A DNA stretch of 64,000 nucleotides from Thermococcus thermotolerans (GCF_024707485.1 NZ_CP102602.1:434001-498000); one strand, 5' to 3'; shown: positions 1 through 64,000, numbered from the stretch's first letter. Notes: generated by a model from the letters alone, not told the origin. Program-made: numbers and translations.

Positions 1-150
1 ATATAGCCGATTATACCGCACATTACCTTCCACCCGCCTCTCTTACTCTTTCCCTAAATAAATGCCGGAAGTTAAAAGCGTTTCTCAACTGCGCTCTCTC
101 GGTGCCCATTGATATACCATTTGGTTCAGCCTTCGATTGGTGGAAAAACC

Positions 151-158
151 TTTATACC
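151..158 (+). promoter_or_regulatory. TATA box of the first gene
   Basis: TTTATACC lies 36 bp before the ATG at 187, which leaves a short leader carrying a GGTGG ribosome binding site. The stretch 1-150 shows no gene that I can support; it may hold the promoter of a leftward gene outside the window. Confidence 0.55.
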
Positions 159-186
159 TAAGGGTATACGGAATGTGGGTGGGGTA

Positions 187-390
187 ATGGACAGGAAGCT
201 CGACGAGTTCCTGAGACCCGCGTCCCAGCGGGCTGCTGCGAGGGATGAGCAGGCAGGGGCGCGTAAAAAGAAGAAACGGCTAAAATCAACCAGTCTTGAC
301 TCTTTTCTGCCCGACGAACACCTGGACTATTTCAAAAGGCTCCGTATCGGTTCAAAAAAGATACGGAACGCTAGAATCGAGGAACTATAG
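187..390 (+). CDS. small basic protein of unknown function (67 aa)
   Basis: I do not recognise a family. The protein is short, charged and has a lysine/arginine run around residues 26-32 (KKKKR), so nucleic-acid contact is possible but unproven. The ATG at 187 is preferred over an upstream in-frame ATG at 109 because a GGTGG motif sits directly before it and a TATA box lies 30-36 bp upstream. Its last 6 nt overlap the 3' end of the convergent methyltransferase gene. Confidence 0.6.
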
Positions 391-1536
391 CCCCTCCGCT
401 ATTATCGCCAGCTTCCCGAACTGGAAAACGAAGGCCCTTCTATCGCCCTTCAAGTTCGCCTCTATCCTTTTCCTGACCTTCCAGTACTCTCCTTCGGGCA
501 CGCTTATCCTGAGGGTTGCCCTGCCGAAGCCCTCCTTCCTGAGAAAGTCGTTTATCCTGACCGGATGGAAGGGCACGATGCCCACAACGGCGTAGGTTCT
601 CTTGAGGTAGGGGCTTCTGACTTCCTCGTTGCCCGTCGCCAGAACGCGCCTCTTCTCGCGGAGGAGCATCCTTGCGTCCGCATCCAATACATGGAACAGC
701 TCGTTTATCAAACCGGCATAATCAACGCTCTGGGGGATCTCATAGAGATACTCGCCCGGCTTTTCAGTCCATTCGACTATGTTCTCCAGATCAGGATCGC
801 TCTCAAGCCTCGCTCCAGCGGGCAGGATGACGGCGCTCCTCTCGGCTTTTGCCAGGGGTTCTGTGTAGAATGTCAGTCTGTTGAGTGCCCCAAAGAGGTC
901 TATATACTCGAACTCCCCCCTCCAGGGAACCCTCTCCCGCCTCATCTGGGGAGGCAGGTCAAAGATGAAGGCGTCCGTTTTGGATTTGTAAGTCCTGTAC
1001 ACCTCAAGAGGGCTCGGCAGGAGGTCTTCCAGTCTTCTCTCGGGCATCTCAGGTGGTCTCGCCGGGTCCGAGAATATTACCTCGGCATTAACCTTCTCAA
1101 CAGTATCTTTGCTGAGCGAATCGGCGTTTATGAACTCGATGTTGTGAACCCCATAGCGCTCGGCGTTCCTCCGAGCGAACTCCACCTTTAGGGGGTCGAT
1201 ATCGATTCCATAGGCCTTCTCAACCTTCATCGCGTAGAAGATCAGCTGAATTCCGATCCCGCAGGAGACGTCGGCTATGCTTTTGACACCAAACTCCCTC
1301 AGACGTTCGGCACGGTATTTTGCCACCGCTTCATGGGTGGCGTAACGCAGGCCTTCCAGGTCCATCCAGAGATCGTCCCGGGAGAACTTGTCCCTTGCCC
1401 TTATTCTGGCCCTCGCTATCTCGGCTATGAGCTCCCAGTTCTCACCGAGCTTGGCGCGAAGCTTCCTCTCGTCTAAACCGCGTCTTATCATGTCCACGGC
1501 TTCTCTGATTTTTTCCTCAGTGATCCCGCTGAGCAT
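385..1536 (-). CDS. class I SAM-dependent methyltransferase with THUMP-like C-terminal domain
   Basis: A 383-aa protein with a helical N-terminal region (about 1-80), a Rossmann-fold methyltransferase core (SAM motif I DVSCGIGI at about 89-96, acidic GIDID at 110-114, motif IV SDPARP at 156-161) and a C-terminal part resembling the THUMP-like domain found in this archaeal/bacterial family. The family is thought to act on RNA; the substrate cannot be read from sequence. DPAR replaces the DPPY/NPPY motif of amino-methyltransferases. It starts 60 bp from the divergent glycosyltransferase, and the TATA-like element at 1556-1567 between them reads as a TATA box on both strands. On this strand the message would be nearly leaderless. 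Confidence 0.75.
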
Positions 1537-1555
1537 GTTTCCGCCTAGGGGGAGA

Positions 1556-1567
1556 GGCTTAAAAACG
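1556..1567. promoter_or_regulatory. shared, near-symmetric TATA element between divergent genes
   Basis: GGCTTAAAAACG reads as a TATA box rightward (for the gene at 1596) and as CGTTTTTAAGCC leftward (for the gene starting at 1536). The spacing fits both starts. Confidence 0.45.
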
Positions 1568-1595
1568 TTGCCGCGCTAATCTATCCGGTGGTAAA

Positions 1596-2981
1596 ATGGA
1601 CTGGAAAAGGGCCCTCTTCATCGCGATTTCGGCCGTCATACTGCTCGGTTCATTCTGGTATCTCTACGATTTCGCCTCCCGTTCTGACCTAAGGGACTAC
1701 ATCGGAGATGAGGTCTGGTACGTCCCTGCCAGCAGGAACGTTCTCCACAGGCTTGGGGTTGATCTTCACTACGTGAACGAAACAACGAACTCAGCGGGGA
1801 TAAACGTGATCTTCTCAAACACGAGCGTTCGGATAAAATACCAGTACGACGTTGAGAAGATAGCCCTCCGGTACAACGCAACCTACGAGATGGAGTACCT
1901 CAAGTTTCCGGGCGTTTACTTCGAGATACCCTCGGACAACGTGGAGGGCTTCCTCAACGCCCTGTCCGCGGAGATACCGGTGGATGCATACTACGTAGTC
2001 CCCGGCTACAGGTATCCCGACAAGGACAACATCCAGAACTACCTAAACACCGAGCACCCCTTCCTGGGGAAGGACATCATAATGCTCGGCATGCTCGTCG
2101 AGGACAAGCCCATAAACTGGCGCCTGCCGGGAATAATCGCCTTCGTCCTGATAGGCGTCCTGGTCGTTCTGGCAACGTACAGGATAAGCGGCAGCTACCT
2201 CGCGGCGCTCATAGCCCTCATCTTTACCGTCGCGGACCCGACCCTCGAAGCCACCGCTGTAACGGCCATGCTGGACATCCACGTGGCCCTCTTCGTGGCC
2301 CTTTTCACGACGTTGCTGGTCTATGAGCGGAAAAAAGCTTCAGCCTTTGCTGTCGGCCTTGCCGCTGCCGCCAAGCTCAGCGGGGCGTTCGGTTACCCCG
2401 TGCTCCTGGTAAAGGCTTTCAAGGGCGAACGGAAGCTGACGGGTTTTCTGCTCACCATAGCGGTTCTCCCAGCCTTGGGATTTCTCATCCCCAACTTTGT
2501 GGCTATAAGGGCGGTGGGCTTCGAACAATGGGTTGAGGATATACTGGGTAGCTTCCGCTGGCACCTCTCGAACAAGGGCGGCCATCCCGCGGCTTCGCCA
2601 GTCTGGGAGTGGTTCATAAACAAGAAGGCCTTCCCCTTCCACTACAACCCCAACATATTCGCCCAGACGGACCCGTTCCTGCTCCTCAGCATGGTTCTGT
2701 TCATACTCGCCCTCCCCTGGCTGTACCGGAGGAGGGGGAAGCTGCTGATTCCCTACGGCGTGTTCTGGAGCACGGTTGGCTTCTTCATCCTTCAGTATCT
2801 CCTCGGGGGGACGACCCAGTTCAGCTTCTACGCTACCGTCCTCGTACCTCCGGCGGCAATGGTCATGGGCGTTGCGCTGAAGGAGCTCCTGCGCTGGGAG
2901 GCATTCACGGACTCCCTGTGGCTGTACCTCGAATGGCTGTTCGAGATAAAGGACAGAATAAGGCTGAGGCTGTGGAGGTGA
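1596..2981 (+). CDS. GT-C fold membrane glycosyltransferase (PMT/GT39-like)
   Basis: The 461-aa protein begins with a transmembrane helix (about 5-24), followed by an extracytoplasmic segment with an acidic GDE at 37-39, the position of the catalytic Asp in lipid-phosphate-sugar-dependent GT-C enzymes. The motif EHPFLGK at 153-159 matches the HPPLGK signature of protein O-mannosyltransferase relatives. Some eight more hydrophobic helices follow. By family it should transfer a sugar from a dolichol-linked donor on the outer face of the membrane; the acceptor is unknown. The start is supported by GGTGGTAAA directly upstream. A T-rich tail (about 3007-3035) after the stop may terminate transcription. 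Confidence 0.72.
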   Translation: MDWKRALFIAISAVILLGSFWYLYDFASRSDLRDYIGDEVWYVPASRNVLHRLGVDLHYVNETTNSAGINVIFSNTSVRIKYQYDVEKIALRYNATYEMEYLKFPGVYFEIPSDNVEGFLNALSAEIPVDAYYVVPGYRYPDKDNIQNYLNTEHPFLGKDIIMLGMLVEDKPINWRLPGIIAFVLIGVLVVLATYRISGSYLAALIALIFTVADPTLEATAVTAMLDIHVALFVALFTTLLVYERKKASAFAVGLAAAAKLSGAFGYPVLLVKAFKGERKLTGFLLTIAVLPALGFLIPNFVAIRAVGFEQWVEDILGSFRWHLSNKGGHPAASPVWEWFINKKAFPFHYNPNIFAQTDPFLLLSMVLFILALPWLYRRRGKLLIPYGVFWSTVGFFILQYLLGGTTQFSFYATVLVPPAAMVMGVALKELLRWEAFTDSLWLYLEWLFEIKDRIRLRLWR

Positions 2982-3090
2982 AAAACCGTTAAGATGCCGT
3001 TAGGCTTTTCTCTTCCTTCCTTATTTTTGAATTTTCGAGAAGATGTTGGCTTCTCAAGTGGGCTTCGCATTCCACTCCGCAAACGAAATC

Positions 3091-3106
3091 CTTAAAAAGT
3101 TATAAG
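3091..3106 (+). promoter_or_regulatory. TATA box of the AAA ATPase gene
   Basis: CTTAAAAAGTTATAAG ends 15 bp before the ATG at 3121, and no GGAGG-like site lies before the ATG, so the mRNA is probably leaderless or nearly so. Confidence 0.5.
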
Positions 3107-3120
3107 CTGAGTATTATACT

Positions 3121-4500
3121 ATGCCAATAACTTTCGTTGACAGGAAGAAGGAGCTTGGGTTCCTCGAAAGGCTGTGGGGGATGGACAATTCATTCCTCCC
3201 CGTTTACGGCAGGAGGAGGGTCGGCAAGACGAGGTTAATCAAGGAGTTCATAGCAGACAAACCGGCAATTTACTACCTTGCCCGCAACAGTACGTACCTC
3301 GACAACCTCCGGGGTTTTTCAAGGCTAGTTCTTGAGCGGTTCTCTATCCCTTATCTGAGCGAGGAGTCGTTTTCGAGCTTTGGAGACGTTTTCAGGTATC
3401 TGGCCGAGAGGGGAAAGCTTGTCGTGGTCATAGATGAGTTCCCCTACCTGATCCAGTCCGACAAAAGGGTTCTCAGCGAGTTCCAGTACATAGTGGACGA
3501 GATAGTGAGGGCGTCAAGCCTTCACCTGCTCCTCGTCGGCTCTTCCGTGGGAATGATGGAGGAGCACGTTTTGAGCCAGAAGAGCCCGCTCTACGGCAGG
3601 CGGGACGGCCAGATTAAGCTCTCCCCGCTGGGTTTCTTCGATTCCTGGAGGCTCTTAGGTGTAGGTGTTGAGGAGGCGGTCAGGATATACGGGATAACCG
3701 GCGGGATTCCAGCCTATCTTGAGCTTTTCAAGAAGTTCGATGACGTGAAAAGGCTAGCCTTCGACAAGAGGGGCTTTCTCTATGCTGAAGGTGATTTCCT
3801 CCTTTCAAGCGAGCTGAGGGAGCCTAGGGTTTACAAGCTGATTCTCAAGGCGATAGCCGAGGGAAAGAGGAGGTTCAACGAGATAAGCGCCTTCACCGGA
3901 ATACCGCGCTCGAACCTCTTCAAGTACGTCGAGGTTCTTGAGCGTCTCGGTTTTCTCAGGAGGGGGATACCAGTTACGGCCAGTCCAAAGACGAAGAACA
4001 CGCTGTACAGTATAGCGGACAACTACTTGGCATTTTACTTCCGCTTCGTTGAGCGCTATAAGGATTGGATAGAGCTTGAAAGCCTTGAATTCTGGGGGGA
4101 GTTCATGGAGGAGTACAACCACTATCTCGGAGGGGTTTTTGAGGACGTTGCAAATCAGTTCCTCATCCAGCTCAACAAGGCCGGAAGGCTTCCCTTCAGA
4201 TTCACGAAAATCGGCCGCTGGTGGCGTAAGGGCGAGGAGATTGATATTCTCGCGCTGAACGAGCGTGAAAAGAAAGCCCTGCTCGTTGAGGTCAAGTGGA
4301 GGGAGTTGAGCGAGAGGGAGGCGAGGGGGATTTTGAAGGATTTGGAGAGGAAGGCTGAGCTTGTTGGGCTGGATGAATGGGAACACCACTATGGCCTCGT
4401 GGCGAAGAGCGTGGAAGGAAAGGAGGAGCTGAGGGAAGAGAGCGTTTTAATCTGGGACTTGGGGGACTTTGAATTCATTTCAAAAACTCATCCAGACTGA
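3121..4500 (+). CDS. archaeal AAA-family ATPase with DUF234 C-terminal domain
   Basis: A 459-aa protein: N-terminal ATPase domain with Walker A GRRRVGKT at 30-37 and Walker B VVVIDEF at about 105, a central winged-helix-like part (IPRSNLFKYVEVLERLGFL around 260-280), then a DUF234 domain containing EEIDIL followed by LLVEVKW near 385-400, a PD-(D/E)xK-like constellation. This expanded archaeal family (ATPase PF01637 type) has no firm cellular role; mobile-element or stress links are suspected. The 3' end overlaps rnhB by 26 nt in convergent orientation. A different AAA ATPase family member lies at 40721. Confidence 0.82.
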   Translation: MPITFVDRKKELGFLERLWGMDNSFLPVYGRRRVGKTRLIKEFIADKPAIYYLARNSTYLDNLRGFSRLVLERFSIPYLSEESFSSFGDVFRYLAERGKLVVVIDEFPYLIQSDKRVLSEFQYIVDEIVRASSLHLLLVGSSVGMMEEHVLSQKSPLYGRRDGQIKLSPLGFFDSWRLLGVGVEEAVRIYGITGGIPAYLELFKKFDDVKRLAFDKRGFLYAEGDFLLSSELREPRVYKLILKAIAEGKRRFNEISAFTGIPRSNLFKYVEVLERLGFLRRGIPVTASPKTKNTLYSIADNYLAFYFRFVERYKDWIELESLEFWGEFMEEYNHYLGGVFEDVANQFLIQLNKAGRLPFRFTKIGRWWRKGEEIDILALNEREKKALLVEVKWRELSEREARGILKDLERKAELVGLDEWEHHYGLVAKSVEGKEELREESVLIWDLGDFEFISKTHPD

Positions 4501-5170
4501 CCTGTCCTTTCTTTGATTTTCTGACCTCCATCTCTGCCTTCAGCTTTTCCTCTATCTTCCTCAGCGTCTTCCAGCTCCGCCGGACTATCGGCGGAAAATC
4601 GCCATGCTCTTTGTAGTACTCCTCAAGGAACTTCCTTGTCCTCGGGTCGCTCGGATAGCCGCTTCCAATCTCCCCGTACTCCTCCTTCAGCTTTTCTATC
4701 GCCCTGTCGCGGGTCACCTTCGCCAGGATTGAAGCGGCAGAAACCGGCACGAACTTGTCGTCGGCTCTGTGTTCGGCGATAATTTCCGCCTCGAAGTTCA
4801 GCTTTGCCCCTATCTCCTCGCCAAAGCGGGCCTCCTTCACGTCTGCTGCATCAACGTATATCACGTCGGGCTTAACCCTGAGGGAGTTGAGGGCCCTGAC
4901 AAAGTTCTCCACCTCGAACTCGTTGAGCGTTCCAGCGCGGGAGTCAATCTCCTCTGGCCATAATTCCAGAATTACATAATCATCTAAAAGTGGGATTATT
5001 TCACCGAACAGCCTCTCCCTCCTCCTGGGTGTCAGCTTTTTGGAGTCCTTGACTCCGAGCTCTTCGAGCTTCGGAACGTTTTTCTCGTCAACAACCGCTG
5101 CCGCTATTACCATTGGACCTATGACCGGCCCCCTTCCGGCTTCATCAATCCCGGCGAGTTTTCTGCCCAA
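4475..5170 (-). CDS. rnhB: ribonuclease HII
   Basis: Type 2 RNase H, which cuts the RNA strand of RNA/DNA hybrids and single ribonucleotides in DNA. The N-terminus carries the AGIDEAGRG motif with two catalytic acids, and the conserved VSAASILAKVTRD block lies near residue 150. I start it at TTG (5170) rather than the ATG at 5197: AGGAGGTGAG ends 3 nt before the TTG, the product is then 231 aa and begins MGRKLAGIDEAG, as in relatives, while the ATG would lie inside the preceding permease gene. The TTG follows the permease stop by only 4 nt, so the two are probably co-translated. Confidence 0.93.
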   Translation of the reverse strand: MGRKLAGIDEAGRGPVIGPMVIAAAVVDEKNVPKLEELGVKDSKKLTPRRRERLFGEIIPLLDDYVILELWPEEIDSRAGTLNEFEVENFVRALNSLRVKPDVIYVDAADVKEARFGEEIGAKLNFEAEIIAEHRADDKFVPVSAASILAKVTRDRAIEKLKEEYGEIGSGYPSDPRTRKFLEEYYKEHGDFPPIVRRSWKTLRKIEEKLKAEMEVRKSKKGQVSLDEFLK

Positions 5171-5174
5171 GGTC

Positions 5175-5996
5175 TCACCTCCTGAAGAGCAGGGCACCGT
5201 AGATGATGCCCAGCATTATCGTTGCCAGACCGCTCGGGGGTATGTCCGTGAAATACGCAAGGATTACCGAGGAGAGCTGTATCGCGAGGGTCAGCACGAG
5301 GCTAACGGCGAGAACCTTTCTTATGTCGCTACTCACCATTAACGCTATTGCACCAGGAAGTACGGCCACAACCTGCAGGGTAATCAGCCCTACGGTCTGC
5401 ACTATAAGCGCTCCGATGGCACCGACGAGGACGTAGAGAACCGTCAGATAGGCCCTCACGTTGCCTCCGTAGCTTTCCACTCCCTCCGGGTCAAAGCTGA
5501 GGTAGAGAAAGTCGCGGTAGAGGAAAATCATCAGGAAGAACAGAACCGCTCCGCCTAGGACGAGCACCGTGAGGTCGTTGAGGGTTATCAGGAATATTTC
5601 GCCCGTGAGGTACGAGACTATGCTCTGGCTGAGGGGGAAGTACGGCCTGCCCGCCATGACTTTGTACAGGACGCCGAAACCCAAAACTGTCAGCCCCGCC
5701 ACAAAGCTCGCAACGATTCCTACCGCCGAGTCCGGGGAAAACCCTGCCCTTTCAAGCTGGGCTATAATGAGAACCACTGCGACCGTCACGACCAGCGCCG
5801 TGAGCATGACCAGTGAGAGGTTCTCGAAGAGCAGTCCGAGTATCATCCCCAGGACAGCCCCGAAGAGAAGGGAGTGGAAGAGCGCATGGGTTAGAAAGGC
5901 CAGCCCCTTCGTGTTGATTAGCGGACTGAGCATCCCAAGGAGAACGCTGACCATAATGCTCGCCAGTATGGCGCGCAGGAGGTACTCCGGAATCAC
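5175..5996 (-). CDS. metal ABC transporter permease (ABC-3 / ZnuB type)
   Basis: A 273-aa protein with about eight hydrophobic helices, and the ABC-3 family layout of zinc/manganese importers. It starts at GTG (5996) that overlaps the TGA of the ATPase gene (GTGA), with a GGTGGGGG ribosome binding site inside that gene. With the ATPase it forms the membrane part of a Zn2+ or Mn2+ uptake system. The substrate-binding lipoprotein (ZnuA) is not adjacent, so it must be encoded elsewhere or be missing. Confidence 0.87.
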   Translation of the reverse strand: MIPEYLLRAILASIMVSVLLGMLSPLINTKGLAFLTHALFHSLLFGAVLGMILGLLFENLSLVMLTALVVTVAVVLIIAQLERAGFSPDSAVGIVASFVAGLTVLGFGVLYKVMAGRPYFPLSQSIVSYLTGEIFLITLNDLTVLVLGGAVLFFLMIFLYRDFLYLSFDPEGVESYGGNVRAYLTVLYVLVGAIGALIVQTVGLITLQVVAVLPGAIALMVSSDIRKVLAVSLVLTLAIQLSSVILAYFTDIPPSGLATIMLGIIYGALLFRR

Positions 5997-6787
5997 AGTC
6001 CCCCACCCCCGTGCTCGTGGAGGTGAGCGTCCCCGGTTATGCAGAAGAGCCTGCCCTCAACGGGCACCACCCTGGCCAGCGGGCCGTAGACGGATTTGAT
6101 AATGCTGTCTCTGAGGACTTCCTCCGGCCTGCCGAAGGCCACAAGGCGCCTGTTGAGCAGCATGACCCTGTCCCCCAGCTCTATTAAGGGGTTTATATCG
6201 TGGGTTGTGATTATCATCGTTATGTTCCTCTCACCCTTTATCCTCTCAAGGACGTTTGCAACCTCCACCCTCGCGCTGGGGTCAAGGGCCGAGAGGGGTT
6301 CATCAAGTAGGAGCAACTTGGGGTCGCTTATGAGCGCCCTTGCGAGAAGAACCCTCTGCTTCTGACCGCCACTCAGCTCGCGGAAGAGCCTGCTCTCGAA
6401 GCCGGACAGTCCAACGAAGCTGAGAACTTCTGCCGCTTTCTCCACCACATCTCGGGGCATTTTGAAGTGCGCGAAGCCCTTCCGGTAGATGCCCCCCATC
6501 GCAACTACCTCTAAAGCCGTTAGCGGAACCTTCTCGTTGAGGGTGTGGCTCTGGGGGACGTAGCCAATCAGCTCCCTCGCATCGCACGGGAGTCTGTCAA
6601 AGACCCTGAGTTCCCCGGAGTACTCCCTGTGAAAGCAGGCTATCGTTTTGAGGAGAGTGGTCTTGCCGGCACCGTTCGGCCCGAGGAGGAGGAGCGTTTC
6701 GCCCTCTTCGAGGAGGAAGTCAACCCCCTCAACTGCCGGCTTCCCCTCGTAGGTTATTGTGAGGTTCTTAGCGATTACCGCTGCCAT
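5993..6787 (-). CDS. metal ABC transporter ATP-binding protein (ZnuC type)
   Basis: A 264-aa ABC ATPase with Walker A GPNGAGKT, signature LSGGQKQR, Walker B LLLLDEP and switch His (TTHD). It pairs with the overlapping ABC-3 permease, which suggests zinc or manganese import. The start ATG at 6787 follows GGAG and begins at MAAVIAKNLTITYEG, where the ABC fold starts; an in-frame extension to 6892 has no ribosome binding site. The C-terminus HLHEHGGGGL is histidine-rich, which suits a metal-handling protein. A TATA-like TTTAAAAG lies at about 6815-6825 on this strand. Confidence 0.88.
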   Translation of the reverse strand: MAAVIAKNLTITYEGKPAVEGVDFLLEEGETLLLLGPNGAGKTTLLKTIACFHREYSGELRVFDRLPCDARELIGYVPQSHTLNEKVPLTALEVVAMGGIYRKGFAHFKMPRDVVEKAAEVLSFVGLSGFESRLFRELSGGQKQRVLLARALISDPKLLLLDEPLSALDPSARVEVANVLERIKGERNITMIITTHDINPLIELGDRVMLLNRRLVAFGRPEEVLRDSIIKSVYGPLARVVPVEGRLFCITGDAHLHEHGGGGL

Positions 6788-6991
6788 AAACATCTCCGGA
6801 CTCCAGATTGAACGGCGCGCTTTTAAACCTTCATGTGCTGTTCGTGGGGGGATACCAGATGGGGTCAATATTGGAGTGACCCCGGTTTTCAAGGTTTTGC
6901 ATTCCTCGATGGACTTGTGTGGATAGTGGCTGGCGTTCTCGGCGGCAGTTCCAGGGCGACTGTGCTGCCGGTTATTCTCTCAGGGGCTTTG

Positions 6992-7042
6992 TGCAAAAAT
7001 TTTAAAAGCACAGGCCTGTACTCCCATTAGAAAATTTTTGCA
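6992..7042. repeat. 12-bp perfect inverted repeat between metal transporter and aIF1A
   Basis: TGCAAAAATTTT at 6992-7003 is repeated as its exact reverse complement AAAATTTTTGCA at 7031-7042, 27 bp apart. It lies just upstream of the aIF1A TATA box. It could be an operator pair or an RNA hairpin. The remaining 6788-6990 shows no convincing gene. Confidence 0.6.
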
Positions 7043-7049
7043 AGGCTCA

Positions 7050-7060
7050 AGTTTATAAGG
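7050..7060 (+). promoter_or_regulatory. TATA box of the aIF1A cluster
   Basis: AGTTTATAAGG, about 30-40 bp before the ATG at 7091, precedes a leader with a GGAGGTGATG ribosome binding site. It probably drives aIF1A and at least part of the long cluster behind it. Confidence 0.65.
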
Positions 7061-7090
7061 GCTCGAACATACTCGCTGGAGGTGATGCTC

Positions 7091-7456
7091 ATGGCGTACC
7101 ACAAGGGTGGAAGAGGAGGAAAGAAAAAGAACAGGCAGGTTCAGGGTGACGAGGTTATTCGTGTCCCCCTGCCAAAGGAAGGACAGCTCTTTGGAGTAAT
7201 AGAACAGGCCCTGGGTTCAGGGTGGATGGACGTCCGCTGCGAGGACGGAAAAATCAGAAGATGCAGGATTCCGGGCAAACTGAAGAGGCGCATGTGGATG
7301 CGCGTTGGAGACGTCGTCATAGTCCAGCCCTGGCCGGTTCAGACCGATGAGAGGGGCGACATAGTGTACCGCTACACCAGAACCCAGGTTGACTGGCTCC
7401 TAAGGAAGGGCAAGATAAGCCAGGACTTCCTCACCGGCGGCGAGATGCTCTTCTGA
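7091..7456 (+). CDS. translation initiation factor aIF1A
   Basis: A 121-aa OB-fold factor that binds the ribosomal A site and helps start-codon selection. Basic N-terminal tail ([11 protein letters not shown]), then the S1-like OB fold ([27 protein letters not shown]). I chose the ATG at 7091 because GGAGGTGATG lies at an ideal distance; GTG 7082 and ATG 7085 fall inside that site. The same GGTGATGCTCATG arrangement occurs at mptA. It heads the cluster aIF1A-rio1-dim2-top6B-top6A. Confidence 0.95.
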
Positions 7457-7477
7457 GCATGGCACTGAGTGATAGCG

Positions 7478-8254
7478 ATGCGCGAAGAGGTCATCGAGCG
7501 GGAGATCGAGGACATGCTCGGCCTCAGGGAGAGGCGCGAAAAGGACAGTGAACTCTATAAGATAGCCAACGAGGTCTTTGACAGAACCACCAAGGAGACC
7601 CTCGCCTATCTGCACAGGAGGGGAAAGGTCGAGGCACTTTACGGTGTAATCAGCACGGGGAAAGAGGCCAACGTCTTCGCCGGGATTGACAGCGAGGGCA
7701 ACAGGGTGGCGGTGAAGATATACCGGACCTACACCACCGAGTTCAGACGCATATGGGAGTATTTGGCTGCAGACCCGCGAGTCGGCTACCTGCCAAAGGA
7801 CCTGAGGAAGCTCGTCTTTGTCTGGACGCGGCGGGAGTTTAAGAACCTCCAGCGGGCGATAAAATACGCGGTTCGCGTCCCCGAGCCCGTAATCTTCCGC
7901 AACAACATCCTGGTGATGGAGTTTATAGGCGATGATTTACCCGCTCCAAGGCTCAAGGATATGGAGCGCGAGCTTGAGCTCAGCGACTTCGAGGAGCTCT
8001 ACGACTTCACGATGCGGGTTATCGAGAGGCTCTGGAAGAGGGGCGATATGGTCCATGGCGACCTGAGCGAGTACAACATACTGCTCCACGACGGCCCGGT
8101 GGTCATAGACTGGTCCCAGGCGACCGTGAAGAGGAACCGCATGAGCCTGGAGCTGCTTAAACGTGATCTGAGGAACGTCATTAATTACTTCAGTAGAAAA
8201 GGTGTGGATGTTGATAATTTTGACGATAAGTTCCGCGAGCTGGTTGGCCTTTAG
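7478..8254 (+). CDS. rio1: RIO1-type serine/threonine protein kinase
   Basis: A 258-aa atypical kinase/ATPase that acts in maturation of the small ribosomal subunit. The Rio1 hallmark STGKEANVF (phosphate-binding loop) lies near residue 59, the catalytic loop HGDLSEYN near 194 and the metal-binding VIDWSQ near 208. The start ATG at 7478 is preceded by GAGTGATAGCG, the same leader as at the phosphoesterase gene (47000). Its neighbours (aIF1A, aDim2) are ribosome-linked too. Confidence 0.95.
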   Translation: MREEVIEREIEDMLGLRERREKDSELYKIANEVFDRTTKETLAYLHRRGKVEALYGVISTGKEANVFAGIDSEGNRVAVKIYRTYTTEFRRIWEYLAADPRVGYLPKDLRKLVFVWTRREFKNLQRAIKYAVRVPEPVIFRNNILVMEFIGDDLPAPRLKDMERELELSDFEELYDFTMRVIERLWKRGDMVHGDLSEYNILLHDGPVVIDWSQATVKRNRMSLELLKRDLRNVINYFSRKGVDVDNFDDKFRELVGL

Positions 8255-8265
8255 AGGGTGAGAGT

Positions 8266-8964
8266 ATGGACGAGTTTGAGAGACTCCTTAAGAAGTACGA
8301 ACGCCTTGACAAAGACGGCAAGCCCATTCGGGAAGCCCCCGAGGAGGAGATAAGCTACGCCGCCCTGGGAGAGCAGGAGGAGTTCCTGAGGATACCCAAA
8401 GACAGGGTGGCGGTCGTCATAGGAAAGAAGGGACAGACCAAGAGGGAGATAGAGAGGAGAACGAAGACCAAGATAGAGATAGACAGCGAGACGGGTGAGG
8501 TGTTCATAACCGCCACAAAGGAGACTGACGACCCGCTCGCCGTCTGGAAGGCGCGCGATGTTGTCATGGCCATTGGGAGGGGCTTCTCGCCGGAGAGGGC
8601 CTTCAGGCTCTTCAACGAGGGCGAAGTCCTTGAGGTGGTCAACCTTACCGACATAGTCATCGGCAACGACAAGAACGCCCTTCCGCGCGTTAGGGGAAGG
8701 ATAATCGGCAGGAAAGGGAGAACACGCGAGATAATCGAGGAGATGAGCGGTGCTGATGTGAGCGTCTACGGCAAGACCGTCGCGATAATCGGCAACCCGA
8801 TTCAGGTTGAGGTTGCCAAAACTGCAATAGAGAAGCTCGCCAAGGGCTCCCCGCACGGTGTCGTTTACAAATACCTCGAAAGGAGAAAGAAGGACCTTGA
8901 ACTGGAGAGCATGAGCTATTACGAGGCCCTTGGCGGCGAACTGGAGAAGAACGAGGAGGAATGA
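8266..8964 (+). CDS. KH-domain RNA-binding protein aDim2 (Krr1/Pno1 family)
   Basis: A 232-aa protein with two KH domains: VVIGKKGQTKREIE at about 48-61 and GRIIGRKGRTREIIEE at about 144-159, both with intact GxxG loops. The archaeal family binds the 3' end of 16S rRNA and partners Rio1 in 30S maturation; it sits immediately downstream of rio1 (11 nt). The start at 8266 follows GAGGGTGAG. The stop overlaps an ATG, but topoisomerase VI B more likely starts 6 nt later. Confidence 0.93.
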   Translation: MDEFERLLKKYERLDKDGKPIREAPEEEISYAALGEQEEFLRIPKDRVAVVIGKKGQTKREIERRTKTKIEIDSETGEVFITATKETDDPLAVWKARDVVMAIGRGFSPERAFRLFNEGEVLEVVNLTDIVIGNDKNALPRVRGRIIGRKGRTREIIEEMSGADVSVYGKTVAIIGNPIQVEVAKTAIEKLAKGSPHGVVYKYLERRKKDLELESMSYYEALGGELEKNEEE

Positions 8965-8966
8965 AA

Positions 8967-10661
8967 ATGGCCGAAGCAAGTCAGCTGTTTAAGGAGTTCA
9001 AGATTCAGAGCGTCAGTGAGTTCTTCAGACGAAACGCGGCCATGCTTGGCTACACAGGCAAGATACGCTCCCTTACCACGGTCGTCCATGAGGCAGTTAC
9101 AAACTCCCTCGATGCCTGTGAGGAGGCAGGAATTCCCCCCTACATCCGCGTTGAGATAGAGGAGCTTGGAAGGGAGCACTACAAGGTCATAGTGGAGGAC
9201 AACGGACCGGGAATCCCCGAGAAGTACATAACCCACGTTTTCGGTAAGATGCTCGCCGGAACCAAGGCCCACAGGAACATACAAAGCAGGGGCCAGCAGG
9301 GTATAGGTATAAGCGGTGCAGTCATGTTTGCCCAGATAACGAGCGGAAAGGCAACGCGCGTCATCACCTCCACCGGCGGCGATAAAACCATCGAGGCCTG
9401 GGTTAAGATTGACGTTGACAAGAACGAGGGTAAAATAGTCAAAAAGGAGAAGCACCCCAACCCGAAGGGCTGGCGCGGGACGAGGATAGAGCTTGAGGTG
9501 AAGAACGTCCGCTACATACGCTCCAAGCAGGGCGTTTACTGGTACCTCAAGCTCACCGCCATAGCGAACCCACACGCCCACATCGAGCTCATAGAGCCTG
9601 ATGGGAAGCTCATAGTCTTCCCGAGGTCGAGCGACTACATTCCGGAACCGCCGGTTGAGATGAAGCCCCACCCGCGCGGTGTCCTTACCGACGACGTTTA
9701 CAGGATGGCCAAAAAAACTAGGAGGAACACCGTGAAGCGCTTCCTCGTCGGCGAGTTCTCAAGGATAAGCGACAAGAAGATAGACGAGCTGATAGAGTAC
9801 ATCGCCGCGCTGAGGCTCATAAAGACGGAGGAGGACAAGAACGTCCAGGAGCAGCTCTACGAGAGGCTCATGAAGGGCGAGGTTAAGGCCGTCCTCCGCT
9901 CCTTCAGGGGATACACGAAGGTCGTCAAGCAGGTCGCCAAGATTATGGAGAAGCCGCCCGAGAAGCTCACCTGGCACGAGGCTGAGGAGATAGTCGAGGC
10001 CTTCAAGTACATGAAGTTCCTGGCTCCCCCGACTCATGGCCTCAGGCCGATAGGCGAGGAGAACATTGAGAAGGGCCTTAAGGGAATCCTCAAGCCGGAG
10101 TTCGTTACCGCTGTAACGAGATCGCCGAAGGTCTACTCAGGTGGTATTCCTTTCCAGGTGGAGGTTGGCCTTGCCTATGGCGGTGAAATCCCGGGTGGCT
10201 TTGAGCTCCTCCGCTATGCAAACAGGGTTCCGCTGCTCTTTGACGCAGGCTCGTGTGTAACGACGCTCGCGGCACGCTCGATAGACTGGAAGCGCTATAA
10301 GGTTGACGACCTCGACCGCGCGCCGGTGGTGCTCATGATAAACGTCATCAGCGTCCACGTCCCATACACCGGCACAGGAAAGCAGAGCATAGCCAACGTC
10401 GAGGAAATCCAGAACGAGATAAGGCTGGCCATAATGGACGCCGCCAGGAGGCTTCAGACATATCTGAGCGGCAAGCACAGGAAGCTCTACCAGGTCAAGA
10501 GGAAGAAGACCTTCGAGAAGTATGTGCCCGAGATAGCGAGGGCTCTAAGCGTCCTGACGGGAGAGGAGGAGGACGCCGTTAAGAGCTACTTCCTGGCCTT
10601 CATAGAGAGCCGCTTTGCAGCCAAAGAGGGTGAGCTTAACGAGGTGAGCGAGAATGCCTAA
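8967..10661 (+). CDS. top6B: DNA topoisomerase VI subunit B
   Basis: A 564-aa GHKL-ATPase subunit that clamps DNA and drives the type IIB strand passage. Visible: Bergerat fold motifs [10 protein letters not shown] (near 40), [11 protein letters not shown] (near 75) and GQQGIGISG (near 108), then the H2TH and transducer domains. ATG 8967 ([11 protein letters not shown]) is chosen over ATG 8961, since GAGGAGGA would touch the latter and is well spaced for the former. The 3' end overlaps top6A by 8 nt, so the subunits are translationally coupled. Confidence 0.96.
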
Positions 10662-11814
10662 ATCCAAGGTCGTCAAACGTGAGAAGCCCAGGGAGCGCTT
10701 TTCCTACGACCCGACCAGGGTGCTCACCAAGCTGGAGGAGTATGGAAGGAGGGTTCTTGAAGACATAAAGGCCGGAAAGAACCCCTACTTCGACATCCCG
10801 ATGCGTGGACTGAACAACGTCTACTTCGACGAGAAGAGGCGCGTCATCAGGATGGGGGACAAACTCTCCAGGAGGTACTTCCTCAACGTAGCCCATGCAA
10901 GAAAGTTCATGCAGACCTTACTCATAATGGCCTACGTTAAAAGGCTGGTAAGCGAGGGCAAGCACGCGAGCCTTCGTGAAGCCTACTACGCCAACAAGCA
11001 CACCATCCCGGGAACGAAGGAGAACACCTTCGAAGACCAGCGCGAAAGCGATCCCATCATCGAAGACCTCGAAAGGATGCTCGGCGTCCTGCGTGAGGAG
11101 ATGCACCTCACGGCCGACAGGCGCGGCTACATCTACGGTGACATAGTTATACGCGACGGCGAGGACGAGTTCAACACGTCAAAGCTCGGTATGGGCGGCT
11201 GGGCGGTTCCAGGAACGGTCGAGCACCTCCAGTTCGTTGAGGTTAACGTGGACTACGCCCTAGTCGTCGAGACGGCAGCAATGGCCGACCGTCTCATCGA
11301 GGAAAAGTTCCCGAAGAAGGAGAACGCTCTCATCATAGCCACCCAGGGCCAGGCCTCCCGTGGAGTCAGGAGGCTCATTCACAGGCTCCACTACGAGGAA
11401 GGGCTGCCCATTATAGTCTTCACCGATGGAGACCCCTACGGTTGGTACATCTACTCCACCATAAAGCAGGGCTCCATCAACCTCGCCTACCTGAGCGACA
11501 AGCTCGCAACTCCGGAGGCGAAGTTCGTGGGAATGACCATGGACGACATAAAGCGCTACGGCCTTGAGAACGTCACTGAAAAGCTCAAGGGCATCCCGCC
11601 AAACAAGAAGGGCGGTCCAACCGGTGACTACAAGCGCATTCTGGAGGAGATGGAATACCCGTGGTTCCAGAACAAGGAGTGGCAGAGGCAGCTCAAGATG
11701 GCCGTTAAGATGGGGGTCAGGATAGAGCAGCAGGCCCTGGCCAACAAGAGCCTTGAATTCGTGGCGAAGAAGTACCTACCTGAAAAGATAAACAACGGTG
11801 AGCTCCTGCCATGA
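10654..11814 (+). CDS. top6A: DNA topoisomerase VI subunit A (Spo11-like)
   Basis: A 386-aa DNA-cleaving subunit. The winged-helix CAP domain contains [11 protein letters not shown] with the likely catalytic tyrosine at Y111 or Y112; the TOPRIM domain follows with ALIIATQGQ and [10 protein letters not shown] (metal-binding DxD) at about 260. Together with subunit B it forms the A2B2 enzyme. It overlaps both neighbours (8 nt upstream, 4 nt ATGA downstream). Confidence 0.96.
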
Positions 11815-13058
11815 CGACGACGGAGGAACTCGTCGCGCAGGTGAACAAGATACTGGACGACATCGGGATAGACATGGACGGGTTATTTGAGACTTTCGAC
11901 ATCCCGTCCATTTCTTATCACCTTAGGGAGAACCTCTCCCTCCTTCAGGAGCTTGAGGAAGACCTCTCAAGGAGAGTTGGTGAGACCACCCCATCAGTCA
12001 GGGGCATGGGCAAGCGTGACCGCGATCCTCACATCCAGTGGATTTACAAGAAGAAGCGCAACAGGATTCTCGCCCTTGAAAGGCTCCGTGCGGCGATAAC
12101 CGCCCACAAGATGGCCCTTGCCCTCATCTCCGCCAACTACACCTTCTTCCTCGGGAAGAAACCTGTAACCCTCAAGGAGCTCACGAGGGAAAACGTTGAG
12201 AATGTTGAGGCCGTCCCGAGGAATGTTCAGGTAGGCAGGATAGAAGTGTTGCCCCACCTGGCCTATTCCGGCGATGTCCTGAGGCTCCTCGCCCGGGAGA
12301 GCATAGCGGTCAGGGAGTCTTTCAAGTTCATAAAGGGCAAGCTCCGCGAGAAGGGAACCGTTAGGACGCGCGGGCTTAGGATAGAAGTCGAGTACTGGGA
12401 GAACAACAGGCTCAAAAAGGCCCGGATTGACCTGCCGGCGGACGCCGACATAGAGGGGGAGCTGAGAAAGCGCTACGGAAGGCGCTTCCGCTGGCGCGTG
12501 CTGAGCTTCGTCAAGACCAAGGGGGTTTTGATAAACAACCACTATACAGTTGACAACCTCTCCCTGGCCTATTCTGTCCTTGATCCGGAGAAGGGCGCCG
12601 AAAAACTTGGCCTCGACCTCTTCCGCTACTATTTCCTCACCTCCGAGAACGAGAGGGAAACTCTCGGCCTCTACCCCAACATAAAGCTCTGCATAGACTG
12701 CCACTACTCGATATTTGACCTTCCCTTCCGGAACGAGCCTAACTTTAGGACGGGTCACGGCAGTATGCTCATAATAAGGAAGTGCGAGATGGAGAATGCC
12801 CTCGTTGGAAAGAGGAAGGATCTGACCAGCGTTCCCAACTACCTCCTCGGCGCGGTTCTCCTCTACGGGATGAGCGAATACAGTGAAGAGAGGGTTGCCG
12901 AGCTTCTCGGCGTGCCGAAGGATGAACTTGAGGAGGCCATCAGGAAGTTCGTGATTTCCGGCCTGCACAGGACTCTTTTCGCCGACACGAAGAAGTTTGA
13001 GAAGTTCCTGCCGAAGAGTGATAAGGCCAAGCAGTTTTTGGCCCTCCTCCAGGGGTGA
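11811..13058 (+). CDS. conserved archaeal protein, DUF530-like
   Basis: A 415-aa protein that I recognise as probably the DUF530 family; no function is established. It carries a possible zinc ligand pair in [13 protein letters not shown] (near 304), few other cysteines, and a C-terminal helical segment with a helix-turn-helix-like [20 protein letters not shown]. Its ATG overlaps the top6A stop (ATGA), which ties it to DNA topology or replication-linked genes by context only. Confidence 0.7.
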
Positions 13059-13062
13059 GCCT

Positions 13063-13473
13063 ATGAGGGTGGAGGTTAAGGCGCGAAACAATTCTGAACT
13101 CATAAGGAAGCTCAACGAGGTGCTGAGCGATGAGGTTACGGAGGTCTACGTAAACCTCCGCCCGACGAAGGAGATACTCGTGAGGATTCTTGAGCGCGCC
13201 CCCAACGTGAGAAAAATTTCCTGCCCCCCGAGCCTCTATCCCAAGGTCTCGAAAAAGGCCGTCAAAGCCCTCGCCCAGATGGGTATAGAGCTCGTCCCCG
13301 AGGGCTACCCCCGGGGAAGGCCCAGGAAATACGACGAGGGAACCATTAAGGAGGTTCAGAACCTCATAATGAACGGCGTTCCCCCCAAGGAGATAAGCGC
13401 CAGGATGGGCATCCCGCTCCGGACGGTTTACTACATGATCGAGCAGCTGGGTGTCCGGCGATGGAAAGGCTGA
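13063..13473 (+). CDS. DUF1699 family protein with C-terminal helix-turn-helix
   Basis: A 136-aa protein. The N-terminal 75 residues form an alpha/beta domain (VTEVYVNLRPTKEILVRILE), followed by GYPRGRPRKYDE, an AT-hook-like basic linker, and a resolvase-like helix-turn-helix (GVPPKEISARMGIPLRTVYYMI). It is probably a DNA-binding regulator. The start at 13063 follows GGGGTGAG, 5 nt after the preceding stop. Its last 13 nt overlap the next gene. Confidence 0.75.
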   Translation: MRVEVKARNNSELIRKLNEVLSDEVTEVYVNLRPTKEILVRILERAPNVRKISCPPSLYPKVSKKAVKALAQMGIELVPEGYPRGRPRKYDEGTIKEVQNLIMNGVPPKEISARMGIPLRTVYYMIEQLGVRRWKG

Positions 13474-14234
13474 AGACCCTGTATCTGGTTCTTTTCGTGT
13501 CTTTTATCCTCTTCTCCACGCTCCTAGGCAGGACGGCAGTTCACGGGGGGACTACGGTCTTCAATTTCGAGTGGGTCTTTTTCTTCGCCAACCTCTTCCT
13601 GTTTGCGGCTGCAGGCTACGTGCTGAAGATGCTCCTTGAGGGGAACTTTGAGAGGGGGATGAAGAGAACCAAGAGGGGCAACATCCTTGCGGGCGCCATA
13701 ACGCTTCTGGCGATGTTCGTTGCCATCAAACTGCTTTTCGAAAAGAAACCGGAAGACCTCGTGAACGGGGGCAAAGTGGGGGAAACCCTCTCAGGGGTCT
13801 GGTACAACGTCACCTCCGGCGACTTCGTCGTTACTCTAAGGGAGCTCCCCGAGATATTCTATCTCATTCCCTTCATAGTCTTCATCCTGTTCCTCCTCAC
13901 GGTGAGGAGGCGTAAGAAACCGAAGAGGGTTCCCTTTGAGGTCAGGTTCGAGCCCCAGATGACCTACGACTCCATAGAGGGCACCCCCGCGGAGAGGGTC
14001 ATAAAGATGTACAAAAACGTCGTGGCCGGCCTCGTCATGAGGGGCTACCCCTATCAGGAGAGCTGGACACACTGGGAGCACAAAGAAAAGCTGAGGGAAA
14101 TCTTCCCTGACCTCGAAGACATCGACGTCCTCACGAGGATATTCGAGAAGGCCAAATATGCCGGCAGGCTGGACGAGGCCGATGTCGCCGCCGCCAGGAG
14201 GAGCTATGACCGACTCATGGAGCTGCTTAGGTAG
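13461..14234 (+). CDS. membrane protein with DUF4129-like C-terminal domain
   Basis: A 257-aa protein with hydrophobic helices near 7-25, 36-55, 77-92 and 133-149, then a soluble domain from about 175 that matches DUF4129 (TPAERVIKMYKNVVAGLVMRGY, then LTRIFEKAKYAGR). In many archaea DUF4129 proteins accompany transglutaminase-like or MoxR modules; none is seen here. The function is unknown. Confidence 0.7.
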   Translation: MERLKTLYLVLFVSFILFSTLLGRTAVHGGTTVFNFEWVFFFANLFLFAAAGYVLKMLLEGNFERGMKRTKRGNILAGAITLLAMFVAIKLLFEKKPEDLVNGGKVGETLSGVWYNVTSGDFVVTLRELPEIFYLIPFIVFILFLLTVRRRKKPKRVPFEVRFEPQMTYDSIEGTPAERVIKMYKNVVAGLVMRGYPYQESWTHWEHKEKLREIFPDLEDIDVLTRIFEKAKYAGRLDEADVAAARRSYDRLMELLR

Positions 14235-14244
14235 GTTTAAAAAG
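14235..14244 (+). promoter_or_regulatory. TATA box of mptA
   Basis: GTTTAAAAAG lies about 45 bp before the ATG at 14284 and directly follows the DUF4129 gene, so mptA has its own promoter. Confidence 0.6.
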
Positions 14245-14283
14245 CGGTCGAATTAGAAGCCCCTAAAAAAGAGGGTGATGCTC

Positions 14284-15087
14284 ATGCTCGTCGAGACCCA
14301 GGAGGAGACCCCAGAGATAAGGGAGCGCCTTCACCGCGTCGGAATCACAAACCTTCGCACCGTGGCGAGGATAAACTGGAAGGGTCGGGTGTACACCTTC
14401 CTTCCAGTGTTTGAGATAACCATAGACGTTCCGGGAGAGAAGAAGGGAATACACATGAGCCGGCTCGTGGAGAGCATAACCGAGGCCATGAGTGAGGCGG
14501 TTGAGGAAGAGGTCATGCAGGCCCACAGGTCGCTCGAGGAGCTTGGAAGGTGTATAATCCGTAGACTGGAAGGAAAGCACCCGCACAGGCGCGCCGAGGT
14601 CTGGATAAGGACCCATCTAATAATCCCGCGCGAGACTCCGGCGAGTAAAAGGACGACCTACGAGCCCTACGACGTCGAGGTCGGCGTCATCAAAAATGAG
14701 AACGGTTCGTTTGAGAAAGTTCTTAGGGTCAAGGTCATCGGCAACACAGCCTGTCCCCACGCCATGGCCAACAACAACGGAAAGACCCACATACAGAGAG
14801 CCATTGGAGAGCTTGAGGTGAGAACGGCCTTTGACGAGGAGATAGCCCTCGAGGACATGATAGACGTTGTGGAGAGTTCCTTCAGTCATCCAACCTACAC
14901 CCTGCTGAAGACGATAGATGAGAACGCCGTGGTCCAAGGCATGTACAGAAACCCCAAGTTCGTGGAAGACGTCGCGAGGGAGATATTCGCCAAGGCCAAG
15001 GAGCGGTTCAGGGGCAAGGTCCACGTGAAGGTCATCAGCAACGAGAGCATCCACAAGCACGATGTGATAGCGGAGACGTGGAGCTGA
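14284..15087 (+). CDS. mptA: GTP cyclohydrolase MptA (FolE2/type IB related)
   Basis: A 267-aa tunnelling-fold enzyme that opens GTP at the entry to pterin and 7-deazaguanine (preQ0/archaeosine) synthesis. Family motifs seen: GIHMSR near 56, the metal-site stretch [12 protein letters not shown] near 158, and ESFSHPT-like [12 protein letters not shown] near 202. The start at 14284 follows GAGGGTGATG. In this organism the product would mainly feed archaeosine in tRNA, and would also be required by any DNA deazaguanine system such as the island at 26.6 kb. Confidence 0.92.
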
Positions 15088-15111
15088 TGGTTCGAAATTC
15101 GATGCATGTCC

Positions 15112-15181
15112 GCCATTTTTGGCAACCGAAATTTTTCCGCTGGAATAAAACATTTTGTTAAACAACTTCGCCAATCTTGGC
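15112..15181. repeat. two GCCA-N4-TGGC dyads in an AT-rich spacer
   Basis: GCCATTTTTGGC at 15112-15123 and GCCAATCTTGGC at 15170-15181 are similar dyad-symmetric sites 58 bp apart, in the non-coding stretch 15088-15371 before the exported-protein cassette. A perfect 10-bp palindrome ACTTCGAAGT at 15281-15290 abuts the cassette TATA box. They could be operators; nothing else is evident in this spacer. Confidence 0.5.
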
Positions 15182-15294
15182 ATAACTTGGTTATTAACGT
15201 GAAGTAATCCGCTCCGTTATTTGCACTATGTCATGCTTATGCCCCAGTATGGCCGATTTTTTTTTGGAATTTGTACTTCAACTTCGAAGTAAAA

Positions 15295-15306
15295 GTTAAA
15301 TATAGG
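15295..15306 (+). promoter_or_regulatory. TATA box of the exported-protein cassette
   Basis: GTTAAATATAGG lies 66-77 bp before the ATG at 15372. The leader between them contains a perfect hairpin CGCCCG-GT-CGGGCG (15324-15337) and the direct repeat 15353-15370. Confidence 0.55.
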
Positions 15307-15352
15307 TTTAAGGTACTACCAATCGCCCGGTCGGGCGTATTAATCGCCCCTC

Positions 15353-15370
15353 GGGCAGGAGGGTCGGCAA
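15353..15370 (+). repeat. 18-bp direct repeat, left copy
   Basis: GGGCAGGAGGGTCGGCAA is identical to 20980-20997; CCCT before it is shared too (22 of 23 positions). This copy provides the ribosome binding site of the secreted-protein gene. The two copies bound the 5.6-kb cassette. Confidence 0.8.
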
Positions 15371-15371
15371 G

Positions 15372-15731
15372 ATGAAAAAGTTGGTTGCCGTACTGTTCGG
15401 CCTGCTGGTAGTGGCGGCAGGGTTCGCGGCAGCGACGACTTGGGTCACCACTGAGGTACATGGATGGAGAGAAGGGAACTATGGCTGGGCACTTGCAGTA
15501 GTCGGAGTCAAGTATGACCAACAGAACCCGTATACTAACTACGATATCCTTTACAGGTACGGCCGGGGAGGACTTACTACCAAGGGACAGAGCCTTGAAT
15601 ATTATGCCTCGTACTATTACTACTACCCAGACAGCAATTCGGTAACAACTGTCACGACAGTCAGGGAAAGTAGTTCCAGTCCGATAGCCATAGAAATTGT
15701 CACGGCGACTTCTGGATGGCCATACATATGA
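15372..15731 (+). CDS. small secreted tyrosine-rich protein of unknown family
   Basis: A 119-aa protein with a clear signal peptide (MKKLVAVLFGLLVVAAGFAAA, cleavage likely after Ala) and a mature part of about 98 residues rich in Tyr, Ser, Thr and Gly, with a run of YYYYY near residue 79 and no cysteine. I do not recognise it. It is followed by three paralogous surface proteins and an ABC-2 exporter, an order that recalls peptide-bacteriocin operons (small exported product, membrane partner, ABC transporter), but homology to any bacteriocin is not shown. Start supported by GGAGG 11-15 nt upstream. Confidence 0.65.
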   Translation: MKKLVAVLFGLLVVAAGFAAATTWVTTEVHGWREGNYGWALAVVGVKYDQQNPYTNYDILYRYGRGGLTTKGQSLEYYASYYYYYPDSNSVTTVTTVRESSSSPIAIEIVTATSGWPYI

Positions 15732-15786
15732 AGAAAACACCTATTTCTTTTCAAATTTTTATCTTTTCGTATGCGGGGGGAAGTGT

Positions 15787-16884
15787 ATGGGGAGAGGAAT
15801 ACAGTGGTTTGGAGTGTTATTAGCTTCGATGCTTTTTTTAATGACTGTTCCTCACGTTTTATCCATTCCATACTGGGTTAAGCCTGGTGTGTACGTCAAA
15901 TATGCTGCTTTAAGATACGAGCCATACGTCCAGTACAAAGAATCCCTTGGAGTTAAGAAACCCCCGATGACAATGATACTGTTTTATAACCGCAGTGGGG
16001 TTCTGTTCAACATTCACGCGACGGGGGACGTTTTTCTAACCTTTGGGATAGAGCGCGACAACGGAACCCATTTGGAAGTGGCCTTCCGGCTAACTGCCTA
16101 TAACGTCACCGTTGATGTTGTACAGAAAAACAGTACTAAATTGCCAGTTTTCTGGAATGAGTCACAGATAGTCTCATCCAACATAAGCAAAACAAAATGG
16201 CCAGGTCTTGTGGAATATAAAATCCACATGAAATCGCTGAAAATTGCCGGAAGTTACTCAATAAGGAAAAACGATGGAATGGTCATCGGGCCCAACGGAA
16301 AGCACTATGGCCACACATTTCTGTGGTACGATCCTAATGAGAACTTTGGTTCAAACACTCCTTACGTTAATCTCACCCCAGTTGCATCACCTCTCTACCT
16401 CAACGGGACCATTGGGCTAGACAAAAAGCTCGTAACGCACTACGGCACGTTTGGCCCACCAATCGGCAGGGTCGTGCTGGTTCAGAAGAACCCCAGTCCG
16501 ATAAAAGTGTGCTTTTCCGTGGGAACCCACAAAGAGTGTCCCTTCGGAACAGGGGACAATGAGATTATTGGGGGGATTACGTATGACCCCGCTAGTGGGA
16601 TAACTATTGCTGGTGACCTGCTGATACCCCCCGCTGATGTCAGGGCCATAGGCATCGTTTACGCACTCTTCAGCGATCTTAAGGGGGCCTACTTTAACGA
16701 GGTGAAGGCAGACTACTCGATGTATCCAGTTCTCCAGATTTACGATACCAACGCTGAGTTCCAGAAGGCCCAAGAGGTTCCGTTCTCAAAGGCTAAAACT
16801 CCGTGGAAGTACGTCTTCTACATAGCACTAACCGTTCTTGGTATAATGGCTGGAACAAGAAGCGGGGGGCTTCCAAAATGGTGA
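15787..16884 (+). CDS. surface protein, cassette paralogue 1
   Basis: A 365-aa protein with a signal peptide (about 1-29), then the motif IPYWVKPGVYVKY, a large extracellular domain with many NxS/T glycosylation sites, the shared blocks PVFWNESQIVSS and YGHTFLWYDPN, and a C-terminal transmembrane helix. The same blocks recur in the next two genes, so this is a tandem gene family. Function unknown; the topology suggests anchored extracellular domains. The C-terminal tail (AGTRSGGLPKW) differs from the WxxKKR-like tails of the paralogues, while the alternative frame here reads WNKKRG, so a small indel is possible. Start at 15787 after GGGGGGAAG. Confidence 0.68.
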   Translation: MGRGIQWFGVLLASMLFLMTVPHVLSIPYWVKPGVYVKYAALRYEPYVQYKESLGVKKPPMTMILFYNRSGVLFNIHATGDVFLTFGIERDNGTHLEVAFRLTAYNVTVDVVQKNSTKLPVFWNESQIVSSNISKTKWPGLVEYKIHMKSLKIAGSYSIRKNDGMVIGPNGKHYGHTFLWYDPNENFGSNTPYVNLTPVASPLYLNGTIGLDKKLVTHYGTFGPPIGRVVLVQKNPSPIKVCFSVGTHKECPFGTGDNEIIGGITYDPASGITIAGDLLIPPADVRAIGIVYALFSDLKGAYFNEVKADYSMYPVLQIYDTNAEFQKAQEVPFSKAKTPWKYVFYIALTVLGIMAGTRSGGLPKW

Positions 16885-17951
16885 ACCTTGCACTTTCAAT
16901 ATCGGTGGCTGGAGTCATCCTCATTGGGATCCTTCCTCTAGCAATGGCAATCCCCTACTGGGCGGGCAACGCTTCCCTCACCTACGAAGCAAACTACTAT
17001 GCCCCGTATGTTGATTATCGACTTTCACAGGGGGACAAGCCGGAGTGGATAACAACATCCATTCTGATCTACAACTACTCGGGTGTGCTTTACATAATTA
17101 AAACCTATGGATCAACAACACTGGAGTTCCATCTGAAAAGAGATGGCCGGTTTGTGGACGTTACGGCGGAGATAATCCTCAAAAATGTTAACGTGAGCGC
17201 CTTTCTACCCCCGGGCATTTCTCCTCCCTCATTCTGGAACGAATCAAAGGTCATATCCACGAAGGTCATGAAGAGCCATTACCCCGGATTTGAAGACTGG
17301 AAGTGGTATATTTTCCATCTCAGGGAGCTCACAATAGTAGGGAAGTACAGGATACGGGTCAATGACAGCATGGTGATAAAAGACGGCACCGTTTACGGCC
17401 ATACGATGCTCTGGGACGACCCCATGAATCCTCTTACCAATGACTCCCCTTTTTCAATTCACCCCCTCAGCACAAGAATAAAGAGCGTTCAAATTGACAA
17501 TGATAATGTTTTCAGGATCCGGAACATAACAATCGAACCTCCCACCAAGCTCGTGGTCACAACACCCTACTCCTATAACCTAACCCAACACCTGAGGAAG
17601 GACTTTCTGATTGAGAATAACCCATACTCAGCGATGATTTTCAGGTTCGATGCCTCCGGAGGGATCCTCCTTTCAACGTTTCAGGAGGCTCCCGATTTCT
17701 GGGCACTAGGCGTTCTAAGCGCAAGTTTCGTCGATGAGTACTCTCTTTACCAGGTTGAAGTTAAAGGTGATAAATTCTACCTCACGGGACTCGTATTGGA
17801 GAACTTCACAACAAAAGTTGAGAGTACAGGGAGAGATGTCCGCTATCCCCGCCCTAAAACGGGGCTTAAGTGGATGTTCTATGCAAGCATTGCAATACTG
17901 GCAGGGGTCTTAGTGTGGAACCTGAAGCTAGTGGGGGTGGGCAGGCGATGA
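16878..17951 (+). CDS. surface protein, cassette paralogue 2
   Basis: A 357-aa protein organised like its neighbours: signal peptide, IPYWAGNASLTYEANYYAPY, glycosylation sites, SFWNESKVIST, VYGHTMLWDDP, then a C-terminal transmembrane helix (about 333-350) with a basic end (GVGRR). It starts at ATG 16878, 7 nt inside the preceding gene, with GGGGGG upstream. It is the most diverged of the three: the region that carries GGITYDPASGI in paralogue 1 reads FDASGGILL. Confidence 0.68.
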   Translation: MVNLALSISVAGVILIGILPLAMAIPYWAGNASLTYEANYYAPYVDYRLSQGDKPEWITTSILIYNYSGVLYIIKTYGSTTLEFHLKRDGRFVDVTAEIILKNVNVSAFLPPGISPPSFWNESKVISTKVMKSHYPGFEDWKWYIFHLRELTIVGKYRIRVNDSMVIKDGTVYGHTMLWDDPMNPLTNDSPFSIHPLSTRIKSVQIDNDNVFRIRNITIEPPTKLVVTTPYSYNLTQHLRKDFLIENNPYSAMIFRFDASGGILLSTFQEAPDFWALGVLSASFVDEYSLYQVEVKGDKFYLTGLVLENFTTKVESTGRDVRYPRPKTGLKWMFYASIAILAGVLVWNLKLVGVGRR

Positions 17952-19033
17952 AACGGATGCTAAAGGTCATTGCTCTTGTCATGCTGGCACTTTTGGAGGT
18001 TCCAATGATTGCAGGTGTACCATACTGGGCCAAGCCAGGCGTTTACATCGAATACGTGGCCCAGAGGTATGACCCGTACTTTGATTTTGTCAAAGGAGCA
18101 ACTCCAAGCCAGGTACGTACCGCCGAAATCTTCATTGAGGTCAATGGCACTTTATTCAGGATATTTTCAAACAACAACACCACCGTCCGGTTCGATATTC
18201 TGGGTGAAAGCGACGGATATTTACGAGTAAGGGCAACGATTACGATGGAGAACGTGACAATTTTTTCGACATTTCTGAACGGCACTAAATACCCCGTCTT
18301 CTGGGATCACAGAAACGTCATATCCGAAGAGCTCATCCCAAGTCACGACGTTGGATTCCTCGACTGTGTCTGGCTTAGGGTCAAGCTGAGGAACCTCAGC
18401 ATCTCGGGGACTTACCTGATAAGGCTCAGCGATGGGGCGGTTTTCGATGCAGATGGCAACTATTATGGGCACACGTTTCTCTGGGTGGATCCCAACGACC
18501 TGCCAAGGGCCAACGAGACGTTCTCCACCTCGGGGAATCTTAACGTGACGGTCTGGAGAGTAGGCACACTCAACGAGTCGGTAATGACATACTATGGAAA
18601 ATTCGGCCCGCCCCTCATCTCCATTGCACTGTCAATGGGGGACTTCAAGCTGTCCCAGAGGGTCGATGATGAAAGAAAATATCCTCTACTTGAAGTATCC
18701 TTCGGCGGGCCAAGTGCTGGGGGTATTTACGATCCGTCCACAGGTATTGCCCTATACCCAACAGCTATGGGAACTGCTCCTTACGCCGATTTTTATGCAA
18801 TAGGCGTGAAATGGGCAGTGTTTGAGGACCAATTATCGGGATATCGGATGATGTCAAATAAAGACAGCCCATGGAAGTTTGGCCTCGTGCTATACGGCAC
18901 GAACGCAGAGTTTGAGGCCGTTGAGGGGGTAAAATACACAAGACCCTGGACCGTGACGAGCTATCTTTTCTATCTTACACTGGCCTTCCTGGGGATTGCC
19001 ATGGTGTGGGCTTCACTAAAAAAACGGAGGTGA
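17948..19033 (+). CDS. surface protein, cassette paralogue 3
   Basis: A 361-aa protein: signal peptide, VPYWAKPGVYIEYVAQRYDPY, PVFWDHRNVISEE, YYGHTFLWVDPND, GGIYDPSTGI, a C-terminal transmembrane helix and the tail LKKRR. It is closer to paralogue 1 than to paralogue 2 (PYWxKPGVY, YGTNAEF/YDTNAEF shared). It overlaps the preceding gene by ATGA and is followed after 4 nt by the ABC permease, so all are one operon. Confidence 0.68.
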   Translation: MKRMLKVIALVMLALLEVPMIAGVPYWAKPGVYIEYVAQRYDPYFDFVKGATPSQVRTAEIFIEVNGTLFRIFSNNNTTVRFDILGESDGYLRVRATITMENVTIFSTFLNGTKYPVFWDHRNVISEELIPSHDVGFLDCVWLRVKLRNLSISGTYLIRLSDGAVFDADGNYYGHTFLWVDPNDLPRANETFSTSGNLNVTVWRVGTLNESVMTYYGKFGPPLISIALSMGDFKLSQRVDDERKYPLLEVSFGGPSAGGIYDPSTGIALYPTAMGTAPYADFYAIGVKWAVFEDQLSGYRMMSNKDSPWKFGLVLYGTNAEFEAVEGVKYTRPWTVTSYLFYLTLAFLGIAMVWASLKKRR

Positions 19034-19037
19034 CCTC

Positions 19038-19805
19038 ATGGGACGTCGCTATACACTCTTCCGCTGGGAAATGAACGACGTTGTGAAGAACGTTCTCCTG
19101 CTGTTTGGAATACTCCTGGCAGGAATGGCAATGAAGCAGTCTATTATGAGTGTTAATTCAAGCATGGGGTTTGTCTCTGGAACCGAAATTGAACTCTTTG
19201 GGCCTTCCAAGGCCACAGGTGTCGCGCTGAGCGTTCAAACTCTCCTTTCCCTCGACGACGTCTGGACCCTGCTGAGCTTCCTGATACTCCTCCTTGGAGC
19301 TTTGACCTTCCGCTACGACAGGGACAGCGGTGTTGCCCGCTCGGTTTACTCCCTTCCATACTCAAACACGGAAATCTTTGGGGTCAAGTTGCTCTCCCTC
19401 CTCATCTACGGGTTCGCCATGATACTGTTGCCCTTCACTTACATCAGCGTGACCACCTATGCAAGCATAGCCGGCCACCTTCCAAAGATAACGTCAGGTT
19501 TCATCGGCGACGCGTTGGTGCTGGTGGTCTTCCTGGTGCTCTACCTGATAGCGGTTGCCACACTGACTTCACTGGCATCTCCAAATGCGTTCCTGGCCTT
19601 CATGGTCGGCTTCGCGGCGATATACGCGCCCCGCGTGACCGGGGTCTCTAACCTACCTCCGCAACTCTTCATCAACGCCATATCTCGGAGCGGTAGCACC
19701 GACTTTACACCGTTCACAGCACAGTACATCGGCTGGGGCCTGCTGGTTCCGCTGGTGCTCTTTGCCCTCTCGTGGGTTCTCATCAGAAGGAGGGATGTGG
19801 TGTGA
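19038..19805 (+). CDS. ABC-2 type transporter permease
   Basis: A 255-aa protein with six predicted membrane helices; the pattern FRYDRDSGVARSVYSLPYSNTEIFGVKLL is typical of ABC-2 exporters (a cytosolic coupling helix with an ...R.GT..LL.PISR-like block). With the ATPase at 20260 it should form an exporter, for which the small secreted protein or the surface proteins are possible partners. Start ATG follows GGAGGTGAC. Confidence 0.82.
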   Translation: MGRRYTLFRWEMNDVVKNVLLLFGILLAGMAMKQSIMSVNSSMGFVSGTEIELFGPSKATGVALSVQTLLSLDDVWTLLSFLILLLGALTFRYDRDSGVARSVYSLPYSNTEIFGVKLLSLLIYGFAMILLPFTYISVTTYASIAGHLPKITSGFIGDALVLVVFLVLYLIAVATLTSLASPNAFLAFMVGFAAIYAPRVTGVSNLPPQLFINAISRSGSTDFTPFTAQYIGWGLLVPLVLFALSWVLIRRRDVV

Positions 19806-20263
19806 GGTTCTGGGGCGCCCTGCTCTCCGCGATGCTCCTGCTTACCATTGGCTCCCTGTGGGTCTACGATTCCTATGAGAACGAGGTCGGCTCGATAGGC
19901 CCGGTGTTCCTCCAGCCCGTTGAACACCAGGGAAACGTCACCAGCCTCGGCACCGTGACGGCGCACACTCCAACCAGCTCCCTCGTCGAGGCTTCCTGCA
20001 ACGGTAACGGGGTCGTTGAGGTCTACGACATCATAACCGGGGAACGGATTGACAGGCACGCCGTTTACGGCCACGCCAGGTATCAGTTTATTCTTCCGCG
20101 CGAGGGGGACTACCTGATAATCAACAACGGCACGGACAAACTAACCTGCTCCTTCCGCTTCATCAAAAACTACCCGACAAAGGAGGTTCAAAACGCCCTT
20201 TACATAAGTGGTTCTGCCTTTGCACTTCTCCTGGCACTCGTTGTGTGGAGGTGGGGGAGATGA
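19802..20263 (+). CDS. membrane-anchored beta-rich protein in the exporter operon
   Basis: A 153-aa protein starting at GTG 19802, which overlaps the permease TGA (GTGA) and has AAGGAGGGA upstream. N-terminal and C-terminal transmembrane helices flank a domain with a regular beta pattern (VVEVYDIITGERI, YQFILPREGDYLII). A similar layout is seen in the 138-aa protein at 62415, so an exposed beta-sandwich accessory domain is a fair guess. No family recognised. Confidence 0.65.
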   Translation: MRFWGALLSAMLLLTIGSLWVYDSYENEVGSIGPVFLQPVEHQGNVTSLGTVTAHTPTSSLVEASCNGNGVVEVYDIITGERIDRHAVYGHARYQFILPREGDYLIINNGTDKLTCSFRFIKNYPTKEVQNALYISGSAFALLLALVVWRWGR

Positions 20264-21015
20264 TAATCGAGGCCAGAGACCTCAGAAAGATTTTTGGAAG
20301 CATAAGGGCACTCGACGGAATCACTGTGGACATTCCTAAAGGAGTCACGCTGATCCTCGGCCCCAACGGTGGCGGAAAGAGCACCTTTCTTAAGCTCGCA
20401 ACGGGAGTTTACAGGCCGACAGCAGGTGAGATAAAGGTATTTGGCGAAACCCCATGGAACAACTGGAAAGTTAAGGCCCGCTTCGGCGCTGCATACGACC
20501 CGCCGGCCTTTCCCCAGTTCACCACGGGTAGGGAGTGGCTCACCCTGTTCGCCCGGAGCAAGGGCGCCGGCGAGGAGGAGATAGAGCGCGTGGCGGAGAT
20601 GTTCGAGGTCAAAAGCTTCCTTGACAAGAGGATAAACGGCTACTCATCGGGGATGCTCAAGAGGCTTTCCCTAGCCCAGGCGTTCATAGGAAAGCCGGAG
20701 CTAATATTTCTCGACGAGCCTCTGGCCAACATAGACTTCGACAGCATGGAGAGGGTAATTGAGATAATTGAGGAAATGAGAGAAAAAACAAACTTTGTGG
20801 TAATAAGCCACATCTGGGAGCCTATAATACCCATTGTGGACTGGGTTGTTGTTATAGGCAACGGGAAGCTCGTTCTAAGCGGAAAAGCCAGTGATGTGCG
20901 GGATGAGGTCGAGAAGCTGTTCAAACCCCGCATAGGACGTTCAAGTAGGAAGGGGGCCCAGGAGGGCCCCTCTTCCCTTGGGCAGGAGGGTCGGCAAACC
21001 CCTGCCAACGATTGA
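20260..21015 (+). CDS. ABC transporter ATP-binding protein
   Basis: A 251-aa ATPase with Walker A GPNGGGKST, signature YSSGMLKRLSLAQAF, Walker B LIFLDEPLAN and switch His (ISHIWEP). The SSGM signature is usual in ABC-2 exporters. Start ATG 20260 overlaps the preceding TGA. The last 30 residues (GRSSRKGAQEGPSSLGQEG...) look unstructured and are encoded by a GC hairpin (20953-20970) and by the right copy of the 18-bp repeat, so the native 3' end may have been replaced. Confidence 0.85.
   Translation: MIIEARDLRKIFGSIRALDGITVDIPKGVTLILGPNGGGKSTFLKLATGVYRPTAGEIKVFGETPWNNWKVKARFGAAYDPPAFPQFTTGREWLTLFARSKGAGEEEIERVAEMFEVKSFLDKRINGYSSGMLKRLSLAQAFIGKPELIFLDEPLANIDFDSMERVIEIIEEMREKTNFVVISHIWEPIIPIVDWVVVIGNGKLVLSGKASDVRDEVEKLFKPRIGRSSRKGAQEGPSSLGQEGRQTPAND
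20980..20997 (+). repeat. 18-bp direct repeat, right copy
   Basis: Identical to 15353-15370. It lies within the last codons of the ABC ATPase gene, just after the hairpin GGGGCCC-AGGA-GGGCCCC at 20953-20970. Confidence 0.8.
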
Positions 21016-21029
21016 GTTCTCCGGGGATT

Positions 21030-21041
21030 ATGTTTATTAAT
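21030..21041 (+). promoter_or_regulatory. TATA box of the HD phosphohydrolase gene
   Basis: ATGTTTATTAAT precedes the ATG at 21069 by about 30 bp, with a GGAGTGATG ribosome binding site between. Confidence 0.55.
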
Positions 21042-21068
21042 TTTTTCTTCCACCTTGGAGTGATGGAA

Positions 21069-22178
21069 ATGAAACTCATCCACGACCCCATATACGGACA
21101 CATCGAGCTCGACGAGTTCGCGGTTAGGCTCGTTGATACACCTGAGTTTCAGAGGCTCAGGAGGATAACCCAGCTTGGCTTGGCTTTTCTCGCATACCCC
21201 TCCGCCAGGCACACCCGCTTCGAGCACTCGCTCGGAACCTTCTATCTGGCAAAGCGAATCGCTGAACACAACCCCGAAATCGAGGAAGGCGCAGTCTACG
21301 CGGCTCTGCTCCACGACCTCGGCCACTATCCCTTCAGCCATACCCTCGAAACCCTCTATCCCAGACACGAGGAGAACACGAAGTGGTTCATAAGGCACGG
21401 CGAAATCAGCGATGTTATAAGGGAGCGCTACTCACTCAAGGAGTTCCTGAGGTTCCTCAAACATCCCCTCGTGAGCGGAGACATCGATGCCGACAGAATG
21501 GACTACCTGGTGCGCGATGCGTACTACACCGGCGTCGCTTATGGGCTGGTCGACCTGGACAGGCTCGTGAGGAACCTGCACTACGATGGTGAGAGGCTGA
21601 TAATCGGTGAGAAGGGCATCATGGCCGCACAGAGCCTCCTCCTTGCGAGGAGCATGATGTATCCCACCGTTTACGGACACCACGTTTCGAGGATCGCTAG
21701 CGCAATGCTCGTCAAGGCGGTCGAACTGGAGGGTCTGTCTCTCGATGAAATCCGCGTCATGGATGAGGTCGATCTGGTTGCCCGGCTCAGGAGGAGCGAG
21801 AAGGACGAAGTTCGCGAGCTCGTCAAGGCCATAGATGACAGGAGGCTCTACAAGCGCGTTCTTTACAGCGGCCATGATCCGGGCAGGGAGTTCGTTGGGG
21901 ATCTTATGAGGGAACTCGAAGCCGAGTTCGGCCATCTGGTTCTCGTAGATTATCCTCCGAAACCCAAGTTCGAGGAGAAAAACGCCTTTGTGGTTGCGGA
22001 CGGCAGGCTTAAAAGATTGAGCGAGGTCTCACCTCTCGTCCGCTCGCTGGTTGAACTGAAGGACACCCACTGGCGCTGGGGGGTTTACGCGAGGGCCGAC
22101 GTGAGGGGACGGGCTGTGGAATTTATGGAGGATTTCTTCGGCCGCCGCGGGGTTGATTTTGCCATCCAAAAACCTTAA
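21069..22178 (+). CDS. HD-domain phosphohydrolase (SAMHD1/dGTPase-related)
   Basis: A 369-aa protein with all metal ligands of the HD superfamily: H of HTRFEHSLG (near 55), HD of ALLHDLGH (near 87) and D of DIDADRMDYLVRD (near 140). Its N-terminus (DPIYGHIELDE, LIDTPEFQRLRRITQLG-like) places it with the SAMHD1-like dNTP triphosphohydrolases. It probably hydrolyses dNTPs or related nucleotides; regulation of dNTP pools is the usual role. Start at 21069 after GGAGTGATG. Confidence 0.86.
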   Translation: MKLIHDPIYGHIELDEFAVRLVDTPEFQRLRRITQLGLAFLAYPSARHTRFEHSLGTFYLAKRIAEHNPEIEEGAVYAALLHDLGHYPFSHTLETLYPRHEENTKWFIRHGEISDVIRERYSLKEFLRFLKHPLVSGDIDADRMDYLVRDAYYTGVAYGLVDLDRLVRNLHYDGERLIIGEKGIMAAQSLLLARSMMYPTVYGHHVSRIASAMLVKAVELEGLSLDEIRVMDEVDLVARLRRSEKDEVRELVKAIDDRRLYKRVLYSGHDPGREFVGDLMRELEAEFGHLVLVDYPPKPKFEEKNAFVVADGRLKRLSEVSPLVRSLVELKDTHWRWGVYARADVRGRAVEFMEDFFGRRGVDFAIQKP

Positions 22179-22223
22179 GTAGTTTAAGCGCTTCGGCCGA
22201 CTCTCGATTTTTCCGCTGGGAAA

Positions 22224-22233
22224 GATTTATAAC
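22224..22233 (+). promoter_or_regulatory. TATA box of EF-2
   Basis: GATTTATAAC precedes the EF-2 ATG by 54 bp, with GGTGGTG as ribosome binding site. Confidence 0.7.
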
Positions 22234-22286
22234 TGGGCTTCTTAAGTGAGTGGTGAACAAGCTCATCAGGTTAGAAGGTGGTGTAA

Positions 22287-24485
22287 ATGGGAAGAAGGGA
22301 AGAGATGATTGCGAAGATCAAGGAGCTCATGACCCAGCCCGAGAGGATCAGGAACATGGGTATCGCCGCTCACATTGACCACGGTAAGACGACGCTGAGC
22401 GACAACCTGCTCGCCGGTGCCGGAATGATAAGCGAGGAGCTCGCCGGAAAGCAGCTCGTCCTTGACTTCGACGAGCAGGAGCAGGCGAGAGGAATCACCA
22501 TCAACGCGGCAAACGTCTCGATGGTTCACAACTACGAGGGGCAGGATTACCTCATCAACCTCATCGACACCCCGGGTCACGTTGACTTCGGTGGTGACGT
22601 TACCAGGGCCATGCGTGCCATCGACGGTGCCATCATCGTCGTTGACGCCGTCGAGGGAGTCATGCCGCAGACCGAGACCGTTCTCAGGCAGGCCCTGAGG
22701 GAGTACGTCAAGCCGGTTCTCTTCATCAACAAGGTTGACCGCCTCATCAAGGAGCTCAAGCTCGGCCCGAACGAGATACTCCAGAGGTTCGCCAAGATAA
22801 TCACCGACGTCAACAGGCTCATCAAGAAGTACGCCCCGGACGAGTTCAAGAGCCAGTGGATGGTCAGGGTCGAGGACGGCAGCGTTGCCTTCGGTAGCGC
22901 TTACTACAACTGGGCCCTCAGCGTTCCGTTCATGAAGAAGACCGGCGTTTCCTTCAAGGACATCGTCGAGCTCACCAACGCTGGCGACCTCAAGACCCTC
23001 AGGCAGAAAGCCCCGCTCCACGTCGTTGTCCTCGATATGGTCGTCAAGCACCTCCCGAACCCGCTGGAGGCCCAGAAGTACAGGATTCCACACCTCTGGA
23101 GGGGAGAAGTCGAGAGCGAGATCGGTCAGGCCATGCTCAAGTGTGACCCGAAGGGCAAGATGATCATGGTCGTTACCAAGATCATCCTCGACAAGCACGC
23201 CGGTGAGGTTTCAACCGGCCGTGTATGGAGCGGTACCGTGAAGACCGGCCAGGAGGTCTACCTCATCAACGCCAAGAGGAAGGCCAGAATCCAGCAGGTT
23301 GGTATCTACATGGGCCCCGAGAGGGTCAACATGGAGGCCGTTCCTGCAGGAAACATCGTCGCCGTAACGGGTCTCCGCGACGCCATGGCCGGTGAGACCG
23401 TCGCCCAGGAGCAGATTGAGCCGTTCGAGGCCCTGCACTACACCAGCGAGCCGGTCGTTACCGTCGCCATCGAGGCCAAGAACGTTAAAGACCTTCCGAA
23501 GCTCATCGAAGCCCTTCGCCAGCTCGCCAAGGAGGACCCGACGCTCCACGTCAAGATTGACGAGGAGACCGGCCAGCACCTCCTCAGCGGTATGGGTGAA
23601 CTCCACCTTGAGGTCAAGCTCGTCAAGCTCAAGGAGGACTGGAAGCTCGACGTTGAGGTCAGCCCGCCGATCGTCGTCTACCGCGAGAGCGTCAGCAAGA
23701 TGAGCCCGATAGTTGAAGGAAAGAGCCCGAACAAGCACAACAGGTTCTACATCACCGTCGAGCCGCTTCCGGACGAGATCTACCAGGCCATCCGCGAGGG
23801 CCTCATCCCAGAGGGCAGGCCCAAGAACCCGAAGGAGGTCGCCAAGAAGCTCGCCGAGCTCGGCATGGACTACGAGGTCGCCAAGGGTATCGTGGACATC
23901 TACAACGGCAACCTGTTCCTCGACAACACCAAGGGTATCCAGTACCTCAATGAGGTTATGGACCTGCTCGTTGATGGATTCCACCAGGCCATGGACGAGG
24001 GCCCGCTCGCCAGGGAGCCCGTCATGAAGGTCATGGTCCGCCTGCACGACGCCAAGATTCACGAGGACAACGTCCACCGCGGTCCGGCCCAGATCTACCC
24101 GGCCATCAGGGGTGCCATCCAGTGTGCCATGATGAAGGCCCAGCCGATCCTCTACGAGCCGTACCAGAAGGTCATCATCAACGTGCCCTACGAGTACATG
24201 GGTGCCGTCAGCAGGGAGATCAACCAGAGGCGCGGCCAGCTCATCGACATGAGGCAGGAAGGCGAGGTCATGATCATCATCGCCGAGGCCCCGGTTGCGG
24301 AGATGTTCGGATTCGCCGGAGCCATCCGTGGCGCCACCAGCGGAAGGGCCCTCTGGAGCACCGAGCACGCGGGCTTCAAGCGCGTTCCGGGAGAGCTCGC
24401 CGTGAACATCATCAGGCAGATCAGGCAGAGGAAGGGCCTCGACCCGAACCCGCCGAAGGAGCAGGACGTCTGCCCGCAGCAGTGA
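22287..24485 (+). CDS. translation elongation factor EF-2
   Basis: A 732-aa GTPase that moves tRNA and mRNA through the ribosome. G1 AHIDHGKTT (near 28), G3 DTPGHVDF (near 96), G4 NKVD (near 150); the diphthamide-modified His lies in [11 protein letters not shown] near residue 597. Codon use is strongly biased to C/G-ending codons, as expected for a highly expressed gene, which also creates long meaningless open frames on the other strand. Confidence 0.98.
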
Positions 24486-24512
24486 GGGTTTTTGCCCTCC
24501 GAGCTTTTCTAT
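24484..24512 (+). terminator. possible EF-2 terminator
   Basis: GAGGG-TTTTTG-CCCTC (24484-24499) followed by T-rich GCTTTTCTATTCT. Archaeal termination relies on the T tracts, so this is a moderate call. Confidence 0.35.
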
Positions 24513-24594
24513 TCTAGCTTTATCCTTTCATTCACCCATTCTCGCTGGAGAATGATTTGTAACTTGCCCCTGAGATACTTGTGTTATGGTCTCT

Positions 24595-24640
24595 GAGGGC
24601 GGATATTGGCCGTGAAGGCCGAACTTGCGAGTTCGCCCTG
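24595..24640 (+). other. structured intergenic element 1 (possible RNA)
   Basis: Between EF-2 and EF-1A: AGGGC (24596-24600) pairs with GCCCT (24635-24639), enclosing GGCC-GTGAA-GGCC (24608-24620) and GAACT-TGCG-AGTTC (24621-24634), which would give a three-way junction. No promoter is evident before it. It may belong to the EF-2 3' UTR, or be a small RNA. Confidence 0.35.
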
Positions 24641-24676
24641 AAAATTGACAGGTTCCTGCCAACGCCCATTAGTTAA

Positions 24677-24758
24677 CTTTTTAAACCCGCTTCGTAACTT
24701 AGGGACGGAACTCATGAGGCCTCCCCGAAAAAAGGCGGGTTTCCCGCCCGAGGGGGCC
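24677..24758 (+). other. TATA-like box and strong hairpin upstream of EF-1A (possible small RNA or leader)
   Basis: CTTTTTAAACC at 24677-24687 looks like a TATA box. About 30 bp on lies a two-tier hairpin: outer arms 24718-24726 with 24750-24758 (eight of nine pairs, one G-U), inner perfect stem GGCGGG-TTT-CCCGCC at 24734-24748. The EF-1A TATA box (24771-24780) comes after it, so this could be an independent short transcript. Confidence 0.4.
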
Positions 24759-24770
24759 GAGGTTCGAAAG

Positions 24771-24780
24771 ATTTAAAAAG
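24771..24780 (+). promoter_or_regulatory. TATA box of EF-1A
   Basis: ATTTAAAAAG precedes the ATG at 24827 by about 47-56 bp, with GGAGGTG 7 nt before the start. Confidence 0.65.
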
Positions 24781-24826
24781 CCATCCTAGTCAACGAGACT
24801 AGACCAAAATATGGAGGTGTATGAAA

Positions 24827-26113
24827 ATGGCTAAGGAGAAGCCGCACGTTAACATCGTCTTTATAGGCCACGTCGACCACGGAAAGAGCACCACCATCGG
24901 AAGGCTGCTCTTCGACACCGCCAACATCCCGGAGAACATCATCAAGAAGTTCGAGGAGATGGGTGAGAAGGGCAAGTCCTTCAAGTTCGCTTGGGTCATG
25001 GACAGGCTCAAGGAGGAGCGCGAGAGGGGTATCACCATCGACGTCGCCCACACTAAGTTCGAGACCCCGCACAGGTACATCACCATCATCGACGCTCCGG
25101 GCCACAGGGACTTCGTTAAGAACATGATCACCGGTGCCAGCCAGGCCGACGCGGCAGTTCTCGTCGTTGCCGCCACTGACGGTGTCATGCCGCAGACCAA
25201 GGAGCACGCCTTCCTTGCCAGGACCCTCGGTATCGGCCACATCATCGTCGCCATCAACAAGATGGACATGGTCAACTACGACGAGAAGAAGTTCAAGCAG
25301 GTCGCTGAGCAGGTCAAGAAGCTCCTCATGATGCTCGGCTACAAGGACTTCCCGATCATCCCGATCAGCGCTTGGGAGGGCGACAACGTCGTCAAGAAGA
25401 GCGACAAGATGCCCTGGTACAACGGCCCGACCCTCATCGACGCTCTCGACCAGATCCCCGAGCCGCCGAAGCCGACCGACAAGCCGCTCCGCATCCCGAT
25501 CCAGGACGTCTACTCCATTAAGGGTGTTGGTACCGTCCCGGTCGGCCGTGTCGAGACCGGTGTCCTCAAGGTCGGTGACGTCGTTATCTTCGAGCCGGCC
25601 AGCACCATCTTCCACAAGCCGATCCAGGGTGAGGTCAAGAGCATCGAGATGCACCACGAGGCCATGCAGGAAGCCCTTCCGGGTGACAACATCGGATTCA
25701 ACGTCCGTGGCGTTGGTAAGAACGACATAAAGCGCGGTGACGTTGCCGGACACACCACCAACCCGCCGACCGTCGTCAGGCCGAAGGACACCTTCAAGGC
25801 CCAGATCATCGTCCTCAACCACCCGACCGCCATCACCGTCGGCTACACCCCGGTCCTCCACGCGCACACCCTCCAGGTCGCCGTCAGGTTCGAGCAGCTC
25901 CTCGCCAAGCTCGACCCGAGGACCGGCAACATCGTCGAGGAGAACCCGCAGTTCATCAAGACCGGTGACTCCGCCATCGTCGTCCTCAGGCCGACCAAGC
26001 CGATGGTCATCGAGCCGGTCAAGGAGATCCCGCAGATGGGCAGGTTCGCCATCCGTGACATGGGCCAGACCGTCGCCGCCGGTATGGTTATCTCCATCCA
26101 GAAGGCCGAGTGA
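24827..26113 (+). CDS. translation elongation factor EF-1 alpha
   Basis: A 428-aa GTPase that brings aminoacyl-tRNA to the ribosome. G1 GHVDHGKST (near 14), G3 DAPGHRDF (near 91), G4 NKMD (near 146), then the two beta-barrel domains. ATG 24827 is chosen over 24821 because GGAGGTG would be only 1 nt from the latter. Codon use is as biased as in EF-2. It is followed by rpsJ, the classic archaeal tuf-rpsJ order. Confidence 0.98.
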
Positions 26114-26164
26114 AGGCCTTCTCTGACCTTTCCTTTACTTCCTTAAGCCTTAGGAGGGACGGAA

Positions 26165-26473
26165 ATGCAGAAGGCAAGGATTAAGCTCGCGAGCACCAAC
26201 ATTAAGGCCCTCAACGAGGTCACCGACCAGATCAAGCAGATAGCCGAGAGGACCGGCGTCAGGATGAGCGGACCCATACCGCTCCCGACCAAGAGGATAA
26301 GGATCACCACCAGGAAGAGCCCGGACGGCGAGGGCACCGCAACCTTCGACAAGTTTGAGCTCCGCGTTCACAAGAGGCTCGTTGACATTGAGGCCGACGA
26401 AAGGGCCATGCGCCAGATCATGCGCATTCGCGTCCCCGAGGACGTCACCATCGAGATCGAGCTCATCTCATGA
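26165..26473 (+). CDS. rpsJ: small ribosomal subunit protein uS10
   Basis: A 102-aa archaeal S10 ([39 protein letters not shown]). It lies 51 nt after EF-1A with GGAGGGA as ribosome binding site, so it is likely co-transcribed with it. tRNA-Ser follows 16 nt after the stop. Confidence 0.97.
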
Positions 26474-26489
26474 TTCTCCTCCTTTTTGC

Positions 26490-26576
26490 GCCGGGGTAGC
26501 CTAGCCTGGGAAGGCGCGGGCCTGGAGAGTCCGTGGGCGTTTGCCCGCCAGGGTTCAAATCCCTGCCCCGGCGCCA
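26490..26576 (+). tRNA. tRNA-Ser (anticodon GGA)
   Basis: Acceptor stem GCCGGGG/CCCCGGC, anticodon stem CGGGC/GUCCG with loop CTGGAGA (anticodon GGA, reads UCC/UCU), long class II variable arm GGGCGTTTGCCC, T arm CAGGG-TTCAAAT-CCCTG, discriminator G and encoded CCA (26574-26576). It marks the left border of the AT-rich island. Confidence 0.97.
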
Positions 26577-26644
26577 AAATCCTTCTAAAGAAACTTGAAT
26601 GGCGCCAATAGTTTAATAGACTCCTAGATAAGAGAAAAGTATAT

Positions 26645-27607
26645 TTATAGTTTCATTTGGGAAATAATGGATGTTCTAATAGTCGCTCTTACTTCCCTAA
26701 ATCTAAGTTCCTGAAGAGAGGTTCCATGGGACTTAAGTACCTCATCCAATTTTTTTCGGGCCTCCCAGAATTTTTTTCTGTTTTCTGGGGTTCTAGATTC
26801 TCGGAAATTATTCTTGTAGCGAATAAACTGCTTATATGCATTTTTTACGTCGGGATATTCTAGAAATTCCTGTATTGACTTGGAGTAGTATTCATCATAA
26901 TGAAATAGCCATCCTTTGTAATCTGCGCCCCAAACTCCTAGATTTTCTAGTAGTTGGTGTCTTTTGGGACTGTATACCCCCAATACAAAAAGCCATTTAG
27001 GCGAAAACTCCTTCTGAATAGTGCCCACAACATCTTTCAAGAACTCCTCACTTCTAACTTGTACATAGTTACTGTTCCCGTTTCTACGTAACAACCCTCC
27101 GATTGCTATATACTCATACCCCATATCGAGTAGCTTTTCATAACATCTGATGTATTCTTCTACTGTTTTTCCCTGTGCAACTCCAATTAAATTGAATTTC
27201 TCGTAAAAACCGAGTTCTTGATATATTTCGATTCCCTCTTTAGCACTTTTAAGCGTCGATTTCATATTATGGAGGACATCTTTGATTATCCCGAATTGAA
27301 CACCTAAATCGATGTATCTGTTAAAAAGATCCGGATAGCTTCTATTACTCCCGTTTTTCTGGAATACACCACTGTCTGAAATTTTTATTATTTGAGCATG
27401 AATAATCTCATTTAATCTTTTCTCATCAACAATACTCTCAGAGTACTTGAGTTTAGTTGAGTATGGAAAGTCTTGGAAAACTTGGACAAAATTTGGTGAT
27501 ACATTAGCATGTGTCATTAAACCAAATCTCAGCTGAGGGAACTTAAAAAAGATCCCTTTCAGTATTTCAAGACTGACAGGCCTATCTACCACAAAAAACG
27601 GTATCAT
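26645..27607 (-). CDS. DpdA-like tRNA-guanine transglycosylase paralogue (predicted DNA base exchange)
   Basis: A 320-aa protein with the TGT barrel landmarks: KISDSGVFQ at 76-83 (TGT DSGGFQ), FGIIKDVLH at 105-113, IGVAQGKTVEEYIRCYEKL at 141-159 (TGT GVVQGG), YIAIGGL at 166-172, and LGVYSP...GVWGADYKGW at 209-233 where the nucleophilic Asp should lie (D229 is the best candidate). The zinc CxCxxC site and the PUA domain of true tRNA TGTs are absent. These are features of DpdA, which swaps guanine in DNA for preQ0. The start overlaps the DUF6884-like gene (ATGA), with GGAGGG upstream. Its position as the last gene of an operon with a helicase/nuclease supports a modification role. A tRNA substrate cannot be excluded. 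Confidence 0.78.
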   Translation of the reverse strand: MIPFFVVDRPVSLEILKGIFFKFPQLRFGLMTHANVSPNFVQVFQDFPYSTKLKYSESIVDEKRLNEIIHAQIIKISDSGVFQKNGSNRSYPDLFNRYIDLGVQFGIIKDVLHNMKSTLKSAKEGIEIYQELGFYEKFNLIGVAQGKTVEEYIRCYEKLLDMGYEYIAIGGLLRRNGNSNYVQVRSEEFLKDVVGTIQKEFSPKWLFVLGVYSPKRHQLLENLGVWGADYKGWLFHYDEYYSKSIQEFLEYPDVKNAYKQFIRYKNNFRESRTPENRKKFWEARKKLDEVLKSHGTSLQELRFREVRATIRTSIISQMKL

Positions 27608-28032
27608 CTAGAACCCTCCAAGATATTTCTAAGGATTTTTTCTGTCTCCTTTATGTCCCCCATATTTTTATAGCCATATTTCACTAATGGAATTCCTAAA
27701 TCCTTACATGCCATTTCTATAAGAATTCGATATTCTTTCCTAGCCCCTCCCTGATAAAAAACTACAATATCAAACTCCTTTAGAACTCTTTTGACCTGGG
27801 GAAGAAGTTCGTGCACTCTATCCATTGTCATTATTTGGTCGTAAGGTTCGATAATAGTATCGGAGTTCACCAATCCATATTTAGCACTTAGTATATACAA
27901 TGGCACTCCAAGCTCTTTAGACTTTCTATAGAGGTGTCTAATTCGAGATGATTTATACAATCTACCTGCTGGCAAGGGCTCCTCTTCTTTTTTATTTCCA
28001 CAAGCGGTTACTAGTACGACGCTCTTTCTCAT
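27604..28032 (-). CDS. DUF6884-like protein
   Basis: A 142-aa alpha/beta protein beginning VVLVTACGNKK, followed by AGRLYKSSRIRHLYRKS and LYILSAKYGLVNSDTIIEPYD, the signature of the DUF6884 group. A related small domain occurs in archaeosine synthase-type proteins, so a link to 7-deazaguanine handling is a reasonable inference, not proof. The start at 28032 overlaps the preceding TGA (ATGA) and is preceded by GGAGGGTGA at good spacing; an ATG 15 nt upstream lies inside that site. Cys10 and the SAKYGL loop are the likely functional residues. Confidence 0.75.
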   Translation of the reverse strand: MRKSVVLVTACGNKKEEEPLPAGRLYKSSRIRHLYRKSKELGVPLYILSAKYGLVNSDTIIEPYDQIMTMDRVHELLPQVKRVLKEFDIVVFYQGGARKEYRILIEMACKDLGIPLVKYGYKNMGDIKETEKILRNILEGSR

Positions 28033-29405
28033 GATTTCACCCTCCATATAGATGTCTTTAGAAGCTTGTTTAAGCGTTTTATAAATGCTATCTTACTACT
28101 AACATCAAGAAGGCTCCTCAATTGAGAAATACTGTCTACCTCTACATCTTCCATTATTCTAACGGCATTAAGCTCACGGGGATTTAATTTAGGCTCTCTT
28201 GTCTCTAATAGCAATGTATCTATCTTGTCAAGAAGGAGGCGAGTATCAAATTTAATCCCTAAAGCACTTAGATACTGGCCCTGATACAAAAGTGTTGGAA
28301 CATAGTATATTCTCTGCCCAAATATTGTGAAAAATGGCTCTAGGTAAGATTTAAAAAGTAGATCCCATTCGATTAGTCCTGTTTTATTACAATCCTTGCA
28401 GTATTTCGATGCAATAAACAGTACCTTTGAATATATCCTCTGAAATTCAGGAACACTCATTATATATAGTCCGTATTTATCTAAATAGACGTTGTATAAT
28501 ACAAACGACGTTAAGTGCCCAATAATATCTATAAAATCTGCTTTTTCAATATGGTATATGTATCTCTCAGGTACAAACTTTCCATCATTATGTATTGTTT
28601 CCAAAAGAATGAAAAACACAATATCTCCCTTGTTAATGTCTATTAATTCCTCGTCATGTAATACCGTAACTGTGAGATAATGCCACTGAGAAGTCTTGTC
28701 GAGATATGGCAATTTTAATTTGACTTCACCAGTTGACCTTAGGAGATCCTTTACTATCCCGATGCTAACACGAGGGTTTATATATGCGTATTCAATCCTC
28801 TTTAAGTTGAGATAAACCTTTCTATAATTTGCGGGACTTCTATGGCTAAACAGAGTATCCCCAGTCTCTTTTAGCCATGGAATGTATTTCCACTCGAATA
28901 TTTTATCCTCCAAATTAAGTTTGATATTTGAAAATCTATACGGATGAATCTCATTTGGAAGCCTAATCCTATAATCTCCTTCAAAATGAATTAAAGGTTG
29001 TTTCTGAGCTTCGATTGCCCTGTATATTTTTTCTAGAGTTTCAAATGAATGGCGAGAGTTTTCTGGCCATAAGATGAGTGTTGCAAAATTTTCTAATTCG
29101 AGAGCGACTCCAAAATAATGCAGTCTATATAGCTCCAAACTTCTAGAAGTTTGTGGGATAACCGTAGTTCCTGGAAGCTCCTCATTCCAGTTCCACAATC
29201 TTAGTGTTAAGGGAAATAAGTTCTCGCCCGAGAGCATGCCATTTTTGTCTGTAGGAATTCCCGATCCTTTTCTGAGGTCATTAATTTTCTTTAAATCTTT
29301 CTGGAGGCTTAGAAAGAAATACCTGCCCCTCTGGATTTTTTGGAGTGATTGCGATGGGATAAGTGAAGTGTCCCATATCTCATCCATTATTTTGATTAGT
29401 GTCAT
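28029..29405 (-). CDS. island protein of unknown family (458 aa)
   Basis: I do not recognise this protein. It is soluble, with no signal peptide or membrane helix, mixed alpha/beta composition, one CKDC pair near 339 that could bind metal with other ligands, and a C-terminal helical region (LNPRELNAVRIMEDVEVDSISQLRSLL) resembling a short helix-hairpin-type segment. It lies between the helicase fusion and the DUF6884-like gene, with only 10 nt and a 4-nt overlap on either side, so it is a constituent of the system. It could be a target-recognition or adaptor subunit. GAGGGG precedes the ATG. Confidence 0.7.
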   Translation of the reverse strand: MTLIKIMDEIWDTSLIPSQSLQKIQRGRYFFLSLQKDLKKINDLRKGSGIPTDKNGMLSGENLFPLTLRLWNWNEELPGTTVIPQTSRSLELYRLHYFGVALELENFATLILWPENSRHSFETLEKIYRAIEAQKQPLIHFEGDYRIRLPNEIHPYRFSNIKLNLEDKIFEWKYIPWLKETGDTLFSHRSPANYRKVYLNLKRIEYAYINPRVSIGIVKDLLRSTGEVKLKLPYLDKTSQWHYLTVTVLHDEELIDINKGDIVFFILLETIHNDGKFVPERYIYHIEKADFIDIIGHLTSFVLYNVYLDKYGLYIMSVPEFQRIYSKVLFIASKYCKDCNKTGLIEWDLLFKSYLEPFFTIFGQRIYYVPTLLYQGQYLSALGIKFDTRLLLDKIDTLLLETREPKLNPRELNAVRIMEDVEVDSISQLRSLLDVSSKIAFIKRLNKLLKTSIWRVKS

Positions 29406-29415
29406 GGCATTCCCC

Positions 29416-32400
29416 TCATAGTCTTTTGGATTTTGATATAAGCTCCCTTATTCGTTGTAATGTTCGTTTGGTACATTCCTCATCTTCTGAAATGATATAG
29501 AAGTCAACATTCTTCGTTACTTCCGGAGAGAGATTTGCTGAAGTAAACACGACATGTCTAGTACCCTTAAGCGGGTCTATTACTGCGATTTTGGCGTGTA
29601 TGATGCCCTTAAAGAGAGCATTTTTTGTTTCTTTTTCGTAAATGTATACGTTTACTCCGTTATCCCTTAGCCGTTTTATAGCGTTTTCATGTTTTTCTCC
29701 TTTGGGGGGCCTCACGATTAAATTGACATTTACTCCCTTCAGGGCTAATAGTGAGAGGATATCCACCCAACTTTGACGTGTTCCGTCTGGCCAGACTATT
29801 TTGTCATCAGTTACATACAGAGAGGTTAGATAAACTTCTTCTGTTGCCGATAATAGGATCTTTTTGAGGCTCATTGGGCCGTCTATTCTATCTGTAATTG
29901 TCGTTCTAGCATTTTCACATTGGAATTCCTGTTTCAGTCTAGCCAATTGTTCATCATTGAAAATGTCCTCTATAGGAAACGTTGTTATTCTTGAGAGGGG
30001 ATCTAAAATCAGAGTCTTGTCAATCTTAGGGATATCCCTCTTTCTCCAATAGGACCATAGGCAGTTAGGACATCCTTTTTCACAATCACAGGTGGAGGCT
30101 ATCCGATAGGCTTCTTGTAGTATCTCTTCGAATCTTTCGTAGATTTGGTCAGAATATCCTGCACCCCCTTCAACATTATCATAAATTAGGATTTCTCTTT
30201 TATTTAAATCAATATCTCCGTCAATTTCCCCATCCTGGGCATACAATATACGCTGAGCGGCATTTAAAAGAGCATTCTTAAAGGTCACTAGGAACTCTTC
30301 AATGTTATCGATTTTTTGACCCATGAAGGTGTCTGAAGTGAATTGTATTGAAATGACATTTGTCGGCATTCTGTGGTACAATACAAATTTCCTAAAGTGT
30401 CCATTGCATTTTTCATTTGTGCCCAACTTATAGTGGCTCCGTTCTTCTTCTAACCGTTCTAGGACTTTGCCGCATTTTTCACATATCTTTATCTCCCGTT
30501 CTTCTTTGTTTATTATAACTCTATCCACAACTTTCACGATTTCACTGTTGATATATCTGGTCAATCTAAGAGAAGAATCAACTTTTGACAGCCTGGTTGT
30601 AGTATTGGAAACTTTGGCTAGGTATATTCTGCTGGCCGCTTCTTGGTACTCTCTTAGCTGGAATGAAGACTCTCTTTCTTGCTTGATATAGATTATATTG
30701 GGCTCAATTGCAGGTTCAATTGTTGACATTTCCAGTTCGTGTTCTGAAGGTTTATATCTACATACCGGACATCCATAGGTGATTAGCTCCTCTTTGTTTT
30801 CAGTTACATATCTGCCACATCTAGGGCAAATGTGGAATACTTTTTCTTTTGGTTTTAAGATCTCCATATCAATACCAATACTCTTGTAGATTTTCTTCTT
30901 CATGAAAACCCTCATTAATGGGGCTAATTCTGTTATGGCAATATTTCTTGATCTTCCTTCAAAATCTTCCATTCCATATACATCTCTAATTTCAACGTAT
31001 GTGCCGGGGAATGCATATCTAGGCAAAACATTGACATCCATTAGATAGGAGATGGTATGGGATCTTTCTAGTTTTTCCACAATCTCTCTAATTTTCTTTG
31101 CTTTCTCATAATCCTTTTTCTGGGCGAGTTTTTCTTCGTAAGCTTGATACCACTTAAGTTCGCGTTCGAAGCTTTTAACAGCGTTATTGAGATCCCAAAG
31201 AAATACATCTATCATACGATCTATCTCTGCGGTAGACAATGACTCAATGCCTAACGTTCTCGATATGATATCTATAAAGTACTTTCTTTTTCTGCGAACT
31301 TTTTCCTGTATATTGTTTAGGGTCCCAGCTTCTGAGAACTCTTTGAACACCATGGGAACTGAGATAGCAAAGCTTTTCATTAGCTCGTACAAAATTATAG
31401 CATTCACATGTTTTTGTATAAGATATCTGTTTTCTATGTTGATTTTTGGTGCTTCGAATATTCCTCTAATCAGCTCCTCTGGTTTTTCATAGTAATACCT
31501 GTCTAGAGGGGATAGATACAAGAATGTAACATTCAATGACAATTTTTCTTTTCTTCCGGCTCTTCCTACTCTCTGTACATAATTGGCGGGAGAGGGTGGA
31601 GCTTTGTATATCCCAACAGAGATTAGGTCACCAATATCAACTCCAAGTTCTAGGGTGGGAGTAGCAACAATAACATCAACTTTTCTTTCTTCAACATCTT
31701 TCTTCTTGAATTCCATTTCGAGACTGTGTCTTTCTTTAGATGGAATTGCCCCAGTGTCTTCAGCAGTTATCATTTTTACTGGCTTCTCATTTTGATAGAG
31801 GCGGAAATAATAATTGTGAGTTGTCATATATTTCTCGAACTCTCTATAAGGAATAGGTTCGGTGGTTCCGTTGCAGTTGTATGTCATACAAGCACTAGAA
31901 GGGGACGTTAAATGCACTCTCTGGCAAGTATTACACTTAAATACGACTTCTGGTTTTTTGATGATAATTCTCTTATCGTTTATTACGTATCCAGTAGCCT
32001 TTTCGAGTTTTTTACTGCCACAGCATCTTAGCTCTACTTCCTCTAATATCTTAGCCTTGATTAAAAAGTTAAATGCTAATTCTAAAGCGTCATCGATAGT
32101 CTTAGTTTTGCCAAATATCTTCTGAAGTAATAATCTCTGTTTTGTTCGTCCCTTGCTTAAAAATCCTATAACCTTCACATGGCGCTTTTCAATTTTTTGT
32201 GCTAATGAGAATCCTATAACTTCAGTTCTCCCCGGAGGATTATTGTGAAGCCCCTTAATGGCTCCTTTTTGTCTAATAATGTCTGCAATAGCTATCAATA
32301 TTTCCTTCCAAAGATTTGTATCATGCAAACGGAGATCTGAGATTAATGACTCCTCCAACTCTGATATAAACTTCAACCATTCTTGTTTAAATTTTTCTTC

Positions 32401-34818
32401 ATCTTCTAGTCCATAGTATGTAACTTTTATTAGTCCTAGATTTTCTAGAGATCTTTGACGTCCCCTTAGAGAGCATACTTCTTCTAAAATTGCAGTTTCT
32501 AACATTTTGCGTCTTCTAAGTTTCTCATATGGCCAAGATATGACAGTATCATAAGCCATGTCAAATAACTTTGAAAGATACACTTTGTTCTCTTGTTTCA
32601 CAAGGTAGTGCACAAGAACTCTAACAGTATGATCAAAGTGAGTATCTTCCAAATGTTTGGCTAAATACGAAGCGATTTGCCTGTTGTCGGTGAATATTAG
32701 GAGTTTTTTATATTCTTCAGGTAATTTTGTATAAACTCTATCAAATACAACCACACTTGCAGTATCCGAGCTCATAGCTACAGGACTTAGGGCGGAGTAT
32801 CTACCGTATCTATTACCACAGTACGGACATGAAATGGGCCGTGTATCCGTGCCTTCTTTGGGATCTCTTACAAATGCATATGCAGAGTACAACTCTTTAG
32901 ATCCACATACCGGGCATGTGTCTTCTGTGGGATCTATAATTGAGCCGCATTTACGACACCGTTTTATCTCTATGTATTCGTCGGTTTCTACTGGAGGTTT
33001 GTCTGAAATCCAAATTGGAACTGCTTCCTCAGAAAACTCACTTCTATAATCAAGTTTTTTGAGATAGTTTCTTTTCTGCCTTTTTGGAAGTATCTCCAGA
33101 ATCGGAGAATTGTTCTTTTTGAGTTTTTGTGTTTTCTTTGCAGTTCCGTACCATTCCATAAATTCGTTCTTACTTACATAGACGATATTAAATATGTGAC
33201 CACAGAATCTACAAACCCCGATTTCATCAACTGCACTTCCATCTTCGTCGCATGTGTCTCTAGGGGAAGTGTATATTCTCCCGCATTCGTTACATTGATA
33301 TAATCTCTCCACGGTCTTCACAAAAATGTGAAGATTAACATTTATCAGGGGTCTTGATGGGTTATAAGGATCTTTACACTTGCTACCTAGCTTTAAATAG
33401 GACCACACAATTTTTTTCAACTCTTCATTCTTGAGTGAGCTAACTAGATTTCCAAAGTTGGGGCTTTTTCTTAGTTCTTGAATGATTTCATCTAAACTTT
33501 TTGGAGTTTCGAGCCTAGTTATTAACTCTTGGAAAAATGCATTTCCTAAAAGTGCTCTTCCGATCTCTATGGAAGCAGGAAAACTATGGGATCGTTTGAA
33601 TGTTGGATTAATTTTCATGAGGAGTTCATCAAGAATTTTTTCATCGGTTGCATCTAAATCGTGAATTGAGTCTAACAATTCTTCGAAATCATCAAGATAC
33701 GGAGGCATGAATGAATACTCAGGAAATTGGTATTCTTCATACTCGGCCTCAATCACATCTGTTATTGTAAATATATCTCCGAAAATCCTGGAAGCGAATT
33801 CTGCAATGGAGTTCTTACGTTCGATGTCATCTTTCTTCTTAGAAATTGTTGCACTGGTTCCGATACATATTGGGTTACTCGAAGCTTCCCTACGGAGACG
33901 TCTCATAAGAAGGGCCACATCAACTCCCTTGGATCCAGCATAGGAATGAATTTCATCAAGCACTATAAACCTCAAAGAACCTGTAGCCAACCATTTAAGA
34001 TCTTCCTTTCTGGACAGTATGTGTTCTAGTTGAACATAGTTTGTTATTATGATGTCAGGAGCCCGATCCTGAATAGATTTTCGAGTCAAGGTTTGATAAT
34101 CAATAACTACATCCTTATTGAGGGGACAATAAAGAACCTCGTTATCTGCGTCATATTTTAATCGATTTTTCTCACAGTTTTTCGGACATCTAAGTCTATT
34201 CATGTCTTCCTCCGAAAGGGGGCATGTTTCGGATATATCCTGATCCTGGAACTCTTCTTTGAGTTTTGTTTTATCCTTGGGGGTGTCTCCAGTGTATATT
34301 GCAAAAGTTATTCTCTCTTCTGGAGGTAGTTTCCTGTTGATTCTCCACAATATTTTTCTTAGGCGTTCCACCTGATCTTTTGCCAGAGCATTCATGGGGT
34401 AAACTAGGATAGCTTTTGTGCCCTTCTCAGTTCTATGAGTGTAACAATATTGAATAATCGGGATGAGAAAGACTTCAGTCTTTCCGCTACCCGTAGGTAC
34501 TGCCACTATTGTATTACGCCCATTGAGGATATTACGAATAGCTTCTTCCTGGTGCTTATATAATCGTGTGATATAAGAGAATGCATCTCTTACGTTGTCA
34601 TCAATCCGATTCTTCTCGAATTCTTTAAACTCTCCACCTAGTTTAGGTTTTGGGGGAATTGCTATGTATGGACCCTTCCAGAGGTAGTCAGTTCTCTTTG
34701 GTATCTCTTTTAATCTTTCCATAAACTGGGGATTATTTGGCGAAAACGATGTTAAAAAGAAATTCATATAGTCCTCCTGTATCTCCTCAGTAGTTTCAAT
34801 CGGGTTGAATTTCACCAT
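29416..34818 (-). CDS. giant helicase-DUF1998-phospholipase D fusion (DISARM/Dpd-like effector)
   Basis: An 1800-aa protein. RecA1: Walker A PTGSGKT (near 108-114), LDEIHSY (near 287-293), GTSATIS (near 320). A long middle region carries several zinc-ribbon-like pairs (CNEC...CRFC near 510-540, CRKC...CPVC near 621-639, CPYC near 664). RecA2: LLIFTDNRQIASYL (near 706), then VIVATPTLELGVDIGDL and QRVGRAGRK (near 1083-1090). The MZB/DUF1998 part has YDNVEGGAGYS (near 1546-1556) and CDCEKGCPNC (near 1577-1586). The C-terminal 150 residues are a PLD nuclease domain with IHAKIAVID (near 1740) and TSANLSP. Start ATG 34818 follows GGGGGGAAG. Separate helicase, DUF1998 and PLD proteins form the DISARM and Dpd restriction modules; here they are one chain. 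Confidence 0.85.
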   Translation of the reverse strand: MVKFNPIETTEEIQEDYMNFFLTSFSPNNPQFMERLKEIPKRTDYLWKGPYIAIPPKPKLGGEFKEFEKNRIDDNVRDAFSYITRLYKHQEEAIRNILNGRNTIVAVPTGSGKTEVFLIPIIQYCYTHRTEKGTKAILVYPMNALAKDQVERLRKILWRINRKLPPEERITFAIYTGDTPKDKTKLKEEFQDQDISETCPLSEEDMNRLRCPKNCEKNRLKYDADNEVLYCPLNKDVVIDYQTLTRKSIQDRAPDIIITNYVQLEHILSRKEDLKWLATGSLRFIVLDEIHSYAGSKGVDVALLMRRLRREASSNPICIGTSATISKKKDDIERKNSIAEFASRIFGDIFTITDVIEAEYEEYQFPEYSFMPPYLDDFEELLDSIHDLDATDEKILDELLMKINPTFKRSHSFPASIEIGRALLGNAFFQELITRLETPKSLDEIIQELRKSPNFGNLVSSLKNEELKKIVWSYLKLGSKCKDPYNPSRPLINVNLHIFVKTVERLYQCNECGRIYTSPRDTCDEDGSAVDEIGVCRFCGHIFNIVYVSKNEFMEWYGTAKKTQKLKKNNSPILEILPKRQKRNYLKKLDYRSEFSEEAVPIWISDKPPVETDEYIEIKRCRKCGSIIDPTEDTCPVCGSKELYSAYAFVRDPKEGTDTRPISCPYCGNRYGRYSALSPVAMSSDTASVVVFDRVYTKLPEEYKKLLIFTDNRQIASYLAKHLEDTHFDHTVRVLVHYLVKQENKVYLSKLFDMAYDTVISWPYEKLRRRKMLETAILEEVCSLRGRQRSLENLGLIKVTYYGLEDEEKFKQEWLKFISELEESLISDLRLHDTNLWKEILIAIADIIRQKGAIKGLHNNPPGRTEVIGFSLAQKIEKRHVKVIGFLSKGRTKQRLLLQKIFGKTKTIDDALELAFNFLIKAKILEEVELRCCGSKKLEKATGYVINDKRIIIKKPEVVFKCNTCQRVHLTSPSSACMTYNCNGTTEPIPYREFEKYMTTHNYYFRLYQNEKPVKMITAEDTGAIPSKERHSLEMEFKKKDVEERKVDVIVATPTLELGVDIGDLISVGIYKAPPSPANYVQRVGRAGRKEKLSLNVTFLYLSPLDRYYYEKPEELIRGIFEAPKINIENRYLIQKHVNAIILYELMKSFAISVPMVFKEFSEAGTLNNIQEKVRRKRKYFIDIISRTLGIESLSTAEIDRMIDVFLWDLNNAVKSFERELKWYQAYEEKLAQKKDYEKAKKIREIVEKLERSHTISYLMDVNVLPRYAFPGTYVEIRDVYGMEDFEGRSRNIAITELAPLMRVFMKKKIYKSIGIDMEILKPKEKVFHICPRCGRYVTENKEELITYGCPVCRYKPSEHELEMSTIEPAIEPNIIYIKQERESSFQLREYQEAASRIYLAKVSNTTTRLSKVDSSLRLTRYINSEIVKVVDRVIINKEEREIKICEKCGKVLERLEEERSHYKLGTNEKCNGHFRKFVLYHRMPTNVISIQFTSDTFMGQKIDNIEEFLVTFKNALLNAAQRILYAQDGEIDGDIDLNKREILIYDNVEGGAGYSDQIYERFEEILQEAYRIASTCDCEKGCPNCLWSYWRKRDIPKIDKTLILDPLSRITTFPIEDIFNDEQLARLKQEFQCENARTTITDRIDGPMSLKKILLSATEEVYLTSLYVTDDKIVWPDGTRQSWVDILSLLALKGVNVNLIVRPPKGEKHENAIKRLRDNGVNVYIYEKETKNALFKGIIHAKIAVIDPLKGTRHVVFTSANLSPEVTKNVDFYIISEDEECTKRTLQRIRELISKSKRL

Positions 34819-34859
34819 ATGCTTCCCCCCCACAGGTTAAATTGTAATATGGAGTTTGG

Positions 34860-34875
34860 ATATTTTAATCTTTTG
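34860..34875 (-). promoter_or_regulatory. probable promoter of the island operon
   Basis: On the minus strand AAGATTAAAATATCC is a TATA-like element about 45-55 bp before the ATG at 34818. No other promoter-like element lies within the four-gene operon, whose genes overlap or nearly touch. Confidence 0.45.
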
Positions 34876-35454
34876 GATGATCTGATTTTACATGAAGTTC
34901 ATAATGTAACTGGATAATAACTGTGGTAACTAATTACGCTCTTGTTATATTTGTTGAAGTGCCATCCCTGAGTAACTATGTATGACTGCCTATTTACTCA
35001 AAGGATTGTATTTAGTTAGTCGATTTTTGAGACTGGAGATCTTTGAAATCTATTTTTTAGCGCATGTAATTGCCGTAAAAATAACTTTAAACTTAGTCAT
35101 CTATCAATCCCTATATAAAATTAAAAACTTGTACTGGCCTTAAAAATTAACAAAGCTTAGATAATCTAATAACTCCCAATTTGGCCGGTTTATCTTTCTT
35201 GTTTTATTTCCTTGTTAGTCAATGGAGGTTTAAAGTGTCAGCAGCCTCTATCAAATTTTCCCATTTTTTGAGAGTGTCAGACAGCATCAAGCGACTACTC
35301 GGAAAGAGTTTCTTAAGGAGAAGAAAAAGGAAGGAAACACGTCACCATGATATTGTGACCCTAGAAAAGGTAAAGGGTAAAAGAGGTTACAAAGAAACGA
35401 CTACTAAGTAGTGATTGAAAGAGCAGAAGGGAAGTTGAGAGTTGGAGGATCACC

Positions 35455-35860
35455 CAAGTAAGGCGATAATTTTTGCAGGCGTGGTTTGAAGGAAGGAGTC
35501 AGTGAACGTAAAGTTATCAGATATGATGGTGGAGAGAACTAGGCTTATGGTCAAATTAAAGTTTCTCTGGAAATTGATAAGGCGCTGCTTTTTGAGGGAC
35601 TGTTTTTACATCCAATTACCTCACTAACTTCGGCCTTTTCTGGCGTGACTTCTAGAAAGTTGCGGTGCTCAATTTCGAGTAATTCAGAGTTATCAAACTA
35701 CAATGCTTTCATGGGCTCTCAAAAACTCCTTGGGGATATCCAATGTCTCTGCCAAGTTTTTTCTTTGGAAATCTTAATTAGAGCTTTGGCTCCAGTAATC
35801 GAAACGTTGATTTCACTATCACTCATAGGAAGAAGTTGTGCGTTAATTATCAGGCCTTGA
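35455..35860 (-). pseudogene. frameshifted gene remnant
   Basis: Reading leftward, three adjoining frames give plausible protein pieces that need frame changes to join: MSDSEINVSITGAKALIKIS, then LAETLDIPKEFLRAHESIV, then FDNSELLEIEHRNFLEVTPE and KAEVSEVIG, and possibly a hydrophobic C-terminus (NLTISLVLSTIISDN). Each piece has sensible amphipathic content, unlike random sequence. The family is not recognised. It probably dates from the island or an older element. Confidence 0.4.
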
Positions 35861-36006
35861 TTTGTAATCTCATACTAAGAGCCTATGTCCACAAATCGTT
35901 TTTTGAATCTCTTCTAGTAATACCAAGTTGTTGTGATGCCTCCAATGCTCCCAATAGCTCCAAGGAGATTAAAAAACAAGATTAGACTCCATAGTGCTCC
36001 GCTCCT

Positions 36007-36237
36007 TCAGCCCCCGCTCAAAACCGGCATCACCTTGATCTCATCGCCGTCTGTAACCTCGGCGTCGCCCCTCGCGGGGTGGCCGTTTACCATGATTATC
36101 TTGTCGTGGAACTCGTCGTAGCGCGGAATGACCTCGCGGAGGATCTCATCAACAGTTTTTTTCCCTTCAATCCTGACCTGGAGCTCCCTTGCCTTTGCGA
36201 GATGAGCGAACGCACCCATCAGCCTTATCCTGACCAC
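36007..36237 (-). CDS. MoaD/ThiS-family ubiquitin-like sulfur carrier
   Basis: A 76-aa beta-grasp protein ending in the C-terminal Gly-Gly (VLSGG) needed for adenylation and thiocarboxylate formation. It lies 60-70 nt downstream of the formaldehyde oxidoreductase gene on the same strand, which suggests sulfur supply for tungstopterin, although archaeal relatives also act as protein modifiers (SAMP). GTG 36237 is chosen because GGTGGTGG lies 6 nt upstream; an in-frame GTG at 36249 falls inside that site. Confidence 0.88.
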   Translation of the reverse strand: MVRIRLMGAFAHLAKARELQVRIEGKKTVDEILREVIPRYDEFHDKIIMVNGHPARGDAEVTDGDEIKVMPVLSGG

Positions 36238-36309
36238 TGCTACCACCACCTGAAAATTGGGGGCTCCACGCTAAAAATCTGTCGAAGAGAATAATAAAAG
36301 GGGACTGAA

Positions 36310-38175
36310 TCACTCCAGCCTGGTGACCTGCTCAAGCTCCGGAATGACCTCCTCAAGGCCGAGCTCCTTGAGGGTCTCCTTCTTCGGAACTCCGCGTTCG
36401 TCCCAGCCACGAAGCCTGTAGTACTCGCTGAGCAGGGCGTCGTATTTCTCCCTGTCAAGGTGCTGTCCCTTGTACGGCCCGCTCTTGAGGCCCTCGATGA
36501 ACCACCTCTTCGGCGGGTAGTCCATGTGCCTGCCCCACTTCTCGCCGAGCTCTCTGACCCAGTAGGCCCTGATGAGGGCGTAGACCCTGTCCGCCGCTTT
36601 GTACAGGTCGTCCCAGGTGTACTTAACGCCGGTGATGGCTTCGAGAAGCTTCGGATAGTAGTCGAGGCTGAGGCCGACCTCAACCCATGGGAGCCTGCAC
36701 GCGGTGAGCATCTCGAAGAGACCGCCCCTGAGGCGCTGGAGCTCGATGACCTTGGCGGCCTTCTCCGGGTCGTAGGTGATCTTGTACTCGACCTTCTTGG
36801 CCTGCTCTCCCTCGATCGGTGCGGTACCGATCTCCCAGGCGATGACCCAGGCCTCCTTGTGGTGGGCGCCGATGGAGCTGGTGGCGAATGCCAAGGCCAT
36901 GGCCGGGTATATGTAGCTGTTGTAACCGCTGACCTCAAGTCCCTTGGAGTGCATGGCGAAGCTGTCGTCGCCGAGCTTTTCGGCCATCCTCATGACGCCT
37001 TCGGCGGCGAAGTTGCCAAGCTCGCCGCGCCTGAAGGCGATGTCCTCAACGAGCTGCTTCGCACCCTTGAAGTCTCCGAAGGTCGGGCCCTCCTTGAGGA
37101 GTCCCCTCTCAACGGCCTCCATCACAAAGCTTATTGAAACACCGAGGGATATTGTGTCAATTCCATACATGTCGGCGAGCCTGTTGAGAACCGAGACCTC
37201 GTTGAGCTTTCCAATGCCCAGGTTGGAGCCAAGGAGGGCCACGTTCTCATAGTCAAGCTCGCTCTCCTTTCCTTCAGCGTCGAGGACTACGTTTCCACAC
37301 GGCATGTTACAGTAGGGACATCCCCTCTGCTTGACCTTCATTCCCTCCAGGGTGTAGCCGTCTATCGAGCGGGCGAACTCAAACGAACCGTCCTGGAAGT
37401 TCCTGGTCGGCAGTGCAGAGTTCTCGTTCGTCCACTCAATGGCCGCCATCGTCCCCTGCCTGTGCCAGAACGGATACGCTGGGGAGTTGAGTATTGCCTG
37501 GTAGGCTTCCCTTGAGAGCTCGCTCAGCTTCTTCTTGTCCGCGACCGGAATCTCCTTGGTGCCCCTTATGACGACGGCCTTGAGCTTCTTGCTGCCCATG
37601 ACTGCACCCATACCGGGCCTTCCTGCTGCCCTTCCCTCCTGGGACATAACGACGGCATAGCGAACGAGGTTCTCTCCACCGGGGCCAATGCTGAGGATTC
37701 CGACGTTTTTGCCGTGTATCTTCTTGAGCTCCTCCTCGGTCTTGAATGTGTCGAGGCCCCAGAGGCCCTCGGCGCTCAGTATACTGACGTTGTCGTCCTC
37801 AATGTAGATGTAGACCGGCTTTTTGGCCCTGCCCTCGACAACTATCGCATCGTATCCGGCCTTCCTCAGGTGGACGGTTGCCATGGTGCCGAGGTTGCCG
37901 TCACCGTAGCCGCCGGTGAGTGGACTCTTGGCCGCAACTACGAGCTTGCCTCCGCTAGGGGTCGGGAGGCCGTTGAAAGGCCCGGCAGCAAAGACGAGCT
38001 TGTTGTCAGGGCCGAGAGGATCAACACCCTTGGCCTCGTTCCAGAGAATCCAGGCAGCTAAGCCCCTTCCGCCTATGAACTTCTTTGCTATCTCGGGAGA
38101 ATACTCCTGCACCCGGACCTTATTGTTGGTCAGGTCAATCCTGAGAATCCGTCCCCACCATCCTTTCATTGCCAT
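36310..38175 (-). CDS. for: tungsten-dependent formaldehyde:ferredoxin oxidoreductase
   Basis: A 621-aa enzyme of the AOR family that oxidises short aldehydes with ferredoxin as acceptor, using a tungsten bispterin and one [4Fe-4S] cluster. Cluster ligands: CPYCNMPC near 287-294 plus a downstream Cys in TACRLPW. The length, the start [13 protein letters not shown] and the end [12 protein letters not shown] fit the formaldehyde (FOR) subtype rather than AOR or GOR. Start at 38175 with GAGGTGA 7 nt upstream; a TATA box (ACCTTATATC on this strand) at 38210-38219. Confidence 0.92.
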
Positions 38176-38209
38176 GTCAGAATCACCTCGAAAGATTTTC
38201 GGCTTGAAG

Positions 38210-38219
38210 GATATAAGGT
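38210..38219 (-). promoter_or_regulatory. TATA box of the formaldehyde oxidoreductase gene
   Basis: ACCTTATATC on the minus strand, about 35-45 bp before the start at 38175. The divergent stretch up to 38300 also holds CTGCAC...GTGCAG (38272-38294), a possible hairpin or operator. Confidence 0.55.
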
Positions 38220-38347
38220 CTTCGCAAAAGGAAGCGTTTCATACTCGACATGGAGTTAAGTTCATTTGTTAACTGCACTGCTCGCGGCGGTGCAGATATG
38301 TCCAAAGATTTATGTGCCCTGCCCTCAAAGATGCACCGGTGGACGGA

Positions 38348-38503
38348 ATGAAAGAGGAGCTGAAGGCCTGCAAAAACTGTCGCTGGTTTGGTGCGATAGA
38401 TTCGTACTTCCCAACGCAGGGGGTATGCAGAAGGCACATGAAAACTGTCCATATGAACTTTATATGCGACGACTGGGAACCCCTGTGGGGCTGGAGAGGG
38501 TAG
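38348..38503 (+). CDS. small four-cysteine zinc-binding-like protein (51 aa)
   Basis: A short protein with CKNC near 9-12, one Cys in GVCRRH and one in NFICDDW, a likely metal-binding mini-domain with Trp-rich ends (DDWEPLWGW). No family name is recognised. The ATG at 38348 follows GGTGGACGG and fits the TATA box AGATTTATG at about 38303-38311; an upstream in-frame ATG at 38312 would lie before the expected transcription start. Confidence 0.6.
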   Translation: MKEELKACKNCRWFGAIDSYFPTQGVCRRHMKTVHMNFICDDWEPLWGWRG

Positions 38504-38507
38504 GAAC

Positions 38508-39347
38508 TTATTTTTTAAAAACCCTCACGTCAACGACGACGTGCCAGACACCGGGAGCGTAGCGCTTGATGACCAGCTCGTTGAGCTTCTCGGCCTCATA
38601 GCCGTGCTCTCTGGCTATATCCAGGAACGTCCTGAAAGGCTCATCCGGCATCAGCCTCTCGGGCACGGTGTTGTGGTAGTGGATTACGGCTTCATCCTTC
38701 GCTATGCTGAGGGCTTTAGGTATGAACTCGTGGGTTGTAACAACGTAGCCCATCAGAATCCTGTCGGCTATGTTCTCTCCGGGGAAGTCACGGTTGTCAA
38801 TGTTGTAGGCCGTCATCCTGTCCTGAACCCGGTTCAGCTCAATGTTCTCAACGAGAAAGCGGAAGGTATACGGGCTCTTTTCTATTGCTATCACCCGGGC
38901 CTTTCCATGGACGGCTATCGGCAGGCTCAGGTGCCCTATTCCCGCGAACATGTCCACCACAAGTTCCCCTGGCTTCGCGACCTTTGCCATTCTAACGCGC
39001 TCCTTGACGTTGGCCGGGGAGAACATTATCCTTGCCACGTCGAGCTTGTATCTGATCCCGTTCTCGATGTGCACTGTTATCGTGTCTTTGCCGTAGAGAA
39101 CCTCGTAGTTCGTCTCGCGGAACTCGCCACCTATGCGCCCCTTCCTGAGGACGGTCTTGACGCCGAGAACTTCCGCGTAGACCTCCGCTATGCGGTGCTT
39201 GTAGGGTTCGAGCTCGGGGCGGATGGGAAGAATCAGCACGTCCCCTATCCGGACCCAGTGCTTTGGGAGTATCTTCACAAGCTCCTCCGGGAGTTCCCTT
39301 GAGAGTATCTCCCTGATGCGGGGCTTTATCAGTTGCGTCTTCGTCAT
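38508..39347 (-). CDS. taw2: tRNA-Phe wyosine aminocarboxypropyltransferase Taw2
   Basis: A 279-aa Trm5/Tyw2-family enzyme that transfers the 3-amino-3-carboxypropyl group of SAM to the wyosine precursor at position 37 of tRNA-Phe. Motif I VVDMFAGIGHLSLP (near 127-140) and the family stretch NIDNRDF (near 182) followed by RILMGYV (in place of the NPP motif of Trm5) support Taw2 over Trm5. Length agrees with the Pyrococcus enzyme. It ends 5 nt from the convergent small protein. Confidence 0.9.
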   Translation of the reverse strand: MTKTQLIKPRIREILSRELPEELVKILPKHWVRIGDVLILPIRPELEPYKHRIAEVYAEVLGVKTVLRKGRIGGEFRETNYEVLYGKDTITVHIENGIRYKLDVARIMFSPANVKERVRMAKVAKPGELVVDMFAGIGHLSLPIAVHGKARVIAIEKSPYTFRFLVENIELNRVQDRMTAYNIDNRDFPGENIADRILMGYVVTTHEFIPKALSIAKDEAVIHYHNTVPERLMPDEPFRTFLDIAREHGYEAEKLNELVIKRYAPGVWHVVVDVRVFKK

Positions 39348-39465
39348 CGGGCTTACTCAGGCCGGAAACTTTAAAAAACCTTCTCCGGTCATTTCGGCAA
39401 AAAGCGATGAGAAATCCTTAAAAACCCAAAGGACGAATTTAAACCGAGAAATCCTCCGGAGGTCG

Positions 39466-39810
39466 ATGAGGAGTATGGATGAGGAGCCTTCAAGTAGTTG
39501 GTTTTCCCGCCTGTTTAAGTCACGTGAAAAACCCGCCCTTCTTGAGCAGAAGCTGAGCCGTGAGGCATACGAGGACTACCGGCAGCTTCTAATGAAAGCC
39601 CGCCCAGAGGTGAACGGCTCGAAGCTCACCATCAGGCTCTCAAACGGAACCGTTGAGCTTGAGCATGGTGTCCTGCGCGTTAAAGCCCGGAACAGGAAGA
39701 CCGCGGAAAAAATACTCCGCAACCTGCACCACTACGAGCAGCCGCCGAGCCTCTGGCCTGCTTACGGTCTGAGCTACTCGCTCAAGAGGAAGAAGGGCAC
39801 CATACTCTGA
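39466..39810 (+). CDS. conserved-looking small protein of unknown function (114 aa)
   Basis: The N-terminus has a short amphipathic basic helix (WFSRLFKSREK), then an alpha/beta region (KLTIRLSNGTVELEHGVLRVKARNRKTAEKILRNLHHYE). No family recognised. ATG 39466 follows GGAGGT closely; ATG 39475 is an alternative. TATA-like elements CTTAAAAACC (about 39417) and AATTTAAACC (about 39436) lie upstream. Confidence 0.6.
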   Translation: MRSMDEEPSSSWFSRLFKSREKPALLEQKLSREAYEDYRQLLMKARPEVNGSKLTIRLSNGTVELEHGVLRVKARNRKTAEKILRNLHHYEQPPSLWPAYGLSYSLKRKKGTIL

Positions 39811-39875
39811 TTTCGCTCTCTCTATTCCGGCCTTCTTTCCCCAAAGATTTAAATGGTGGGTTAGTCTTAACTCTC

Positions 39876-39937
39876 CAAGCGGATGACGACCCTTGCCCAG
39901 TCTGATGGGTGATGACGTCGGTATTAGCTGACGCAGG
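39876..39937 (+). ncRNA. C/D box guide sRNA
   Basis: Box C ATGACGA (39883-39889; one base off consensus), 12-nt guide, box D' CTGA (39902-39905), 3-nt spacer, box C' GTGATGA (39909-39915), 12-nt guide CGTCGGTATTAG, box D CTGA (39928-39931), and short terminal pairing GCG/CGC. The strict 12/3/12 spacing is typical of archaeal guides for 2'-O-methylation. A TATA-like GATTTAAATGG lies at about 39846-39856. Targets would be found by complementarity of both guides to rRNA or tRNA. Confidence 0.82.
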
Positions 39938-39970
39938 GGCGGCGAGGTTCGCGGGCCGATGACCCGCCCC
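39936..39970 (+). other. hairpin between the sRNA and the Cas4-like gene
   Basis: GGGGCGG (39936-39942) pairs perfectly with CCGCCCC (39964-39970) across a 21-nt loop. It begins right after box D, so it may define the sRNA 3' end or form the leader of the nuclease gene. Confidence 0.45.
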
Positions 39971-39988
39971 GTCTCTGGAGGGAATGGA

Positions 39989-40630
39989 ATGGCGGCTAAT
40001 GAGAATCACAACGAAAACGACGGGTTCATCGAGTTTTATGCCAGCGAGGCCTTAACCTGCCAGAGGAGGATATACTTCAGGCTGAAGGGCTATCCCGAGA
40101 GATGGCCGGAGTTCGTTAGAGTAAGGCTGAATCAGGGGATAAACACCCACAACGTTCTCGGGGAGATTCTGGAGAGACGGTTCGGTTTTGAGCTTGAGAA
40201 GCACATGATACTCCGCTCCAACCGGCTTGGTTTTGAGATACACGGAAGGGTCGATGCCATACGGGACTTCCCCATCGAGATAAAAGGAAAAACAAGCCTC
40301 CCGAAGAACCCCTACGACTACCACCTGGCCCAGCTCAACATATACCTCCGCTGGGCCGAGGCGGAGTACGGCTATCTCTACTACATCAAGCTCCACGAGG
40401 AGCCCATGAAGGTCATCAGCAGGATAGACTTCTCCCGTTTCCCCATCGTCAAGGGGCCGAACTTCAAGGCGTTTGAGGTTCCCTACGACGGCAAGCTCTT
40501 CAGGGAGACGCTGAAGCACTTCTACTCCGTCAAGCGTGCGTACGAGAAAGGAAAGCCCCCTGAGGGATGGAACAACTATACCTGCAGGTTCTGTCCGTAC
40601 AGGTATCTGTGCTATCCGGATGGAGAGTGA
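39989..40630 (+). CDS. Cas4-like RecB-family exonuclease
   Basis: A 213-aa PD-(D/E)xK nuclease. GRVDAIRDFPIEIKGK gives the metal-binding D and the ExK; HLAQLNIYLRW provides the motif III Gln/Tyr. A Cys near residue 24 (LTCQRR) together with CRFC...LC at 195-206 forms a Cas4-type [4Fe-4S] ligand set. No CRISPR array or other cas gene is in the window, so it is a stand-alone Cas4-like protein, perhaps in DNA repair. Start 39989 has GGAGGG 6 nt upstream. Confidence 0.83.
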   Translation: MAANENHNENDGFIEFYASEALTCQRRIYFRLKGYPERWPEFVRVRLNQGINTHNVLGEILERRFGFELEKHMILRSNRLGFEIHGRVDAIRDFPIEIKGKTSLPKNPYDYHLAQLNIYLRWAEAEYGYLYYIKLHEEPMKVISRIDFSRFPIVKGPNFKAFEVPYDGKLFRETLKHFYSVKRAYEKGKPPEGWNNYTCRFCPYRYLCYPDGE

Positions 40631-40641
40631 AAGTGCCTGGT

Positions 40642-40694
40642 GTTGTTAATCACAAACTTTCGGGGAAAGTCTGTGGTTGCTAATCACAAACTTT
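40642..40694. promoter_or_regulatory. tandem 19-bp operator-like repeats over the AAA_14 ATPase promoter
   Basis: GTTGTTAATCACAAACTTT (40642-40660) recurs as GTTGCTAATCACAAACTTT (40676-40694), one mismatch, 34 bp apart. The second copy contains the only TATA-like sequence (ACTTTAAG) before the ATG at 40721. The copy core TGTGGTTGCTAATCACA is an imperfect dyad. Likely regulator binding sites. Confidence 0.6.
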
Positions 40695-40720
40695 AAGAAG
40701 TTCAAAGCCAAGTTCAAATC

Positions 40721-41998
40721 ATGCGGGTTGAAGAGATTAAGAGAGTGCTGGTTTCTCAGAGGGAGGAGATGGAAGAGTTCATGAGAAGGGAACGGATAGT
40801 CCCAAGGGAGCCTGAAAATAGAGTTATAAACCTAATATCCTCAGGTGGAATACTTGCTATCCTGGGCGTCAGACGCTCCGGGAAATCTGTTCTCTCTTGG
40901 CGGGCAAGCGGGGAGAAAAAGCTCTACGTGAACTTCTTTGATGAGAGGTTATCCAATTTTAAGGCAAATGATTTTGAAAGGCTCTTGAACGCGGCGAGGC
41001 AGCTCTGGGGAGAGCCGGAGTTCATAGTCCTCGACGAGGTGCAGGAGATAACTGGATGGGAACGGTTCGTTTCGAGGTTGGGGCTGAATTATAAAGTCAT
41101 AGTGACCGGTTCCTCATCGAGGCTCCTCTCGGGAGAGCTGGGAACGTATTTAACTGGGAGACATATTGACTTAACACTCTTTCCTTTCTCCTTCAGGGAG
41201 TTCCTGCGCTTCAGAGGCCTTGATCTGGAACCTGAATGGGTCTATTCCGACAGAACTGTATCCAGGGTAATTTCCATGCTCGAGGAGTACCTTGAGACTG
41301 GTGGATTCCCTGAGTCTGTCAGATTTGGAAAGGTTTATCTGTCACTTATATACAGGGACATAGTCGAAAGGGATGTGATGCTCAGGCATTCGGTGAGGCA
41401 CAGAAGTGCCCTTAGGGAGCTGGCCAGATACCTTATGTCAAATTACTCCAGCGAGTTCACGTATTCCAGACTCGGATCATTGGTCGGCATCAGGGATGTC
41501 CACACCGTCAGAGATTACGTATCATACCTCGAAGAAGCCTATCTGCTCTTTCAGGTCAGGAGGTTCTCCTTCAAGCCAAAGGCTCAGCTCAATTCCCCCC
41601 GTAAAGTCTATCCCGTTGATGTGGGGCTCGCCAGAACTCTATCTATGAAAGCTCATCCGGAAAAGGGCAGGATAATTGAGCTTGCGGTATACCTTGAGCT
41701 GATGAGGAGAATGAGTTATTCCTTTACTCCCGGCGAGATTTTCTACTGGAGGGATGAGAAGGGTGAAGTTGACTTTATACTCAAACTCAACGGTGAGCTT
41801 CTCCCAATTCAAGTGACGTATCAACTGGATGGAAACACCGATAGGGAGATTGGGAACATAATTCGTGTGGCAAAATTGCTCAGGATCCAGAGAGGTTTGG
41901 TGGTCACGTGGGAAGATGAGGAAGAGATAACCTGGGAGGGGGTTAAAATAGACGTGGTCCCCCTCTGGAAGTTCCTCACAGTTTTCAATCCCCTCTAA
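40721..41998 (+). CDS. AAA_14/DUF4143-type ATPase
   Basis: A 425-aa protein: Walker A GVRRSGKS near 49-56, Walker B FIVLDEVQE near 103-111, sensor GSSS near 129, then a winged-helix region and a C-terminal DUF4143 domain. In that domain the usual nuclease-like EVDF...EVK reads EVDFILKLNGELLPIQVTY, so the second acid and lysine are replaced (Gln, Thr) and cleavage activity is doubtful. Base composition is somewhat lower in GC than the flanks. The mRNA is probably leaderless. Family function is unsettled. The 3' end overlaps the MBL gene by 14 nt. Confidence 0.82.
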   Translation: MRVEEIKRVLVSQREEMEEFMRRERIVPREPENRVINLISSGGILAILGVRRSGKSVLSWRASGEKKLYVNFFDERLSNFKANDFERLLNAARQLWGEPEFIVLDEVQEITGWERFVSRLGLNYKVIVTGSSSRLLSGELGTYLTGRHIDLTLFPFSFREFLRFRGLDLEPEWVYSDRTVSRVISMLEEYLETGGFPESVRFGKVYLSLIYRDIVERDVMLRHSVRHRSALRELARYLMSNYSSEFTYSRLGSLVGIRDVHTVRDYVSYLEEAYLLFQVRRFSFKPKAQLNSPRKVYPVDVGLARTLSMKAHPEKGRIIELAVYLELMRRMSYSFTPGEIFYWRDEKGEVDFILKLNGELLPIQVTYQLDGNTDREIGNIIRVAKLLRIQRGLVVTWEDEEEITWEGVKIDVVPLWKFLTVFNPL

Positions 41999-42863
41999 TC
42001 CTCCACTTCAGCCCCATATCTATTACCGCTTCTATTCCTTCCTCGTTGTAGAGCTGGGCTATAAAGGCCCTCAGCGGGACGAGGTTCAGTGCAAGCTTCT
42101 GGGGGGTGGGTTTCACCCCGTAGTGCTCCATAATCCGGAGGGCCAGCTCGTCGATGCTCATCGGTGTTCTGAGGAGTTCGGGTATGAGGCTCTCCACCTC
42201 TTCGACGCGCTCACGGTTGAAGTCGAGCAGTTCAATCGCCTCCTCACCCTTCACGGCCTTTCCATGGGAGGGTATGAGCAGGAAGCCTTTCTCTGCATAA
42301 TTCTGTAATTCTTTAATTGAAGCTTTAAATAGTTCTGGATCGACGAGGTACGGAAGGCCGACGGCCTCTATCACCCTCTCACCGAAGAAAGAATCTCCCG
42401 CGTAGATGATGCCGTTCTCCTCGTCCAGAAAGCCCGTCATTCCCGGGGAGTGGCCGTTTAACTTGATGGCCTTTAAACCAAAGAGCACGTCTCCCCACTC
42501 GAAGACTGCGTGAACCTTAACCTCTTCCGAAAACTGGAAGACGAGGAATCCCTCCGGTGCCTTCGAGCCGAAGGTGAGAAGCTCCCTGTTGAGAGGGCTC
42601 TCGGCGATGGAGAACTCGAAGCGGTGGATGAAAAGCGGGGCATCTATCCGGGGCGCCACTGCCACATGGTCGGCATGTCCGTGGGTTGCGAGCTGGGCCT
42701 TTATCTCAAGCCCGAGCTTTCTGACCTCCCTCTTGAGGTCCTTGTGCCTCCCGCTTCCGTGACCGGGGTCAACGATGACCGCTCCCCCTTCGACCACCCT
42801 CACGAGGGTCGAGGGGCTTCCGGGATAAAGATACGCCGAATCACCCAGTTTCCTTAGCCCCAT
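41985..42863 (-). CDS. metallo-beta-lactamase fold hydrolase
   Basis: A 292-aa MBL protein with the dinuclear metal motif THGHADH near 77, a later metal-binding Asp (YAGDSFFGE near 172) and His residues (LNGHSPGM near 157, PSHGKAV near 216), and a C-terminal winged-helix-like tail. The catalytic set is complete, so it is an active hydrolase; thioesterase, glyoxalase II-like or other roles cannot be told apart. Start at 42863 with GGTGGT upstream; the extension to 42914 has no ribosome binding site. Confidence 0.8.
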   Translation of the reverse strand: MGLRKLGDSAYLYPGSPSTLVRVVEGGAVIVDPGHGSGRHKDLKREVRKLGLEIKAQLATHGHADHVAVAPRIDAPLFIHRFEFSIAESPLNRELLTFGSKAPEGFLVFQFSEEVKVHAVFEWGDVLFGLKAIKLNGHSPGMTGFLDEENGIIYAGDSFFGERVIEAVGLPYLVDPELFKASIKELQNYAEKGFLLIPSHGKAVKGEEAIELLDFNRERVEEVESLIPELLRTPMSIDELALRIMEHYGVKPTPQKLALNLVPLRAFIAQLYNEEGIEAVIDMGLKWRIRGD

Positions 42864-42937
42864 GATACCACCGGAGTGATTAGGGGGAGGAGGATAAAAG
42901 AGCATCGGAACCAAAGACTGAAAAAGAAGGGGAGAAA

Positions 42938-43117
42938 TCAGACGTGCCTCGGGTAGAGGGTCTTCTTGCCCTCGTCCTTGGCCCTCTTGACGGCCTTCTC
43001 GATGAGAGCCTTGATCTCGGCCTCAAGGGCCTCGTAGAACTCTGGGTTAACCCTCATCTCGGGCTCTATAGCCTTAACGGCCTCCTTAACCTTGGACTTA
43101 ACTATCAGCTCAGCCAT
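42938..43117 (-). CDS. DUF1931-like single histone-fold protein
   Basis: A 59-aa protein: IVKSKVKEAVKAIEPEMRVNPEFYEALEAEI... followed by KRAKDEGKKTLYPRHV, the long alpha2 and alpha3-start pattern of histone folds (compare RAKANGRKTVRPEDV of archaeal histones). It is shorter than canonical histones and has acidic positions on the DNA face, so it may be a divergent nucleoid or protein-binding relative. ATG 43117 is preceded by GGAGGTGTG; a TATA box GGTTATAAACC lies at about 43178-43188 on this strand. Confidence 0.75.
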   Translation of the reverse strand: MAELIVKSKVKEAVKAIEPEMRVNPEFYEALEAEIKALIEKAVKRAKDEGKKTLYPRHV

Positions 43118-43304
43118 TTCCACACACCTCCATCTCAGGCACCGCCCTCGGGCGGTTGCCAATTATTTTACCCCTCCGGGGTTTATAACCCTTCCTACGG
43201 TTGCTTGGGCGATGTCCGTCCCAACCCCTAATTCAGTGGTGCCCATTCGACGATATCTGCAAAAGGTTAAATTCCCTTAGGGAATAGAAGTTAACGGTGG
43301 TGTT

Positions 43305-44612
43305 ATGGGAAAGGGAAGGCTCGTCCTGATCGACGGCGAGCATTACCCCGATGTCACCGCTTGGGCGGTGGAAAAGCTGGGTGATGTCTGCTGTGCCGTT
43401 TTTCTCGGCGGGAGCGAGAAGATTGGTAGCATTGATGAGATAGAGAGGAAGCTCGGTGTTAGGGTGTACTACGGTCACGATTACATTACGGCCCTGAGAA
43501 GGGCCCTGGAGGAGAACGGGATAACAGAGGTGGTGGATTTAAGCGATGAGCCCGTGCTTGACTATGAAGACCGCTTTAGGATAGCGTCTCTCTGCATGCT
43601 TTACGGCGTCCCTTACAGGGGGGCAGATTTCTACTTTACTCCCCGCAGGCTCAAAAGGACTCGAAAGCCCAGCCTGGCCGTTATCGGCACGGGAAAGAGA
43701 GTTGGAAAAACTGCAGTGAGCGGATTCATAGCGAGGACACTTAAGGAGATAGCCAGACCCGTGATAGTAACCATGGGACGTGGGGGCCCGGCTGAACCGG
43801 AGCTGATAGAGGGAGACAAGTTCGAGATAACCCCAGAGTTTCTCCTCAGGCTCGCCGAAAGCGGAAAGCATGCTGCCTCGGATCACTTTGAGGACGCACT
43901 AACTGCGAGGGTGACAACCATAGGTTGCCGTCGCTGTGGAGGAGGTATGGCTGGATTTTCCTTCTTTGACGTGATAGATGAGGGAATACGGCTGGCCGAG
44001 AGTCTCCCCAACGACCTCATAATCCTTGAGGGCAGCGGGGCAACTTTTCCCGCCTATCGCGCCGATGGCTACATCCTGATAACCAGCGCAAAGGGAAAGC
44101 TGGACTTCATCAGGGGCTACTTCGGCCCCTTCAGGGTGAGCCTCGCGGACATAGTGGTTGTCACCATGGCCGATTCGGTGAGCGAGGGACGCCTCAGGGC
44201 ACTGAAGGAGGCTGTGAGGTCGATAAATCCTGACGCAGACGTTCACCTGACGACCCTGCGTTCGAGGCCCCTGGGAGACGTCTCGGGAAAAAGGCTCGGT
44301 CTCGTCATGACCTCCGGCGATGCCCTCCCGCGGGCTGGAGAATGGCTTGAGAAGCTGGGGGCGGAGATAGTGTGTGCCTCGGCCAACCTATCCAGAAGAC
44401 AATTACTCCTGAAGGATCTGCAGGCCTTCAGAGGGATAGATGCGGTTGCGGTTGAACTCAAAGCTGCAGCCGTTGATGTTGTCACAAAATGGGCCTTGGA
44501 GAACGGAATAGAGGTAATCTATCTGGACAACGAGCCCGCTAACGTGGACGGGAAAGACCTGAGGGAGGCCATTCTTAAACTGGGACGTTCGATTCTGGAG
44601 GGAGGGAGATGA
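43305..44612 (+). CDS. cyclic 2,3-diphosphoglycerate synthetase
   Basis: A 435-aa enzyme that closes 2,3-diphosphoglycerate to the cyclic form using ATP. The N-terminal domain is [10 protein letters not shown]...; the P-loop [13 protein letters not shown] lies near 127-139; [12 protein letters not shown] near 206 is a family motif. With the overlapping 2-phosphoglycerate kinase gene it makes cyclic 2,3-DPG, a thermoprotectant known best from methanogens. GGTGGTG lies before the ATG; TATA-like AAGGTTAAATT at about 43262-43272. Confidence 0.92.
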
Positions 44613-45499
44613 TAATCGTCACCGACCCGGAGAGAAAGATACGTCTGCCCTTTTCGAGGGGCATTCTGACGCGCTCAATAACCCTCGCCGGCGTTGAGGT
44701 GGGTATAGCCTACATCATCGCGACGGAGGTTCAGAAGGAGCTCAACGAAGAGAGGCGCAAGCTTGTGACGACCGAGGAAATAAGAGAACTGACGTACAGG
44801 AAGCTCCTTGAGCACGGCCTCAGCGAAGCGGCGAAGCGCTACCTCTTCTGGCGCCAGCTCAGGAGGCTTAAGATACCCATAACCATACTCCTCGGAGGCG
44901 CAACGGGCGTCGGCAAATCGACGATAGCGACCGAGCTGGCCTTCCGCCTCGGTATAAGGAGCGTTATAGGCACGGATACGATAAGAGAGGTCATGAGGAA
45001 GATAATCGCCCCGGAACTGCTGCCCGATTTACATACATCATCGTTCCTTGCATGGAGGACGTTTCACAGCCCCCGGACCGGACGGTCTCCCCTAATAGAC
45101 GGTTTTGAGAATCAGGTTCGGCACGTTTCGGTCGGCATAGCGGCTGTCCTAGAACGGGCATATAAAGAGGGCTTCAACGCAATAATCGAGGGCATTCACC
45201 TTGTCCCGGGCTACGTGGAGCTCAGGGAGAACAGCTTTATGTACGTGATAACGGTCAGCGGGAGAAAGGACTTGGAGGCCAGGTTCTACGAGAGAGCGCG
45301 CTATAGCAAGCGTCCGGCTGATTACTACTTGAAACACCTGGACGCGATAATCGAGATACAGGGATTTATCGTGGACAGGGCGAAGGAGCACGGAATCCCC
45401 ATTATAAACAACGTCGAACTTGAAAAAACTGTCAATGAAATAATGGAGGATATAATGGGACGGCTCATGGAGAGGATGGAGGCGAAGATGAAAATCTAA
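44609..45499 (+). CDS. 2-phosphoglycerate kinase
   Basis: A 296-aa kinase producing 2,3-diphosphoglycerate. An N-terminal ATP-cone-like domain (about 1-85) precedes the kinase domain with P-loop [10 protein letters not shown] near 97-106, then [10 protein letters not shown]. It overlaps the synthetase gene by 4 nt (ATGA). The 3' end runs 35 nt into the convergent phosphoesterase gene. Confidence 0.92.
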
Positions 45500-47000
45500 A
45501 GGGTGCCTTTATCTTCCATATCCCCACCAGCCTTCCGGAGCCCCACGTTGCCTGAATCTCGAAGACAACAACCATGTCCCGGTAGACGTCTATCACGTTG
45601 AACGTGTTCCCGTACGGATTTCTATGGAGCTCCCAGCTTATGGAACCTGAATTGACGATGGGCGTTTTCTCGACTTTGAGCCCGAAAGAGTTGCCTCCGT
45701 GGCCGGTCAGCACGAGGTTCGCTTCCCTCTTTGTAATAACGCGAAGGACATCACCAGCATCCTCCAGGAATCCGACCTCTCTGCTTTTGGGTATGGGGAC
45801 TATGTTGTGGTGCATGACTACGACGGTAAAGCTCTCCCTGTACTCTTCGAGGCGCACTGCGAGCTTTCTCTGGCCTATCCTTCCCACGACGCCTATGGGC
45901 GTCTCGTACTGAGCACTTATGACCGGGATGAACGTGAAGCCGCCCAGCTCCTTTATCTCCGGCTCACCGAAGTACTCAAGGAAGAGGTCGTAGCCCAGAT
46001 AGGTTATGTCGTTGTGGCCCGGGACGATCAGCTTTTCCGCTTTTACCCTCTCATAGAACTCGTAGGCCTTCTCGTAGTAGCGCTCTATTCCCATATCCAC
46101 GACGTCGCCACAGTGGATCACAATGTCCGGCTTCAGCTTTTCATTTATCGTCCTGATAGCGTTCTCCAGAACCTTTCTCCTGAAGTATATCCTGTCCGAG
46201 ACGTTGCTCTCGCTCATCTGGATTATCCTGATGAGCCTTTTACCCTTTGGGACGAAGAGCTTTGGCTTCACGGGCCTGTGCTCTTTTACCACCTGCTCGC
46301 CTGTGACGCGCTTTATCCTCACCTCTATCCTTCCGTCATCGTAAAGTGTTATGACGTTGTAGCTGTTGACGTCGCCCTTGCGGGTTTTCCTGCAGGAGGT
46401 ACAGCCCGCGTTGTCCACCACCATGTCCTCGATGCGGTAGACGTTGGGGACGTGTTTATGTCCGCAGGTGTAGAGGTTAACCTCGTGCCTGAGGAGGAGG
46501 TCAAGAACGTCACCTGCATTGAAGAGCACGTTCCTTTCCCTTCCCGTGTCCGGAAGGGGCACGAGGTGATGGTGTGAGGCCACTATCTTAAACTTCCTGT
46601 CCGAGTACTCCTCCAGCTTTTTCTTCAGCCATCTGAACTTGTGGCCGCCAACGCGGCCGTCGCTTAAGTCCGGAATCGTGGAGTCGACCCATATCACGAC
46701 GCCGTCTTTGAACTCAAAGACTCCGTTCAGCGGTCCGATGAACCTTTCAAATAGCGTATAGCCGACGTTCCTGACATCGTGGTTGCCAGGAATGACAACC
46801 AGCGGCTTCTGGATTTTTCTGAGTTCATAGGCCGCCCTCTCGTACTCCTCCCTCAGTCCCTGGTTGGTGACATCTCCGGTGTGGATGACGAAGTCGAAGT
46901 CGGCCCTGTTTATTTCGTTGACTATGAGGTCGTAGGCGTACCCCTTGTAGGCACTCTCGCCCGTTATGTGGGTGTCGCTTATGTGGGCTATTCTTATCAT
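45465..47000 (-). CDS. metallophosphoesterase with two tandem calcineurin-like domains
   Basis: A 511-aa protein. Domain 1 (about 1-260): [36 protein letters not shown], the full metal-site set. Domain 2 (about 262-500): [38 protein letters not shown]. In domain 2 the first DxH is degraded (SES) and GNHD became GHND, so it may be inactive or altered. Such duplication is unusual. Start 47000 after GAGTGATAG; it follows the CBS gene by 5 nt. Confidence 0.85.
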
Positions 47001-47005
47001 GGCTA

Positions 47006-47413
47006 TCACTCAGCCGCTATGGCTGTCTCAAGCCTTCTCCTGCTGGCGGTGAGGAGGTCGCTCAGGCTGAATATTCCGACTATCTCCCCATCCTCCTCGA
47101 TGAGCATGTGCTTGATGCCCTTCTTTGCCATCAAATCCAGGACTTCCCTGAGTGGAGTGTTGGAGTCGACGCTTATCAGCTCCCCGCTCATTATTTCCCT
47201 CACGGGGGTTGTGTTGGGGAGCCCGGGGATCACGACCCTCCGTATAACGTCGCTCTTCGTGAAGAAGCCTATGACCTTGCCATTCTCCACGACGACAAGG
47301 GAACCTATGTCGAACTCCACCATGACCTCACAGGCCCGCCGTATGCTATCGTTTGGCTCAACGCCGATGAGCTTTCTCGTCATGTAGACTTTAATAGGGG
47401 CGTTTGTGTCCAT
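47006..47413 (-). CDS. CBS-domain pair protein
   Basis: A 135-aa protein made of two CBS motifs: IKVYMTRKLIGVEPNDSIRR...GSLVVVENGKVIGFFTKSDV and VREIMSGELISVDSNTPLRE...HMLIEEDGEIVGIFSLSDL. Such pairs bind adenosine nucleotides and tune partner proteins. ATG 47413 follows GGTGGTGGG. It is coupled to the phosphoesterase gene, a plausible partner. Confidence 0.88.
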   Translation of the reverse strand: MDTNAPIKVYMTRKLIGVEPNDSIRRACEVMVEFDIGSLVVVENGKVIGFFTKSDVIRRVVIPGLPNTTPVREIMSGELISVDSNTPLREVLDLMAKKGIKHMLIEEDGEIVGIFSLSDLLTASRRRLETAIAAE

Positions 47414-47457
47414 CCCACCACCCAAAATAAAAATGGGGGAACATCGTATATAACGTT

Positions 47458-48249
47458 TCACAGGTGGACGGTCTCAACCTCAAATGTATCCTCGCGGATG
47501 CGCACGCAGAATGCCGTTTCGTTTGGAACCACCTCGTATTCCGCCGGATAGTAGAGCTCCAGGGTTGATGAGACCACCGCGAAGAGGTTCTCCCTTCTCA
47601 GGAGCAGAAGCTTGCCGTAGTCGTAGTTCAGGGAGTTCTCCATGTAGCTCTCACTCATCCTTGCCGTAATAAACGCGATGAAGTCTCCCCCCGAGCGGTG
47701 GAAGAGGGTCACGGTGTTGAAGAGGGACTTTGTGGTCTCCTCGATTGTCCTGTAGTGGACCAGCAGGTTGCTCAGGGTCGGGCTCTGGAGCCTTCTGCAG
47801 AGGTATGCTCCAAAGACGTAGGTGTCCGAGACGTTTTCAAGCTCCTTCTCATCGAGGTCGGCCAGCTCTATGATGCGGGACTTGTCAAGGTCGCCGTTGT
47901 GGAGGAGCCAGAATGTAAAGCCGTGCCTTGAGGAGAATGCAAAGGGCTGGACGTTGAAGAGGCTCTTAACGCCCTGAGACGCCGCCCGGGAGTGCACCAT
48001 AAGCGTCACAAAACCTGTGAGCTCATCCCGCAGGGCCTTCACAGCTTCGGCGTCCTCGAATATGGGCCTCATCGACCGGTAGTGCCTCACGGTTCCATCT
48101 TTCAGGAGCACGTAGCCCCAGCCGTCGCGGTGTTGCTTTCCCCTCCCGCGTTTTTCCTTGTACGGGTCATTTTCAGATGCTTTGACTATCGCGTCAAGGA
48201 GAGGGACGATTTCTCTACCCTCCCCGGTGGCGAAGAGTATTCGACACAT
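47458..48249 (-). CDS. class II glutamine amidotransferase-like protein
   Basis: A 263-aa Ntn-hydrolase. Cys2 after the initiator Met (MCRILFATG) is the nucleophile, which fixes the start at 48249 (GGTGA upstream) rather than 48258. The motifs HRDGWGYVL and MVHSRAASQG and LLHNGDLDKS match the GATase domain of YafJ/EgtC-like proteins. The synthase partner is not encoded nearby, so the acceptor is unknown. Confidence 0.83.
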   Translation of the reverse strand: MCRILFATGEGREIVPLLDAIVKASENDPYKEKRGRGKQHRDGWGYVLLKDGTVRHYRSMRPIFEDAEAVKALRDELTGFVTLMVHSRAASQGVKSLFNVQPFAFSSRHGFTFWLLHNGDLDKSRIIELADLDEKELENVSDTYVFGAYLCRRLQSPTLSNLLVHYRTIEETTKSLFNTVTLFHRSGGDFIAFITARMSESYMENSLNYDYGKLLLLRRENLFAVVSSTLELYYPAEYEVVPNETAFCVRIREDTFEVETVHL

Positions 48250-48317
48250 GTTTTTCACCGAGGGTTAATTCTCGGGTGTCCCCAAAAGCTTTTAGGTCTC
48301 GGAGAGTAAGAAACCCC

Positions 48318-49058
48318 ATGCTGCTGAGGGAGATTAAACGAAGGGCACTGGATATAATAGACGAGGACTTCCGGTTAATCGACTTCTCCTTTGCACTTCC
48401 GTACAGCTACGTTCTCATCGAAGGGAAGCGCGGTTTAGCGCTGGGCGTGGCCATGACACTGCCCGAAGAGGTTGGCAGGTATCAAAACTCAATCAAAGAA
48501 CCCTCACTGGAGGGATTTATCCACAAGGCAGACAGCCTCAACGTGATCGAAAGGACCCTTGGGGTTGCCGCCATAAACGCCCTTTCCCAGTACCTCCTGA
48601 ATGTATCAAACGCCCCGAAGGGAGATGTTGTTGAACTTCTGGAGGATGATGTTGAAAAGGTCGCGGTCATTGGAAACATGCCCCCGGTTGTTTCGAGCCT
48701 TCGTGAGAGGGGATTCGAGGTTCTGGTTTTTGAGCGGAATCCCAAGCTCTGGGACAGAGAAACATTAAGCGATGCCCTTGAGTACTGGCTCCTTCCGGAG
48801 GTGGATGCCCTCATAGTCAGCGGCTCGGCAGTAGTCAACGGAACCCTCGACATGATGCTGGACAGGGCGAAGAGGGCCAAGCTATTTGTCCTTACCGGCC
48901 CAAGTGCCCAGCTCCTCCCGGATTTCCTGAGGGGCACAGGAGTAACACACCTTGCATCGATGAACGTTGTGGACGTCAAGTCTGCCCTCGTGAGGCTCAA
49001 ACTCGGCTCCTTCAGGGGTTTTGAGGCGGGGAGCAGAAAGTACGTTCTGGAGGTATGA
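48318..49058 (+). CDS. DUF364 family protein (DUF4213 N-terminal domain)
   Basis: A 246-aa protein with a DUF4213-like N-terminal domain and a Rossmann-like DUF364 domain (VAVIGNMPPVVSSLRERGFEVLVFERNP; ALIVSGSAVVNGTLD; VLTGPSAQLLPDF). The family is suspected in metal or chelate handling. The TATA-like CTTTTAGG at about 48291 is only about 25 bp before the ATG, so the message seems leaderless. Confidence 0.8.
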   Translation: MLLREIKRRALDIIDEDFRLIDFSFALPYSYVLIEGKRGLALGVAMTLPEEVGRYQNSIKEPSLEGFIHKADSLNVIERTLGVAAINALSQYLLNVSNAPKGDVVELLEDDVEKVAVIGNMPPVVSSLRERGFEVLVFERNPKLWDRETLSDALEYWLLPEVDALIVSGSAVVNGTLDMMLDRAKRAKLFVLTGPSAQLLPDFLRGTGVTHLASMNVVDVKSALVRLKLGSFRGFEAGSRKYVLEV

Positions 49059-49933
49059 GCATGGAGGAGCTCAGGGAAGCCGTGCTCAACGTTCTCAGGA
49101 AGGTGCGCGCTCACAGGAGCCTCTACGTCAGGAACGAAGAGGCAGTAAAACAGCACCTCATCGGTGAGATTTTTCAGGCGCTCGGCTGGGACTGGAACAA
49201 CCCGGAGGAGGTTCGGCCGGAGGAGAGAACCGAGGATGGAAGGGCCGACTACGCCCTTATCCTGGACGGAGAGGTCTTTGCCTACGTCGAGGCAAAGAAC
49301 ATGGGTGTGAACATCTTGAAAAGGGACGAGCCGCTCCGCCAGCTGGCTAGGTACTGCTTCAACTCCGGTGTTGGGTACGGGATTCTCACGAATGGCACGG
49401 TCTGGATAGTGGTCAAGGCATTTGAGCAGGGGTCCCGCCTCTGGGACAGGGTTCTGGTTGCTGTAAACATTGAGGAGGAGCCCCCCGAGAGGGCTGTTCT
49501 CAAGCTCTCCCTGCTCTCCAAATCAAAGATAAGGAACATTGAGAGGCTTTCTTCCCTGTTCAAGGCGCTGGAGCTGAGCTTTGAGGGGCTGAGGAGGGAG
49601 GGTTATTCGGAAAAGACCCTCGTTGAGTATCTGACCTCCCGCGAGGGCTCCACGACGATCCCTGTGGGGGGACTCCGGGGGGACGAAGAGCCCAAGGCGG
49701 CTTACGTATATGATAACGGCTGGAAGCTCCTGCCCCTACCAGAGAATAGCATCAAAGGCGTTCTCCTTGCGGTTCTGCTGTACATGGAGAAGAAATCGTC
49801 GGGTTACCAGCGGGAGGAGATAAGAAAGGCCTACGAGCACCTCAGAACGCTTAGGCTAGACCCAAAAACGGCCCTGGAGATACTCCGGAAGCTTGAGGAA
49901 GAGGAAAGGCTGAGAATAGCCGTGGAGCTTTAG
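49055..49933 (+). CDS. HsdR N-terminal-like nuclease domain protein
   Basis: A 292-aa protein. Residues about 20-140 match the type I restriction endonuclease R-subunit N-terminal domain: LIGEIFQALGWDW, then DGRADYALILDGEVFAYVEAKN with the PD-(D/E)xK catalytic residues and a following QLARYC. A charged C-terminal helical domain follows instead of helicase motifs, and no methylase or specificity gene is nearby. It overlaps the DUF364 gene by ATGA. Either an orphan nuclease or a core DNA-repair protein. Confidence 0.72.
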   Translation: MSMEELREAVLNVLRKVRAHRSLYVRNEEAVKQHLIGEIFQALGWDWNNPEEVRPEERTEDGRADYALILDGEVFAYVEAKNMGVNILKRDEPLRQLARYCFNSGVGYGILTNGTVWIVVKAFEQGSRLWDRVLVAVNIEEEPPERAVLKLSLLSKSKIRNIERLSSLFKALELSFEGLRREGYSEKTLVEYLTSREGSTTIPVGGLRGDEEPKAAYVYDNGWKLLPLPENSIKGVLLAVLLYMEKKSSGYQREEIRKAYEHLRTLRLDPKTALEILRKLEEEERLRIAVEL

Positions 49934-50922
49934 ACGACCTTCCAGAGCTCGTCGCTTTCGGGCCTCTCAAGAGGCCTCTCCCTTCCATTCTCGACGATTA
50001 CCTTTACACCCGGGTCTTCCACGAACTCACCTATGACTGCGGCGTTTATGCCCTTCCTCCTCAGGGCATTGACGACTGCATCGACCCTTTCTTTGGGTGC
50101 GGCTATCATCAGGGTTCCGGAGCTTATCAGTGCCAGCGGGTCCAGGTTGTAGAACCCGCATATCTTCAGAGTCTCTTCCCTGATGGGAATCCTCTCCCGG
50201 TAAACGCGGAAGCCTATCCCTGCGGCATCCGCCATCTCGTGGAGCCCGTTGGCTATGCCTCCTTCCGTCGGGTCGTGCATGGCATGGACGCCGACCTCGT
50301 TGGCCGTGAGTGCATCTTCCACAACGCTTATCATCTCGATGAAAGACCTGGCTTTTTCCACGAACTCCCTACCGAAGGCCCTCTCCAGCTCTCCGCTTCT
50401 CTCGCTGGCTATTATCGACGTCCCCTCAAGGCCGGCCCATTTGGTGACGATAATGGCATCCCCCGGCTTGGCTCCATTGGAGGTTACGAGCTTCTCCCTC
50501 TCAACCTCCCCGAGCATCGTTCCTACCACTATCGGCCTCTCCAGGCCGGGAGTTACCTCGGTGTGACCGCCGACTATGGCAACCCCGAGCTTCGATGCAC
50601 TCTCGTGGAGCTCGCGCATTATCTCTGTGAGGAGACTCTCATCGGCGCCCTCTGGGAGGAGTATGCTCACCAGAAACCACTTTGGTTTCGCTCCAAACGT
50701 AGCTACGTCGTTGGCGTTAATATGGACTGCGTAGAAGCCTATCCCCTTTTCAGCCCCCGTTATCGGGTCTGTCGATGCCACGAGAATGGAAGAACCGAAA
50801 TCAATGGCGGCGGCATCTATGCCCAGGTCGGCGCCGATTATAACCCTCTCCCCTCTAGCCCCGAGATGGTTAAAAACCAGCTCCCTGAGCTTCTCCGGAG
50901 GGATTTTACCTGGAGGCAGCAT
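49930..50922 (-). CDS. AIR synthase-related protein (HypE/PurM superfamily)
   Basis: A 330-aa ATP-binding protein: GADLGIDAAAIDFG (N-terminal metal/phosphate loop), DPITGAEKGIGFYAVHINANDVATFGAKP and HDPTEGGIANGLHEMADA are PurM-fold signatures. The HypE C-terminal Cys is absent (it ends ELWKVV), so it is not a hydrogenase cyanyl carrier. Substrate unknown. ATG 50922 starts 1 nt after the stop of the coiled-coil gene; a TTG 15 nt upstream is an alternative. Confidence 0.85.
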   Translation of the reverse strand: MLPPGKIPPEKLRELVFNHLGARGERVIIGADLGIDAAAIDFGSSILVASTDPITGAEKGIGFYAVHINANDVATFGAKPKWFLVSILLPEGADESLLTEIMRELHESASKLGVAIVGGHTEVTPGLERPIVVGTMLGEVEREKLVTSNGAKPGDAIIVTKWAGLEGTSIIASERSGELERAFGREFVEKARSFIEMISVVEDALTANEVGVHAMHDPTEGGIANGLHEMADAAGIGFRVYRERIPIREETLKICGFYNLDPLALISSGTLMIAAPKERVDAVVNALRRKGINAAVIGEFVEDPGVKVIVENGRERPLERPESDELWKVV

Positions 50923-50923
50923 T

Positions 50924-51121
50924 TCAGACTTCCTCAAGCTTCTTCTTGACTTCCTCGGTGTGTCTCTTGGTCTCCTCCAGTGTGTTCCTCAGCTGGGCGA
51001 GCTCAAGTTTGAGCTCCCCGAGTGTCTTGTTCATCTGATAGAAGGCGAAGACCATTATTGCGATCAGAATGAGCCCGAGGGTTATGCTTATCCACCCGCT
51101 CGGGGTCGATGCGTATGGCAT
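50924..51121 (-). CDS. small single-span membrane protein with coiled coil
   Basis: A 65-aa protein: transmembrane helix about 10-30 then a continuous coiled coil (MNKTLGELKLELAQLRNTLE...). The layout repeats in the 74-aa protein at 54376. ATG 51121 has AGGAGGTG 5 nt upstream and lies 2 nt after the ArsR stop. It could be a sensor or scaffold coupled to the regulator; no family recognised. Confidence 0.7.
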   Translation of the reverse strand: MPYASTPSGWISITLGLILIAIMVFAFYQMNKTLGELKLELAQLRNTLEETKRHTEEVKKKLEEV

Positions 51122-51123
51122 TA

Positions 51124-51420
51124 TCACACCTCCTTAAGGTTCTTTATAGTCTCATTATCAACGACGAACTTAAACGGCTTTGCCCGGTAGTACTTCTTTG
51201 CCCTGGGGTCGTTGGGCTCCAGACGGAGCTCGCTCTCGACTAGGTTGGCCTTTTCAAGCTTTTTGAGATGGAGGTAGAGCAACTGGCGGGAAATGCCGAG
51301 TGTCTTGGCCAGTTCATAAACGTACCACTCCTTTTCGCAGAGCATTTTGAGTATCTTTACCCTAACAGGGGAACTCAGGGCCTCTGCAATCACTGTTATT
51401 TCCTGTATGCTCTCGACCAT
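51124..51420 (-). CDS. ArsR-family winged helix-turn-helix regulator
   Basis: A 98-aa regulator: SPVRVKILKMLCEKEWYVYELAKTLG then ISRQLLYLHLKKLEKANLV is the recognition helix region. No CxC metal site of classic ArsR sensors is present. It is the first gene of the unit with the coiled-coil and AIR synthase-like proteins. Its own promoter holds ACATAGGT/CCATAGGA half-sites spaced as in two other promoters nearby. Confidence 0.88.
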   Translation of the reverse strand: MVESIQEITVIAEALSSPVRVKILKMLCEKEWYVYELAKTLGISRQLLYLHLKKLEKANLVESELRLEPNDPRAKKYYRAKPFKFVVDNETIKNLKEV

Positions 51421-51440
51421 CTCGCATCACTCTTGGCCTT

Positions 51441-51490
51441 CCATAGGACAGCGGACTCTTACATAGGTTGGATGGAGAAAATAAAAAGCT
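51441..51490 (-). promoter_or_regulatory. ArsR promoter with paired degenerate operator sites
   Basis: Minus-strand TATA box AGCTTTTTATTT at about 51478-51489. Between it and the gene lie ACATAGGT (51461-51468) and CCATAGGA (51441-51448), centres exactly 20 bp apart, a weak match of the ACATATGT pairs at 52844-52871 and 55383-55410. Confidence 0.5.
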
Positions 51491-51496
51491 TTCGAA

Positions 51497-51673
51497 TCAG
51501 CGCTTCAGGAGGGCGTAAAGCAGGGCACCAAGGAGCACGAGGGGGAGCAGCAGTAGAGCAATGCGGGCGAAGAGAATGAATATGGCAAATATTCCAAAGC
51601 CCCACCACATCCACCAGAGTCCTCTTCTTCCAAAGCCGGGGCGCGTTATTGGGCCTCCAAACCCTCTTGGCAT
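51497..51673 (-). CDS. small Gly/Trp-rich single-pass membrane protein (58 aa)
   Basis: MPRGFGGPITRPGFGRRG followed by a Trp-rich stretch and a long hydrophobic helix (about 24-55). No family recognised. ATG 51673 has GGAGGG 6 nt upstream; ATG 51679, which overlaps the preceding stop (ATGA), is an alternative. It is the last gene of the DUF2202 unit. Confidence 0.55.
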   Translation of the reverse strand: MPRGFGGPITRPGFGRRGLWWMWWGFGIFAIFILFARIALLLLPLVLLGALLYALLKR

Positions 51674-51675
51674 AG

Positions 51676-51978
51676 TCATCCCTCCAGGTAGAGCCAGCCA
51701 ACAACGCTCTCGCCGCAGTCCAGCGTCACCTTTATCCCAAACGGGGTCTGGTAGGCACTCCCAATGGAGAGCTTCTCCAAGGAGCAACCTCCAACAACTT
51801 TTCCGATGTAGTTTCCGTGCTCATCAACGAGCTTGAGGACAGTTCCGCGTGATGTCTCGTACCTCTCAACGATCACGCGCCCGAGAAGTTCCAGCGCGTC
51901 GTCCCTCACCTCGTCAACATCGATCTCTTCAACGGGAAACTCACCAAACTCAACGAAGTGCCAGGCTTTAGCTTCCAT
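51676..51978 (-). CDS. unknown soluble protein of the DUF2202 unit (100 aa)
   Basis: I do not recognise the family. The 100-aa product is mostly beta-strand (VIVERYETSRGTVLKLVDEHGNYIGKVVGG) and has two cysteines (GGCSLEK, LDCGES). ATG 51978 is preceded by GAGGAGGG. It lies 41 nt after the DUF2202 gene and overlaps or abuts the next small gene, so it is part of that operon. Confidence 0.6.
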   Translation of the reverse strand: MEAKAWHFVEFGEFPVEEIDVDEVRDDALELLGRVIVERYETSRGTVLKLVDEHGNYIGKVVGGCSLEKLSIGSAYQTPFGIKVTLDCGESVVGWLYLEG

Positions 51979-52019
51979 CACCAACCCTCCTCTTTGTAAA
52001 TAGGAATAAAAAGAAAGCT

Positions 52020-52820
52020 TCAGATAGGCATTCCAATCCTCTGGGCGAGCCCGTTCATCCACGCCCAGGCGTGCCTGAAGGCGCTGGTTATACCCGCCAC
52101 AATGCCCCCTTCCTGCATTCCTCCCGCCTGTCCGTGGGCGGCCATCATGCCGTGACCTCCGTATCCGTGACTGGGTGTCGTGCCGATAACGCTCTGGTAG
52201 TAGTCCTCACTCACAACCTGCGGCTCGTAGGTCACCCCGTAGGCCTCAAGCTGGCCCGTGAAGGCCCTGAGGTGGTTCTCACTGCCAGCCATGAGGTTCT
52301 CATAGACGAGTTTTATGTCCTCGTTGTCGGTCTGGGCTATCCTCTCCTGGAGATCCACTATGTCGGTCTCCTCTATCAGTGCCCCAACCTTGAGGGCATC
52401 GACAACGCTCCCGCCCCCCATCTCGATGAGCCGGTCGTAGAGGGCCTGCAGGTCGGGGTTAGTAAAGACCCCTATCTCATCGCTGGCCGGATCGGTGAGG
52501 TTGTACTTCTCCAGCAGACTCAGCACGGCGTCCATGTGCTTCTGCTCGCTCTGGGCGATGTTGTAAAACACCTGAAGGCCGTAGGTTTCGTATATCGTTA
52601 GGTAGACGTCCCTTGCGAGCTTTTCCTCCTCGCGCATGTAAAGCAGTCCATCAATCTCCTCCTGACTCAGGTCTGAGTAGTAAGTGTCAAGGACACTGTT
52701 CGTCGCTGGAGCGGTTGTTTGGGATGCGTACGGGTTCGGCCCTGGAGTTCCCATGTACGCTGAAACCGCCCCAATGGACATTCCCACCAGCAGGGCTATC
52801 AGCCCAATTCCAAACCACAT
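52020..52820 (-). CDS. secreted DUF2202 ferritin-like protein
   Basis: A 266-aa protein with an N-terminal signal/anchor helix (about 2-22) and a DUF2202 domain: EEIDGLLYMREEEKLARDVY and IAQSEQKHMDAV, with later ALIEETDIVDL and GSENHLRAF, give two E...ExxH sets of a ferritin-like di-metal four-helix bundle. The C-terminus is rich in His, Gly and Met (HGYGGHGMMAAHG), a probable extra metal-binding tail. It likely binds or oxidises metal outside the cell. Its promoter carries the paired ACATATGT sites. Confidence 0.85.
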   Translation of the reverse strand: MWFGIGLIALLVGMSIGAVSAYMGTPGPNPYASQTTAPATNSVLDTYYSDLSQEEIDGLLYMREEEKLARDVYLTIYETYGLQVFYNIAQSEQKHMDAVLSLLEKYNLTDPASDEIGVFTNPDLQALYDRLIEMGGGSVVDALKVGALIEETDIVDLQERIAQTDNEDIKLVYENLMAGSENHLRAFTGQLEAYGVTYEPQVVSEDYYQSVIGTTPSHGYGGHGMMAAHGQAGGMQEGGIVAGITSAFRHAWAWMNGLAQRIGMPI

Positions 52821-52843
52821 CTTTCTCCTGGTCTCAACCTCCT

Positions 52844-52887
52844 ACATGTGTAAGCTCAATATTACATATGTGCGAGGTCTTATAAAG
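52844..52887 (-). promoter_or_regulatory. DUF2202 promoter with paired ACATATGT-like operator
   Basis: Minus-strand TATA CTTTATAAG at about 52879-52887, then TTACATATGT (52862-52871) and ACATGTGT (52844-52851). The centres are 20 bp apart, and the TATA-to-first-site distance is about 16 bp, the same as in the 55.4-kb promoter. Confidence 0.65.
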
Positions 52888-52952
52888 TTTTCGGTTAGAA
52901 GAGCCAGAAGGAATTGCCCGATCCAAACTATAAAAAGAAATGAGGAGGGATT

Positions 52953-54140
52953 TTACGGCCTTCCGTGTCTGCCATGGGCGGGGAACACCATGCGCTCTCT
53001 AAACTTGCCCCTGCCGTTGGCATAGAGCTCAAGGAGCTTTTCCCTTATCTGTTGCATTATTGAATCTATGGCATCGTAGTCGCGGTTCTTTATGGCCTCC
53101 TTGAGCTGGTCTACCAACGCCTGGAGCTCGGTGGTGTTAAGCCCAGTCTTTTCCATTATCATGATCTGCCTCTCAAGCCTCCAGACGTACATCTCTGCCC
53201 TCATAGTCATGTTGGTCTGTATTTCTACGCTCCATCTGTCAGAGGCCATCCTGATGACGAACTCGGCATGGGCCTTCGCCGCTATGGCCTGTCCGTACGC
53301 CTTACCATACCTGCCCATCTCGTAGGCATCCTTGGCGTTCTCCAGTTCTTTTTCAGCGAGGTTCAGCATCCTTGTGGCGAGCCGCTCCTCGGGTGGGCTT
53401 AGAGTCACATTCTCCAGCATCTCCTTGGCTGTCGCTATTCTCTCCTCACTCGCGTTGATGGCCTCAAGTGCTGTCTCGGCAGTTATGTTGACCTCCATCT
53501 CGGTGCAGTTGCAGTTCATCTTTTCCCTCAGCTGTTCCCTTATGTGGAGCATCACTTTGCTCATAACCGGGGTCTGCACGATGGTTACGTTGGCGTTCCT
53601 TACCTGAAGCTTCAGCATGAGCTTGGTTATGTTTGAGGTGTCGTTGACGAAGGCTATCATGGCCTTTCTGCGAACTGCCATCCTGAGAGCGGCCCTGATG
53701 GCTGCGCTGTCGTTTCCGGGGGCTATTATCACGCTGTTGTTGAACATGAGTTTGAATTTGAGTTTTGCCTGTTCCATTACCATGATGTTGGTTTCGTATC
53801 TGTTCTGGCCTCCCCAGCGTTCGACTGTAATCCCAAGCTCTTGAAGGTCAGTCACGTACTGCTCAACCACGGCATCGGGTCCTCCGATTATTATCACCTC
53901 ATCCGGAGCGTAACTCATGATCTCGGCAGTGACGTTCGGGTCATAGACGCCCCATGTAGTCGTGACTATCACGGCCCCAGTTACGTTAGCCAAATACTCA
54001 GCAATGGCGCAGTCAGCCTCGTTGTCGCTCACCAGAATCACAGTCACTGAAGTGCCCTCGGCCGCTACCTTCCCGAAGGACAGTGTGGTTGCCACGAGCA
54101 TCAAACCAAAGAGCAATGCAACACCTTTTTTCCACATCAT
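52953..54140 (-). CDS. secreted protein with cell-wall-binding repeat 2 (CWB2) domain
   Basis: A 395-aa protein with a signal peptide (about 1-27), a CWB2-like domain to about 180 (AEYLANVTGAVIVTTTW, then DEVIIIGGPDAVVEQYVTDL and ERWGGQNRYETN) and a long alpha-helical C-terminal half with many NxS/T sites, ending in a basic tail (GRGKFRERM...). Archaeal proteins of this kind sit on the cell surface. The role is unknown; context suggests envelope stress. Start after GAGGTGA; TATA-like CTTAAATATTG at about 54168-54178 on this strand. Confidence 0.75.
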   Translation of the reverse strand: MMWKKGVALLFGLMLVATTLSFGKVAAEGTSVTVILVSDNEADCAIAEYLANVTGAVIVTTTWGVYDPNVTAEIMSYAPDEVIIIGGPDAVVEQYVTDLQELGITVERWGGQNRYETNIMVMEQAKLKFKLMFNNSVIIAPGNDSAAIRAALRMAVRRKAMIAFVNDTSNITKLMLKLQVRNANVTIVQTPVMSKVMLHIREQLREKMNCNCTEMEVNITAETALEAINASEERIATAKEMLENVTLSPPEERLATRMLNLAEKELENAKDAYEMGRYGKAYGQAIAAKAHAEFVIRMASDRWSVEIQTNMTMRAEMYVWRLERQIMIMEKTGLNTTELQALVDQLKEAIKNRDYDAIDSIMQQIREKLLELYANGRGKFRERMVFPAHGRHGRP

Positions 54141-54261
54141 GGCCCTTCACCTCAATGTTCTCTATGAGAAAAGCAATATTTAAGCTTTTTTCACGAAATC
54201 GTGTGCTTAAATTCATTCTTGTTTACTGAAGCGGCTTTTCCTACCTTTTTTCGATTTTTAC

Positions 54262-54295
54262 CGTTAAACAACGTTATTCACCGTTTATTTGCGTT
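54262..54295. repeat. four CGTT motifs with exact 10-bp period
   Basis: CGTT at 54262, 54272, 54282 and 54292 within the AT-rich non-coding stretch 54181-54375 upstream of the CWB2 gene. The period is one helical turn, so all copies face the same side of the DNA. Rest of this stretch: nothing evident besides the promoter at about 54170. Confidence 0.5.
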
Positions 54296-54375
54296 TAAGG
54301 GAGAGTTTGAGGAGAGAATATAAAAAATCGAATTTCCAGAAAAGAATTGTGATTGAATAAAGGGAGATACTCCCT

Positions 54376-54600
54376 TTACACCTGCTCCAGTATCTTCTCC
54401 ACATCGCTGGTCTCGTTCATCAGCTCAAGGGCGGTGGCGTTTATCTCCCTCATCTCCCAGAGCAGGGAGTTGAGGCTCTTGGTGAGGCTGTACATCGAGG
54501 TGGCCACCACTGCGAGGAGGACGAGCCAGAGGGCTATGCTCAGATATGCCACATATCCCGGTGTCTCGGCGTAGATGTACTGAGAGAAATACGGCCCCAT
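54376..54600 (-). CDS. small single-span membrane protein with coiled coil (74 aa)
   Basis: Transmembrane helix about 17-38 followed by an amphipathic helix (LTKSLNSLLWEMREINATALE). The layout equals that of the 65-aa protein beside the ArsR gene. The ATG shares one base with the TGA of the cytochrome gene (TGATG), so it is translationally coupled and may be a subunit or partner. Confidence 0.68.
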   Translation of the reverse strand: MGPYFSQYIYAETPGYVAYLSIALWLVLLAVVATSMYSLTKSLNSLLWEMREINATALELMNETSDVEKILEQV

Positions 54601-55307
54601 CAGCTTTCACCCCCTTCCGCTGTTTCCGACGTGCTGTTGGCTTCAGCATTGCTTATTCCAAGGAGCTTTTCAATGGCCGAAGCCAGCTCTTCCTTGAAAA
54701 CCTCGCGATCCAGTCCGTTGTTGGCCTCTATGACCTCAAGCAGCTCGTCGGTCTTGGCCTCAATGCCGTAGTCCTTCTTCAGCACCCCTGCCAGCTCATC
54801 GGCCGAGACGCCGTAGATGTCCGCCAGCTGCCGGAGGGTGTACGTCTTCAGCATTGAGCCGGTTATCTCCACGTATGTGTATGTTGTGTCGTTGGTCTCG
54901 CTCGGGAGATAGGCGACATAATCGGTGCTCTCCGTTGAGTCTTCCTCCGTGAAGTACGCCTTGTACGCCTGGAATCCGCCGAGGACGAGCCCCATGGTGA
55001 GCAGAAAAGCCACCGCTGGCTTCCACCTGCTCTGCCTGAAGCCCATCCTGAGCATGGTGAGCATGCTTCTGAAGCCTATTATCAGGTGCGCCGCTATAAG
55101 TCCTATCATGGCAAAGCCCATGTACGTGTGCACGTTTGTCCATGTATCTTTGTCCAGCCCCAGAAACGTCCATCCTATCGTGTCCGCTATCCTCCCCGAT
55201 GGTGCCAGGTAGAGGGCTATCCCGGACACGGCGAGTATTACAAACACTATGGTGAGGACGAGGTCTATTGTGCCCCTCAGCCATGCTGGAGCCGTCCACC
55301 TTCCCAT
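54600..55307 (-). CDS. DUF4405-like cytochrome b-type membrane protein
   Basis: A 235-aa protein with four membrane helices (about 9-33, 52-75, 80-95, 100-120). His residues in VHTYMGFAMIGLIAAHLIIG are candidate haem ligands, as in DUF4405 cytochromes. An extracytoplasmic domain follows with TYTYVEITG and LRQLADIYGVSADELAGVL. Start ATG 55307 has GGGAGGTG 6 nt upstream; ATG 55328 has none. It probably moves electrons across the membrane under the same control as the DUF2202 protein. Confidence 0.75.
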   Translation of the reverse strand: MGRWTAPAWLRGTIDLVLTIVFVILAVSGIALYLAPSGRIADTIGWTFLGLDKDTWTNVHTYMGFAMIGLIAAHLIIGFRSMLTMLRMGFRQSRWKPAVAFLLTMGLVLGGFQAYKAYFTEEDSTESTDYVAYLPSETNDTTYTYVEITGSMLKTYTLRQLADIYGVSADELAGVLKKDYGIEAKTDELLEVIEANNGLDREVFKEELASAIEKLLGISNAEANSTSETAEGGES

Positions 55308-55382
55308 CACCGGCACCTCCCGCGGCATTTTATCCTGTAGAGCTTTCCGGCGATTGCGTCGAACCTAATCACACTATCACCA

Positions 55383-55427
55383 ACATATGTATGTTTTATC
55401 TTACATATGCTAGCTTAGCTTAAAAAG
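55383..55427 (-). promoter_or_regulatory. cytochrome promoter with paired ACATATGT operator
   Basis: Minus-strand TATA CTTTTTAAGC at about 55418-55427, then sites ACATATGC (55403-55410) and ACATATGT (55383-55390), centres 20 bp apart. Same geometry as at 52844-52887. Confidence 0.65.
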
Positions 55428-55509
55428 ATTTCGGATGCACCGGCGCTTACATGAAACTAGGAAAAGACCATCAGAAAAGCGAAAAATATGAAAAATACCA
55501 CGGGATGCC

Positions 55510-57285
55510 TCATGCCGAGACGTAGTAGTACTCGCCCCTCTCCTTCTGCTCCCTGTCCTTCACGGAGCCTTCCTTGTTTGCCCTCGGTCTTCCCGTCTCC
55601 GGGTCCCTTCTGAAGGTTATTCCAACGGAGGCAAGGAAGCGGTTCATGCCTTCCCTCATCCCCATCGGGGGCAGAGCTTTTCCGCTCCTTCCGGGTTCAC
55701 CCTCGAAGACTATGAGCCTGTCGCTGAGGTAGTCCACCATCATGACATCGTGCTCGACTATGAGGGCGGTCTTTTCGTTCTTTGCCATGAGTGAGCGTAT
55801 TGCCTTTGAGACGGCCAGCCTCTGCTCGACGTCGAGGTGTGCTGATGGCTCGTCGAGGAGGTACAGATCAGCGTCGCGAATCAGGCAGGCCGTTATGGCA
55901 ATGCGCTGGAGCTCTCCACCGCTCAGCTCGTCCAGTTTTTTGTCGTAGAGGTCGGGAATGCCGAGGGGGTTCAGGAGTTCGGTCTTGTAGAAGCTGTTCA
56001 TCAGCTTCCCCGCGTCTATTTTGCTCAACAGTTCGAAGACCGTTCCCTCGTAGTCCACCTTGATGTACTGGGGCTTGTAGCTTACTGTGAGCGTCCAGTC
56101 CACCTCGCCCTCCGTTGGCTTCTCCACCCCGGCGAGCATCTTGACGAAGGTGGTCTTACCTATCCCGTTGGGGCCCACTATGCCAATCACCTCACCGACG
56201 TAGAGGGTTCCGCCCTCGGCCTCAAGTCTGAAGCCCCCGTAGTCCTTTACCAGCCTCGGATACTCGACCAGTATCTCGCCATCCTGGCTCTTCCTCTCGC
56301 TCTTCTTGGTGAAGCTGACTTCATACGGCCTGAAGCGAACGTTCTCGTCGCGGAGATAGCCGCGCAGGAATTCGTTTATGCCGTTGCGCGTGCTCTTGGG
56401 CTGGGAGAATATACCGTACGCTCCGGGCTTGCCGTAGACCACGTGAATTATGTCGCTCATGTAGTCGAGGATCGCTAGGTCGTGCTCAACGGTCAGGACG
56501 GCCTTTCCGGAGTCGGCAAGTTTGCGGATTATCCTTGCCACCCTGAGGCGCTGCCTTATGTCGAGGTAGCTTGAGGGCTCGTCGAAGAAGTAGAAATGTG
56601 CATCCCTGAGCATCGCGGCCGCAATGGCAACCCTCTGAAGCTCACCACCGGAGAGGTGCCTTATATCCCTGTCAAGGACGTTCTCAAGCTCAAGCTCCTT
56701 CACAACTTCCTCAAACCTGCCCGCCTCGTCAGCCTTCTTCAGCAGGTCCCTAACTCTACCCTTGACCGCCTTGGGGATTAAGTCCACGTACTGGGGCTTG
56801 ACGACGGGCCTTATCTCGCCTTTCTTCAGTCTCTCGAAGTAGTTTTGAAGCTCGTTGCCGCGGAATGTCCTTATGACAGCGTCCCAATCCTCGTTGTCGC
56901 CGCAGAGATTCGGGACTATCTGACCCGAAAGAACCTTAACGGCGGTAGTCTTACCCGTTCCGTTCGGCCCAAGGATTCCGACGACCATACCGTCCTTGAC
57001 GACCGGCAGGCGGTACAGTACAAAGGCGTTGACGCCGTAGCGGTGGACGCAGCCCTCTTCGAGCTCCTCCGGAAGGTTCACAATCGTTATTGCGTTGAAT
57101 GGGCACTTGTGGACGCAGATTCCACAGCCGGTACAGCTCGCTTCCTGAATTACGGGGCGGTAGTTCTCCTCGTCTATGATTATCGCCTCTCCCCCCATTC
57201 GATTGACGGGACAAACGCGCTCACACAGGAAGTGCCCGCACTTATCGGGGTTGCACCTGTCGTAATCGATGACCGCTATCCTCAT
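55510..57285 (-). CDS. ribosome recycling ATPase ABCE1 (Rli1)
   Basis: A 591-aa protein that splits ribosomes after termination. Two N-terminal [4Fe-4S] sites (CGHFLCERVCP and CTGCGICVHKCP), two ABC domains (GPNGTGKTT near 104 and GPNGIGKTT near 374), two LSGGELQR signatures. Start ATG 57285 after GGTGGTGAG; GTG 57288 is an alternative. Highly conserved and single-copy in archaea. Confidence 0.96.
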   Translation of the reverse strand: MRIAVIDYDRCNPDKCGHFLCERVCPVNRMGGEAIIIDEENYRPVIQEASCTGCGICVHKCPFNAITIVNLPEELEEGCVHRYGVNAFVLYRLPVVKDGMVVGILGPNGTGKTTAVKVLSGQIVPNLCGDNEDWDAVIRTFRGNELQNYFERLKKGEIRPVVKPQYVDLIPKAVKGRVRDLLKKADEAGRFEEVVKELELENVLDRDIRHLSGGELQRVAIAAAMLRDAHFYFFDEPSSYLDIRQRLRVARIIRKLADSGKAVLTVEHDLAILDYMSDIIHVVYGKPGAYGIFSQPKSTRNGINEFLRGYLRDENVRFRPYEVSFTKKSERKSQDGEILVEYPRLVKDYGGFRLEAEGGTLYVGEVIGIVGPNGIGKTTFVKMLAGVEKPTEGEVDWTLTVSYKPQYIKVDYEGTVFELLSKIDAGKLMNSFYKTELLNPLGIPDLYDKKLDELSGGELQRIAITACLIRDADLYLLDEPSAHLDVEQRLAVSKAIRSLMAKNEKTALIVEHDVMMVDYLSDRLIVFEGEPGRSGKALPPMGMREGMNRFLASVGITFRRDPETGRPRANKEGSVKDREQKERGEYYYVSA

Positions 57286-57456
57286 CACTCACCACCGACT
57301 TAGCCTACCGAAAGCCCTTTTAAAGGGTTGCGGGTTGGTTCCTTCTTATCCGGCAGTCCAAGTCGTTCCCCTCGCCATCTCACAGCTCTTCAAAACGTCA
57401 TGTTTCGACGGCAGGTGCCCGCTACTTTTTTTAGCCATCCAACCGAACTTATCTCC

Positions 57457-60156
57457 ATGTCGCTCTTCGAGACGCTCAAACCCCTCAAGTCGGAGATAGC
57501 GAGGGTTCACGTTTTTCCGCCCAAGGAAGGCGAGTTCTCCGATTTTCGGTTCAACAACCCCGAGATAAACGAGCTCCTCAACGAGCTGGGCTTCACCCTC
57601 TACCACCATCAGGTTGAGGCGCTGGAGAAGCTCTACTCCGGGAAGAACATCGTTGTAACAACCCCGACCGCCAGCGGCAAGAGCGAGATATTCCGGCTGG
57701 CCATTTTCGATTCCTACCTCTCCGACCCCCGCGCGACTTACCTGCTCATATACCCCACGAGGGCCCTCATAAACAACCAGCTTGAAAAGTTCTCCATCCA
57801 GAACCTCGTCTTCTACCGCCTCACCGGAAAGCTCGTGAGCGCGAGAATCCTGACAGGCGATGTCCCGTGGGAGGAGAGGAGAACTTTAATCCGCGAGAAG
57901 CCGAGGGTTATCTTTACAACGCCGGACATGCTCCACTACAACATTCTGCGTCGCTGGAGGGACTACGAGTGGCTCCTCAGAAACCTCCGCTACCTGGTCG
58001 TTGATGAGCTCCACGTTTACAGGGGCGTCTTCGGGAGCAACTTCGCGTACCTCTTCCGCCGCCTTGACTTCAGGCTGAAGAGGCTTGGAGCAAAGCCCCG
58101 GATCATAGCGCTCTCGGCAACCCTGAGGAACCCCCGGGAGTTTGCCGAGAATCTCTTCAGGAGGAGGTTCAGTGCAATAAGCCACGCTACCAACCCCTTT
58201 CCGAGGAGATACCTCGTCCTCTTCGAGCCGAGGAATCTGGACGAGAGGCAGCTCCTTCGGGCGGCCGTTGAGAGGCTCGCCGGGGAGAAGGTTAAGACGC
58301 TGGTCTTCTTCGACAGCCGTAGGGGGGCCGAAAAGCTCCTTCGCTTCCTCCTCGGTTCAAAGGTTTTCTCGAAGGTGACTACCTATAAGGGAACCCTGCC
58401 CAAGAACGTCCGCTGGGAGATAGAGCGGGACTTCAAGGAGGGCAAGCTGCTCGTTCTCCTAACGACCAACGCCCTTGAGCTCGGCATAGACATCGGTGAC
58501 CTCGATGCCGTCATCAACTACGGAATTCCCCCGGACGGGCTCTTCTCGCTGATTCAGCGCTTTGGCCGGGCCGGGAGAAAAACGGAAAGGGAAGCCTTGA
58601 ACGCCGTAGTCCTCAGGAAGAACGGGCTCGACTACTACTACCGGGAGCACTTTGAGGAGCTCATCGGGAGGCTTGAGCGTGGAATAATCGAGTACATGCC
58701 GGTTAACCTGGAGAACGAGCGCATAGCCGAGAAGCACATCCACTACCTTCTCACCGAGCTGGGAATAATCGACTGGGACGAGCTTGACGAGTTCGAGAGG
58801 AAGATTGCAGAGAGGCTCGTCATCGAGCGGAAGGCCGACCTCCGGAAGAACCCCATCACAGGGAAGCTGGAGCTCCGCCTCAGGAAGCCGGCCTTCAGCT
58901 ACTCTTCCCTGAGAACGGCGAGCGACGAGACCTTTTTCCTCGTTAGGGACGAGCCGTGGATGCGGGGCAGGCTGATGGAGAAGTCTTCACTCAGGGAGTT
59001 GCTCAACTTCATCAACTGGCTCAAGCTCAAGGGATACATAATCGAGGAGGTAGATTCCGACGAGTACCACCGCTCGCTCCTCCCGGGAATGGCCTACTTC
59101 TCACGGGGAGAGCTTTACATGGCCGGGGACAGGCTCTCCCTCGGAAAGTTCCACTTCGTCTTCGCAAGGGGACTTAACCGCTTCTGGGACGTGGAGACCT
59201 TCGTGGCCAAGAGGGAGGAAGTCGAGATACTGGAGAGCAGGGAGGAGAAAACCCACCGGGGAGTGGAGATACACCTCGGCAGGCTGAGGGTCAGGCATGT
59301 CTATACAGGTTTCGCCGTCAAAGGGGCAGACACCGGGAACTACGTCAAGGAGCTTCTGAAGTTGAGGGAGAGTGAAATCCTCAGGGCCGAGATATACTCC
59401 CCGATGACCGGCGAGAGTGTGGATGTGGAGGAGGACTTCTCGATCCTCAACTGGGAGAAGTTCGCGAAGGTGAAGTTCGAGGAGCCCTACGTCCGGGAGT
59501 TCGAGACGGAGGGAATATGGCTCGTCTTTCCGGACTCGATAAGGGAAGTTACGAGCGAGGAATTCAGGGAGTTCTTCGAGGTCGCGAGGGAGAAAGGCTT
59601 TGAAGACATCGCTTTCACCCTCTACAGCAACCTTGACAGGAGGAAGCTCTTCCCCCTCTACCTAGGGACGACGACCCACATTATAAGGAAAACCATAGGT
59701 GATGCCCTCCAGAGGCTCGGAATCAGCGACGGGGAGCTGGCCTTTGCGATAAAGAAGATGGTTGACAGCAAGGACGGAATCGGCTCCGCTTTGCATGCGA
59801 TAGAGCACAACATGATAAAGATCGCCCCCATCTTCACCTACGTGGATTCAAGGGAGCTAGGCGGCTACAGCTACGCGAGCTTCCCGGGCTTACCCCACGT
59901 CGGAAGGCCGGTCGTGTTCATCTACGACGGCAACGAAGGGGGGAGTGGCCTGGCTCCCATACTCTACGAGAACGCCGAAAGGCTGATGAAGAAGAGCCTT
60001 GAGTATCTCCGTTCATGCTCCTGTAAGGACGGCTGTCCTGTGTGCACGCTCTCCCCGAAGTGCGGCACCTTCAACGAGTTTTTAGACAAGTGGGCCGCGA
60101 TAAGGGTCTGGGAGAGGATTTTGGAAGGGTCTCCCTCTGGGAGCAGGGATGACTGA
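57457..60156 (+). CDS. DEAD/DEAH helicase with DUF1998 domain (MrfA/YprA type)
   Basis: An 899-aa superfamily 2 helicase: TPTASGKS (near 70), DELHVY (near 185), LSATL, TTNALELGIDIGDLDAV and QRFGRAGRK, then the C-terminal MZB part YDGNEGGSGLAP and CSCKDGCPVC, a four-Cys metal site. MrfA relatives translocate on ssDNA in repair. It is a shorter chromosomal relative of the island fusion at 29416, without PLD. ATG 57457 appears leaderless (T-rich TATA-like element about 25 bp upstream); an in-frame ATG at 57400 is an alternative. Confidence 0.87.
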   Translation: MSLFETLKPLKSEIARVHVFPPKEGEFSDFRFNNPEINELLNELGFTLYHHQVEALEKLYSGKNIVVTTPTASGKSEIFRLAIFDSYLSDPRATYLLIYPTRALINNQLEKFSIQNLVFYRLTGKLVSARILTGDVPWEERRTLIREKPRVIFTTPDMLHYNILRRWRDYEWLLRNLRYLVVDELHVYRGVFGSNFAYLFRRLDFRLKRLGAKPRIIALSATLRNPREFAENLFRRRFSAISHATNPFPRRYLVLFEPRNLDERQLLRAAVERLAGEKVKTLVFFDSRRGAEKLLRFLLGSKVFSKVTTYKGTLPKNVRWEIERDFKEGKLLVLLTTNALELGIDIGDLDAVINYGIPPDGLFSLIQRFGRAGRKTEREALNAVVLRKNGLDYYYREHFEELIGRLERGIIEYMPVNLENERIAEKHIHYLLTELGIIDWDELDEFERKIAERLVIERKADLRKNPITGKLELRLRKPAFSYSSLRTASDETFFLVRDEPWMRGRLMEKSSLRELLNFINWLKLKGYIIEEVDSDEYHRSLLPGMAYFSRGELYMAGDRLSLGKFHFVFARGLNRFWDVETFVAKREEVEILESREEKTHRGVEIHLGRLRVRHVYTGFAVKGADTGNYVKELLKLRESEILRAEIYSPMTGESVDVEEDFSILNWEKFAKVKFEEPYVREFETEGIWLVFPDSIREVTSEEFREFFEVAREKGFEDIAFTLYSNLDRRKLFPLYLGTTTHIIRKTIGDALQRLGISDGELAFAIKKMVDSKDGIGSALHAIEHNMIKIAPIFTYVDSRELGGYSYASFPGLPHVGRPVVFIYDGNEGGSGLAPILYENAERLMKKSLEYLRSCSCKDGCPVCTLSPKCGTFNEFLDKWAAIRVWERILEGSPSGSRDD

Positions 60157-60165
60157 CTTGGATTT

Positions 60166-60196
60166 TTACATGGGATGTAATTTACATGGTATGTAA
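60166..60196. repeat. two tandem perfect 15-bp palindromes
   Basis: TTACAT-GGG-ATGTAA (60166-60180) and TTACAT-GGT-ATGTAA (60182-60196), centres 16 bp apart, lie between the 3' ends of two convergent genes. Both arms are perfect. Operator-like or terminator-like; no promoter is visible next to them. Confidence 0.7.
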
Positions 60197-60200
60197 AAAC

Positions 60201-60830
60201 TCAGAGGCTCCCCTCAAACGAACTCATGAAGAGCCTCCTCAGCCTTATCCTCCCCCTCGTCCTCTCCCTCAAAAGCTCCATCAGATTTTCCGCCTCGCCC
60301 TTTCTCGTCTCAACTGTGAAGGTTACCAGCTCGCCGTACTCCTCCCCAACGATCCTCCCTCCGGAATTCTTAACGGTATCTCTGACGAGGTGAAAGAGGC
60401 TGTAGGGGAATGTAACCTGGAAGCGCTCCGTCTCGCAAACCTCGACTATACCCGCGTTTTCGATGGCTAAACTTGCCGCATCGCTGTAAGCCTTAACCAG
60501 ACCGCCGTAGCCCAGCTTTATGCCGCCAAAGTAGCGGGTAACAACGACTACAACGTTGCTCAAACCTTTGTTCTGGATAACCTTGAGCACAGGTTTTCCA
60601 GCAGAGCCTTTTGGCTCCCCGTCGTCATCATAGCGAATCGCGAAGTTCTTTCCGTCGTTGATGAGGTAGGCTGAAACGTTGTGGGTCGCGTCGCTGTGAT
60701 GGGCCTTGATTTTCCCTATGAACTCCTTGGCTTCGTCCTCAGTCTTTGCCGGCGAGGCGTAGCCTATGAAGACGGACTTCTTGATCACCAGCTCCGCCGT
60801 TCCGATTTTCTTCAGCGTTTTGTAGTCCAT
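60201..60830 (-). CDS. IMPACT/YigZ family protein
   Basis: A 209-aa protein of the UPF0029 family: SVFIGYASPAKTEDEAKEFI, GEPKGSAGKPVL and the hallmark VVVVTRYFGGIKLGYGGLVKAY, then a DUF1949 ferredoxin-like C-terminal domain. Eukaryotic IMPACT modulates translation under stress; the archaeal role is unknown. GGTGAGCT precedes the ATG; it lies 3 nt after the HAD gene. Confidence 0.9.
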   Translation of the reverse strand: MDYKTLKKIGTAELVIKKSVFIGYASPAKTEDEAKEFIGKIKAHHSDATHNVSAYLINDGKNFAIRYDDDGEPKGSAGKPVLKVIQNKGLSNVVVVVTRYFGGIKLGYGGLVKAYSDAASLAIENAGIVEVCETERFQVTFPYSLFHLVRDTVKNSGGRIVGEEYGELVTFTVETRKGEAENLMELLRERTRGRIRLRRLFMSSFEGSL

Positions 60831-60833
60831 AGC

Positions 60834-61280
60834 TCACCCTCTGAGCGTCGCTATGAGTTTCTTCTCATCGAGGAGCATCGCCATAACATCCTTAACGTCC
60901 CTCACCACCACGTCGCTCGCCAAAAGGGCATCTATGCTCGCTCCCTCCGGCCCTATCACGCAGAAAGCCAGCTCTGCCCCCTCAAGCATTGCCACGTCGT
61001 TGTTGCCGTTGCCGACCGCGGCATAGGGTTTGTAGCCCTCGGCTATCCTGGCCTTCTCAGTGCCGCTGGAAACTCTCTCGATCCTCACTGGAAGGCCCCT
61101 CAGCTCTTCCTCCAGGGTTCCAAAGGTATCTGCGCTCAGAACGACGACCGTGTATCTGTCTGCAAGCCTTTCAAGGAGATGTTTAACTTCCTCCTCTACT
61201 CTTCCGCTCTCCCCTAGGGTTCCGTTGAGGTCAAAGAGAACAGCCTGGAATTCGACCCTGCCGTAGTTTGGTATCTCCAT
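60834..61280 (-). CDS. HAD-superfamily hydrolase, soluble P-type ATPase-like
   Basis: A 148-aa HAD core: motif I FDLNGTL, motif II VVLSADT, motif III lysine region (GTEKARIAEG) and motif IV GNGNNDVAML. The second motif I residue is Asn, not the Asp that acts as general acid in phosphatases, as in P-type ATPases (DKTGT) and their soluble relatives, so phosphatase turnover may be slow. Start 61280 after GGTGAG; operon with the YigZ gene. Confidence 0.84.
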   Translation of the reverse strand: MEIPNYGRVEFQAVLFDLNGTLGESGRVEEEVKHLLERLADRYTVVVLSADTFGTLEEELRGLPVRIERVSSGTEKARIAEGYKPYAAVGNGNNDVAMLEGAELAFCVIGPEGASIDALLASDVVVRDVKDVMAMLLDEKKLIATLRG

Positions 61281-61388
61281 GCTCTCACCGGTGATAATTG
61301 GGTGCAAGGTTTTTAAGGGTTGGAGTCCAAGGCGGTAGTGTATCCAAGAGCGAGTAATTAAAGGTTTAACTACTCGGGGGTAAAAGGC

Positions 61389-62204
61389 ATGAACCTGCTT
61401 CAGCGCCGTCTCCACGATCCGGAAGTGCTTATCAGGCTCAACGCCTTTTTCCTGAGCTACTTTGGGTGGATAGCCTTCGGAGTTCTGTACGGAATCATTG
61501 GTCGCTGGAGCGTTGACGTCACGAACGAGTTTCTGAGACTTCCCCTAACCTCAATGGAATTCGTGGTTGGACTGGTGGAATTTACAAAGAGCATTCCCCT
61601 CATGTACTCCTTCTTCACGACTGTTTATTACCTCGGCTTTACTGGATCCATAGCACTGGCCGTTGCGTACCTGCTTCTTTATAAGGGAGACTTGGCGGCA
61701 TCTGATGAACTGTTCATCCGATATCTGGCGGCCTATATCACAGCCGGTGCCGTATATCTCGTTGTCCACGTATACGCCCCTCACATTGTCTATAACCTTC
61801 CAGGTTACAACTCCTCGAACACCCTCCTGACCCGGCAGGAGTTTGTCTTGCCATCTCTCCACAACACCATCGTTACGATAAACATAATTACCGTCTGGAA
61901 GTACAGGAAGAATCTCGGAGGAAAAGCGATTATACTCGTGAACACCTTGATACCCTTTGCCACACTCTTTCTCGGCCACCACTGGATCTATGATGTTCTG
62001 GCAGGTATAGCTCTCGGCGTTCTCATGTCCAGAGTTACTGAGGGCAAAGGCACCAGGATTCCAGAGACACTCTATAACCTGGAAATTGCCTCCCTGAGGA
62101 AGGTAACTGTGGTAAACTTCCTCCTCGCGGTGTTGGTTCTCATAGTTGCCGCCAGTCCGGACAGGTGGCTGGGGATTATAAACGGGCTCCTCCCCGGCCC
62201 CTGA
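61389..62204 (+). CDS. PAP2-family membrane phosphatase
   Basis: A 271-aa protein with about six to seven membrane helices and the PAP2 catalytic motifs VLPSLHN (near 154) and GHHWIYDVLAGIALG (near 196), which bear the catalytic His residues; motif C1 (KxxxxxxRP) is not obvious. It should hydrolyse or transfer a lipid phosphate such as a phosphorylated inositol or isoprenoid. The promoter region has TAATTAAAGG about 30 bp upstream; the start is ATG 61389. Confidence 0.8.
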   Translation: MNLLQRRLHDPEVLIRLNAFFLSYFGWIAFGVLYGIIGRWSVDVTNEFLRLPLTSMEFVVGLVEFTKSIPLMYSFFTTVYYLGFTGSIALAVAYLLLYKGDLAASDELFIRYLAAYITAGAVYLVVHVYAPHIVYNLPGYNSSNTLLTRQEFVLPSLHNTIVTINIITVWKYRKNLGGKAIILVNTLIPFATLFLGHHWIYDVLAGIALGVLMSRVTEGKGTRIPETLYNLEIASLRKVTVVNFLLAVLVLIVAASPDRWLGIINGLLPGP

Positions 62205-62208
62205 GAAA

Positions 62209-62220
62209 AACTTATAAACT
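62209..62220 (+). promoter_or_regulatory. TATA box of tRNA-Thr
   Basis: AACTTATAAACT lies about 25-35 bp before the tRNA 5' end. Confidence 0.65.
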
Positions 62221-62243
62221 TCCCGTGAACCTTAACATCGGGT

Positions 62244-62320
62244 GCCGGGGTAGCCTAGCTCGGCAGGGCGGCGGACTCGTAATCCGCAGGTCGCGGGTTC
62301 AAATCCCGCTCCCGGCTCCA
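62244..62320 (+). tRNA. tRNA-Thr (anticodon CGT)
   Basis: Acceptor stem GCCGGGG/TCCCGGC (one G-U), anticodon arm GCGGA-CTCGTAA-TCCGC giving anticodon CGT (reads ACG), T arm GCGGG-TTCAAAT-CCCGC, discriminator T, encoded CCA. Its 5' half closely resembles the tRNA-Ser at 26490, as often seen in Thermococcales. Confidence 0.97.
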
Positions 62321-62414
62321 TAATTGTCCCTGTTTTTCTGGCTAGTTCTTGAGTGAAAGCCCCACCAGAACAGCATCTTTGTGAGTGTTTTTTAGGTCAT
62401 CACAATTAGGGGAA

Positions 62415-62831
62415 TCACCAGAGAACCAGTCCACCCTTCACATGGACGGAGACGGAAACTGGCCCCCCGTTTGACTCGGGAATGATTATCATGTACATGG
62501 GTCCCTCCTTGGGGAACCGCCAGATCTTCTCAACGCTGGTCGTGTCGTCCACTTTGAAGAGGCATAGAGCACCATCCCCGGATTTCAGTATTCTAAGCCC
62601 AACTTCATCAGTGATGCATACCGTTATGGGTTCGGTTGACTTTATCGAGAATTGAATCACGCTCCACTCGTAGCCCTCAAGTTTGTAAACGTAGTAACCT
62701 CCAGGGGATATGACGACGTTTTCCTGAAACCTGTATGAGGCCCCCCATAGGGTGGCGGCTACCAAGATGAGCCCTATAACAAGAATCGTGAACCCCAGGG
62801 CTTCAATACGCTTCATCGTGAGTGGGCCCAT
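62415..62831 (-). CDS. small membrane-anchored beta-rich protein
   Basis: A 138-aa protein with an N-terminal transmembrane helix (LGFTILVIGLILVAATLWG) and an exposed beta-rich domain (YYVYKLEGYEWSVIQFSIKS, ITVCITDEVGLRIL, GPMYMIIIPESNG). It resembles in layout the 153-aa protein of the exporter operon. No family recognised. The start is uncertain: ATG 62831 gives a short leader with GGTGG; ATG 62852 would be leaderless and ATG 62816 has no ribosome binding site. TATA-like ACGTTTAAATAC at about 62876-62887. Confidence 0.62.
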   Translation of the reverse strand: MGPLTMKRIEALGFTILVIGLILVAATLWGASYRFQENVVISPGGYYVYKLEGYEWSVIQFSIKSTEPITVCITDEVGLRILKSGDGALCLFKVDDTTSVEKIWRFPKEGPMYMIIIPESNGGPVSVSVHVKGGLVLW

Positions 62832-63074
62832 TGTTATCGCCGCCACCCCCATCCCCAGTTTTAATCTCGTTACTGATGTATTTAAACGTTGTGACTTTAA
62901 GTGTTAGTTTTATTCTTTTTTGTTACCACTGTTTCCACAATCTGGAACATACCCACAGTCTTGGACAAAATCCAAGATATGAGAGGCTTACTTTTGCTTC
63001 CGGTTGACAGGAAGGCCGTCAGCTCTGAAAAATTTTTCCGTGGATTTTTTAAGATGGAGGGCGAAGGTGAGCAT

Positions 63075-63932
63075 ATGAAAAGGGAATCCACGGGAGTACT
63101 CTTTGCGATAACCGGGATGTTCATCTACGGCCTTGAGCCCGTGGTAATAAAGTCCAATCCTTCAAATCCAATAAGCTTCGCAGCGTTCTCTGCCCTCGTT
63201 GCATCGCTTATCCTCTGGGGTGGTCTTTTCTGGAGGGGGGCATGGAGGGAGGTAAGTAACAATAGGGGTGATCTGAGATGGGCATTTTTAATGGGGTTCT
63301 TCGGCACGGCGCTCGCCTATCTGGCGTATTCCTTTGGAGCGCGGATGAGCACGGCCATAAACGCCGCCCTGATAACCCGGAGCGAAGTTCTGTTCTCTTT
63401 CATTCTCTCCTGGCTGTTCCTGGGGGAGAAGATAACCCGAAGGCTTATCGCCTACTCCCTCGCAATCATCGTAGGGCTGGCCATCGTAATACTCCAGGGA
63501 CGCTCTCTCGAACTCCATCTTGGAGATATCCTTCTTCTCCTCGTCCCGCTGTTCTGGCAGCTCGGCCACGTTATAGCCAAAAGGCTGCCTTACAGCCCGC
63601 CAACGATAGCGGCCCTTAGGAATACCTTCGGCTTCCTCCTGCTATTCCCGCTGGCGGTTGCCACGGGGCTGGAGGTTTCAGCATTCGTGATTGCAGAGGG
63701 CCTCGTCATAGCCCTCGGCCAGCTGGTCTGGTACAGGTCGATAAAGCTCATCAACCTCTCCAAGGCGACCGCAATAATAACGCCTGCCCCTGCGGTTGCG
63801 ATAGGGCTGGGTGTCCTGCTCGGCGAGAGCTTTACAGTCTACCATTTCCTCGGTTTCCTCCTCATTACCCTGGGAACACTGGGTGCGGTAAAGGTGGAGA
63901 GCGAACTCAGAACCGGAGCAAGGCACCAATGA
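63075..63932 (+). CDS. EamA/DMT-family transporter
   Basis: A 285-aa drug/metabolite transporter-type protein with ten predicted helices in two EamA repeats (first: GVLFAITGMFIYGLEPVVIK...; second: LHLGDILLLLVPLFWQLGHVIAKR...). Substrate unknown. ATG 63075 follows AGGTGAGCAT; an in-frame extension to 62901 is unlikely because the TATA-like GATTTTTTAAG at about 63041 lies downstream of it. Confidence 0.85.
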   Translation: MKRESTGVLFAITGMFIYGLEPVVIKSNPSNPISFAAFSALVASLILWGGLFWRGAWREVSNNRGDLRWAFLMGFFGTALAYLAYSFGARMSTAINAALITRSEVLFSFILSWLFLGEKITRRLIAYSLAIIVGLAIVILQGRSLELHLGDILLLLVPLFWQLGHVIAKRLPYSPPTIAALRNTFGFLLLFPLAVATGLEVSAFVIAEGLVIALGQLVWYRSIKLINLSKATAIITPAPAVAIGLGVLLGESFTVYHFLGFLLITLGTLGAVKVESELRTGARHQ

Positions 63933-64000
63933 AGCGAAAGACATCCCTTACCCCAAAACGTCCCTCCCTACTGGGGTCGTATATCATGCTCACCGGCACT
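63907..64000 (-). CDS. C-terminal fragment of a gene entering from the right edge
   Basis: An open frame runs from the window edge to a TGA at 63907, reading VPVSMIYDPSREGRFGVRD and then a hydrophobic/basic end. The VPVS...VRD pattern is reminiscent of the C-terminus of family 2 glycosyltransferases, but the piece is too short to be sure; a 26-aa peptide starting at ATG 63987 (GGTGAG upstream) is the alternative. It overlaps the EamA 3' end by 26 nt. Confidence 0.35.
   Translation of the reverse strand, partial: VPVSMIYDPSREGRFGVRDVFRFIGALLRF

Follow-up and report, generated by a model that had tools for sequence, protein, structure and literature searches.

Lactococcin 972-like loci, such as that of streptococcin B, comprise a bacteriocin, a presumed immunity protein and an ABC transporter; the product is thought to be Sec-secreted and some strains lack a functional bacteriocin (PMC11796350). 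Self-immunity to lantibiotics is provided by LanI and LanFEG (PMC5786555). In Vibrio cholerae, the effector-immunity modules of the type VI secretion system (T6SS) carry arrays of orphan immunity genes (PMC5361080). The Thermococcales contain the VARTIG loci, which are hypervariable and surface-associated, have a proposed role in conflict or self-recognition, and form an operon beginning with a large Ig-domain protein, arCOG07710 (PMC8416519).

We compared these systems to a gene cassette of Thermococcus thermotolerans. The window, meaning the whole 64,000 nt stretch of DNA analysed (G000:C1:434001-498000), comes from a 2.07 Mb genome in a single contig. The cassette lies at 15372–21015 in the window and has the order SP119–S1–S2–S3–PERM–B–ATP, with all genes on the + strand. 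It is flanked on one side by a GTP cyclohydrolase gene, called mptA (product matching PF02649, 1e−63), and on the other by an HD-domain gene and then EF-2. This order, strand and position had been described in the original prediction and were confirmed, with the start codons of S1, S2, S3, B and ATP read from the sequence (Table 1). From S1 to ATP, adjacent genes overlap or almost touch, as in a single operon. The cassette is not a chance array, because the whole of it recurs in the same order at the same mptA-HD-EF-2 site in approximately 20 of the 61 same-genus genomes in our comparison set, with 1 to 4 S genes. On balance, and judging from sequence comparisons, we lean towards the locus being a putative bacteriocin-like (archaeocin-like) antagonism and immunity cassette.

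Table 1 Features of the cassette, with positions counted from the first letter of the window.
Feature	Position	Strand	Basis
5′ direct repeat, CCCTCGGGCAGGAGGGTCGGCAA	15348..15370	+	22/23 nt the same as 20975–20997; pair conserved across loci
SP119, small exported protein, proposed antagonist	15372..15731	+	Translation, family, AF2 model, composition
S1, anchored surface protein adjoining SP119, proposed cognate immunity, S clade 3	15787..16884	+	Sequence, clade assignment
S2, spare (orphan) S, clade 1	16878..17951	+	Other genomes pair this clade with the "GYSWTE" SP type
S3, spare (orphan) S, clade 5	17948..19033	+	L061 and L069 pair this clade with their SP type
PERM, ABC-2-type permease	19038..19805	+	PF13346 and PF12730, both below cut-off; conserved across loci
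B, small membrane-anchored extracellular protein, no family	19802..20263	+	Regular partner of PERM and ATP
ATP, ABC ATPase	20260..21015	+	PF00005, 2e−21
3′ direct repeat, inside the 3′ end of the ATP gene	20975..20997	+	Near-identical to the copy at 15348–15370

SP119 is 119 aa in length and carries a cleavable-type Sec signal peptide which ends near FAAA/TTW. The mature protein of approximately 98 aa contains no Cys and 18% of its residues are aromatic. Its AF2 model (mean pLDDT 89.6) has a compact, all-beta mature domain. The small protein being a structural fibre unit had been named as the outcome that would speak against the original prediction; this did not occur, as the domain is compact and the signal is not of the pilin type. 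A Foldseek search of the PDB with the model gave no match at E ≤ 0.001. The closest structure was 4k15 (Listeria Lmo2686, Zea), which at E 0.056 and TM 0.44 is not significant and was not counted as membership. Profile searches of the PDB with SP and S gave no match at E ≤ 10, and no family was found for SP, S or B in Pfam, NCBIfam or PADLOC. The toxin domain family Ntox47 (PF15540) was rejected: the best score was 17.5 bits against a cut-off of 25, over approximately 36 residues and in few SP members, and the genus scan gave nothing over the cut-off. No SP relatives were found in viral contigs or plasmids, and a Foldseek search of a viral structure library gave no match. Competing hairpins are possible around the ribosome-binding site in the SP leader (window 15318–15374); in the folded leader RNA the pairs are preserved with covariation no better than in shuffles, and an Rfam search of the leader returned nothing.

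Like the lactococcin 972-like loci, the cassette encodes a small beta-type product that leaves by Sec, and then one or more membrane proteins and an ABC transporter. However, PF09683 (lactococcin 972) matched neither SP119 nor any of 19 family members and gave nothing over cut-off in a scan of the 61 genus genomes. As regards the beta-sandwich fold of that family, the SP119 model is confident and all-beta, with no significant match in the PDB. The proposed immunity here consists of separate, multiplied S proteins together with PERM and B, and the archaeal host lacks the lipid II target.

The S proteins are 365 aa (S1), 357 aa (S2) and 361 aa (S3) long, each with an N-terminal signal and a C-terminal transmembrane stretch as read from the sequence. 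They are paralogues with approximately 30% pairwise identity and the common blocks PYW, FWN/D and YGHTFLW/YGHTMLW, as was initially noticed. The family could not be named at that stage; S, like SP and B, has no Pfam or NCBIfam match. The other outcome named beforehand as counting against the prediction was that S would be homologous to a nutrient-uptake family; no such homology was seen in Pfam, NCBIfam or PDB profiles. The AF2 model of S3 (mean pLDDT 90.6) combines an ectodomain rich in beta structure with a C-terminal helix, and Foldseek found no fold match for it in the PDB at E ≤ 0.001.

We compared distances between mature SPs (signal removed) to those between the adjacent S, PERM and ATP proteins using Mantel tests (n = 18). 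Mature SP was strongly correlated with the adjacent S (r = 0.83, P = 2e−4, the permutation floor; tree structure enters only via partial controls), and this correlation was unchanged once PERM or ATP distance had been removed. Correlations were close to zero for SP vs PERM (−0.03), SP vs ATP (−0.03) and S vs PERM (0.02). Adjacency alone does not explain this, because in loci with a single S gene S abuts both SP and PERM but tracks only SP (SP vs S: 0.82; S vs PERM: 0.14). In loci with multiple S genes, SP was correlated with the first S (0.93) but uncorrelated with the last (−0.06), which was correlated with PERM (0.74). SP and S are thus paired by type at the level of sequence, and the two proteins may bind one another.

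Seven clades were found among the S proteins of this type of locus. For every orphan S, other genomes contain SP-paired members of its clade; duplicates from the same clade were found in no locus (0 vs 4.65 expected, P = 0.0004). In the window, S1 is the SP-paired member and S2 and S3 are spare. Two hallmarks of an orphan-immunity module are therefore found here: a putative effector directly followed by a type-matched partner, and array members which match the pairs of other strains. As in the V. cholerae T6SS arrays, a pair appears to be swapped at one end with old immunity genes kept downstream, and the array members match the pairs of other strains and are not local duplicates. In contrast to those arrays, the product of the cassette is Sec-exported with no contact-dependent apparatus, the host is archaeal, the protein families are unrelated and an ABC module lies within the locus.

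SP was dead or absent with the S genes open in 6 loci (L051, L052, L053, L055, L056 and L064), a bias of gene breakage towards SP over S (Fisher: P = 0.045). In L051, L052 and L056 the type of the dead SP remnant agrees with that of the adjacent S. The opposite case was seen in one genome (G025, locus L063), where SP is intact and S genes are frameshifted; these frameshifts are possibly assembly errors, as one is next to a homopolymer.

The main rival to antagonism is ligand-receptor recognition, since type-matched pairing would also be expected of a ligand-receptor or kin-recognition pair. Each strain would then export its own type of ligand, SP, to be recognised by a matching S receptor at the surface; the ABC module would serve in transduction or recycling, and no killing would take place. 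Matched pairs and hypervariability fit any such couple, and S is anchored at the surface with a large ectodomain. However, the cassette contains no kinase or regulator, and protection more easily explains why several different S genes are kept when their SP is not, and why SP is lost where S is kept; we consider kin recognition or signalling unlikely. Surface display or assembly is less likely still. Here the S proteins would be type-specific anchors or chaperones mounting SP as a coat or adhesin unit, and the ABC module would supply or mature the envelope, which suits a locus where every part is exported or membrane-anchored and SP is all-beta and aromatic-rich. Anchors without a subunit should vanish, yet S arrays persist where SP is dead or absent, even alone (L053, L064 and L065); moreover, the signal is Sec-type and not pilin-type, and most loci carry one SP each.

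The ATPase has a clear nucleotide-binding domain (PF00005), as expected of an ABC-2 transporter, and the permease profile is sub-threshold: PERM matched PF13346 at E = 1e−4 (22.1 bits against a cut-off of 25) and PF12730 at E = 0.004, also below cut-off. The best NCBIfam relatives of ATP were DrrA and then the lantibiotic-protection subunit (TIGR03740: 117.8 bits against a cut-off of 309.75), both falling far under their cut-offs; we count this likeness in favour of an antagonism cassette. B was present in 60 of 115 genomes in the class-level search, with up to 5 copies per genome.

By analogy, a surface-anchored binder with an ABC-2 transporter may correspond to LanI with LanFEG, and the second-best NCBIfam match of ATP is the lantibiotic-protection subunit mentioned above. 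The differences are that one PERM and B stand in place of LanE and LanG, that the ATPase does not reach the family cut-off, that S is transmembrane-anchored and not a lipoprotein, and that SP119 can contain no lanthionine because the mature protein has no Cys. The ABC transporter need not export SP, since SP carries a Sec-type signal. That the ABC module exports SP with the S proteins as accessory transport proteins, as the "export system" of the original prediction had it, is very improbable. The operon layout and an ABC-2 permease with a DrrA-like ATPase would suit it, but SP carries a cleavable-type signal peptide of its own, there is no correlation between SP type and ABC sequence, and the ABC module persists without SP in L053 and L064. 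The remainder of that prediction, a plan of exported product, membrane immunity partners and ABC transporter, has gained strong comparative support from SP–S type-matching, the orphan-like spare S genes and SP decay.

At fourfold sites, identity was 71–75% in the signal-peptide codons, compared with 46% for PERM and 39% and 31% for mature SP. This would be expected if the signal-peptide DNA were an exchange arm ahead of a swapped payload. The combination of a constant front and an old, diverged payload therefore suggests that recombination in the leader and signal region may bring in new SP–S pairs.

Most cassette loci also contain paired repeats. The bracketing element is 17–23 nt long with the core GGGCAGGAGGGTCGGCA, and is found right before the SP start codon, where it overlaps the SP ribosome-binding site, and in the 3′ end of ATP. 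Lineage-specific variants common to both copies were seen in G007, G036, L053, L058 and L073, and repeat identity within a locus was higher than in shuffled pairings (P = 0.0014, uncorrected for relatedness). There is no recombinase in the cassette. Three cassette-less genomes have a single repeat copy at the same site (L112:6433, L113:7238 and L121:8827). These copies are hybrids: their left flank corresponds to the SP promoter and their right flank to the 3′ end of ATP. They are what precise excision of the cassette through its repeats would leave. L112 nests within cassette carriers in the EF-2/mptA/HD tree; the placement of L113 and L121 is less clear, and these two may instead reflect insertion duplicating a pre-existing site. 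In many other cassette-less genomes mptA and HD are directly adjacent, without the element. A small RelBE-like toxin-antitoxin gene pair occupies the mptA-HD gap of some cassette-less genomes (L112 5640–6200, L116, L126 and L127), and the gap therefore seems to be an insertion hot spot. It is doubtful that the locus is, in addition, an excisable antagonism system with orphan-immunity arrays and no known fold relatives in which the repeats are maintained so that a putative recombination process can precisely remove and exchange the entire cassette.

The SP119 family was found in 22 of the 61 genus genomes. In one of these cassettes (L057, G011:C1:269000-286000) the genes lie approximately 7 kb from HD on the opposite strand, through either rearrangement or separate insertion. 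The S-PERM-B-ATP module is also present elsewhere on the chromosome, with several copies in a genome, in 6 or more genera of the family. It appears confined to the Thermococcaceae, provisionally so because few searches were made outside the class. The genome of the window holds three further copies: L092 (G000:C1:289000-304000), L093 (397000-413000) and L094 (1747000-1762000). A Cys-containing small exported protein precedes S in L093 and L094, and none is visible in L092. The cassette shares hypervariability, surface association and archaeal order with the VARTIG loci, but it begins with a small SP (119 aa), has a conserved ABC core and lacks a large Ig-domain protein.

In many loci away from mptA (second-type loci), a second family of small proteins with a signal peptide lies directly before S. 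It has a constant front and a variable back half, is shortened or missing in several loci, and in a profile comparison showed weak similarity to SP, mostly in the signal region. We count its constant front, variable back and position before S in favour of an antagonism cassette. Paired repeats of note were absent from the second-type loci. The correlation of the small protein with S given PERM was 0.68–0.71, but the last-S control was also high (0.78), so these loci were rejected as an independent replication of the pairing. An extra signal-peptide protein of approximately 530–580 aa lies between S and PERM in L080, L081, L094 and L107 and after ATP in L093, L108 and L109. The largest array seen, five S genes over approximately 10 kb, is in the second-type locus L152 (G070:C4:39000-57000).

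For the antagonism and immunity cassette we propose the following mechanism. SP119, a small beta-rich domain, would leave the cell through general secretion and act on close relatives without the matching S, at their surface or membrane. At the cell surface, the S protein encoded directly downstream would bind SP of its own type, and PERM-B-ATP would act as a shared ABC-2 machine, probably clearing SP handed over by S, a direction of transport suggested by analogy to LanI and LanFEG. The constant DNA of the SP leader and signal peptide would allow SP–S pairs to be swapped as units. Older S genes (here S2 and S3) would remain downstream as orphan immunity, and SP would often be the first part lost. 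Of this scheme, the sequences themselves show the SP–S pairing, the spare S genes matching types found elsewhere, the decay of SP and the excision of the cassette; that SP is toxic, that it binds S, which way the pump works and what SP targets are inferred.

To our knowledge, hyperthermophilic archaea have yielded very few systems of protein antagonism, and we know of no orphan-immunity array described in them. Neither S nor B appears to have been described before, and the bracketing repeats offer a way into the precise loss of cassettes in archaea. With SP119–S1 as a named pair and S2 and S3 as built-in non-cognate controls, the proposed antagonism is directly testable in a tractable Thermococcus.
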